Below, piece by piece: positions 1-34,825 of a DNA stretch of 34,825 nt (positions are counted from its first letter, which is position 1; each line of letters starts with the position of its first letter). The notes beneath the pieces are model-generated. The model was not told the DNA's origin. It made no database searches and was given only the letters and a program-made list of their open reading frames with translations. Position numbers and translations under genes: made by a program. The stretch is from a virus, in IMG/VR virus record IMGVR_UViG_3300004463_000728, positions 1 through 34,825 of that record, one strand, 5' to 3'.

Positions 1-16
1 GTAAATTCGCGAAATC

Positions 17-49
17 AAATCGTCCAACTTTTTAATTCAAATCGTACAA
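17..49. repeat. Candidate transposase-binding end site, mom/right-end side
   Basis: This carries GTCCAAC (22-28) followed by CAAATCGTACAA (38-49). The reverse complement of 34678-34700 gives the same two blocks with a 4-nt shorter spacer, so the two window ends carry related inverted motifs. A partial direct repeat TCAAATCGT (16-24 and 37-45) lies inside it. Mu-family transposons have such end sites. The exact terminus (usually TG/CA) and a target duplication are not visible here. Confidence 0.6.
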
Positions 50-50
50 T

Positions 51-83
51 AAAAAGCCGGAAACAAATGTAATCGGCTTTTTT
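51..83 (-). terminator. Rho-independent terminator after the methylase gene
   Basis: Stem AAAAAGCCG (51-59) pairs with CGGCTTTTT (74-82) around a 14-nt loop. Read on the minus strand the stem is followed by a T-rich run. It lies just beyond the stop of the methylase gene and would end the leftward late transcript at the phage end. It is symmetric enough to stop incoming host transcription as well. Confidence 0.75.
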
Positions 84-96
84 ATTAAATCACCAT

Positions 97-912
97 TCAA
101 ACGTCATTTAAATCTATTTTAAAGTTCATTGTAAGAACTTCTGTCTTTGACTTGCGCACGCCCGACTTAGCATTAACACTAACATTCTGAACTATTTCAA
201 TCTGTTGCCATCCATGCGCCTTAACGAACTCCTTGAGTACTGGACTTGGGTAGCTGCTCAGAATAAACTTTCCTTCAATGCCGCTTAACAAAGTGAGCAG
301 ATGAGTATAATCTTCCAAAGAATAACCGTCATAGTGACCACAATCACTGTTGTAATATGGTGGATCACAATAAAACAATGCATCAGATGTATCCCTTGAA
401 CGTATGATGCGAACGGCATCAGCACACTCTATCTGAACATTCTGTAATCGTATAGCCAGGTCTTCAGTGAATGACATTCTTTTGTTTGATATCTTGAGGC
501 TGGTTGTATTCTTTGCAATATCATAGCCCCAAGATGAATCTAACATACCTGCGAAGCCCTGTGAAGCCAAAACCCACACCGCCCATGCTCGATCTATCTT
601 TGAGAATAGATGTGGGTTCTCATACATTGTTTTAGCATCCCGGTGCAATTGTCGTGAATGCAATGATATCCGGATACGTTTTTCAAGATCAACAAAGTCA
701 TTCTTTACACAATCATAGAAGTTGATCAGTTCACTGTTAGTGTCGTTGATCACTTCAACTCCTGATGGTTCCTTTGCCCAAAAGACAGCACCACCCCCAA
801 CAAATGGTTCACAATACAAACGATGCTCCGGTAACATTGGAACTATTGTACTGACTAATTTTTGCTTACCACCGTAATAACTAATCGGTGTTTTCATTTT
901 TGTTTTGTTCAT
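97..912 (-). CDS. dam: DNA adenine N6-methyltransferase, D12/Dam class
   Basis: The protein transfers a methyl group from S-adenosylmethionine to adenine in DNA. The N-terminal SAM-binding segment is visible (SYYGGK at residues 11-16, EPFVGGGAVF at 35-44), and the catalytic motif IV is DPPY at 183-186 followed by Y. The length of about 271 residues is normal for the family. I chose ATG 912; a TTG at 921 and an ATG at 897 are also in frame. It is the last gene of the leftward late segment and the outermost gene at this phage end. Mu has its DNA-modification gene mom in the same place, so protection of phage DNA from host restriction is the likely role. The recognition sequence cannot be read from the protein. 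Confidence 0.9.
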   Translation of the reverse strand: MNKTKMKTPISYYGGKQKLVSTIVPMLPEHRLYCEPFVGGGAVFWAKEPSGVEVINDTNSELINFYDCVKNDFVDLEKRIRISLHSRQLHRDAKTMYENPHLFSKIDRAWAVWVLASQGFAGMLDSSWGYDIAKNTTSLKISNKRMSFTEDLAIRLQNVQIECADAVRIIRSRDTSDALFYCDPPYYNSDCGHYDGYSLEDYTHLLTLLSGIEGKFILSSYPSPVLKEFVKAHGWQQIEIVQNVSVNAKSGVRKSKTEVLTMNFKIDLNDV

Positions 913-940
913 TTCTTTCAATTCGTTACATTTGTTTTAT

Positions 941-1023
941 CCCAACAAAAAAGCACATCAAATACTCCTTGGACATTGCGCCCTCGGTATAGCATTTGAT
1001 GTGCTTTGTTTATTTTTGTTGGG
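941..1023 (-). terminator. Large inverted repeat, probable terminator between fibre and methylase genes
   Basis: Two nested arms are present: CCCAACAAAAA (941-951) with TTTTTGTTGGG (1013-1023), and AAGCACATCAAAT (951-963) with ATTTGATGTGCTT (994-1006), with a 6-nt bulge on one side and a 30-nt loop. On the minus strand the inner stem is followed by TTTTTTG, as in an intrinsic terminator. It would uncouple the methylase from the tail operon. The loop holds TTGGACATT, which also occurs at the right-hand end site (34695-34703). Confidence 0.6.
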
Positions 1024-1064
1024 AAACCTGAATAAAAGCCGGGGGCGTCTTTTGCCCCAATCAA

Positions 1065-1853
1065 CTACGGATTGACGGTAAAGAAAATCGTAGTGTTATC
1101 AAGTAAATCATCACTTAAAGTACCTGATGCATCATACGTTTTTAACGTGAGCCTGTAGTTGTTGTCTTTGAACAAATACGCAGATCCTCCATCCTTGATA
1201 CCTGATGTGTGCCAAGTGATTTTTGTAGCATCCGGAAACAATACAATACCATCAGCGGTATGATCAAGCCTATAAACTCCTGTACTTGCTCTAATCCATG
1301 GCCGTGTTGTGGGCATTTCATTCTCTTGGACAAAAGTAGGTAGTCCCGGATCTGCACCCCCAACTTGTGACAGATTTGCTATGTATTGTTTGCGATTGTT
1401 TATATCCGGTAAATTCTCAGCAATAATCCAAAAGATATCCTTAGCATCAGCCTGAAGAGTATAACCTGCGGGAACGGATGATGCAACAGTAATTTTTGCA
1501 ACTCGGGCTTCATATGTGTCATAATTCAAAGTCGATTGAAATACTTTGTCACCGGTAGGATCATATGAAACATATAAATCCCAATACTCAACTTGTCCAA
1601 CTGTAGGCTCAGGATAAGTGTGTGCCGGTACCAGGCAAATTTCACCACCTATCGAAATATATCCGGCACTAATTGAGACGGTTCCTAAAGCAACTGTTCG
1701 AACGCATCCCTTAAGAATTACTGCTGTTGAATCGACAATTCCATATGCACTCATCATGCCCTTAAATGCTTCACGATAACCACTATCGATCCATCTAAAA
1801 TCGTCCAACGTTAACGGAAGACCACCGTTATCTGTAGTTTTAAAACTATTCAT
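1065..1853 (-). CDS. Putative tail fibre / distal tail structural protein
   Basis: The 262-residue protein begins with a segment (GGLPLTLDDFRWIDSGYREA) that I associate with structural proteins at the end of Bacteroidetes phage tail operons. The rest is beta-rich with no catalytic motif, signal peptide or membrane segment visible. It overlaps the preceding gene by 4 nt, so it is translationally coupled to the baseplate genes. Position at the end of the tail module suggests a fibre or fibre-attachment role. The function is inferred mainly from context. Confidence 0.5.
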   Translation of the reverse strand: MNSFKTTDNGGLPLTLDDFRWIDSGYREAFKGMMSAYGIVDSTAVILKGCVRTVALGTVSISAGYISIGGEICLVPAHTYPEPTVGQVEYWDLYVSYDPTGDKVFQSTLNYDTYEARVAKITVASSVPAGYTLQADAKDIFWIIAENLPDINNRKQYIANLSQVGGADPGLPTFVQENEMPTTRPWIRASTGVYRLDHTADGIVLFPDATKITWHTSGIKDGGSAYLFKDNNYRLTLKTYDASGTLSDDLLDNTTIFFTVNP

Positions 1854-2326
1854 ATTATCACTATTTTATATCGCTTTGCGGCGTGTTTGTATTTGTTTAA
1901 ATAGAATTTCATTAAGTCCTCATTGAAGACAACTGCAGCAGGAACATTTACAATAAAATCAAATTGATTTATTTCTATTTGATTGAACAGGTAAGTTGGT
2001 GCAGCAGCTTCAGAAGTATTAAACAAAAAAGTTTCTTCATTGTTTTCAGCATCGTTAAACAAGAAAGTTTGTTCAATGAATATCGCATCATCAATATAAA
2101 TCCCATTATTGATCGGATCAAATTGCTCATTCAACAATCTTTCAAGGTTACAAACCTGGCCATTGAATTCAAGATCGTATTTTGTTTGATCAAAGAAATC
2201 ATCAAACTCTTCATGCAATTGAATCAACGGCTTGAATGCTGCTTTCATGTAATCAATTACCTCCGGAGCTTTGTGTTGTGGTGGTAATAACCACAGAACC
2301 ACAAAATAAAAATCAATTATTATCAT
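1850..2326 (-). CDS. Putative baseplate protein in the Mu gp48 position
   Basis: This 158-residue protein directly follows the baseplate J-like gene with a 4-nt overlap, where Mu and P2 relatives have gp48/gpI. An unusual feature is a spaced repeat, TFLFN, TFLFN and TYLFN (about residues 87-116), each followed by acidic or polar stretches. The N terminus is hydrophobic (residues 1-15) but is not a clear signal peptide. I do not recognise the family by sequence; the role is inferred from gene order. Confidence 0.45.
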   Translation of the reverse strand: MIIIDFYFVVLWLLPPQHKAPEVIDYMKAAFKPLIQLHEEFDDFFDQTKYDLEFNGQVCNLERLLNEQFDPINNGIYIDDAIFIEQTFLFNDAENNEETFLFNTSEAAAPTYLFNQIEINQFDFIVNVPAAVVFNEDLMKFYLNKYKHAAKRYKIVII

Positions 2327-3189
2327 GCTAGAATGTATGTGATTGAATCGGTTAATGTAAACGCAGGATCGATTTTCAAATAACCGGCATTTGGATTGTA
2401 ATAATCACCCAATGAAACAAATGGATTGATTCCATATTGAGCAGAAGCATTTTCAAATACTGGGTTAACAACTCCAACAGCCTGTTGTATCTGATCAGTT
2501 AATTCAGTGATAGAAAAAACACCGTTGAACGGAAGTCCTTTACAGTAATTATTGATTGCTACTTCAACCGGTTTGATTGAAGTGTCTGAAATCAGTTCGC
2601 CGTTCGCATTAATCAAAAGTGGATCCACATATACCCGGTACTGAACACGAAGCAAGTCCGGAACTCGAGAAACGGATGTAATGATAACACCTGCAAATTT
2701 GATCTTATGCATATAAGCTATGAACCCATCCAGTTCAAGTATTGTTAATGGTTCAGGATCACCTGATCCATCGAGCTTCGCCACTTTCAAAAACAATTGT
2801 CCACCAATTTCATTAACTGAAACCAACTTCACAATTTTGGCCGGTTCATTTACTGCAGCATACTGATATTGATCATCAACCAAAACGAGCGCATCACCGT
2901 ATTGAAATTCCAATGCTTTCTTTTGGTACCATATCGGATTACCAACTATCAATTCAAGAGCGCGTGCATTTATCCAGGTAACATGATCATCGAATCTTTT
3001 TTCATGCATCCATATTCCAACGGCCATGACAAAAAACATCAAACGCCAAACAGCTACTTTACTTGCAGATGTTAAATCAGCCAATAGAGTTTGGGTATTA
3101 TCAATGTTTGGTTGCATCGCATTCAATGTTACCATAGTTTGCTTTTCCAATAACATTTCGTCAAGGATCTCATTAATTGTTCTTGCCAT
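2323..3189 (-). CDS. Putative baseplate J-like wedge protein
   Basis: This 288-residue protein has the layout of baseplate J / Mu gp47-type wedge proteins: a helical N terminus, a beta-rich middle (residues about 90-200), and a C-terminal segment with a short chain fold ending in DYYNPNAGYLKI. Bacteroidetes phages carry shortened versions of this family at this position. It overlaps its neighbours by 1-4 nt on both sides, consistent with a coupled baseplate operon. Similarity is weak at the residue level and the call rests partly on order. Confidence 0.5.
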   Translation of the reverse strand: MARTINEILDEMLLEKQTMVTLNAMQPNIDNTQTLLADLTSASKVAVWRLMFFVMAVGIWMHEKRFDDHVTWINARALELIVGNPIWYQKKALEFQYGDALVLVDDQYQYAAVNEPAKIVKLVSVNEIGGQLFLKVAKLDGSGDPEPLTILELDGFIAYMHKIKFAGVIITSVSRVPDLLRVQYRVYVDPLLINANGELISDTSIKPVEVAINNYCKGLPFNGVFSITELTDQIQQAVGVVNPVFENASAQYGINPFVSLGDYYNPNAGYLKIDPAFTLTDSITYILA

Positions 3190-3350
3190 TATTCTTCAAT
3201 ATTTAAAAGTTCTTCATACGGAGGGACATCAGACCAAAACCATCCATCCTTTGTTTCTGAATGATTCTCATTTAGGACAGTTCCATCAGGAAAATGTACT
3301 TTATTTCCTTCCAACCATACTTTATTTGATTCGTCGTATTTATACCACAT
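3189..3350 (-). CDS. Small hypothetical protein between adhesin and baseplate genes
   Basis: I choose ATG 3350 (53 residues); a TTG at 3380 would extend it but would overlap the upstream adhesin gene by 19 nt. From the ATG the gap to the adhesin stop is 11 nt, and the stop overlaps the next start by one base. The protein is short, rich in Trp and acidic residues (KDGWFWSDVPPYEE) and resembles small accessory proteins that follow fibre genes. No function can be assigned. Confidence 0.5.
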   Translation of the reverse strand: MWYKYDESNKVWLEGNKVHFPDGTVLNENHSETKDGWFWSDVPPYEELLNIEE

Positions 3351-3361
3351 ATAAACATTAT

Positions 3362-5086
3362 TTAAGGTACTACAATCCAATTTTTAGATGTTCCTATTAA
3401 AATATCTGCCGCGGTCAAATCATTGGCTCCTGGGCATCTTGTACATGTAAATGTTTGTGCAACGGCAACAACATCTAAATCGTTTAGTATCTGCACTAAT
3501 TCCGCCCTTTCAAATGCACAATCAATAACAGAAAAAGAAACTTTAATACCAGTAACTCTTAAGAATGCTAATGAATAACATCCTGTAAATGCACCTGTAG
3601 TTACATTTACATTTGCCAATGACGAGAATGCAATAGCAATTAATGAATAATCCCCATTACACACATTTGCAATTGTTGTTAATGCTGTTGATGTAATTGT
3701 TCCAACTCTCAAAAGTTCAGGATTTCCAGCTAAACCACTTGCTAAAGTTGTGCTTGCGGGAATATTTATATCTCCCATTAATCGAAGATTTTGCATACTG
3801 TTCCAAGTGGAATTGGTAGCAATAGCCCCCGTTGCAATTATATTTCCAAATTCCCTGACATTTGAACTTTGCCAAGCATTAGCCAGTGAAGGGGTTCCTG
3901 TGATTGTCATATTAGGAAATATGCAATTTCCTATCGATCCAAATACAACTGAAAATGAAGTTGGTGAAACTATTGTTTGAGCGAAATTAATAATTCTCAA
4001 AGCGGACAACCCTAAAAAATAAGAGTTCATATTCACCGACGAATACGTGTAATTTTGCAAATCTAATCTTTCAAGTAGTGGATGAGCCTTTAACATTTGA
4101 AATCTCGATGTCGCCCAACTTGCCAAAATATCTAAAGAAGTATTTCTTGTGAGTGATGTTGTTGATCCAAGATTAAACTGTACCGGTGTTCCTGAATTCG
4201 AAGTAATTATAATTAATACTTGCTTATAATTTTCACCATATTCATCAACCAAAACAATAGAACTTATCCCAGCGTAGGTATAAGTATGTGAAGTAACAGC
4301 GGTTGTTGTTATGGTTGAGTGCGCACCTCCATCTCCCCAATCAACATCGATTGAAAAAGTACCTGATGAAACATTGAAATAATATGTGTTTTCACGGTTC
4401 TCATAAATCGCGTATAAAATAGCAATTTTCGTATCTGCGCTTGTTATTACCGGCATTGCTAACCAATCCGGATTCCTAACCCATGCACCTGAAGGTGGAG
4501 CAGGTGTACAAACCATTGGGACATTAGCACGAAGTGCCACTGGTAAACCGTTAGAATCTGTATGGTTTACATCAGGTGCTTCAACTTCAGTATTGGCACC
4601 ACTGATTGTAGCTCCACTCACAATAACATTACCAAGTGTGTCAACTACATCAACTGTTCCATTAGGTGCAAGTGCTTGTGAATTTGAACCACTAATTGTT
4701 ATGGAATTTGAAACGATATTTCCAAGTGAGTTAAGCACATCAACAGAACCATCCGGAATTATTAACTCTTGCGTTCCTGTTCCAGGGGCATACATTCCTG
4801 ATGCAATTATTTCTGCAGCTGAATTGATCGCCTGAATAATGATCTGATAGGCAGGTAGAACATTATCTGAAGAAACTAAATGCAGGTTCTTTTCAAAGTT
4901 CAATTTCATAAAGAAATTTACCACCTCAGGCTTCAGGATCTCAGGTGCAATATATTCACCTGCAGGAATGTCTAATGATGTTAAATTGTTAGCATGCAAA
5001 AATTCAAACAATCCGGATAATGCCCCACTATTTTCAAGCAGCACATCAAATATTGATTGATCGATATGTTTCTTAATAAGTTCCAT
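3362..5086 (-). CDS. Tail adhesin: LysM-like N terminus, PKD-like domain and BspA-type leucine-rich repeats
   Basis: The 574-residue protein looks modular. Residues about 1-55 resemble a LysM-like baseplate anchor (SIFDVLLENSGALSGLFEF, then IPAGEYIAPE). Residues about 105-165 hold two or three similar segments built on VDV-LGN-SG-S. About residues 240-300 form a PKD-like domain (VDWGDGG ... HTYTYAG). From about 330 onward there are irregular leucine-rich repeats like those in BspA surface proteins (LERLDLQNYTYSS, LRLMGDINIP, FTGCYSLAFLRVTGI). Such domains bind surfaces, so receptor recognition is the likely role. It sits inside the baseplate genes and overlaps the gp25-like gene by 14 nt. Confidence 0.6.
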   Translation of the reverse strand: MELIKKHIDQSIFDVLLENSGALSGLFEFLHANNLTSLDIPAGEYIAPEILKPEVVNFFMKLNFEKNLHLVSSDNVLPAYQIIIQAINSAAEIIASGMYAPGTGTQELIIPDGSVDVLNSLGNIVSNSITISGSNSQALAPNGTVDVVDTLGNVIVSGATISGANTEVEAPDVNHTDSNGLPVALRANVPMVCTPAPPSGAWVRNPDWLAMPVITSADTKIAILYAIYENRENTYYFNVSSGTFSIDVDWGDGGAHSTITTTAVTSHTYTYAGISSIVLVDEYGENYKQVLIIITSNSGTPVQFNLGSTTSLTRNTSLDILASWATSRFQMLKAHPLLERLDLQNYTYSSVNMNSYFLGLSALRIINFAQTIVSPTSFSVVFGSIGNCIFPNMTITGTPSLANAWQSSNVREFGNIIATGAIATNSTWNSMQNLRLMGDINIPASTTLASGLAGNPELLRVGTITSTALTTIANVCNGDYSLIAIAFSSLANVNVTTGAFTGCYSLAFLRVTGIKVSFSVIDCAFERAELVQILNDLDVVAVAQTFTCTRCPGANDLTAADILIGTSKNWIVVP

Positions 5087-5363
5087 TTGCTTTTATTGTT
5101 GCTGTCTGGGCATCGATTGAAACCAAAATATTCTTTGCTTCATCTGATTCTATATTTAAGCGGATTTTCTTTTCTAATTCTGCAACTGTTACCGGTGAAA
5201 GTGTTGAGTTAATATATTCAATCATGTTAACCCCTAACAAAGGGGCATTTTTGAAGTGTCCTGGTGCAGCCATTAAAATATGTTCAATGTGTTGCTCATC
5301 ACTGAAACCTACATTCCAGTCGCCATTTACAATCGGTGCTTTTATATTGATATCCTTAGCCAT
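5073..5363 (-). CDS. Baseplate protein, gpW/gp25-like (Mu gp46 position)
   Basis: This 96-residue protein has the short acidic beta/alpha organisation of gp25/gpW-type baseplate subunits: NGDWNVGFSDEQHIEHILMAAPG, then PLLGVNMIEYI. Gene order (spike, gp25-like, adhesin, gpJ-like) matches contractile-tail phages. The start overlaps the spike gene end by 8 nt and its own end overlaps the adhesin start by 14 nt. It should form part of the baseplate wedge. Confidence 0.55.
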   Translation of the reverse strand: MAKDINIKAPIVNGDWNVGFSDEQHIEHILMAAPGHFKNAPLLGVNMIEYINSTLSPVTVAELEKKIRLNIESDEAKNILVSIDAQTATIKANGTY

Positions 5364-5889
5364 GTTTCACATTTGGGTTTTCGTAATCTGTTTGTACTGC
5401 AGGTGGAAGCGGTGTATAAAAAGTGGATAATATTGCTTTTAATGCAGCACCTCCATCTGTAGGCACCGGAAGCCATGCCGCTAATTTTGATTTGAGTGAA
5501 TTAACTTCATCTTTCAGAGCTTTGATTTCATCGTGTACCTTTTGAGATTTCACCAATCCGCCAAAATCTTCGTTCCGGAAAATCAACTTTTCAGTTGGAA
5601 CAAACTTGATGGATTTGATTTCTGAATAAACTATCGCCGTCAGGTTCTCCAATTTTCCATCCGTCAAACCACAAAGGACATACGAACCGACAACAGGTTC
5701 AATGAAGATCCCGGAGCTTTCTCCATTCAATACTGATTTTATTGTACAGTCTTCCACCTTAGCTCCAATATTCAAAGTAAGATTGATCGTCCAGTCTTGA
5801 TCATTGAAAGATTCAACTTTTCCAATGAGTAAATCGGGCTTAATCATTGATTTAACAGCGGTCCGTATTGCATCAATTATTTCGCTCAT
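5356..5889 (-). CDS. Baseplate spike protein, gpV / Mu gp45-like
   Basis: The 177-residue protein has an OB-fold-like middle (residues about 22-95: IGKVESFNDQDWTINLTLN ... GSYVLCGLTDGK) and then a short coiled segment (KVHDEIKALKDEVNSLKSKL). The C terminus ends in ENPNVKHG, like spikes of Bacteroidetes phages. It overlaps the hub gene by 4 nt. The trimeric spike would sit below the hub and pierce the outer membrane. Confidence 0.65.
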   Translation of the reverse strand: MSEIIDAIRTAVKSMIKPDLLIGKVESFNDQDWTINLTLNIGAKVEDCTIKSVLNGESSGIFIEPVVGSYVLCGLTDGKLENLTAIVYSEIKSIKFVPTEKLIFRNEDFGGLVKSQKVHDEIKALKDEVNSLKSKLAAWLPVPTDGGAALKAILSTFYTPLPPAVQTDYENPNVKHG

Positions 5890-6830
5890 GCCACAGATCC
5901 AAGTTTAATTTGTTGTTCTATTCCGGAAACGCCGTGTCGATATGTTACGCCGTCAACGAAATAAGATCCCGTTTTATCTGATTCCTGTTCGTTGACCAAT
6001 TCAACCACATCACCGTGAAAAACCAAAGGAGCACCCATTGCGATAAATTCACCGCGAAAACCATCATATCTCAATCGCTCCATTTCCTGAGTTGCAACTT
6101 TCTCTAAGTCTGATTTTTGTAAATCAAAAAAGTTCAAAGTTTTTTCCTCACCATCCGCATCACCAATCGTTACTTCGATCTTTTCGCCGTTTGCCAAATT
6201 TGAAATTGCGGTAACTTTTAGGTTCAAATCATCCTTTGACGTATATTCTAATGATTGCGATTTTACATTAGTATTTGATGCATTATCAATTACGAAGCGA
6301 TGAGTTTTATTATTGCCTGGATCATATTGCTTGCCAACTACAATTTTACCGTTGCGAACGAAAACAGGAAAACCATAATCTTTCTTCAACTGATCCAAAA
6401 GCTGCGCACCAGTTAATTTGTTTACTACAAATTTTGGAAGGGCTACATCAAAACAGTCAACCACATAAGGCAACACTTTTGACAAATAGGATTGAAATGT
6501 TTCGTTTTTGGCATTTTCAGTAATCTGAATTTGTTTAAGTTTCCACATCAGATCCTCACATTCAATTTCTATCGGAACCTTGGGATGTACCCGGACAACA
6601 AAACCATTAAAAATTTCTTGTAAACCTTCGCTCTCGTAACCTATTTGAATTGAAACCTCTGTGCCTTTTGGAATTGCATCCTTCAATTTATTCTTATCCA
6701 CTTTCAACGCTGCAGGAAGTAATATCGTGGCTTTTTGGGTGAGTTCTTTCCACGTACTTTCAACAGTAACTTCATGAACAAAATCAACGGTCAACGATCC
6801 AATTTTAATATGACAGACAAGCACTTCCAT
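5886..6830 (-). CDS. Baseplate hub protein, late control gene D / Mu gp44-like
   Basis: The 314-residue protein matches the gpD/gp27-type hub in length and layout. The N-terminal barrel contains VTVESTWKELTQKATILLPAAL and KGTEVSIQIGYESEGL, and a second barrel is rich in short beta strands. The C terminus has GDVVELVNEQESDKTGSYFVDGVTY, a typical end of hub proteins. It is coupled to the spike gene by a 4-nt overlap. Hub and spike together cap the tail tube. Confidence 0.7.
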   Translation of the reverse strand: MEVLVCHIKIGSLTVDFVHEVTVESTWKELTQKATILLPAALKVDKNKLKDAIPKGTEVSIQIGYESEGLQEIFNGFVVRVHPKVPIEIECEDLMWKLKQIQITENAKNETFQSYLSKVLPYVVDCFDVALPKFVVNKLTGAQLLDQLKKDYGFPVFVRNGKIVVGKQYDPGNNKTHRFVIDNASNTNVKSQSLEYTSKDDLNLKVTAISNLANGEKIEVTIGDADGEEKTLNFFDLQKSDLEKVATQEMERLRYDGFRGEFIAMGAPLVFHGDVVELVNEQESDKTGSYFVDGVTYRHGVSGIEQQIKLGSVA

Positions 6831-7474
6831 TAAAAGAATTTTGGTGATGGTTTATCCTGGATAATTAAAGGCAACGGCTTCGTTGATTTAGCAGAAAATG
6901 AATAGGGCTGCACATTGATATGCGCAGTCTTTTGAATGGTGTTTTCACTAAGTATTACAATTTCATATATTCCGCGAGCATTCAATACTTCGTGTTCAAT
7001 TTCAATAGATTTTTTCAGGTCCAGGAATGCAGCCAATTTTAAAAATAGATCCATTGGATATTGTGCTTCATTATTGCAAAGCATTCCACTTACTGAAATG
7101 TTCCAATCACCACTATTTATAAATTCATCAACTGAAGTGTCTCGGCCTTGAATAACGGTGACAACGATATTTTTTGTTCTGTTGGCCTCTACAACTGCAC
7201 TTTCAAGTAATAAATCTTCCAAGCCGTCAGTTCCTTTCAATCTTAAAGGCATGAATAACGGCATTCCAGATAGAGTGGATGACTGGCCGTAATCTTTCTT
7301 CTTGTAAAGTGTTACATTTTCATAACCAATGGCAATTTTAGTAGCCTCTTCTAGGGCAATATCATACTCATCTTGAATACGTGTATTTAATAACGTATTC
7401 ACTGCTGCACCCAACGCAGGGTTATATCTTACATTGGATGTTAATATTGCTAATTCAGGTAATTTAAATTCCAT
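6830..7474 (-). CDS. Tail/baseplate-associated protein (DUF6046-like)
   Basis: The 214-residue protein lies between the tape measure and the hub, where Mu has gp43. It contains TKNIVVTVIQGRDTSVDEFI and GDWNISVSGML, followed by a region that recalls the DUF6046 family of Bacteroidetes phages and, more distantly, LysM-type tail proteins joining tube and hub. Its stop shares one base with the start of the hub gene. No enzymatic motif is visible. The family match is from memory and needs a profile search. Confidence 0.5.
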   Translation of the reverse strand: MEFKLPELAILTSNVRYNPALGAAVNTLLNTRIQDEYDIALEEATKIAIGYENVTLYKKKDYGQSSTLSGMPLFMPLRLKGTDGLEDLLLESAVVEANRTKNIVVTVIQGRDTSVDEFINSGDWNISVSGMLCNNEAQYPMDLFLKLAAFLDLKKSIEIEHEVLNARGIYEIVILSENTIQKTAHINVQPYSFSAKSTKPLPLIIQDKPSPKFF

Positions 7475-7485
7475 TTAAGTTCAAT

Positions 7486-9642
7486 TTAAATTGCTACTTC
7501 AAAATCTCGAACCGCTCCGATCAGAGTTTCCGAAACTTGTTTTTTAATTTCCGAAAGACCTTCTTTAAGAGTAGTACTTTGTAAAATAATGTCTCCGTTG
7601 ATAAGGTTTTGTATTCGCACATCAACGCGTTTAACTTCACCTGCTCCTGACATTACTTTGTCCGAAGAACTCGATGATTCTTTTCCTTTACTGGATGATG
7701 TTGATACTAATGGAGGTGCAGGTTCCTCGGTTGCTGTTGAAGAATTTGAAACCGACTTATTGTTTTTAGACTCTGCTTTCCCTAATCTTTTTAACAGTCT
7801 ATTTTCCTCAGCCAATAGAGTGTTTTTTATTTTAGCCATTGATTTATCATCCAGTCCTGGTAAGTCCAACAGCCCGTTATTTTTACCGTGATTTTTTCGT
7901 TCCTGTGCTTCAAACTGCATTCTTTTTTTCACAGAAGCAGTGTACATTTCCGCTAATACCTCCGCTTCTGCTCTTGCCTGAATGTTTTTTATTAGTTCCT
8001 TTTCAGCCTTGTTAATATCATTTAAGGCACCGGCCTGAAGATTATATTTCTTTGTTAGACCGGGTTGAATTTCATCTATCTTTTTTAGAACATCCTTATA
8101 CTCATCAGTTCCTTTCTTGGTTGTCTTTAAAGCAGTAAACAATTTCTCTATTTGAACCCGTTGATCAATGGTTTTGGCCGATACCCTAGATGAAATTTCA
8201 GCATTCATTTTTTGAGTTGCTGTCAATCCTTTATAATCTCTTGTCGCTGCAAATATAGCTGTGCCTAATAAGGCTAATCCACCAATAACTAAACCAATTG
8301 GATTAGCAGCTAATGCAGCATTCCATAACCACTGCGCTGCTGTAATCGCTTTTGTTGCTATTGAACCAGCGATTGATGCTGCAGTAGAAGCTTTTTCCAT
8401 TATCGCCTGTCTACCCTTCGCTGTTGCTAATGCTAACACTGCTGATTTTGCGACTCCAAAAACAGGGGCAAAACTATTGACGGTTGTCATCACCTCCATC
8501 ATTGGCTGTAAATAGGCGGTAGCTCCGCCAGTGGCCTCAAAGAATGAAAGTTTGGCATCATCAATCGATGCTTTCATTCGAGCCATTTTCTCTGCAGTGG
8601 ATTCCATGACAATATTCGCCTGCGCTTGCGCTCCTCCTGTTTTACCAATTTGAGTTGCAAGTTTGTCCTGAGCGTCAACGGATGAAAGTAGAATGTTAGC
8701 AGCTGCTGCGTTCTCAGTCCCGAAGACCTGAGCCATGATTGTAGCATCGCCCTGGGCTTTCTTCAACTCTCTTAATCGGGTCGTGAACGGCAATGAAGTA
8801 TTGGAAACGATATCCATATTCACTCCCAACTTTTTCAGTTTATCTGCAGCTTCTTTCGGAATGACATCCTCACCTGCCATTTTACCAAGGACATTTCGCA
8901 ATGCCATACCTGCTTCACTACCTTCTTTACCACCCGCAGCCAGTGCTTGAATTGCCGCATTAGTTTCAATGAATGATACTTTGGCTTGTTTTGCCGCAAC
9001 TCCTGACACTTTTAAAGCTGCTGATATCTGTGGAACCTCAGCCGCACCTAATTGTGCGGAGTTGGCCATGACATCCATCATCTTTGTCATTTCCGCGGCG
9101 GCTACTTTCGGTTTGGATAGATCCACACCAAATTGAAGCATACCTGTTGTTAATGCATCAACAGCTCCTGCAGCATCACCACCCATTGTTTTGGACATGA
9201 TTTGAACATTTCGTTCCATCAATCCAAGCGATTCCTTGCTTTTTGCTATATCTGGTCCTAATCGACCTAATAAAGTTTTATAAGTATTAATTGATGCAGC
9301 CGCATTACCTCCAAATTCTTTTGCAGAGGCACGCGCTTTGTCACCGAGTTGATCAAGGTCCTTGCCAGTCAAACCCGTCAGAGCAGAAAGGTCTTTTAAT
9401 GAAGCATTAAATTCTAGTCCAGGTGCGTTCAGATCCTGAAGACCTTGATTTACGTTTTGTAGGTTTTGGTGAAATGCCGCCAGGTTGACGGATTTCATCG
9501 AGGATTCAATTTTATTTAAACTCGATGCAGCATTTTGTTGAAACGCCTCAGAGGACTTTGAGTTTCTCTCAAAGCCCTCATTCATTTTCTTGAGTACATC
9601 AAGAATATTTCCTTTGGCGTTTATGTCAATGTGTTCCTGCAT
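7486..9642 (-). CDS. Tail tape measure protein, TP901 family
   Basis: This is the longest protein in the tail operon at 718 residues. It has a helical N terminus, a TP901-type core (residues about 80-350, Gly/Ala/Lys-rich with ALTTGMLQFGVDLSKPKV and GSEAGMALRNVLGKMAGED), and a hydrophobic stretch (about 430-465: AALAANPIGLVIGGLALLGT) typical of tape measures that enter the host membrane. A Ser-rich low-complexity segment comes near 640-670. Its ATG overlaps the stop of the frameshifted chaperone frame as TAATG. It sets tail length and helps DNA ejection. Confidence 0.85.
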   Translation of the reverse strand: MQEHIDINAKGNILDVLKKMNEGFERNSKSSEAFQQNAASSLNKIESSMKSVNLAAFHQNLQNVNQGLQDLNAPGLEFNASLKDLSALTGLTGKDLDQLGDKARASAKEFGGNAAASINTYKTLLGRLGPDIAKSKESLGLMERNVQIMSKTMGGDAAGAVDALTTGMLQFGVDLSKPKVAAAEMTKMMDVMANSAQLGAAEVPQISAALKVSGVAAKQAKVSFIETNAAIQALAAGGKEGSEAGMALRNVLGKMAGEDVIPKEAADKLKKLGVNMDIVSNTSLPFTTRLRELKKAQGDATIMAQVFGTENAAAANILLSSVDAQDKLATQIGKTGGAQAQANIVMESTAEKMARMKASIDDAKLSFFEATGGATAYLQPMMEVMTTVNSFAPVFGVAKSAVLALATAKGRQAIMEKASTAASIAGSIATKAITAAQWLWNAALAANPIGLVIGGLALLGTAIFAATRDYKGLTATQKMNAEISSRVSAKTIDQRVQIEKLFTALKTTKKGTDEYKDVLKKIDEIQPGLTKKYNLQAGALNDINKAEKELIKNIQARAEAEVLAEMYTASVKKRMQFEAQERKNHGKNNGLLDLPGLDDKSMAKIKNTLLAEENRLLKRLGKAESKNNKSVSNSSTATEEPAPPLVSTSSSKGKESSSSSDKVMSGAGEVKRVDVRIQNLINGDIILQSTTLKEGLSEIKKQVSETLIGAVRDFEVAI

Positions 9643-10513
9643 TACCTTACGGCTTCTAAAGTTTTGAGCAAGGCCACAAACAATTTTTCTAACTTATCAT
9701 CAATAGCTGATCCGATCAGTAGACTGTTGTGTTCTCGAATAAAAATTGCTTCCTGGCCAAGTTGAATGAATTGATCCATCGGTAATTGATAAGGATCTAT
9801 TTGGAAGGACTCACGAATGAAGGCTCCAATCTTCCTTATTTCGTCGTGGCCGTCATCGGTATTTATAAGATTGGAGCCTACAGCTTTTCCACGTCTGCTG
9901 TAAACCGGCGAAGCAAACTGAGAGCCGCTAAGTAAGCAGCGAAGCGAACTTCATCAGATCCTGACTTCAAGTCTTCATCTCCGCTTAACCAACATTCTTG
10001 CAAATAGATGGTTCCTTCAGCGACAACGTTCAAAGCTGTCTCTGCTTTTTTCACTTCTTCCAATCCTGGCTTAGTCAAGAATGCAGTCTTTTCAACTTCA
10101 TCAACAAACACAGTCAACTTTCGCAATTCACCATCAGCCTTTACACGATCTAGTTTCTCAGCAGGGATTGCTTTGAGAATTTCATCGTTGATTTCCAGGT
10201 AATCAACTTTGTAGTCATAACAACGGAAGATTCGACCCATTTTAAGTGCTGCAGCTCGCAACAATTCAAAATCATTTTTAACGCGATCATCACCATCGAT
10301 CCAACAATCTTTCAATTGTAGTTCACCAATTTTGAACTCATCCTGACCGCCTAATTGGCTTGAGGAAACGATGTCATTTAATTTCGGGTGACGAACAATG
10401 CAATAGATATCCGGTCTGCTTGCATCGGGTGTGATTTTATGTAAATCTCCATGTTGTTTTTTCCATTCCTGGATTTTCGCCGGTGATGGCATTTTAAAAG
10501 TTGAGTGTGACAT
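9642..10513 (-). CDS. Frameshifted tail assembly chaperone (gpGT-like fusion, about 290 residues)
   Basis: The zero frame stops at 9878, but the -1 frame continues open for 80 codons (9884 to 9645) and ends with TAA at 9642-9644, overlapping the tape measure ATG. This extension has no usable start of its own at its 5' end. It reads as ordinary protein (RKIGAFIRESFQIDPYQLP ... DDKLEKLFVALLKTLEAVR). A -1 slip at 9884-9890 would give a fusion of about 290 residues. Many tailed phages make such a short/long chaperone pair just before the tape measure (lambda G/GT). The frameshift is inferred from sequence. Confidence 0.75.
9822..9890 (-). promoter_or_regulatory. Programmed -1 frameshift signal in the tail chaperone gene
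   Basis: On the minus strand the heptamer GGAAAAG (9890-9884, zero-frame codons GAA AAG) is followed after 5 nt by a perfect 12-bp stem, GGCTCCAATCTT (9878-9867) with AAGATTGGAGCC (9833-9822), around a 33-nt loop. Slippery site, spacer and stem have the canonical geometry. The zero-frame stop TAG lies at the base of the stem. The AAG to AAA re-pairing is a common slip; GAA to GGA needs a G-U pair. Confidence 0.75.
9878..10513 (-). CDS. Tail assembly chaperone, short form (gpG-like)
   Basis: The 211-residue product lies between the tail tube and tape measure genes, the standard place for the tail assembly chaperone. It is a soluble mixed alpha/beta protein with no signal or membrane segment. 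It contains two similar halves: QLKDCWIDGDDRVKNDFELLRAAAL (about residues 70-94) and LQECWLSGDEDLKSGSDEVRFAAYL (about 170-194), suggesting an internal duplication. It would coat the tape measure during tail polymerisation. A -1 frameshift near its end yields the long form. Confidence 0.65.
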   Translation of the reverse strand: MSHSTFKMPSPAKIQEWKKQHGDLHKITPDASRPDIYCIVRHPKLNDIVSSSQLGGQDEFKIGELQLKDCWIDGDDRVKNDFELLRAAALKMGRIFRCYDYKVDYLEINDEILKAIPAEKLDRVKADGELRKLTVFVDEVEKTAFLTKPGLEEVKKAETALNVVAEGTIYLQECWLSGDEDLKSGSDEVRFAAYLAALSLLRRFTADVEKL

Positions 10514-10533
10514 ATTGTTGAGTGTTAAAAAGA

Positions 10534-10965
10534 TTAAATACTATGCATCTTGATTCCTGCGCAGATCAGGTCAAGCTTTACTTTCGATGAAGTATCACCT
10601 TGTTTGATATCACGCATGTTGTTTAAGAATTCGCAGTTCTGAATCACGTCCACAACCATTGGTGAATTCAATGTCGCTTTGTAGCTGACAACAATTTCAA
10701 ATGGTGGAATGTTTGTGATATCTCCAAGCGAAGCTTGTTGAAGTGCAACGGCTTCAAATTGGTACACCTCCATTGAAGGATTCGTGTATTCATTGTTTCC
10801 GTAACCTCTTCCAATAGGTTCGTCACCTGCACCCATGATATTCTCCTTGTTTCTTTTGTTTCCATAAGAAATTGAAGTGATACCTGTCAGTGTACGACCT
10901 AACATATTTACGGAGATAGATGCCCAAGCATGCTGAACTCCGTTTATAAAGATTGGTGTGGGCAT
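10534..10965 (-). CDS. Tail tube protein
   Basis: The 143-residue protein directly follows the sheath gene, as tube genes do in contractile phages. It starts with PTPIFINGVQHAWASISVNMLGRTLTGITSISYG and has a conserved central segment (EPIGRGYGNNEYTNPSMEVYQFEAVAL) typical of Mu/P2-type tube subunits in Bacteroidetes phages. It is beta-rich and lacks catalytic motifs. Many copies would stack as the inner tube. Confidence 0.75.
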   Translation of the reverse strand: MPTPIFINGVQHAWASISVNMLGRTLTGITSISYGNKRNKENIMGAGDEPIGRGYGNNEYTNPSMEVYQFEAVALQQASLGDITNIPPFEIVVSYKATLNSPMVVDVIQNCEFLNNMRDIKQGDTSSKVKLDLICAGIKMHSI

Positions 10966-10970
10966 TTCGA

Positions 10971-12182
10971 TTAATTATTAGGGTTTGTGAATCCGATGTA
11001 GTTCGTAATTGTCTCGGCAACTCCTGTTGGCACAATAGATACCTGTGTAGTCAATTCGGAAGTTGCAAGAACATCCTGAGCCGGATCGATTTGAACCGGT
11101 GGAGTTGGTCCTTGTGGATCAGGTCCAGAAATTTCACCTGCTTGGAACATTTGACGAAGTGCCTTGTTTCCTGCAGATTCCATTACAGCAATTGTAACCG
11201 GATCAATTAACCCGGTTGCCGTATCAACAAACACGGTTGAATTAACGAAAGGCAACATTGCCTGACGTGTCAAACGTGCAGCTTTATTCCAGGTACGATT
11301 CTTTTCAATCGTGCTGTAATCATCTGTGGCGGTTGTACAAGTGAACGAAGCGTTCATGTAAATACCAGGATGATCTGTGTAAGAAATGAAATACAAGTAA
11401 CCATTCGTGTTGAGCGTGTCTAATTGTGCTGCAGTTTTATCCTGCATTAAAACACCGTTCACACGGGCAACATCAAACGCTCCGGACAATAAATTATATT
11501 TACCAACCCAACCGATACTCTCATTTACTTTAGCCAGGGAAACAACTCCCAATGCACGACCCAATGAAGTATGCTTTTGCGCCCATGCTCCAAGTCCGTA
11601 GAATGCATCATTTTGACCAAGCATTACAGATACATGTTTCGCTAAAGCGGTTCGTGTATTTGTTGCACCGGTGGCTCCAAGACCTTCCAACACAATGTGA
11701 ATTGGTCGGTGATTCTGTAGACAATTCAAAGCAAACAATTGAGCCTGTGCAATTGCACCTGTTAATGCTACTTCATAATCTGCAGGGGCAACTGAAGGAT
11801 TAAACACCACCCCTAATTGCTTGATCTTTCCTTCTGCAGTATTGATCAACTTAATAGCAGATGTTGCAGTTGCCGGTGTTAACATTTCCACCGGTGTAGC
11901 TGTTTGTGCTGTGAACTGAACATACAAAGTACCGCTCGCATTCACTTCAAAGAACTCAGCAATTGCTTGGTAAATCTGAGCAGTTGACGTAACATCAAAA
12001 GCAGCATTTACACCAAGTGCTTCTGCCTCTGCAGCTGAACCCAATTTATACACGTTGTTCAGCACATACGTAGCACCTCCTGATGGTGCAGGAGCCTGGA
12101 TGATCATTGCAGAAATACCGTCATTGGACTTGGCTGTTATACCAAGTCCTCCTGACTGTTGAATATTTATTACTTGTCCCAT
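10971..12182 (-). CDS. Contractile tail sheath protein (DUF2586-like)
   Basis: The 403-residue protein is the expected size for a Bacteroidetes-type sheath and lies just before the tube gene with a 5-nt gap. The C-terminal third shows sheath features: a segment YLYFISYTDHPGIYMNASFTC followed by IEKNRTWNKAARLTRQAMLPF, then a beta-rich end (SIVPTGVAETITNYIGFTNP). The family resembles DUF2586. A contractile sheath places the virion among myovirus-like transposable phages. Confidence 0.75.
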   Translation of the reverse strand: MGQVINIQQSGGLGITAKSNDGISAMIIQAPAPSGGATYVLNNVYKLGSAAEAEALGVNAAFDVTSTAQIYQAIAEFFEVNASGTLYVQFTAQTATPVEMLTPATATSAIKLINTAEGKIKQLGVVFNPSVAPADYEVALTGAIAQAQLFALNCLQNHRPIHIVLEGLGATGATNTRTALAKHVSVMLGQNDAFYGLGAWAQKHTSLGRALGVVSLAKVNESIGWVGKYNLLSGAFDVARVNGVLMQDKTAAQLDTLNTNGYLYFISYTDHPGIYMNASFTCTTATDDYSTIEKNRTWNKAARLTRQAMLPFVNSTVFVDTATGLIDPVTIAVMESAGNKALRQMFQAGEISGPDPQGPTPPVQIDPAQDVLATSELTTQVSIVPTGVAETITNYIGFTNPNN

Positions 12183-12210
12183 TTGTAGGATGTTTTATCG
12201 ATGTGAATAA

Positions 12211-12693
12211 TTAGTCTTCAGATCCGGTTCCACCGGCTCCAACTGGAACGTAATCGTCGTCACCTTCCTTTGGTTCTGATTTGGATCCTTCACCTTCTTT
12301 GGAAGCTTCATTCTTGTCAGCTTCAAGAGTAGCCAGGAATGTTTCAACCTCAACGATCAAAGCAGGTTTTCCCTGATTCGTTCTTGTTTTGGTCTCTAAA
12401 CCTTTAGATTTAGCGAATTCAACGATTTCACCAAATTTGCCATCCTTCCAATCTTTTGAAGGCGCGGTTGAAGCAGCCGGCGTTTTTGAGTTACCACCTT
12501 TTTTACCTGCTTCAAACTCAGCGCGCGTCAATTCTTCAAACTCCTGTTTGAATTCGTTGCAATGGTTTTTAGCGTAGCTTTTGTGTTTTGTTAAGAACAC
12601 GTTACCATCAGAGGTGATGATAATTGAACTTTCTTTCGGGTTTGCCGCGAATACTGATTTTACTTGATCCGCATCGTATGTGATTTTTGACAT
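12211..12693 (-). CDS. Hypothetical virion-region protein with acidic C terminus
   Basis: The 160-residue protein has a compact N terminus (residues 1-60), a SAP-like or small helical middle (WKDGKFGEIVEFAKSKGLETKTRTNQGKPALIVEVETFL, about residues 80-120) and a strongly acidic, Gly-rich tail. It lies between the lysis genes and the sheath gene. Mu-like phages often have a small head or connector protein here. No function is clear from sequence. Confidence 0.5.
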   Translation of the reverse strand: MSKITYDADQVKSVFAANPKESSIIITSDGNVFLTKHKSYAKNHCNEFKQEFEELTRAEFEAGKKGGNSKTPAASTAPSKDWKDGKFGEIVEFAKSKGLETKTRTNQGKPALIVEVETFLATLEADKNEASKEGEGSKSEPKEGDDDYVPVGAGGTGSED

Positions 12694-12695
12694 GA

Positions 12696-13061
12696 TTACG
12701 ATTTTAAAAGTGATTTATATTGTTTTTCTAATTCTTTGTAAGAGTTGATCAGTCCATTCTGTTCGCTTTCCATGTGCGAGACTTTTTTAAGCAATTCATT
12801 GTTTTGAGCAATCAACTGTCTGTTTTGTTCTAACAGGGTGTTTAATTGATTTTTCAATTCATTAATGGCTTCGTCACGTACATGTAGAAGTTTGTCGAAG
12901 TTGCTAATGGTATCCTGGTAGATATCAATTTCAGTTCTTTTGTTCTGTAGTTCGAGTGCTTTTGCCTTCGCTCTGGTTTGGCGTTTTGAAAAAAACCAAC
13001 CTGCAATGGCGGTAATTATAGGTGCAAGGATTCCACCTGCTGTTGTCAATATTTCGGTCAT
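12696..13061 (-). CDS. Membrane-anchored coiled-coil protein, candidate holin or spanin
   Basis: The 121-residue protein has one N-terminal hydrophobic segment (about residues 7-24: TAGGILAPIITAIAGWFF) followed by a basic patch (KRQTRAKAK) and a long coiled coil (about 35-118) rich in Asn, Gln, Glu and Lys. It overlaps the amidase gene by 4 nt. A lysis-related role such as holin or spanin-like protein fits the pairing with an amidase, but the single membrane segment and cytoplasmic-looking basic patch leave this open. Confidence 0.5.
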   Translation of the reverse strand: MTEILTTAGGILAPIITAIAGWFFSKRQTRAKAKALELQNKRTEIDIYQDTISNFDKLLHVRDEAINELKNQLNTLLEQNRQLIAQNNELLKKVSHMESEQNGLINSYKELEKQYKSLLKS

Positions 13062-13681
13062 TTTTCCATTTCAATTATGGCATTAACAATAGCTTGTGCA
13101 ATTCGATCCTGGACAGTTGGATCCATGAGCATTCGACATTCTTTCTCGTTAGTATGGAACATCGTTTCGATGAGCATTGAAGGGAAGGATTTAGATGAAA
13201 TGACTGTGAACAATTCTTCTTTGTCCGGGTCACCATCACCCAAATTTGAGCGACCTTTTAATTCAGGAAACTTGGCTTTGAAAGCATTATACAGAATTGT
13301 AGCAAGTGGATCACTGTCCGTTTGTCCAGGAGAGGTGAATATCTCATATCCGTTTGCGCTCTGATCAGATGCTGCGTTACTGTGAATTGAAATGAGAACA
13401 CCAGGCTTCTTAGCTAAACTAATAGCTGCTGCAGCTCGTTTTACTCTCAATGTCAATCCAACATCGTCCCATTCTGAAGGAGTCACTGTATAAACAAATG
13501 AAATTCCCAGGGCTTTCAATTTAGCACCAACTTTTCCTGCAATAGATCTATTGCCGACGCCTTCATAGTAAACAGAACCGTCAGACCATTTCGGGGAACG
13601 TTTTCCCGGAGTTACATATTGACCGGTTGCAGGGTTTATCGCTCCGTGTCCTGCATCAATAATGTATATCCTTTTGCTCAT
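13058..13681 (-). CDS. N-acetylmuramoyl-L-alanine amidase (Amidase_3), phage endolysin
   Basis: The enzyme cuts the amide bond between muramic acid and the stem peptide. Zinc ligands and catalytic residues are visible: DAGHG (H12), the following E40 in VYYEGVGNR, HSNA (H100) and E172 in MLIETMFHTN. The 207-residue length covers only the catalytic domain. There is no signal peptide, so release would need a holin, perhaps the overlapping downstream gene. ATG 13681 is chosen over a TTG at 13708. Confidence 0.9.
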   Translation of the reverse strand: MSKRIYIIDAGHGAINPATGQYVTPGKRSPKWSDGSVYYEGVGNRSIAGKVGAKLKALGISFVYTVTPSEWDDVGLTLRVKRAAAAISLAKKPGVLISIHSNAASDQSANGYEIFTSPGQTDSDPLATILYNAFKAKFPELKGRSNLGDGDPDKEELFTVISSKSFPSMLIETMFHTNEKECRMLMDPTVQDRIAQAIVNAIIEMEK

Positions 13682-13727
13682 GATCTTTCGGTTCTGTTTT
13701 TCACTCAACTATGAAACTGGTGTGCTG

Positions 13728-14777
13728 TTAGGCAGCAGGGCTATAAACAGCCGCAACTCCTTTATTTCTTATTGGAATAACCATTGCACGCTTGCTGAAT
13801 CCAATTACATCACGTCTGTAGGTCGGGTCATTTTCAGCTTCGCTATGATACATTTTCTCTGTACCCATTGCACGACCTACTTCATCCTTGTGAAATGCGA
13901 TGGATGCAACTGTGTCAGTTGATGGAGCTGCTGCTGCTCCGAAAGCAACCTTTGCACCTGTGGTTTTGTTGTATCTTGGTAAACGCTTAGTTGCTAATGT
14001 GTATAATTTGAAACCATACAATACATTACTTGCCATTAACTGATTGTACAAAGTGATGTTTGCAGTCATCAAATCCATTCTATGTTGTGAAGACAAAACC
14101 AAGATTCTTCCTTCACCCGGGATTTCAGCGTCATCAAATGCTTTGCTCAATCTCAATATATCTTCGAACTTCAAAGCTTTTAAACCGGCTCCATTGTCGG
14201 CTCCTGTTGTAACAAGCAACGGTGTATAGGTTCCGTCAGCTGCAGGGGCAATTGCATGTGCTGCTTTCTCCATGATCTTCATTCGTAATGATTGTTTGTG
14301 ACCATACACGATAGAAGTAAGTTTGTTATAAGCCAATTCTACTAGATCCGCATTTTTGACGTGTTGGTTCTCAGTATCGAAATTGTCAATTACCAATGCA
14401 ATAGCACCGTCAGCTCTTTCTGCTGTGGCAATAGGATAAGTGGTGTTATTGATTAAAACATCAGGATTAACTCCTGCTTCAGCAAGGTTGATGATGTCGT
14501 TGTCAACGAATGGTGATAAATCCCTACATTCAGACAGGAACATGTCGTCGGCATAGAATCCTTCCATCAATTCGGCTAACCAAATTTCACGGTTTAATCC
14601 TGCCATGGCTCCACCTGTAACGGTGTTTAAAAGTGATACTACTCCGGCAACTCCGGCACCGGTACCAATAATTTTTGCAGATACTACACCTGCCACTGCT
14701 GCTCCTGGCATCAAAACAGCCAAAGACAACATACATACGGCTAATAATCCATAGCCTAAACTTACAATTCTCTTCAT
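13728..14777 (-). CDS. Major capsid protein with signal-peptide-like N terminus
   Basis: The 349-residue protein follows the protease/scaffold gene, the normal place for the major capsid gene. The region from residue 58 on (AGLNREIWLAELMEGFYADDMFLSE ... YPIATAERADGAIAL ... RRDVIGFSKRAMV) has the character of a phage capsid of Bacteroidetes. The first 57 residues are unusual: MKRIVS, a hydrophobic stretch and AVAG look like a secretion signal, followed by a Gly/Ala/Val-rich linker. An internal ATG at 14606 (residue 58) is preceded by GGTGGAG. Either the N terminus is a hydrophobic delta-like domain removed by the protease, or the true start is internal. Confidence 0.75.
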   Translation of the reverse strand: MKRIVSLGYGLLAVCMLSLAVLMPGAAVAGVVSAKIIGTGAGVAGVVSLLNTVTGGAMAGLNREIWLAELMEGFYADDMFLSECRDLSPFVDNDIINLAEAGVNPDVLINNTTYPIATAERADGAIALVIDNFDTENQHVKNADLVELAYNKLTSIVYGHKQSLRMKIMEKAAHAIAPAADGTYTPLLVTTGADNGAGLKALKFEDILRLSKAFDDAEIPGEGRILVLSSQHRMDLMTANITLYNQLMASNVLYGFKLYTLATKRLPRYNKTTGAKVAFGAAAAPSTDTVASIAFHKDEVGRAMGTEKMYHSEAENDPTYRRDVIGFSKRAMVIPIRNKGVAAVYSPAA

Positions 14778-14796
14778 TTTTCTGTTTTTAAAGAGG

Positions 14797-15237
14797 TTAA
14801 TACTTAACTCCTTCTGCGTCGGCTAATGCCTTGTAACGCTCAGGGTCACTTGTTTTCATTGCAATCAGACCTTTTGGATCCTTCTTTCTGAAATCTGTGA
14901 AAGTCCATTTGTCACTCCCTTCTGCAGTTGCAGAAGATTCAGGTTTTTCATTCCCGGACAAAGGTTTTTTAACAGGGATTTTTGCCAGCATGCGCTCAGT
15001 CAACTCAAGGTTGGATTGTGCGTCTGCTAACCAGGTATCTTTCTCAGATCCTAGAATTTTACCTGCAGCAACAGCATCATTGATGACTTTTTCTGCATTC
15101 GCTTTTTTGTCTGCAGTTTGCTTAGCTTCCAGATCTTTGATTTTTTGATCATTTTTTGCAATTGCTGCGTTTACGTCTTGTTCCGATGCATCTGCAGGTA
15201 GTCCAAGAGCTGATAATGATTCTGCGGTGAGTTTCAT
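14797..15237 (-). CDS. Possible internal-start scaffold protein nested in the protease gene
   Basis: An in-frame ATG at 15237 begins MKLTAESLSALGLPADASEQDV, the boundary of the scaffold domain, and would give a 146-residue protein. In Mu the scaffold gpZ is made from an internal start in gene I. The linker before it (RTDTPTIINPKNVE) is a natural domain boundary. No strong Shine-Dalgarno sequence is seen, which is normal in Bacteroidetes. Confidence 0.4.
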   Translation of the reverse strand: MKLTAESLSALGLPADASEQDVNAAIAKNDQKIKDLEAKQTADKKANAEKVINDAVAAGKILGSEKDTWLADAQSNLELTERMLAKIPVKKPLSGNEKPESSATAEGSDKWTFTDFRKKDPKGLIAMKTSDPERYKALADAEGVKY

Positions 15238-15891
15238 TTCTACATTTTTGGGGTTAATAATCGTTGGGGTGTCAGTGCGCTCTTGCTGCTCCTCCTCTTC
15301 ACGATCCTTAGCGTCGTACTTGGAGAACAGGTTTGCACAAATTTTTAAGTCTTGGAACGCTGCTATTTCAGCGTTGTCTTCAATAATTGGATCAATAATT
15401 TGATCAATAAGTCCTGCTTCAAGTGCCTCCTCTGCTGTAAACCAATTGTCACCGTTCATCCAATCTTTCAATTCCTCAGCGTCTTTACCTGTTTTAGCAG
15501 ACAATCGCTTTAGAAATGAATCCTCCATCGAGCGCAATACTTTGGCAGTACTTTCCATGCTTTTTGCATTTCCGGAAGTGGATCCCGATGGTGCGTGGAT
15601 CATGACGAATGCATTTGAAGCCATCTTTACTGTCTTTCCGGACAGCATAATAATTGACATCATGGATGCAGCCAGACCATCATTGATAATTGTCGTTGGA
15701 TTTTTAGCAGCTGCAATTGCATTGAAAATGAGATTGCCATCGATCACGCTACCACCAGGAGAATGAACATGAATGTTCACGGGATCCTTTTTTGCTAAAA
15801 GTGGTTTAATTGCCGAAACGATGTATGGACCGTCACCGCCCCATATTGTTCCGTAAAGTTTTACCGTGTTACCATCAATTTCTGCGTACAT
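14797..15891 (-). CDS. ClpP-like head maturation protease fused to scaffold domain
   Basis: Residues 1-190 form a ClpP-type serine protease: VHSPGGSV (43-50), nucleophile S76 in DGLAASMMS, and H99 in MIHAPSG. Residues about 219-364 form a charged, helical scaffold-like domain beginning MKLTAESLSALGLP and ending in KWTFTDFRKKDPKGLIAMK, similar in plan to the C-terminal part of Mu gpI/gpZ. The protease would trim scaffold and perhaps the capsid N terminus. It is the first gene of the leftward late operon, 19 nt upstream of the capsid gene. Confidence 0.85.
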   Translation of the reverse strand: MYAEIDGNTVKLYGTIWGGDGPYIVSAIKPLLAKKDPVNIHVHSPGGSVIDGNLIFNAIAAAKNPTTIINDGLAASMMSIIMLSGKTVKMASNAFVMIHAPSGSTSGNAKSMESTAKVLRSMEDSFLKRLSAKTGKDAEELKDWMNGDNWFTAEEALEAGLIDQIIDPIIEDNAEIAAFQDLKICANLFSKYDAKDREEEEQQERTDTPTIINPKNVEMKLTAESLSALGLPADASEQDVNAAIAKNDQKIKDLEAKQTADKKANAEKVINDAVAAGKILGSEKDTWLADAQSNLELTERMLAKIPVKKPLSGNEKPESSATAEGSDKWTFTDFRKKDPKGLIAMKTSDPERYKALADAEGVKY

Positions 15892-16060
15892 AGAAGACTC
15901 GTTAATTCGACTTGCTTAGGACACAAATTTCATTGCTGTTTTTAACTATGCCAAATTGTCATACCGTGGTGGTAATAATTTAATACTATGACAGTATGTC
16001 AGGAATACTAGCGCGGTATTCCATTTTGGCGACTTGCACCGCGCGTGCGACCTTTGGGTT
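15892..16060. promoter_or_regulatory. Divergent late-gene control region with nested inverted repeats
   Basis: This gap separates the leftward protease/capsid operon from the rightward terminase operon. A 17-bp arm pair (15950-15966 with 16014-16030, 14 of 17 positions complementary, GCCAAA...ATACCG) surrounds a smaller palindrome TGACAGTATGTCA (15989-16001). No exact TAnnTTTG promoter is visible on either strand. Activator-dependent late promoters, as Mu uses, are a plausible reading. Confidence 0.5.
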
Positions 16061-16495
16061 ATGAACAATGCAGAAAAGAAGGATTTAGCGCGTAATCTCT
16101 ATGTCAAGACAGACATGAAGCGTAAAGAGATTGCTTCTCAGATTGGTACTACAGAGAAAACTTTACGGGGTTGGATTGATGCTGGCCAATGGGATAAAAT
16201 GAAGGATTCGATTCAAATCACGCGACCGAAACTCCTTCAGGATGCATATAACCAACTCAATGCAATTAACCGGTTTGTTGAAGAAAACTTGAATGGGATC
16301 CCAACGAAAGATCTTTCAGATGCCAAAGCAGTAATCCGTAAAGAAATCGAATCATTTTCGACACAACCAATTCATAAATACATTGAAGTATTTGAGGAAT
16401 TCATTCAGTTCCTGGCAAAAAATGAGCCTGGCAAACTGAATGATTTTGCATCACTTTCTCAAACTTTCATTAACCAGGTTAGCAGATCCAAGTAA
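16061..16495 (+). CDS. Terminase small subunit / helix-turn-helix protein (Mu gp27-like position)
   Basis: I choose ATG 16061 (144 residues) over TTG 16034. A helix-turn-helix is visible near residues 20-45 (MKRKEIASQIGTTEKTLRGWIDAGQW), as in small terminases that recognise phage DNA. The remainder is helical, consistent with oligomerisation. It is the first gene of the rightward operon and its stop is 1 nt from the large terminase start, indicating coupled synthesis. Confidence 0.7.
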   Translation: MNNAEKKDLARNLYVKTDMKRKEIASQIGTTEKTLRGWIDAGQWDKMKDSIQITRPKLLQDAYNQLNAINRFVEENLNGIPTKDLSDAKAVIRKEIESFSTQPIHKYIEVFEEFIQFLAKNEPGKLNDFASLSQTFINQVSRSK

Positions 16496-16496
16496 T

Positions 16497-18014
16497 ATGG
16501 CCGAAGCGTATAAATTAAAAGATAAGGAAGCCCAAAAGCGGTACGATGCCCTCATTAAACGCATCACCGAAAGCACATCTATAAATGCGTTTGAAACAAA
16601 GAAGGATCAGGAATTAAGAATAAACACCTCAAAAGGTAACTTCAAACTTTTCGTTGAGAATTATTTTAAACATTACGCTGATTCGGAAACTCCGGAGTTT
16701 CATGTTCGTATTGCAAGAAAAGTCCGCCGGAACTCAAAATACAAGGGTTGGTTGAAATGGGCGCGAGGACATGCAAAATCGGTCGTTGCAATCGTGTTGC
16801 TTCCATTATGGTTGTATATCAATGGGGACATCAAATTTATGTTGGTTGTTGGTCAAAATGAAGACAAGGCTAAAATACTACTTGGTGACCTTCAGGCAGA
16901 GTTGGAGCATAATCAATTGTTCATTCACGATTTTGGTGCGCAAAAAACTCAAGGTCATTGGGAGGGGGGATTCTTTGTTACAAAATCAGGCTTCAAGGCA
17001 AAGGCCATTGGAATGGGACAAGATCCGCGTGGGATTCGTGTTGGTGCCGATCGTCCGGATTACGTTGTTGCAGATGATTGGGAAACCAAAGAAACCGCGA
17101 AAAACCCAATGCGTCAGGATGAATATGCAGAATGGTTTCTCCGTGGGGTTATCCCAGCAATGGATAATAAAAACCGACGTGTTTTGATTGCTCAAAATCA
17201 CTGGACTCCACGCATGATCTTTTCAAAGATTGTAGAAGAGAATAAATCATGGGATATTGACCGCTTGGATGGGTACAATCCTGTGACGCATGAACCCACT
17301 TGGAAGGAAAAATACGACCGTTGGTTTTTCAAAGAAGTTGAAGAGGAGATCGGCACTGTTCGCGCGCTAGCAGAGTATAACAATACGCCTCATGTTGAAG
17401 GTAAATTATTCTTGGACGAATATATTCAATGGTCAAGAATTCCAAGATTAACATCCTTTGATGCATTAATAGGGCGTTGGGATGTTGCCTACGGAGGAAC
17501 TAAAACAAGCGATACAAGTGCAGTACGTATTTGGGGGTTAAAGGATGGTAAGAAATATCTGATTGATTGTTTCGTGAAACCTGCTAAACTGAAAACTGCA
17601 TTGAATTGGATTGCAATGTTTCAAAAGAATCTTCCAGATGGGGTTGCAATTCAAATCGGTTTTGAATCACAATTTTGGAATGAAGAGGTATATCGAAACA
17701 TTTCCGAAGTTGAAGCGGAACATAAAATGCTTCTAAATCTTACAAAAATAGATCGGCGTACAGGAAACAAATATGAAGATTTACTTACCATGCTACCTCA
17801 ATACCAAAATGGACGTGTGTATTATAATGAAAGGTTGAAGTCTCACAATGATACTCAATTAGGACTTGCACAACTGAAAGGTTTAGAACCAGGATACAAA
17901 ACTAAGGACGATGCACCTGATGCTGATAAATATGCTTTTGATTACTTGGATCAGTTCAGCAGCTCCAAACAATCAACCTACAAAATCCAAAAGAAAGAAT
18001 CTCGTAATTATTAA
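16497..18014 (+). CDS. Terminase large subunit
   Basis: The 505-residue protein powers DNA packaging and cuts the concatemer or host-joined DNA. The ATPase part has a Walker A variant ARGHAKS (89-95) and Walker B DYVVADDWE (188-195). The C-terminal RNase H-like nuclease shows its first acidic residue in GRWDVAYGG (D328) and a late acidic cluster DAPDADKYAFDYLD. ATG 16497 is chosen; an upstream in-frame start at 16440 would overlap the small terminase deeply. It matches the Mu gp28 family in role. Confidence 0.9.
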   Translation: MAEAYKLKDKEAQKRYDALIKRITESTSINAFETKKDQELRINTSKGNFKLFVENYFKHYADSETPEFHVRIARKVRRNSKYKGWLKWARGHAKSVVAIVLLPLWLYINGDIKFMLVVGQNEDKAKILLGDLQAELEHNQLFIHDFGAQKTQGHWEGGFFVTKSGFKAKAIGMGQDPRGIRVGADRPDYVVADDWETKETAKNPMRQDEYAEWFLRGVIPAMDNKNRRVLIAQNHWTPRMIFSKIVEENKSWDIDRLDGYNPVTHEPTWKEKYDRWFFKEVEEEIGTVRALAEYNNTPHVEGKLFLDEYIQWSRIPRLTSFDALIGRWDVAYGGTKTSDTSAVRIWGLKDGKKYLIDCFVKPAKLKTALNWIAMFQKNLPDGVAIQIGFESQFWNEEVYRNISEVEAEHKMLLNLTKIDRRTGNKYEDLLTMLPQYQNGRVYYNERLKSHNDTQLGLAQLKGLEPGYKTKDDAPDADKYAFDYLDQFSSSKQSTYKIQKKESRNY

Positions 18015-18017
18015 ACT

Positions 18018-18470
18018 ATGACAACATTAATCATTGAAGACTTACTCGCGCTGATTGAACAGGATGTTCTTGACGATATCACCGGTGATGACGATACAAA
18101 AATAGATACTGCAGAACTTGCAGCACTTGGTGAAGTAACCGGTTATTTGAACATTCGGTACGATGCCGGTAAATGCTTGGATAGAACATATTTAGTTGCA
18201 GATCCCACTCCTGAAACTGGACATGCCGCATACAATGGAATTTCAACTGTACTCGAAAAGCTTGCGGATATCACGCTTTATAATTTACATACCAGGTGTA
18301 TGCCTGACAATATCCCGAAACTTCGCCAAACGCGTTATGAAAATGCGATCGCATGGTTGGAGAAAGTTGCGGACGGTTTTATTGCGCCGGTTCTCCCGGT
18401 TAAAACAGACGAGCCTTCAACACCGCTTCGTTATGGAAATAGTCAAACACCTCAAAACCCATATTATTAA
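18018..18470 (+). CDS. Mu gp36-like head protein (DUF1320)
   Basis: The 150-residue protein fits the gp36/DUF1320 family of Mu-like phages: an acidic N terminus (IEQDVLDDITGDDDTKI), a helical bundle with EVTGYLNIRYDAGKC and ITLYNLHTRC, and a C-terminal RYGNSQTPQNPYY tail. In Mu this gene lies after the capsid gene; here it lies between terminase and portal. It probably works at the head-tail connector. Its stop overlaps the portal ATG. Confidence 0.7.
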   Translation: MTTLIIEDLLALIEQDVLDDITGDDDTKIDTAELAALGEVTGYLNIRYDAGKCLDRTYLVADPTPETGHAAYNGISTVLEKLADITLYNLHTRCMPDNIPKLRQTRYENAIAWLEKVADGFIAPVLPVKTDEPSTPLRYGNSQTPQNPYY

Positions 18471-19714
18471 TGGCAACCTCAAAAAATCCAATTGGGTACA
18501 AGTCAACAGCTACGGTTGTAGCAACATCGACTGAAAGACCAAATCAGCTTACATCACGTCAATTTGTTGCTGCTCAGCAACAACGTGGCCGTCAATTAAT
18601 CCTTGATTGGTTGAAAGCACTGCAGGCTGCAGAACATCCTGAAAAACCGAACAGGGAGTTATTATATAAGCTCTATAAAAACCTGATGTCTGATGGTGAT
18701 TTAATTGCAGAATGGGAAACGCGAAGAAAGCTTAGAATCATTGGTGCCGGTTTTAGTTTTTTTGATGCTAACAATAAGCCGGTTGATGAAGCTACAAAGA
18801 TCATAGAAACGAAGTGGTTCAACGATTTAATGAGTCACGCGTTTGATTCAAAATTGTGGGGTCATTCTTTAGTAGAGATTAAAGCCATTACTCCGGAAGG
18901 ATTGATTTCAAAAATCAACCTAGTGAATCGTCGGTATGTGATTCCTGAAAAAGGATTGCATATTGATAAGATTGGTGACGAAAAAGGGGTTTTATACCGT
19001 GAGGATCCTGCCTACAGTCCATGGCTGTTTGAATTCGGTGAGGTAGATGATCTTGGTTTACTATCGAAAGCAGCTCCGTATATTCTATTCCTTCGATTTG
19101 CACTTTCTGCATGGTCTGAATATGCTGAAAAATTCGTTATGCCGGTACGAATTGGGAAAACCAATACCAAAGATAAACAGTCATTGGATCGTCTCAACAC
19201 GATGATGATCGACATGGCTACGGCATCGTATGCAATCCTGGACAAAGATGAAGAGTTTGATTTTGTTGAAACGGCAACTGCAGACGGATCAAATGTGTTT
19301 GATAAACTAATTGCAACTTGTACCGGGAAACTTTCGAAGTTGATCAATGGAGCTGTTATTGGTGAAGGAACGACAGGTGGATCCAATGCAAAGGAACAAG
19401 TTGGTCAGGACATTCAGGATCTTGTTACCAATGCCGATATGATGTGGTTCGAGGGGCTAATGAAAGAAATTACTCCGCGACTTGTTTTGATGGGATATCC
19501 TTTTCAGGATCTAACGTTCAAATTTAAAAGAACAAAGAACCTGGAACAGCTCCTGAAGGTTGTGGTTGGTTTACTGGATCATTATGATATTCCGGAGGAG
19601 GAAATTACGGACACGTTTGGTTTTACAGTCACAAGAAAAACACCTGAAGCTGCAGCAGCTGCAAAAATTGCAAAAAACGCAAAGGCGAAAGGATCCAACA
19701 GTTTTTTCGAATAA
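18470..19714 (+). CDS. Portal protein, DUF935 family (Mu gp29-like)
   Basis: The 414-residue protein matches DUF935 portals: LLYKLYKNLMSDGDLIAEWETRRKLRIIGAGF near the N terminus, WGHSLVEI in the core, then KFVMPVRIGKTN and the stem/clip region with LINGAVIGEGTTGGSNAKEQVGQDIQDL. It forms the 12-subunit DNA channel. The last codons contain TTTTTTC followed by a GC hairpin, so a part of ribosomes may enter the -1 frame and continue into the MuF gene. Confidence 0.9.
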   Translation: MATSKNPIGYKSTATVVATSTERPNQLTSRQFVAAQQQRGRQLILDWLKALQAAEHPEKPNRELLYKLYKNLMSDGDLIAEWETRRKLRIIGAGFSFFDANNKPVDEATKIIETKWFNDLMSHAFDSKLWGHSLVEIKAITPEGLISKINLVNRRYVIPEKGLHIDKIGDEKGVLYREDPAYSPWLFEFGEVDDLGLLSKAAPYILFLRFALSAWSEYAEKFVMPVRIGKTNTKDKQSLDRLNTMMIDMATASYAILDKDEEFDFVETATADGSNVFDKLIATCTGKLSKLINGAVIGEGTTGGSNAKEQVGQDIQDLVTNADMMWFEGLMKEITPRLVLMGYPFQDLTFKFKRTKNLEQLLKVVVGLLDHYDIPEEEITDTFGFTVTRKTPEAAAAAKIAKNAKAKGSNSFFE

Positions 19715-21012
19715 GCCCCGATACATTCGGGGCTAGGTTAACTGAACATTACTCCAATGTATTAGGTAAGAACATTGTTGAGTTCAAAGCTGAAGGAGTG
19801 TTTTCTGAAGCGGATATCGATAAGATCCTGAAGGACATTTTTAACGGATCAGAAGATATTCCGGAGGATCTGTTCAAAGCAACTTACAAACGACTTTCTG
19901 ATGGAGTCGAAACCGGTTACGGATCAATCAAAGATGTTCATGATGCTGTAATGGTTTATCAGCTGAAGAATAATGTTGCCGTATTCTCTGCATTCAAAGC
20001 AAATAACTACGGAGCAACAATGCGTTCGTTGCTTGTGGACCAGGACGGAAAGAAACGAACCTGGGGAGAATTCAAGAAGGAAGCAAATCAGATAGATCCT
20101 AAATACAATCAGTTGTGGTTGGCTGCAGAATATAACCTAGCAACACGTCAGGCTCGTACAGCGCAGCAGTGGCAAGATTTCAAACGAGATCAAGACGTAT
20201 ATCCAAATTTGGAATATATGCCTTCACGCAGCGCAAATCCACGAGACGCACATAAAAAGTTCTACGGAATCATTTTGCCGATCGATGATCCTTTTTGGGA
20301 TAGTGCAACGCCTCCAAATGGTTGGGGCTGTAAATGTTGGTTGAAGCAATCAAGATCCGAAATAACAACCGGTGAAATTGAAGCTCCATTAACCATCCCA
20401 GGCATCGAAGGAAATTCAGGAAAGGCCGGTCGAGTATTTTCACCATCACATCCATTCATTACTGCAGTAAAAAAACAGGACAAACCTGCAGTAAAAGAAG
20501 CATTTAATAAAATGAGATCAGAATTGAGCGATGTTATTGAAATGAAAGTGGGTAAGAATGCAGTTGTGATTCCTACAAATGCAGATTCACGAGACATTTT
20601 TGAAAATGTGAGTTTTGCCAAATTGGTGGTGAAGCAATTAAAAAAAGACATGTTGATCAATTCACATGCTGAAGGAAAAAAGAATCCGGAATTTACTTTC
20701 AATAAAACGATTGGAGATCTTACAACCATGGATGGAAAGAACCCGGTTAATTATATCCGGAATACATTCGATAAGTTAAAACCGAACGGTCAACTTGGAT
20801 CACAAAAGAAATGTTTCCTGGCAATGGACTTTGATGGTAAACTGAAAGAATCAAATTATTTCGAGGTCGCTCGGTTCCTGAATGGTAAAATGTTGAATAA
20901 TCCGAAATTGAAGTTCACCATTTTAAAGAATGGAGACAACGTGATTATGATTACGGATAAAATGGATTTTAATGAGAAACTATTATTAATCAAAAAGGAG
21001 CTACTAAAGTAA
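18470..21012 (+). CDS. Putative portal-MuF frameshift fusion, about 847 residues
   Basis: A -1 slip at TTTTTTC (19702-19708) would join portal residues 1-413 to 434 codons of the -1 frame (19708-21009), which contain all of the MuF protein. The -1 frame between 19708 and the first GTG (19798) has no ATG, GTG or TTG, yet it reads like protein (SPDTFGARLTEHYSNVLGKN). That suggests the MuF N terminus is normally made through the portal frame. A lost T in a once-fused gene is the alternative. Confidence 0.55.
19702..19733 (+). promoter_or_regulatory. Programmed -1 frameshift signal at the end of the portal gene
   Basis: TTTTTTC (19702-19708) is a classic X XXY YYZ heptamer, read as T TTT TTC in the portal frame. 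It is followed by a 6-nt spacer containing the portal stop TAA and by a perfect stem GCCCCG (19715-19720) / CGGGGC (19728-19733) with a 7-nt loop. There is no T-run after the stem, so it is not an intrinsic terminator. The downstream gene is in the -1 frame. Confidence 0.7.
19798..21012 (+). CDS. MuF head morphogenesis protein (Mu gp30/gpF-like) with long C-terminal extension
   Basis: The core of MuF/SPP1 gp7 proteins is clear: YNLATRQARTAQQWQ, then PSRSANPRDAHKKFYG and DDPFWDSATPPNGWGCKCWLKQ (residues about 112-183 from the GTG). This minor head protein binds the portal and may enter the cell with DNA. The only usual start in frame is GTG 19798, but the frame is open and protein-like upstream to the portal end, so the real N terminus probably lies earlier. 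Residues about 240-404 go beyond the core and resemble the toxin-like C-terminal domains often attached to MuF, although no catalytic motif is certain. Confidence 0.8.
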   Translation: MFSEADIDKILKDIFNGSEDIPEDLFKATYKRLSDGVETGYGSIKDVHDAVMVYQLKNNVAVFSAFKANNYGATMRSLLVDQDGKKRTWGEFKKEANQIDPKYNQLWLAAEYNLATRQARTAQQWQDFKRDQDVYPNLEYMPSRSANPRDAHKKFYGIILPIDDPFWDSATPPNGWGCKCWLKQSRSEITTGEIEAPLTIPGIEGNSGKAGRVFSPSHPFITAVKKQDKPAVKEAFNKMRSELSDVIEMKVGKNAVVIPTNADSRDIFENVSFAKLVVKQLKKDMLINSHAEGKKNPEFTFNKTIGDLTTMDGKNPVNYIRNTFDKLKPNGQLGSQKKCFLAMDFDGKLKESNYFEVARFLNGKMLNNPKLKFTILKNGDNVIMITDKMDFNEKLLLIKKELLK

Positions 21013-21028
21013 CTCCTTTTCTTGGTGC

Positions 21029-21050
21029 CGGGCTTGGCGAACCGCGCCCG
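21029..21050 (+). other. GC-rich hairpin between MuF and gpG-like genes
   Basis: CGGGC (21029-21033) pairs with GCCCG (21046-21050) around a 12-nt loop, in the 88-nt gap after the MuF stop. No T-run follows. It might protect or attenuate the transcript; no more can be said. Confidence 0.35.
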
Positions 21051-21100
21051 TCTCTTAAATGTCATTTAAACAATGTTTAATACATCAAAAATACAACATT

Positions 21101-21625
21101 ATGGCGAATTTCCAAAAATCAATTAAAGCAACTGAACAGGCCATCGCCTACATTACCCGATCGGTTCCGACCATCATGGGAGTTGAAGCCGTGAACCATT
21201 TCAAAGATTCCTTCCAGGATCAAGGATTTACAGACCGGTCTTTAGAAAAATGGCCGGAAGTGAAACGCCGTCAGGAAGGAAGGTGGAAAGGCTTTCAATA
21301 TGGAAGTACTGTGCGTCGTCCCGGAACGAAACAACGAAAGGCCGGTGCAATGACAAACTATTCACCTGCAGCGGAAAACCGTCCAATCCTTAGCGGCACC
21401 ACACAGGAATTAATGAACGGAATCAATTGGCAAAAAACCGCAACCGGGATACGAGTTACTGCAGCAGCAGCTTATGCGAAAATTCAGAACCAAGGAGGGC
21501 AAATGAGCGTCTTTGGTAAAGCATCAACGAGAATGCCAAAACGTCAATTCATGGGGAATTCAGAGGTGCTGCGCAATAGAATAAGAACCATTATTTATAA
21601 CGATCTTAATAGAATCTTCAAATGA
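21101..21625 (+). CDS. Phage virion morphogenesis protein (Mu gpG-like)
   Basis: The 174-residue protein belongs by appearance to the gpG/phage virion morphogenesis family: basic middle (KRRQEGRWKGFQYG), RPILSGTTQELMNGINWQ, AAAAYAKIQNQGG and the family-typical end MPKRQFMG. It is thought to act in head completion or tail joining. ATG 21101 starts MANFQKS; an in-frame ATG at 21059 would add 14 residues. It overlaps the gp37-like gene by 4 nt. Confidence 0.8.
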   Translation: MANFQKSIKATEQAIAYITRSVPTIMGVEAVNHFKDSFQDQGFTDRSLEKWPEVKRRQEGRWKGFQYGSTVRRPGTKQRKAGAMTNYSPAAENRPILSGTTQELMNGINWQKTATGIRVTAAAAYAKIQNQGGQMSVFGKASTRMPKRQFMGNSEVLRNRIRTIIYNDLNRIFK

Positions 21626-22104
21626 ATATTTACAATGAACTGGATACTGCTCTTGCTGCAGTACTTCAAACTACATCGGCAAAAACCGTACAGCCTTACA
21701 ATGAACAGTATAAAAGTACAGATACTGATCACGCAAGATCTTATCCGGCAACTTACTATGAATTATTGGATCCCATTAGTTTCTCACAGGCAGGAAATCA
21801 ATACCAACAGGCACGAGTGCGAATGCGAATGCATTGTGTTGTTTATGACATTACTGAAGGAAAAAGCAAGGTGACAACCTTTGCTCAGGAAGTGTTTTTG
21901 AAATTGCACCAAATTAAACTCTATGACGCTGATCAGCGCGAGTTGACTTCTGAATTAGTGAGAATTGGCAGTGATTTACCTAAACGATACAAGAACCTGA
22001 AAGTGATCATTATTGATTTCGAATGTGAAGCTTTTGATTATTCAACATTGCCGACGAATCTATCCGGACCGATAACGTTTAACGTACTGATTCCACAGAT
22101 ATAA
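21622..22104 (+). CDS. Mu gp37-like head-tail / tail terminator protein
   Basis: The 160-residue protein resembles DUF1834/gp37-type proteins of Mu-like phages in position (after gpG) and size. It has a helical N terminus and a beta-rich body (ARVRMRMHCVVYDI, FEQ-like AQEVFLKLHQIKLYD, KVIIIDFECEAFDY). It is the last gene of the rightward operon and runs straight into the terminator. A role at the head-tail joint is likely. Confidence 0.6.
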   Translation: MNIYNELDTALAAVLQTTSAKTVQPYNEQYKSTDTDHARSYPATYYELLDPISFSQAGNQYQQARVRMRMHCVVYDITEGKSKVTTFAQEVFLKLHQIKLYDADQRELTSELVRIGSDLPKRYKNLKVIIIDFECEAFDYSTLPTNLSGPITFNVLIPQI

Positions 22105-22135
22105 AAAAAGGCTAGCAGTTCTGCTAGCCTTTTTT
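22104..22135. terminator. Strong bidirectional terminator between convergent operons
   Basis: AAAAAAGGCTAGCAG (22104-22118) pairs perfectly with CTGCTAGCCTTTTTT (22121-22135). T-runs flank the stem on both strands. It separates the rightward late operon (gp37-like gene ends at 22104) from the leftward early operon (lipoprotein ends at 22152). Confidence 0.95.
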
Positions 22136-22151
22136 AATTAGTTTAATTTGT

Positions 22152-22730
22152 TCAATGTTTCCAATCAAATCCTTTAGTGTTGAATTGGTAAACATGCTTG
22201 CCATTCTCATAATATTGAACCTCTATTTTTACTTTCTTTGCCGTTTTCATTTTACTTATGAATTTGTCAGCTGAAGAAATAAAACGAATTGTAGGATCAT
22301 TGTCTGCAGATTCAAGGACACCAAAATTCATGGGCTGCTCCTGATCGAATCGAACATTTATCACTGGTTCATTTATATCATCGTAAAGTTGACCGTTGGA
22401 TGATGTGATATACGCTTCAGATTTATTTGCATTCTTCCGGATCCAAAGCGTTAAATAAGTTCCTCCCTCATAGGGGAATTCTAATTCTACTTCATCCTGT
22501 GAGGTGATATGGGCAATATAAATTGAATTATCAGTCATTTCATCCTTTTCAGTTTGGTATGACCATTTGAAATCATCTTTCATCAATTCCATTTCCTGCT
22601 GTTCAATCTGACGTTCTACTTCCGCATCTACTTTTGCGTCCAATTCTGCGTCTGACATTTCAGGCTCATCAGCACTGCCACATGATGATATCAATGTGAT
22701 TGCAGCTAAAATATAAATGTACTTTTTCAT
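22152..22730 (-). CDS. Secreted lipoprotein, candidate lysogenic-conversion (moron) gene
   Basis: A lipoprotein signal is visible: KKYIYILAAITLISSC with the lipidated Cys at residue 17, then acidic residues (GSADEPEMSDAELD), which recall Bacteroidetes surface-export signals. Residues about 50-190 form a beta domain (FKWSYQTEKDEMTDNSIYIA ... VELEFPYEGGTYLTLWIRK ... KVKIEVQYYENGKHVYQF) that I associate with small phage/plasmid-borne periplasmic proteins. It is the last gene of the early operon. Superinfection exclusion or host surface change is plausible but unproven. Confidence 0.6.
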   Translation of the reverse strand: MKKYIYILAAITLISSCGSADEPEMSDAELDAKVDAEVERQIEQQEMELMKDDFKWSYQTEKDEMTDNSIYIAHITSQDEVELEFPYEGGTYLTLWIRKNANKSEAYITSSNGQLYDDINEPVINVRFDQEQPMNFGVLESADNDPTIRFISSADKFISKMKTAKKVKIEVQYYENGKHVYQFNTKGFDWKH

Positions 22731-22760
22731 TTTGTTGGGTTTTAATTGTGTGCTAAATTA

Positions 22761-23066
22761 TTAAAATAGTTCGAGCTGAGTGTTCTTCTGAATTCCATCA
22801 ATATAAATTTCATCATCATACCACACTGACATTATCCTATCTCCTTGCTTGACATATCCTCCCAAATAATACTTATCGTTTTTATCCTCAAGAGCGCAAC
22901 AAACAAAGTGATAATGTTCCGGAGAACTTCTTGCCATTACTCTATTGTTTCCACCAAGGGTATCTAAATATCGAGGACAAGTGCAAGGACCAGTAATTTC
23001 CATTATCACATATGGACCGCAATTGTACATTTTTGTTCTTACAATCGAACCTTTTGGAATACACAT
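22761..23066 (-). CDS. Hypothetical small Cys-rich protein
   Basis: The 101-residue protein starts with a KOW/SH3-like strand pattern (MCIPKGSIVRTKMYNCGPYVIMEI) and has a CTC pair (28-30) and a CC pair (56-57), with HYH between them. These six Cys and two His could bind a metal. It is part of the early operon. I do not recognise the family. Confidence 0.55.
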   Translation of the reverse strand: MCIPKGSIVRTKMYNCGPYVIMEITGPCTCPRYLDTLGGNNRVMARSSPEHYHFVCCALEDKNDKYYLGGYVKQGDRIMSVWYDDEIYIDGIQKNTQLELF

Positions 23067-23075
23067 AATTGATTT

Positions 23076-23537
23076 TTAAAATTCTTCGTCCAGTTCCAAT
23101 TTATCTTTATAATTCGGATCAGCTCTTTCAATTTGGCGGTCAATCGGGTTGGATTTTTTAATATAAAAATTCAGTGTTGTGATATCATATCCTGAATCCC
23201 TTAAGTGTGTAAGGATATTTTTATCTTCAGGCATAGAAATTAAATTTAGCATCGCATAGGCAATCAATTTTCCTTCTGATTCTGGCCAATCAATCCTTAA
23301 ATCATTATCAAAGGGTGACCAAAAAATTTTTAGCTCATCTTGAAGTGGATAATGTATATTTTTAACTAACTCAGCCCTTTCATCAAATCTAGGTTGCATG
23401 CCGAATTTATCTCTATGTTTACGCATAATGACGGCGTTCAATAAAATTTCGATTTCGCACAATTCATCATATGAACAAGATTCCAAAAATTGATCAGGCG
23501 TAATTTCTAAGGTTAGTATTTTGTCAATTTTTGGCAT
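23076..23537 (-). CDS. Hypothetical early protein
   Basis: The 153-residue acidic protein begins with a helical segment (EITPDQFLESCSYDELCEIEILLNAVI) seen in many small phage early proteins. No catalytic motif, signal peptide or membrane segment is visible. It overlaps the MazG-like gene by 14 nt, so it is in the same operon. No function is assigned. Confidence 0.55.
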   Translation of the reverse strand: MPKIDKILTLEITPDQFLESCSYDELCEIEILLNAVIMRKHRDKFGMQPRFDERAELVKNIHYPLQDELKIFWSPFDNDLRIDWPESEGKLIAYAMLNLISMPEDKNILTHLRDSGYDITTLNFYIKKSNPIDRQIERADPNYKDKLELDEEF

Positions 23538-24339
23538 CGCTTTCCTTTTTTAAGTCCCTATCAATTTTCTCAATCCATGCAACACATACCGCAGTGAGTT
23601 GTACTAATTCTTCACGTCGTTTTTCGGTATCTAATGTGCTTATCACCTCTGACATTTCTTCAACAGCGATATGTGCGAATGTTCCATAATTATGTTTGAA
23701 AGCCAAATCGCAGCCTTGCTTTGCCATTGCCTCTGATGGTACTCCATATTCTTCGCACATTCGTTCAGGTGTACAACCATTTTCTCTTGTCAATAATACT
23801 GGATCCAAACATGGATGATTCTGTTCGCCCCATTTAGCATCTTGACGAATTCGTTCATCAATTACCTCTTTGAAAACCTTTGTCATTGATGATTTTCGTT
23901 TTTCACGTTCAACCGCACTGCTTACACAGTGAATCTGAGTTGCTGTTGAGGTTTGAGTTAGATCTATTTTCAATTCACCTCGTTTTGCTAATAAACTAAA
24001 AACTGTTGAAGCAATTAAAGATTCTGAATGAATTGTATCTTCTTTTACCCAAATTGTGGCCAGTGTTTTTAAAACATCAAGCAGATCGTTTCGATCCTTT
24101 TCCATTTTATGAAAAGCATCAAGTTCCAATTCTTTGCATGCTTCCCAAGTATCACGCATTTTTTCAGGATCCTCAATTCCATCCATAGCGTTAACACATT
24201 CCATGATGCGGTTTGCATTTGGTCCTGAATTTTGTCGTATATCTCGCATTTTTGCGAGGACTAATCCATCTTGATTAGTTATTAGTGTTCCCATTTCACT
24301 TGAGAAAACAACATGCCAGGGTGTTTGTGTATGGTTCAT
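23524..24339 (-). CDS. Two-domain protein with C-terminal MazG-like NTP pyrophosphohydrolase region
   Basis: Residues about 1-90 match a small phage domain (TPWHVVFSSEMGTLITNQDG ... NANRIMECVNAMDGIEDPEKM). Residues about 150-265 resemble MazG-like all-alpha NTP pyrophosphohydrolases: DERIRQDAKWGEQNHP, then HIAVEEMSEVISTLD and EELVQLTAVCVAWIEKI, with EExxE-like metal-ligand acids. Such enzymes hydrolyse NTP or dNTP to NMP. In a phage this could shape nucleotide pools or lower alarmone signalling. The family assignment is from motif memory. Confidence 0.6.
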   Translation of the reverse strand: MNHTQTPWHVVFSSEMGTLITNQDGLVLAKMRDIRQNSGPNANRIMECVNAMDGIEDPEKMRDTWEACKELELDAFHKMEKDRNDLLDVLKTLATIWVKEDTIHSESLIASTVFSLLAKRGELKIDLTQTSTATQIHCVSSAVEREKRKSSMTKVFKEVIDERIRQDAKWGEQNHPCLDPVLLTRENGCTPERMCEEYGVPSEAMAKQGCDLAFKHNYGTFAHIAVEEMSEVISTLDTEKRREELVQLTAVCVAWIEKIDRDLKKESDAKN

Positions 24340-24593
24340 AAGTCTTCGATTTTATTGATGAATAAATTGTTGGTCAAAACATTAAAGTTTTTCAAAGGAT
24401 CCGCATAGTAGAATTGATTGCCAACTTCCATGTCCTCAGTCAGAACAGCTTTTCCAATGTAAACATCTTTAAGAGGGCTTTCTTCTAAAAATTTCGGAAG
24501 CCCGGTAATAACACCGGTGTCATCATTTAATTCAACATCCAAATACGTTAGATCCTGATATCTGTCTTCAAAATGAATTCTTTGTTTTTTCAT
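24336..24593 (-). CDS. Hypothetical small early protein
   Basis: The 85-residue acidic protein is beta-rich (YLDVELNDDTGVITGLPKFL) without recognisable motifs. It overlaps the MazG-like gene by 4 nt, so the two are probably translated together. Confidence 0.5.
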   Translation of the reverse strand: MKKQRIHFEDRYQDLTYLDVELNDDTGVITGLPKFLEESPLKDVYIGKAVLTEDMEVGNQFYYADPLKNFNVLTNNLFINKIEDL

Positions 24594-24614
24594 ATAGTTG
24601 AGTTTAAAAATTAC

Positions 24615-24833
24615 TTATTCTGTGTCCTGCTTGATCCGGTTGTAAACGATGTCTTCAATCGTTTTTTCACTCAAAAAGAACTTGTCAGCGATTTTGGTGA
24701 TCTTCACCTCTTCAGTAAAAAGCCGGATGCCTTTGAACTTCTTTTCGCTGAGCTTTTCGTATTCTTCTTTCACCGCCGTGTTACGTTTCTGCAGGCGCGC
24801 TCGTCGCTTGTCATACTTGTTCAATTGTTCCAT
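24615..24833 (-). CDS. Small basic helix-turn-helix-like protein
   Basis: The 72-residue protein is very basic at its N terminus (KYDKRRARLQKRN) and ends with a segment that fits a helix-turn-helix (EEVKITKIADKFFLSEKTIEDIVYNRI). It may bind DNA as a small early regulator. It overlaps the upstream gene by 13 nt. Confidence 0.5.
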   Translation of the reverse strand: MEQLNKYDKRRARLQKRNTAVKEEYEKLSEKKFKGIRLFTEEVKITKIADKFFLSEKTIEDIVYNRIKQDTE

Positions 24834-25240
24834 GGCGTTTGGTTTAGGTACGTTTCAGGATACTTCTTTTCGATACCGGGACGTTGAACCAACCACTGTG
24901 TGTAAGTTTGGATGTTTTTGAGGGCTTTAATTTTATCCGGATCTTTCAATGCTTTCCAAAGTTTCTCAGCTCGTCCTTTGTTTCCGACCTTGTGATCATA
25001 TTCCAACCAAAATCGTTCAAAGGATAGATCCTCGGCAACTTCTGTAATACTGACACCTTGAACGGTTTTATAGGTCATGGCTCTGTCAATGCTTCCTGGA
25101 AAGTGCCTCCATAAAAAGATAATTTGATTGTTATCCATGCCTCCATAATTGATCTCTGCTTTTATTATGCGTCCGGATTCATCATATTCAGCAATAATTG
25201 AGGCTTCAAAACGGGTAAATTCGATTAAATACTTAGGCAT
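24821..25240 (-). CDS. Hypothetical early protein with a replication-protein-like C-terminal motif
   Basis: The 139-residue protein has a beta-rich N-terminal half and a C-terminal helical motif FERFWLEYDHKVGNKGRAEKLWKAL followed by NIQTYTQWLVQRP. A similar FW-x-Y-x-KKxGKxxAExxW module occurs in phage replication and DnaC-like proteins. Here it is separate from any ATPase domain. It overlaps both neighbours, so it lies inside the early operon. The role is unknown. Confidence 0.55.
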   Translation of the reverse strand: MPKYLIEFTRFEASIIAEYDESGRIIKAEINYGGMDNNQIIFLWRHFPGSIDRAMTYKTVQGVSITEVAEDLSFERFWLEYDHKVGNKGRAEKLWKALKDPDKIKALKNIQTYTQWLVQRPGIEKKYPETYLNQTPWNN

Positions 25241-25527
25241 TTTTGATTTATTTTAGTGGTTATCGTAGTTAAAACTGCGCGCTCGAAAGGCGATTCAGGA
25301 AAAATCTGTGGTAATACGTGGTTCAGGACAAGAGTGGTTTTATCATCCAGGGCGAATGATGTTTTTTCTTTCAGATCGATAGACTTTTTCATTAGTGAGG
25401 TTGTAAAGTCTTTTAGGATCATACCACACAACCGAGATTCCAACATCGTGTTGAATGTTGCAAACTTGGCATACTGCAGAGTATTGATCAGCACGTTCAA
25501 TTCTTCTTGTGTTAATTTCAGTTTCAT
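25225..25527 (-). CDS. Hypothetical early protein
   Basis: The 100-residue, mostly helical protein (LTQEELNVLINTLQYAKFATFNTMLES) has no recognised domain. It overlaps the upstream gene by 4 nt and the downstream gene by 16 nt, which marks it as a real member of the early operon. Confidence 0.5.
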   Translation of the reverse strand: MKLKLTQEELNVLINTLQYAKFATFNTMLESRLCGMILKDFTTSLMKKSIDLKEKTSFALDDKTTLVLNHVLPQIFPESPFERAVLTTITTKINQKCLSI

Positions 25528-25934
25528 AGTTTGATGTCGTGGATAAAAGTGTTATATACTTCCTGAGCTTGGGTGACGAGTTTGGTTAAATTCAATCCTG
25601 TATAAGCGTTTAATTCCTGGTGCAGGTGTCCGTATTGTTTGCACCACTCATTGATGCGTGCCATGTCGGATCTTTGATCTGCAGTGACATATCCCATTTG
25701 AGCGAACAGCGCAATCACTTTTCTTCGTTGCTTCAACTCACGGTCCTTTTGAACAGTTTCAGTTTTGAGGATCTGATTCATGAAAACAATAAATTCACGG
25801 TATTCATTTGCGGTTAACTGAGTGAGACCTGTTTTCTTTCCTTCTGTGAATTGATCAATCCATTCAGATCGATCCAAGGTGATTCCCATCCGGGAGAACT
25901 TCTTTTCAATAGCGAAGTATGTTGAGTAATTCAT
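25524..25934 (-). CDS. GemA/gp16-like early protein (DUF1018-like), tentative
   Basis: The 136-residue protein contains RKVIALFAQMGYVTADQRSDMARINEWCKQYGHLHQELNAY, which has the spacing of the helical DUF1018/GemA proteins found in the early region of Mu-like phages. Mu GemA modulates host gene expression and supercoiling. The match is weak and gene position is the main support. Its stop overlaps the neighbouring start by 4 nt. Confidence 0.45.
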   Translation of the reverse strand: MNYSTYFAIEKKFSRMGITLDRSEWIDQFTEGKKTGLTQLTANEYREFIVFMNQILKTETVQKDRELKQRRKVIALFAQMGYVTADQRSDMARINEWCKQYGHLHQELNAYTGLNLTKLVTQAQEVYNTFIHDIKL

Positions 25935-26368
25935 TAGCTATAAATATTTACAAGTTTCAATTTGGTTTTCTGAGGCAGACCGTACTTGATGCGCTGCTTT
26001 TCTTTCCGGATTGTTTCATTTCGTTTGTTGTGAATCTGCTCGTAATCAACTACCGGTTGCGGACGTCCTTTTTTGAATCGATGTGCTTCACCGTTTGGGA
26101 TCCGGTAAGATGAATCTCCTTTGTGTGGATGAGGCCGCAAGTTCTTTCTTGCCATTTCAGTTATTTCAGCCCTTTTTGTTTCCAGGAAACCTTCAATTTT
26201 TAAAACTCCTAATTCACGAGCTTTGCGGACAATCGTTCTTTTTGACAGTCCAAGTTCCTGAGCAATTTCAAATGTGAATTCGGTTGGAAATTTCGCCTGC
26301 AGTATTGCGATCATTTCAGGTGTCCATTCTGTTTTCTTTCCTTTCATAGCTTTAATCTCCCTCTTCAT
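25934..26368 (-). CDS. Helix-turn-helix DNA-binding protein
   Basis: The 144-residue basic protein has a GcrA/Myb-like N terminus (TEWTPEMIAILQAKFP) and a helix-turn-helix (FTFEIAQELGLSKRTIVRKARELGV). The C-terminal half is very basic (KKGRPQP, KEKQRIKYGLPQKTK). It could be a middle or late gene activator in the role of Mu Mor/C, though it is not homologous in any way I can see. ATG 26347 is an alternative start that avoids the overlap with the upstream gene. Confidence 0.6.
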   Translation of the reverse strand: MKREIKAMKGKKTEWTPEMIAILQAKFPTEFTFEIAQELGLSKRTIVRKARELGVLKIEGFLETKRAEITEMARKNLRPHPHKGDSSYRIPNGEAHRFKKGRPQPVVDYEQIHNKRNETIRKEKQRIKYGLPQKTKLKLVNIYS

Positions 26369-26516
26369 TAAATTTTACATCCTTGTACATGAATTTCTTG
26401 TATCCCGGTATTGATTTACATTCCCGGTTAATTGTCTTGTGAGAATTGGCAACGCCAACCTTAACAAGCGTATTTATTCGTCGCTCCTTTCTTCTTTTTG
26501 TGAAATAGATTACCAT
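26352..26516 (-). CDS. Small basic hypothetical protein
   Basis: I choose ATG 26516 (54 residues, VIYFTKRRKERRINTLVKVG). A start at 26555 would add 13 residues but overlap the membrane-protein gene by 46 nt. The protein resembles short early phage proteins with KRRKERR and a Cys-x-x-x-Gly segment. It overlaps both neighbours by a few bases. No function can be assigned. Confidence 0.45.
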   Translation of the reverse strand: MVIYFTKRRKERRINTLVKVGVANSHKTINRECKSIPGYKKFMYKDVKFNEEGD

Positions 26517-26740
26517 TTGCGAGTGATGAACAAGAAGACATGAATGGTGAACCATTTACATCCGATGATTGAAAGAAGTAGAATTCCTATAGATGTCACT
26601 GCAATAAATGGTGACATCACAATTAGCCAGGACAAGAATGGCCAAAAGGTAAATTTCAAAACCAACAGTGCAAACGTTGAGCTGAACAGCGCGATCGTTG
26701 CAAGGTTGAATAATTTGTTGTTTTTTGTTTCTGAATTCAT
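26510..26740 (-). CDS. Small two-helix membrane protein
   Basis: The 76-residue protein has two hydrophobic segments (about residues 13-33 and 36-60) and little else. It follows a tRNA-like hairpin by 15 nt. Candidates are a small inner-membrane exclusion or stress protein. Confidence in the coding call comes from its ATG, its position in the operon and the clear membrane pattern. Confidence 0.5.
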   Translation of the reverse strand: MNSETKNNKLFNLATIALFSSTFALLVLKFTFWPFLSWLIVMSPFIAVTSIGILLLSIIGCKWFTIHVFLFITRKW

Positions 26741-26755
26741 AGTTGTTATGTTTTG

Positions 26756-26812
26756 GCACGGTGACCGGATTCGAACCGGTATCTGTCAATCATTCCGAAT
26801 AATGCACCGCGC
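26756..26812 (-). ncRNA. tRNA-like element without a D arm (57 nt)
   Basis: On the minus strand a perfect T arm is present: stem ACCGG (26780-26776) / CCGGT (26768-26764) with the canonical loop TTCGAAT. An 8-bp acceptor-like stem encloses it, GCGCGGTG (26812-26805) with CACCGTGC (26763-26756), with one G-U pair. Between them only 24 nt remain. A 4-bp stem with 7-nt loop TTCGGAA could be an anticodon arm (CGG), but there is no room for a D arm. It fills the 78-nt gap between two early genes. Confidence 0.55.
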
Positions 26813-26818
26813 TTGTTT

Positions 26819-27250
26819 TTAAGCTTCTTCCTTATAAGGGAAAATTTCAACGATTGGAGAAACCGATATCATCGGGATCTGAAAGTCAACCATAAGAGTT
26901 GATAGACTCTCCTTGATTCGGTCGTATGCTTGTTTCACTGAGGCAGCACTTACTAAAAAGTTCTGAGCCACTTTTTTGGCAGTTTCTGATTCGTCTGATG
27001 AGAGATAAGTGATTTTCACTTTGTACCATACATCAGAATCATCATAAGCAAAAATGTCGTGGATCTCGGTTTTTGTCACACCGGTGACGTTGAATTCACC
27101 TCTGATCACAGAACCAAGTTCTTCATAGATTCTCGCTTCAGCATCCGTGAATGTCATTGCAGCCAATAAATAAGGCTCAGACACTCGTTTAAAAGTTCCG
27201 TTTTCCAGTTGCTTTGTATACCGAACTTTTACAGTAAACCAGTTATTCAT
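26819..27250 (-). CDS. DUF4494-family protein
   Basis: The 143-residue protein begins NNWFTVKVRYTKQLENGTFKRVSEPYLLAAMTFTDAEARIYEEL, the pattern of DUF4494, a family of unknown function common in Bacteroidetes chromosomes and phages. The C-terminal half contains the second family block (VWYKVKITYLSSDE). Its presence is good evidence for a Bacteroidetes host. Confidence 0.75.
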   Translation of the reverse strand: MNNWFTVKVRYTKQLENGTFKRVSEPYLLAAMTFTDAEARIYEELGSVIRGEFNVTGVTKTEIHDIFAYDDSDVWYKVKITYLSSDESETAKKVAQNFLVSAASVKQAYDRIKESLSTLMVDFQIPMISVSPIVEIFPYKEEA

Positions 27251-27267
27251 ATTTGAGTTTTAATTGA

Positions 27268-27540
27268 TTACTTTCTTTTGTTTTTCACCTGAACCGCAGA
27301 TAGCACTTCAATTGAAATTTTTTCTTTAGCCAGGAATGCAGCGCGGTCTCTTGAATTAGCTTTTATCACAACATCGAATTGGCGGTGAGGCTTTCCTTCG
27401 TATGACATTGCCATTTTCACATTGTACGTTTTTTGTGAAGCTGCTGCAATTCGAAAACCGACACCTCTTCGCTCAACCTTCAAGGCTGGCAATTCCTGAA
27501 CTGGCTTTTTCTTCTTTTTTAAAAAACTGAATAGTCCCAT
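27268..27540 (-). CDS. Small basic hypothetical protein
   Basis: I choose ATG 27540 (90 residues, GLFSFLKKKKKPVQELP); the longer in-frame reading would overlap the DUF3164 gene by about 90 nt. The rest is a short alpha/beta region (YEGKPHRQFDVVIKANSRDRAAFLAKEKI) that might be a nucleic-acid-binding fold. The start lies 1 nt after the DUF3164 stop. The family is not recognised. Confidence 0.5.
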   Translation of the reverse strand: MGLFSFLKKKKKPVQELPALKVERRGVGFRIAAASQKTYNVKMAMSYEGKPHRQFDVVIKANSRDRAAFLAKEKISIEVLSAVQVKNKRK

Positions 27541-27541
27541 T

Positions 27542-28195
27542 TTACAGATTTGAAAAGTTGATTGAAATTGCTTTGAACTTGCCTTCCTTGTCCTTCTTAT
27601 AGAACTGATATCCGAATTTCTTGAAGTCAATTGAATATCCTTCTTTGATCAATCGCAATCCCTCCCTCCATTTTGGAGCATCAAACTCAGCTTCATGCTT
27701 GATGAACTGCATTACTTTGGAGTATTCCAATTCACCTGCTTCATTTTTCGAGATCAATCCCATCAGCAAATTGAAGATTCCTGGCTTTGCACTGGCCGCT
27801 CCCTCCTCCATTAAAAACTCCTGAACCAATTCAACTCCTTTGTGCGCAGTCTCATCCCATTTAGGATCTGTGTCACGGGATCTCGTGATCTTAAAGTTTC
27901 CATCTTTTGAAACAATTGAAAACCCGCCTTTTGACTTGGAAGGCACTAATCCAAACTCATCAAGTTCACCGTGTTGGGCTTCCATCATTTCAGCAAGATC
28001 ATCCTTGAAGTCGGACATCATTTGTTCAATTTTCACAACTCCTTTAATTGCTTTTTGAATTCGTCTTTCACGATTCTTTTCGTACTCAGTCCGTTTTTTG
28101 TTCTGTACTTTACGCTCAGCCCTTTGTTCGGCTGCTAATTGATCCATCAATTGTTGACGCTCAGTTTCACTAAGATTTTTAATGTTTACGCTCAT
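27542..28195 (-). CDS. DUF3164 family early protein of Mu-like phages
   Basis: The 217-residue protein fits DUF3164: a charged helical N terminus (NKKRTEYEKNRERRIQKAI), a middle block with DGNFKITRSRD and a C-terminal WREGLRLIKEGYSIDFKKFGYQFYKKDKEGKFKAISINF. DUF3164 is found almost only in the early regions of Mu-like phages. The molecular role is unknown. It supports the classification of this element. Confidence 0.8.
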   Translation of the reverse strand: MSVNIKNLSETERQQLMDQLAAEQRAERKVQNKKRTEYEKNRERRIQKAIKGVVKIEQMMSDFKDDLAEMMEAQHGELDEFGLVPSKSKGGFSIVSKDGNFKITRSRDTDPKWDETAHKGVELVQEFLMEEGAASAKPGIFNLLMGLISKNEAGELEYSKVMQFIKHEAEFDAPKWREGLRLIKEGYSIDFKKFGYQFYKKDKEGKFKAISINFSNL

Positions 28196-28219
28196 TTTTC
28201 TGTTATTTAGATTTGTTAA

Positions 28220-28441
28220 TTACCTGTGTGGATGGGTGTACACAATTTCTGTTGGTGTGTATGGTATTTCACAATTACCATTCTTTTGCTGCCGTTTCAC
28301 CTCCATTTGAACTGAAACATCGTTTCTTTCGGACACCTTTTTCATCCAGTCAGGATGGTTTGTGTTGCTGCGGATCCATTCTGACAATTCCTTATATCGA
28401 TCCTGCAGCAGCTTGTATTCTTTTTCAGCCGCGTGTACCAT
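28220..28441 (-). CDS. Hypothetical small early protein
   Basis: The 73-residue charged, helical protein (EYKLLQDRYKELSEWIRSNTNHPDW) overlaps the upstream gene by 17 nt. No domain is recognised. It may be a small nucleic-acid-associated protein. Confidence 0.45.
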   Translation of the reverse strand: MVHAAEKEYKLLQDRYKELSEWIRSNTNHPDWMKKVSERNDVSVQMEVKRQQKNGNCEIPYTPTEIVYTHPHR

Positions 28442-28823
28442 ATCTCTTGTGGACTTTTAAATAGTTTTTAAATGATTCTTTAATAGCGTTTGAATTCACG
28501 CAGAACAAATTCATGTCTTTGTGAAACAAACTGATCAGGATCCCATTTCTCATATTCGTGACATGCTTCAGGTTGGAAGCGCGAGACAAATAGGACGCGG
28601 CACTCTGATCGTAGCACAACCGGAACCAGGACCAAAACACTTTGTTCCGGGAGTGGAGGATATATTCTTTTGAGTCCAAAGGATAAATGCGCTCAATGAA
28701 TCGCATACCTGATTCGAAAAGAATTGTGTTGTATTCAAGTTCATCGAATGCCAAGAACTCTCTTACTGTTTCAGAGGTGACCTTCACCGCTGTTGCTTTT
28801 TTTTCTAGTTGAGTTGTGTTCAT
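28425..28823 (-). CDS. Hypothetical early protein
   Basis: The 132-residue protein has an N-terminal helical region and a C-terminal NAIKESFKNYLKVHKRYGTRG, basic and helical. There is no signal peptide or catalytic motif. It starts 6 nt after the RecA-like ATPase gene ends, so the two may act together. The family is not recognised. Confidence 0.5.
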   Translation of the reverse strand: MNTTQLEKKATAVKVTSETVREFLAFDELEYNTILFESGMRFIERIYPLDSKEYILHSRNKVFWSWFRLCYDQSAASYLSRASNLKHVTNMRNGILISLFHKDMNLFCVNSNAIKESFKNYLKVHKRYGTRG

Positions 28824-28829
28824 ATTGAT

Positions 28830-29453
28830 CTATGTTAAATCGTTCCAATAATTTGCTGCTTTTTCAGCGTTGATAATAAAATCTTCATCTTGTCCAAACC
28901 GACCTTTTACTATTGCTTTAAATCCTTCAACCCGGATCTTTACATCTCCATTGTATTCAACATATTCCGCCAGTGTACCATAAGGTTTTTTTCCATCAGC
29001 ATGCGAAATCCAAATGAATAGTTTGGTTGGAAACATTCGCACGAGCTTCTTGTATTCAGCTTTTGAAATCCCTAAAAACTGTAACGAGTCGATAAAGATG
29101 AAATCGGGTGACTTTTGGCGTGATAGACGCTCAATGATATCCGGTAATTCCTCACTGATAATGATAAACCTTCTTTTCTCAATTGCATTGAACTTATGCC
29201 GAATGATGGCTTTCTGAAATGAAAGTCTAGCACCCTCTTCGATTGTGTCGTAAGCTACTCGTCCAAATTGAGTGAGATACTTGGCAAGCATAAGACAAAG
29301 CGTAGTTTTACCATGACCGGAATTTCCATATATAATCCAATTTCCAGTTCGATCAACTTCAACCCCGAAGGAATCAGCAAAAGCACCGTCGAATTTCATG
29401 GTCTTAAATTTCATTTTAGTTATTTGGTCAATGGAAATAGCTCGTTTTAACAT
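28830..29453 (-). CDS. RecA/DnaB-superfamily ATPase
   Basis: The 207-residue protein is a single ATPase domain. Walker A is GNSGHGKT (43-50); Walker B is DFIFIDSLQF (about 117-126). The downstream strand FIWISHADGKKPYG fits a sensor region. It follows MuB by one codon-length gap in the early operon. A related ATPase is present in several Bacteroidetes transposable phages; the role may be replication/transposition support. It has intact nucleotide-binding motifs, unlike the adjacent MuB. Confidence 0.75.
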   Translation of the reverse strand: MLKRAISIDQITKMKFKTMKFDGAFADSFGVEVDRTGNWIIYGNSGHGKTTLCLMLAKYLTQFGRVAYDTIEEGARLSFQKAIIRHKFNAIEKRRFIIISEELPDIIERLSRQKSPDFIFIDSLQFLGISKAEYKKLVRMFPTKLFIWISHADGKKPYGTLAEYVEYNGDVKIRVEGFKAIVKGRFGQDEDFIINAEKAANYWNDLT

Positions 29454-30305
29454 TTAGGCAGCCTTTTTGGAGTTGTTGAGCAAGTGGTATCTTTCGATTT
29501 CGCGTTTTACTCTTCGCATGTCACCTTCGCTGCTGTTGTAGATCGCGACAATTGAATCTTCATCGTCGACACCATTGACTTTACAAACCGCAGTGATGTC
29601 TTTAAGTGTAGCGTCGGGCAAACTGATAAACTTTCTACCTACACGAGAATACAATTCACGAATTCCGATTTTATCGCGCTGTACGCCTTTTAAAATGCGT
29701 TTTTGAAGTGCCGGTACTCCTGACAATAAAAATGCACAGTGTCCTTCAAGATCATTATAGAAATCCATGAACAAGTCCAATTGAGGATCCTTTAACTTAT
29801 CCGCCTGATCAACTATGATTAAAGGTTTGTGTAAGGTTCTGACATGTTCAACGAAGTTTTCGACCAATTCTCCAACTGTACCTTCAGCTGATAAACCTGC
29901 AGATCGAAGTAACGATTGAACATAAGTCTTTTTGGTCCAGTAATTTTTGCATTCAACCAGGATAACATTTTCTGTACTGCGTTCAAAGCGTTTGTAAGTA
30001 TGCGATTTTGAACGACCTTCTTTCATTGATACAGCAATCGAAACGCTACCTTCTTTCACTCCGGTAAGTAGTTGAATCATGTTTTGGTAGTTTGCCGTGT
30101 CAGCGTGGATCCAATTAAGATCGATCTTCAAAGCAACCTGAACTTTTCTCCACATTTCTTCTTTGATCAATTCCCATTTTCCGTGAATCATGTGGTTGAT
30201 CGTGGCAGCTGATATACCTGCTTTGATTGCGACCTTGTTTTGAGAAAGCTTGTTAGCCATTTGTGCCACTTCGCTTGCGATCTGTTGTTTCTGAATAGTT
30301 TCCAT
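29454..30305 (-). CDS. MuB-like transposition partner with N-terminal HTH and degenerate Walker motifs
   Basis: I choose ATG 30305 (283 residues), 8 nt after the MuA stop. Residues about 10-60 form an HTH of the MuB type (SQNKVAIKAGISAATINHMIHGKW). An AAA-like region follows. The expected P-loop is MKEGRSKS (94-101), where the glycines are lost though Lys and Ser remain. Walker B reads IIVDQADKL (163-171), with Gln where catalytic Glu is usual. MuB normally binds ATP, coats target DNA and activates MuA; here ATP hydrolysis is doubtful. Confidence 0.8.
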   Translation of the reverse strand: METIQKQQIASEVAQMANKLSQNKVAIKAGISAATINHMIHGKWELIKEEMWRKVQVALKIDLNWIHADTANYQNMIQLLTGVKEGSVSIAVSMKEGRSKSHTYKRFERSTENVILVECKNYWTKKTYVQSLLRSAGLSAEGTVGELVENFVEHVRTLHKPLIIVDQADKLKDPQLDLFMDFYNDLEGHCAFLLSGVPALQKRILKGVQRDKIGIRELYSRVGRKFISLPDATLKDITAVCKVNGVDDEDSIVAIYNSSEGDMRRVKREIERYHLLNNSKKAA

Positions 30306-30313
30306 AGTTATGT

Positions 30314-32272
30314 TTATAGATAAGTGAATACTGAATCTGATTCGACATCCGATCGGGTGTCTTTTGGTAAAGTGGATCCCATCTTGATCATCCATTCCTG
30401 ATCGTCGATTAGTTTATCCGGTGTAATTCCTGTGCGTTGTCTCAAGGCTTCCAGTTCCTGCACGTCGCGTTGTAATTCCTCCTCACGAATGCTGAAATCT
30501 TCGAACCACTTTTCTTTGTCGCCTTCTTTCATAAGTACCGGGATCTCCTGATGCGATCGTTTTGGTTGAGCGTGGGCAACAACTGTCTTTTCACCTGCAG
30601 CGTTTACTTCAATCAATTGGATAGAACTGTCAAGCTGCTCAGGATCGTAGCGAACGATGAATTTTTTGCCGATGTTGTATCTTCTGAAATTGATGTCTAT
30701 TTTTTCATTCGAATCGTACACTTCGAACATGTATTCTTTACCTGCGATGCGAAGGTGCAAACCGTCATTTTTGTATGTGATTGGTTTGGTTTCATTTACC
30801 CAAAACAGATCAATCATATCAAGGAAGTCAACCGGTTCTGACATTGGTACCGGCATTGCGTAAACTTCGGATCTCGTTTTACCTGCGATCAGTGGGTGCG
30901 TTGCATTGTTCCACATTTTAACAGCCAATTCCCAAGCCTTGATTAATTGATCCTTAGTAAGAAGTCGGTGTTTGTTAGCCAGGATAAAATCAATATTAGG
31001 AACGTTGTCCAAGTCGCGTGATTTAACTGATTGCTTATCTGAAAACCAAAACGTTGAAATTACTTGCTGCTGCAGTCGGTTGAAAATTGGTTCTGCAGGA
31101 TTGGATTTTGCTCGTGGAGCTGTTGGATGATGAACACCACCTTTGCGAGATACAATGCCGTCGTATAATTCCTGCATTCTTGCTGACTTGTGTCCGGATT
31201 GATTATCGTAAGTAAGTTTGTAAGGTCGTGACTGTGAAAAGTTGATTGCTGATTTTAATGCGGTGAAGTGATCAACATGGTTTTCCGTTTCTGAAAGAGA
31301 ATAACCAATGATCATTTCACTGAAGACATCGAATACCGGATTTATTTTCAGTTTCGCTGCCATCCCGGTTACATTGTCCAGGTAATGAACCCAATCAAGC
31401 TTCGTTCCATCGATCGCCCAATATGCATTCGGAAACCATTCAGATCTGTCTCGTGAAAGTTTGTGACCAAATGCCTTTGCATATTGTTCTTTGCCGTGTC
31501 GCGCCAAAGTCCAAACTCTTTTCACTTCCGGCTGATCTAAATACAAACCAATTGCTGATTCTGAAAGCGTTGGCCATCCTTTTTCTACTCGCTGAATATC
31601 GTACAAGGACAGCACGGTTGTAACAAGTGGTTTGTTCGGTAGGCAATAGGTCGCGAGTAAGTAATCCGCAATTTCACCTGTGATTTTTCTTCTATTATCA
31701 TTATCGGTTCCTCCATGAACGAGAGATCCATGTCCTTCCAACTTAAACTTTCGATACATTCTTTCAACTGATCTGTAATTACCGGGAATGGAGTGGCAAT
31801 AGTCGTTTGATGGGAGTTGATTAATTGCGTTAGAGATATTTTCCCAAAGCCTGGTCTTATTTCCTGTGATCTTTCGGGTATTCGTAGCCTTTGACACCAC
31901 GATTGTATCAATTGCCTTGAGGATAATTGCGTTTGTGGTGTATTCGGTTTGTTTTTCTGTTGTGAGTGGTTTGCCGTTGGCTTTTCTGAATGCTGTGAAA
32001 TAGGCTGCTGCTTCATAATCGGGTTTTAAGTAGGATTCAAAAATTGTTTTTTGTGCTGTTTGTGCAGGATCACCGGCGATCTGAACTACTTTTTGTTTGA
32101 GATCCTCACGCATGGAGGAGAATTCTACTAACGCCTGTCGACCGTTACCGCCTTTTTGAATAACATTCAAATACCCACGCGTCTTAAGTACGTCATAATG
32201 TGCTTTTGAAATTAGGTCACCAATTAAATGACTGGCTTTCACACAAAGAATATTGTTGTGGTATGTGTACAT
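30314..32272 (-). CDS. MuA-like DDE transposase
   Basis: The 652-residue protein cuts and joins phage ends to target DNA. The rve/DDE core is visible: D288 in YWAIDGTKLDW, D356 in KLTYDNQSGHKS, and E394 in KSNPAEPIFNRL. An N-terminal Mu-type DNA-binding region (HLIGDLISKAHYDVLKTRGYLNVI) lies before it. After about residue 480 come the Mu-transposase beta barrel and an Arg/Lys-rich C-terminal tail with a coiled segment (about 595-620) that could contact MuB. It is preceded by a tRNA-like hairpin. Confidence 0.9.
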   Translation of the reverse strand: MYTYHNNILCVKASHLIGDLISKAHYDVLKTRGYLNVIQKGGNGRQALVEFSSMREDLKQKVVQIAGDPAQTAQKTIFESYLKPDYEAAAYFTAFRKANGKPLTTEKQTEYTTNAIILKAIDTIVVSKATNTRKITGNKTRLWENISNAINQLPSNDYCHSIPGNYRSVERMYRKFKLEGHGSLVHGGTDNDNRRKITGEIADYLLATYCLPNKPLVTTVLSLYDIQRVEKGWPTLSESAIGLYLDQPEVKRVWTLARHGKEQYAKAFGHKLSRDRSEWFPNAYWAIDGTKLDWVHYLDNVTGMAAKLKINPVFDVFSEMIIGYSLSETENHVDHFTALKSAINFSQSRPYKLTYDNQSGHKSARMQELYDGIVSRKGGVHHPTAPRAKSNPAEPIFNRLQQQVISTFWFSDKQSVKSRDLDNVPNIDFILANKHRLLTKDQLIKAWELAVKMWNNATHPLIAGKTRSEVYAMPVPMSEPVDFLDMIDLFWVNETKPITYKNDGLHLRIAGKEYMFEVYDSNEKIDINFRRYNIGKKFIVRYDPEQLDSSIQLIEVNAAGEKTVVAHAQPKRSHQEIPVLMKEGDKEKWFEDFSIREEELQRDVQELEALRQRTGITPDKLIDDQEWMIKMGSTLPKDTRSDVESDSVFTYL

Positions 32273-32297
32273 GTTAAATTGTAGTTTTATTCGTTGT

Positions 32298-32338
32298 GTC
32301 CGTCAGCGACTCGAACGCTGCATGTCTGCCTGCCGGAC
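32298..32338 (-). ncRNA. tRNA-like T-arm hairpin upstream of the transposase gene
   Basis: On the minus strand a perfect T arm is present: CAGCG (32320-32316) / CGCTG (32308-32304) with loop TTCGAGT. It is enclosed by a second stem, GTCCG (32338-32334) with CGGAC (32302-32298). Further upstream the segment TAGCGCAGTTAGGTT (within 32356-32371) resembles a tRNA D arm, but the acceptor and anticodon arms do not form. It looks like a decayed or reduced tRNA in the leader of MuA. Confidence 0.45.
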
Positions 32339-32396
32339 TTCCATTCGTTGGGAACCTAACTGCGCTATCGTTATGCGCTAAATCCTTCCATTCGTT
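32338..32396. repeat. 12-bp direct repeat flanking the tRNA-like leader
   Basis: CTTCCATTCGTT occurs at 32338-32349 and again at 32385-32396, 47 bp apart. The right copy lies in the end of the Ner-like gene, the left copy at the edge of the tRNA-like hairpin. It may reflect a small duplication or insertion that created this leader. Confidence 0.6.
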
Positions 32397-32604
32397 CTTT
32401 AATAACTGCCTCAAGAGCATTAACAGTTTCGATATGGTATTTGGAGTTGATTCTTTCGAATCTTTTCTGAGCATTCTGACTGGCAATTCCTAACATTTCA
32501 CCAACTCTTTTCCAGTCACCCCAAACAACCAATGATTGAAGTTCTTTGAGCCTGATTTTATGAGCCTTTTCCGCTTCAGAATAATTTTCTTTAGTTATTG
32601 TCAT
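32371..32604 (-). CDS. Ner-like DNA-binding early regulator
   Basis: I choose ATG 32604 (77 residues); a start at 32664 would lie upstream of the probable transcription start. The protein has a helix-turn-helix pattern (GDWKRVGEMLGIASQNAQKRFERINSKYHIETVNALEAVIKER), as in small regulators opposite the repressor in Bacteroidetes transposable phages. By position it would be the Ner/Cro counterpart and first gene of the early operon. It is divergent from the repressor. Confidence 0.65.
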   Translation of the reverse strand: MTITKENYSEAEKAHKIRLKELQSLVVWGDWKRVGEMLGIASQNAQKRFERINSKYHIETVNALEAVIKERMEGFSA

Positions 32605-32611
32605 ACTTTTG
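32604..32611 (+). promoter_or_regulatory. Possible -7 element of the repressor promoter
   Basis: TACTTTTG matches the Bacteroidetes -7 consensus TAnnTTTG and lies 62 nt before the repressor ATG. No clear -33 TTTG accompanies it. It overlaps the start codon of the divergent Ner-like gene, so the two transcripts would overlap. Confidence 0.35.
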
Positions 32612-32635
32612 TTTTTATTTCGTACTTGAGTTAGA

Positions 32636-32667
32636 CAAACATATAGATAATTATCATTATTCACAAA
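32636..32667 (-). promoter_or_regulatory. Early promoter of Bacteroidetes type with operator palindrome
   Basis: On the minus strand TTTG (32667-32664), a 20-nt spacer and TATGTTTG (32643-32636) form a near-ideal -33/-7 Bacteroidetes promoter for the early operon. The spacer contains the palindrome GATAATTATC (32646-32655), a natural repressor or Ner operator. The same 13-mer AGATAATTATCAT recurs inside the repressor gene. Confidence 0.75.
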
Positions 32668-32673
32668 TTAATC

Positions 32674-33363
32674 ATGACAAATATCATGACCGACAAAGAA
32701 AAAATTATCAAATACCTTGATTATAAAGGGATTAGTAAGAATAAATTTTATTTAAAGACGGGGTTATCTGTCGGTTTTTTAGATAGTGGGAGTAGTTTGG
32801 GAGTGGATAAATTAAGAATAATTACAGATAATTATCATGATCTTAATCCAATGTGGATTCTTTCAGATAAAGGCGAGATGATTTTGAAATCTTATAACAC
32901 ATCAACAGAAAAGATAACAGAAGTCAGCGAACCGGAACCTGAAGAATATTCAAAAGAACCTGGATATCCACTTTTACCAATTGAAGCATTTGGAGGTGAT
33001 GGTGACAATACTGTTCTTGGTATAGAAACATCTAAAATTCAAGAACGATATGTTATTCCCTTATTCGAAGGTTTGAAAATTGATTTCATGATTGCGGTTC
33101 GTGGATCCTCAATGTATCCGAAATACAATAGCGGTGACGTTGTAGCCTGTAGAATAATTAAAGATCTGTTATATGTTCAATGGAATAAAACCTATGTGAT
33201 TGACACCTTCACGCAAGGAACGCTTCTGAAGAGATTGAAGAAATCAATCATCGATGATCATGTTGTTTGCAAATCAGATAACAAAGACTATGAAGAATTT
33301 GAACTTCCTAAAACTGATATCAGAAATATAGCAATGGTAGTTGGTGTGATCAGGTTGGAGTAA
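32674..33363 (+). CDS. Phage repressor, S24 (LexA/CI-like) family
   Basis: The 229-residue protein has an N-terminal HTH region (IIKYLDYKGISKNKFYLKTGLS, about 11-65) and a C-terminal S24 peptidase domain. The catalytic Ser is S146 in RGSSMYP and the Lys is K186 in GTLLKRLKK. The linker has EAFGGDG near residue 105, where an Ala-Gly cleavage site is normal, so the exact cleavage position is unclear. An S24 repressor suggests induction by DNA damage, unlike the Mu c repressor. It is divergent from the early operon. Confidence 0.85.
   Translation: MTNIMTDKEKIIKYLDYKGISKNKFYLKTGLSVGFLDSGSSLGVDKLRIITDNYHDLNPMWILSDKGEMILKSYNTSTEKITEVSEPEPEEYSKEPGYPLLPIEAFGGDGDNTVLGIETSKIQERYVIPLFEGLKIDFMIAVRGSSMYPKYNSGDVVACRIIKDLLYVQWNKTYVIDTFTQGTLLKRLKKSIIDDHVVCKSDNKDYEEFELPKTDIRNIAMVVGVIRLE
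32827..32836. promoter_or_regulatory. Second copy of the operator palindrome inside the repressor gene
   Basis: GATAATTATC (32827-32836), within AGATAATTATCAT, repeats the palindrome seen in the early promoter (32646-32655) 181 bp away. Two such sites could allow looping or autoregulation. Confidence 0.45.
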
Positions 33364-33379
33364 TTAAATGATATATAAA

Positions 33380-33586
33380 ATGAATGATTTCGATAAGAAT
33401 GTAGAAGACCTATACCAATATGCAATTGGTATAGAAGAAATTACCCAAAATTATAGACCGATTGATTTTGTAAAATTGAGGCATGCTTGTGTGAATGCTA
33501 TTTCACATAATGAAGAATCGGAATGGAAGTCCTCGTTGAGTATTTATATGGAGATCATCAAGAACAATCCTGACTGTTCAATTTAA
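33380..33586 (+). CDS. Small acidic protein following the repressor
   Basis: I choose ATG 33380 (68 residues); ATG 33368 is also possible and lies 4 nt after the repressor stop. The protein is helical and acidic (NDFDKNVEDLYQYAIGIEEITQNY) with no recognised domain. It would be co-transcribed with the repressor and could modulate lysogeny. Its end overlaps the convergent gene by 29 nt. Confidence 0.45.
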   Translation: MNDFDKNVEDLYQYAIGIEEITQNYRPIDFVKLRHACVNAISHNEESEWKSSLSIYMEIIKNNPDCSI

Positions 33587-33743
33587 CAAAATTATCAATC
33601 ACAATCTCAACGTTGTCATTTTGATTCACTTCAATTAGATCAAGAAGAAGTGTTACCGCAGGGTTTACTTTGTTACATAATTCATCAAGTGAAATTGTAT
33701 CAGGAACATTCACTAATGTGTTTATTTGAATCTTTATTGCCAT
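33558..33743 (-). CDS. Small hypothetical protein convergent to the repressor operon
   Basis: The 61-residue acidic protein (KIQINTLVNVPDTISLDELCNKVNPAVTLLLDLIEV) has no recognised domain. Its ATG abuts the stop of the membrane protein upstream, so the two form an operon. The 29-nt tail overlap with the repressor operon could give antisense interference. Confidence 0.45.
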   Translation of the reverse strand: MAIKIQINTLVNVPDTISLDELCNKVNPAVTLLLDLIEVNQNDNVEIVIDNFVKLNSQDCS

Positions 33744-34249
33744 TACTTAAAAATTATTATTGCCGTTTGAATCGCATTGATCAGCATTGATAGGTTGCGT
33801 TGCTTCTTGATGCGTTTAATTTCATGATCCTTTACTGCAAGCAATGTATCTTTTGAAATAATGATGTATCGCTGATTATAAATTATACTATCCTTGCTCT
33901 TGTCCATGTTTTCAAAGGAAGCAATTGTAGTATCTTGTTTGTGAATAATGATATCCTGCAGTCGAAGGATCTGAACGGTGTCCTTATCCCTTTTAACCTG
34001 GCTAAGACTGATTTTTAGATTGTTCAAATCGGAATAAAGTGAATTTATCACATCACGATCAACCGCAACCTGGTTTAACAGATCTGCAATGTCCTGCTCC
34101 TTATTTTCTATTCGTTTTTCAATGACTTTTTCGGAGGAAATCTTATAAACTGGCTTTGGCTGAGGCTTAAAAATCACTATAAGGATACATGCGATGATCA
34201 AACCGAAGGTAATCAACTTGTCTTTGGCGAAATATTGTTCAATTTTCAT
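33743..34249 (-). CDS. Membrane-anchored coiled-coil protein near the transposase end
   Basis: I choose ATG 34249 (168 residues) because a -7 element lies just upstream; a TTG at 34297 would lie before that promoter. One N-terminal transmembrane segment (about residues 12-28: LITFGLIIACILIVIF) is followed by a long coiled coil (about 45-150) and a second hydrophobic stretch (LSMLINAIQTAIIIF). It resembles spanin-like or surface-exclusion proteins. Being beside the repressor, it may be expressed in the lysogen. Confidence 0.5.
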   Translation of the reverse strand: MKIEQYFAKDKLITFGLIIACILIVIFKPQPKPVYKISSEKVIEKRIENKEQDIADLLNQVAVDRDVINSLYSDLNNLKISLSQVKRDKDTVQILRLQDIIIHKQDTTIASFENMDKSKDSIIYNQRYIIISKDTLLAVKDHEIKRIKKQRNLSMLINAIQTAIIIFK

Positions 34250-34261
34250 AAACGTTTTTAC

Positions 34262-34269
34262 CAAATGTA
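34262..34269 (-). promoter_or_regulatory. -7 promoter element for the membrane-protein operon
   Basis: On the minus strand TACATTTG matches TAnnTTTG and lies 12 nt before ATG 34249. A TTTG occurs 25 nt further upstream, a little far for the -33 element. The transcript leader would be very short. Confidence 0.5.
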
Positions 34270-34439
34270 CAGGGAAAAGCCGTGTTTTTAAAAACAAAAC
34301 CCATGAAAAACCCCATAATTAGGGCGTTTTCAAACTTTTTAAGTAGTAATAACCCCCTATTAAAACCGCTCAAAACTGTGTTTTTGGATGCTTTTTTTAT
34401 ACTAACTAGGTATAAATACCAACTAAAAACGATGGTTTT

Positions 34440-34475
34440 TGTATGCCCAACTGTATGCCCAACTGTATGCCCAAC
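34440..34475 (+). repeat. Three tandem copies of TGTATGCCCAAC
   Basis: Perfect 12-bp repeats lie at 34440-34451, 34452-34463 and 34464-34475. The CCCAAC part resembles the CCAAC core of the phage end sites but lies in the opposite orientation to the neighbouring right-end sites. They could be operator or transposase-enhancer sites. Confidence 0.9.
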
Positions 34476-34673
34476 CCCGAATTATAGAAAGTAGGATGAT
34501 TTTAGAAAATCTAAATATCTGTACAGTTTTTCGGGATAAAAAGAGTGTGAAATTTGGCGTTTAAGCGCGCAAATGGTAATAATACAGGGATATACTACCA
34601 TTCTCAAAAGAAAAGCGGTCACACATGGAAGTATGACCGCAATAAGTGGTATTCAAATGGGAGTTAAACGGTA

Positions 34674-34701
34674 TTTTTGTACGATTTGAAAAAGTTGGAC
34701 A
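34674..34701. repeat. Candidate inner transposase-binding site, left (transposase) end
   Basis: TGTACGATTTG (34678-34688) and GTTGGACA (34694-34701) form, in reverse complement, the same two-block motif as at 22-49. Only a 4-nt spacer difference separates the two ends. This is the clearest sign of paired inverted phage ends. Confidence 0.65.
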
Positions 34702-34760
34702 TTCAGCAAAAATATAGCTGAATCCTTTTATTTTAGGGCTTTTTCAGCAAAAATATAACT
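34702..34760. repeat. 18-bp direct repeat between the two end sites
   Basis: TTCAGCAAAAATATAGCT (34702-34719) and TTCAGCAAAAATATAACT (34743-34760) differ at one base and are 41 bp apart. The first copy also makes a TTCAGC/GCTGAA inverted pair. On the minus strand each contains TATTTTTG, which fits a -7 element. Confidence 0.7.
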
Positions 34761-34768
34761 ATTGTTTA

Positions 34769-34790
34769 TGTACGTTTTGTTTTGTTGGGG
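34769..34790. repeat. Candidate outer transposase-binding site, left (transposase) end
   Basis: TGTACGTTTTG (34769-34779) then GTTGGGG (34784-34790) repeats the layout of the inner site 91 bp away. It is more diverged and nearer the window edge, so it may be the terminal site. Confidence 0.45.
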
Positions 34791-34825
34791 GTATTTTGTA
34801 AATAAAACTTTCTCTGTTGTAAAAC

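Follow-up and report, generated by a model that had tools for sequence, protein, structure and literature searches.

Intergenic tRNA-like elements in the early operons of transposable phages of Bacteroidota

A 57-nt tRNA-like element that has no anticodon arm, here called element A, lies between two early genes of a Mu-like phage operon, and it belongs to a family of tRNA mimics that are placed between early genes in transposable phages of Bacteroidota and probably in some other temperate phages as well. Its members vary in sequence in a manner that keeps their structure, they lie in the sense of the operon at recurrent positions, and they share a small set of conserved nucleotides. We consider it probable that they mimic tRNA in cis, so that the early mRNA is cut by host RNase P and RNase Z in the spaces between its cistrons.

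Element A and its surroundings

The DNA analyzed (the window) is the whole 34,825 nt of a 34.8-kb virus record, IMGVR_UViG_3300004463_000728. The Mu-like early operon is on the minus strand, with genes for a MuA-like transposase (30314-32272; phrog_310, 1.2e-59), a MuB-like protein (29454-30395; phrog_296), an early ATPase (28830-29453; phrog_6891), a DUF3164 protein (27542-28195; PF11363), with which the transposition block ends, and a DUF4494 protein (26819-27250; Pfam PF14902, 1.8e-48). Element A occupies 26756-26812 of the same strand, with the DUF4494 gene directly upstream and an ORF for a small membrane protein, 76 aa and hydrophobic (26510-26740, minus strand), directly downstream.

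Read from 26812 to 26756, element A is GCGCGGTG-CATTATTCGGAATGATTGACAGAT-ACCGG-TTCGAAT-CCGGT-CACCGTGC, followed by CAAAAC. It comprises an acceptor stem of eight pairs (one of them G.U), a 24-nt linker and a T arm (26764-26780, minus strand) with a 5-bp stem and the 7-nt loop UUCGAAU, the T-loop sequence being conserved family-wide. This minus-strand reading confirms the initial annotation of a 57-nt element with an 8-bp acceptor, a TTCGAAT T arm and a 24-nt linker. Since it begins 6 nt past the DUF4494 stop and ends 15 nt ahead of the next ATG, it spans the gap between DUF4494 and the membrane-protein ORF and so fills the whole space between two early genes, as had been claimed. The leader CAAAACATAACAACT (26741-26755, minus strand) connects it to the next start codon.

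Other parts of that annotation have to be revised. The element had been described as lacking a D arm; what is missing is the anticodon arm together with any ability to decode, and a GG like that of a D loop is kept in the linker of all 35 strict family hits (see below). The likeness drawn to armless mitochondrial tRNAs is misplaced for the same reason. A 4-bp arm with the loop TTCGGAA had been offered as a possible anticodon arm, and a better pairing is that of CATT with AATG around the loop ATTCGG (26791-26804, minus strand), which by its position in the linker and its GG resembles the stub of a D arm.

The acceptor and T stems of element A together make 13 bp, in agreement with an acceptor/T stack of about 12 bp capped by a T loop. 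The 3' end reads C-CAA and is CCA-less, as is expected for a substrate of RNase Z. The elbow features of RNase P and RNase Z substrates are present as a T loop TTCGA and a GG of D-loop type, and their tertiary contact is predicted. The tRNA-like fold (-18.5 kcal/mol) is slightly less stable than an alternative one (-19.0 kcal/mol), by 0.5 kcal/mol. The folding energy of the element is unremarkable (z = -1.9, weak evidence alone), and comparison must therefore decide.

A strict geometric finder applied to both strands of the window returned element A as its sole match; the background was five matches in 3.66 Mb of order-2 Markov sequence, or about 0.05 expected per window. ARAGORN found no tRNA in the window and Rfam no match at gathering level, so that neither detects a tRNA (RF00005) cloverleaf there; nor does the window element contain an anticodon arm with a usable anticodon, there being only the 24-nt linker. 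Permissive Rfam searching gave SpF41_sRNA (RF02435; 20.9 bits, cut-off 52) and tRNA-Sec (RF01852; 17.7 bits, cut-off 47), both with E > 0.5. Like element A these have a closed acceptor-like stem and a T arm, but their length and layout are different and element A scores below their thresholds. A DNA similarity search of phages with the region gave no match, and neither did a search of viral contigs with an exact 24-mer from the 3' half of element A. We also considered an alanine minihelix, as G3.U70 is present, and rejected it as the relatives do not keep this pair.

A probable second member, element B, is found upstream of muA (32298-32338, minus strand). It reads GTCCG gcaggcagacatg CAGCG ttcgagt CGCTG a CGGAC and then ACAAC, and it ends 25 nt ahead of the muA ATG. 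It matches our compact covariance model R1 with a weak score that is below significance (20.6 bits, E 0.19-0.35). Relatives carry strong matches at the same place, and it is this location, 25 nt ahead of muA, that gives weight to its inclusion.

Close homologues of the phage DUF4494 protein, up to 86% identical, occur in chromosomes of Flavobacteriales/Crocinitomicaceae, which suggests that the gene was captured from a host of this type. Reading downstream of 28 chromosomal DUF4494 loci revealed nothing tRNA-like at that place, and we therefore reject a host origin in which element A arrived together with DUF4494.

Members of the family and their positions

The nearest phage (L002) keeps almost the entire gene order of the window, including an orthologue of the 76-aa ORF. 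Its version of the gap is occupied by an 81-nt tRNA-like element, GGTGGTAA...GAGGG-TTCGAAT-CCCTC-TTACCACC-CCA, which ends in CCA, unlike the C-CAA of the window. The initial annotation had looked to compensatory changes in relatives, and these are found here: 9 of the 13 pairs differ from the window on both sides, and every pair is kept. A third version, AACGGTGG...ACAGG-TTCGAGT-CCTGT-CCACCGTT, lies in the orthologous gap of a more distant phage (L013, MuA 45%). On sequence comparison the three keep the fold and not the sequence, a result that replacement of the element and stepwise covariation would give indistinguishably at this distance.

Scans with MuA and ATPase alignments, together with genome prophages and annotated phages, provided some 60 distinct early operons. 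The elements in these Mu-like phages and prophages of Bacteroidota form a graded series, from near-complete tRNAs that are incompetent in decoding down to 40-nt minihelices. Near-complete cloverleaves with useless anticodons occur in L097, L125, L218 and Hankyphage p00 (L182). Forms of 54-57 nt without an anticodon arm are those of the window, L102 and Elizabethkingia phage TCUEAP3 (L183). The feet of the TCUEAP3 elements are at 6899/6952 and about 1780-1822 of its record. The minihelices are 40-46 nt long, of the form UCCCG-ANNGGY...-stem-UUCGANU-stem-CGGGA-RCAAA. Two relatives (L184 and L260) are recognized by RF00005 and two full-size members (L101 and L106) are Leu-like. The anticodons seen are ata, gggg, cct, ccaa or none, and because the full-size members have senseless anticodons or none at all, decoding is not the feature that has been kept. 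Element A shares with the wider series an acceptor and T arm, a GG-containing linker, an intergenic location, sense orientation and a preferred place, and we assign it to the family with high confidence on its architecture, position and synteny.

Two members occur as unannotated elements in deposited phage sequences. In Hankyphage p00 (BK010646.1, 1767-1848) early genes are separated by a cloverleaf with an irregular anticodon arm, which ARAGORN identifies as tRNA-Arg(cct); its counterpart in the relative L218 has ccaa. In a Porphyromonas phage (PP754930.1, 3208-3278; L184) a tRNA-like element scoring 45 bits with RF00005 ends about 14 nt before the transposase start.

There are two preferred places in the operon, one just upstream of muA (-48 to -121) and the other 4-6 kb into the operon around DUF3164. 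Elements are also found before the ATPase (L273, L275 and L295) and between small ORFs (three in L130), and some phages have several copies (L130, L215 and L274). Upstream of muA in L102, L104, L121, L124 and L131 there are variants, TCCCGCCACGGCTT..GTGGTTTCGACACCAC..GCGGGAAC, whose size and place are unchanged but whose loop has 6 or 8 nt and is not a standard T loop. Between the element and the muA start of L112, L119, L120, L122, L133 and L209 is a conserved stretch resembling an inverted repeat, CCATTTAAACACCGTTTAAAT, that could belong to the leader or serve as an operator.

We counted elements by one fixed strict rule in 62 dereplicated muA loci, finding 35 in the sense orientation and none antisense. 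The same rule gave one hit in ten replicates of Markov sequence (about 0.1) and none in 837 kb of host loci. Almost all of the strict hits (33/35) lie outside ORFs, where 22% of random positions would fall. A start codon follows 10-40 nt further on in 25/35 (6% at random), and 21/35 come 20 nt or less after an upstream stop. The distance to the start codon is typically 15-35 nt, with some elements far from the next start. At least one element is present in 26 of 53 complete loci, some of which had been fetched through element searches; for loci fetched only through MuA or ATPase the figure is about 21 of 48. About half of the loci are thus without one by the strict rule, and the element is not a universal requirement. 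It is absent before muA in the near relative L097, no credible element was found in Mu, D3112 (first 12 kb), B3 or Peternella_1, and a pattern for an ACGGTT-type subfamily had no match in viral contigs.

Such elements occur outside the Mu-like phages as well: a lambdoid-type prophage (L252; G682:C15) carries two. These lie at 7851-7897 and 10933-11000 in an early operon encoding a repressor, RecT, a RecE-like exonuclease, SSB, NinB, a replication initiator and DnaB, one of them 10 nt after the NinB stop. Minihelices of the form TCCCGAATGGTTTG...TTCGATT...CGGGA are also seen in contigs without MuA (L264, 1237-1274; L268, 2801-2838; L291, 2532-2569; L296 and L310). Several are set right after a stop codon and are followed by a different sequence (CGCGCAG...), and they may reflect the same device in other groups of phages.

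Fold and conserved nucleotides

The hits of the finder are in themselves no proof of covariation, because the finder demands pairing. As an independent test we searched 2.9 million viral contigs with a sequence pattern in which four to six pairs of the T stem are free to take any bases. Of 67 matches 56 were unique; the first four free pairs were all complementary in 47 of these (chance of four about 2%), and at least three in 54. Homologues of MuA, MuB, ATPase or DUF3164 are present in 51 of 60 loci found in this way, and muA often starts 16-40 nt downstream. The covariation score is 0.715, compared with 0.168 for shuffled and at most 0.195 for slid alignments, the alignment being model-based and fitted to the structure; 97.7% of its cells are paired and 10 of 11 pairs have double changes.

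A blind run of model R1 over two sets of Bacteroidota genomes, 395 and 393 in number, matched 2 and 10 of them respectively (G359 in both). The matches adjoin MuA, MuB or the early ATPase, except for the lambdoid-type prophage L252 and one real tRNA-Leu; the latter, in L247, belongs to a tRNA-Leu array and is not a family member. The compact model gives no match to element A.

The linker GG is found in 27 of 27 unique compact linkers (joint chance 2e-13 by shuffling). The acceptor and T stems stack to 11-13 bp in 34 of the 35 strict hits, the length being kept however it is divided (5+6, 6+6, 5+7, 7+5 or 8+5). Among 51 unique compact elements the 3' flank begins with R in all 51, then C in 50 and then a base other than C in 50, giving R-C-(not C)-A; none has CCA, and the base preceding the element is never G. 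The anticodon arm, the length and, across subtypes, the acceptor sequence are not conserved.

A possible role in processing of early mRNA

RNase P reads the elbow by stacking, along with the acceptor/T stack, and RNase Z places a flexible arm on the elbow and acts on CCA-less precursors (PMC4810234). The parts that the family appears to have retained are those read by these host end-processing enzymes, namely the stack of about 12 bp, the T loop, the D-loop-like GG that could build the elbow, and the CCA-less 3' end (R73-C74-not C). This correspondence indicates processing. In the mechanism that we propose, host RNase P would act during synthesis of the early transcript and cut at the element's 5' foot, directly past the upstream stop. 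Host RNase Z would follow with a cut at the 3' foot, behind the unpaired base, and what remains ahead of the next cistron would be a short A-rich leader with no structure. The layout of the elements, set against the preceding stop codon and with a short A-rich stretch before the ATG, matches the product of such a two-cut separation. The polycistronic mRNA would be split at the two preferred places, ahead of muA and, near DUF3164, behind the transposition block, and each segment would have its own ends, stability and translation. We infer both enzymes, the cutting itself and a benefit to the phage. The suggestion of a tRNA mimic for RNase P/Z processing in the initial annotation has become the best-supported reading through the comparative work, with cleavage as its inferred part, and its guesses of a translation signal or a decoy persist as weaker rivals.

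The constant spacing of 15-35 nt between element and start suits an effect on initiation as well as it does a processed leader. An uncut mimic might dock on or near the 30S subunit, or hide upstream mRNA, and so set the initiation of muA, the ATPase or other genes. However, docking needs neither the CCA-less R-C flank nor a conserved length of acceptor/T stack, a good substrate for RNase P and RNase Z would get cut, and for some elements the next start is a long way off; we regard translational control as unlikely. If both ends are cut a stable tRNA-like product is expected, and this together with the several copies in L130, L215 and L274 would suit a small RNA acting in trans, a sponge or decoy that occupies either a host factor with affinity for tRNA or a defence directed at tRNA. 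The fixed intercistronic placement near the next start argues against this, and the lack of an anticodon arm runs counter to a decoy for decoding or for anticodon nucleases, making such a function rather doubtful.

The recurrence of elements at module borders, partly duplicated as with the three in L130, could point to a signal in DNA or transcription, such as an operator, a boundary of recombination modules or an intrinsic terminator. Yet the stems change in a compensating way while loop and flank are fixed, which is the mark of RNA, the orientation is always that of the operon (35 to 0), and ACAAA rather than a U-run follows the elements, by which a terminator is rejected; we find a signal of this kind very improbable. 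The resemblance of full-size members to tRNA makes tRNA capture their likely origin. That the elements are merely neutral relics, host tRNA genes decaying after their capture by phages, deserves almost no credence, since phages so deeply divergent would not, under decay, have kept the pairing and position of the elements along with their T loop, linker GG and 3' flank and lost the anticodon arm alone, and the conservation data already contradict it.

In mitochondria functional tRNAs lie between the genes of polycistronic transcripts, and their excision by RNase P and RNase Z frees the mRNAs. The arrangement in the phages is alike in that tRNA structures sit between genes; unlike the mitochondrial tRNAs, the elements are incompetent in decoding or only 40 nt long, are in phage operons, and their cutting is proposed from comparison. 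The tRNA-like 3' end of the long noncoding RNA MALAT1, the source of mascRNA, is a mimic that serves only to recruit end-processing enzymes, as we suggest for the phage elements; it is eukaryotic, single and at an RNA 3' end, whereas they are bacterial-viral, intergenic and repeated. That lncRNAs make use of tRNA mimicry is stated elsewhere (PMC4810234). The 3' tRNA-like structures of plant viruses (TYMV type) are likewise viral mimics of the tRNA elbow, but stand at the 3' terminus of an RNA-virus genome with a pseudoknotted acceptor, while element A is operon-internal in a dsDNA phage and has a plain helix. Known substrates of RNase P include phage M3 RNA, the C4 antisense RNA of P1/P7, T4 gene 32 mRNA and a polycistronic mRNA (PMC11143913). 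These phage transcripts resemble our elements in being cut by RNase P, as the latter would be; they come from unrelated phages, and no family of T-loop/elbow mimics repeated between cistrons is described in PMC11143913.

We found no description of such elements in Rfam or the open full-text literature, and judged by these the family is undescribed. On balance we favor the view that minimal tRNA mimics of about 40 nt punctuate the early polycistronic mRNA of temperate phages of Bacteroidota for host RNase P and RNase Z, as a counterpart of mitochondrial tRNA punctuation that would have arisen repeatedly, as captured tRNAs were pared down to acceptor, T arm and elbow. If this is right, about half of the Bacteroidota transposable phages examined contain an undescribed RNA family. 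Its members would be natural minimal substrates of RNase P and RNase Z, revealing what evolution retains of tRNA when processing alone matters, and may also account for the tRNA-like fragments with nonsense anticodons met in phage annotation. Phages would in this way be borrowing housekeeping RNA enzymes for dividing their polycistronic mRNA. Cultured phages such as Hankyphage p00 and Elizabethkingia phage TCUEAP3 allow direct testing.
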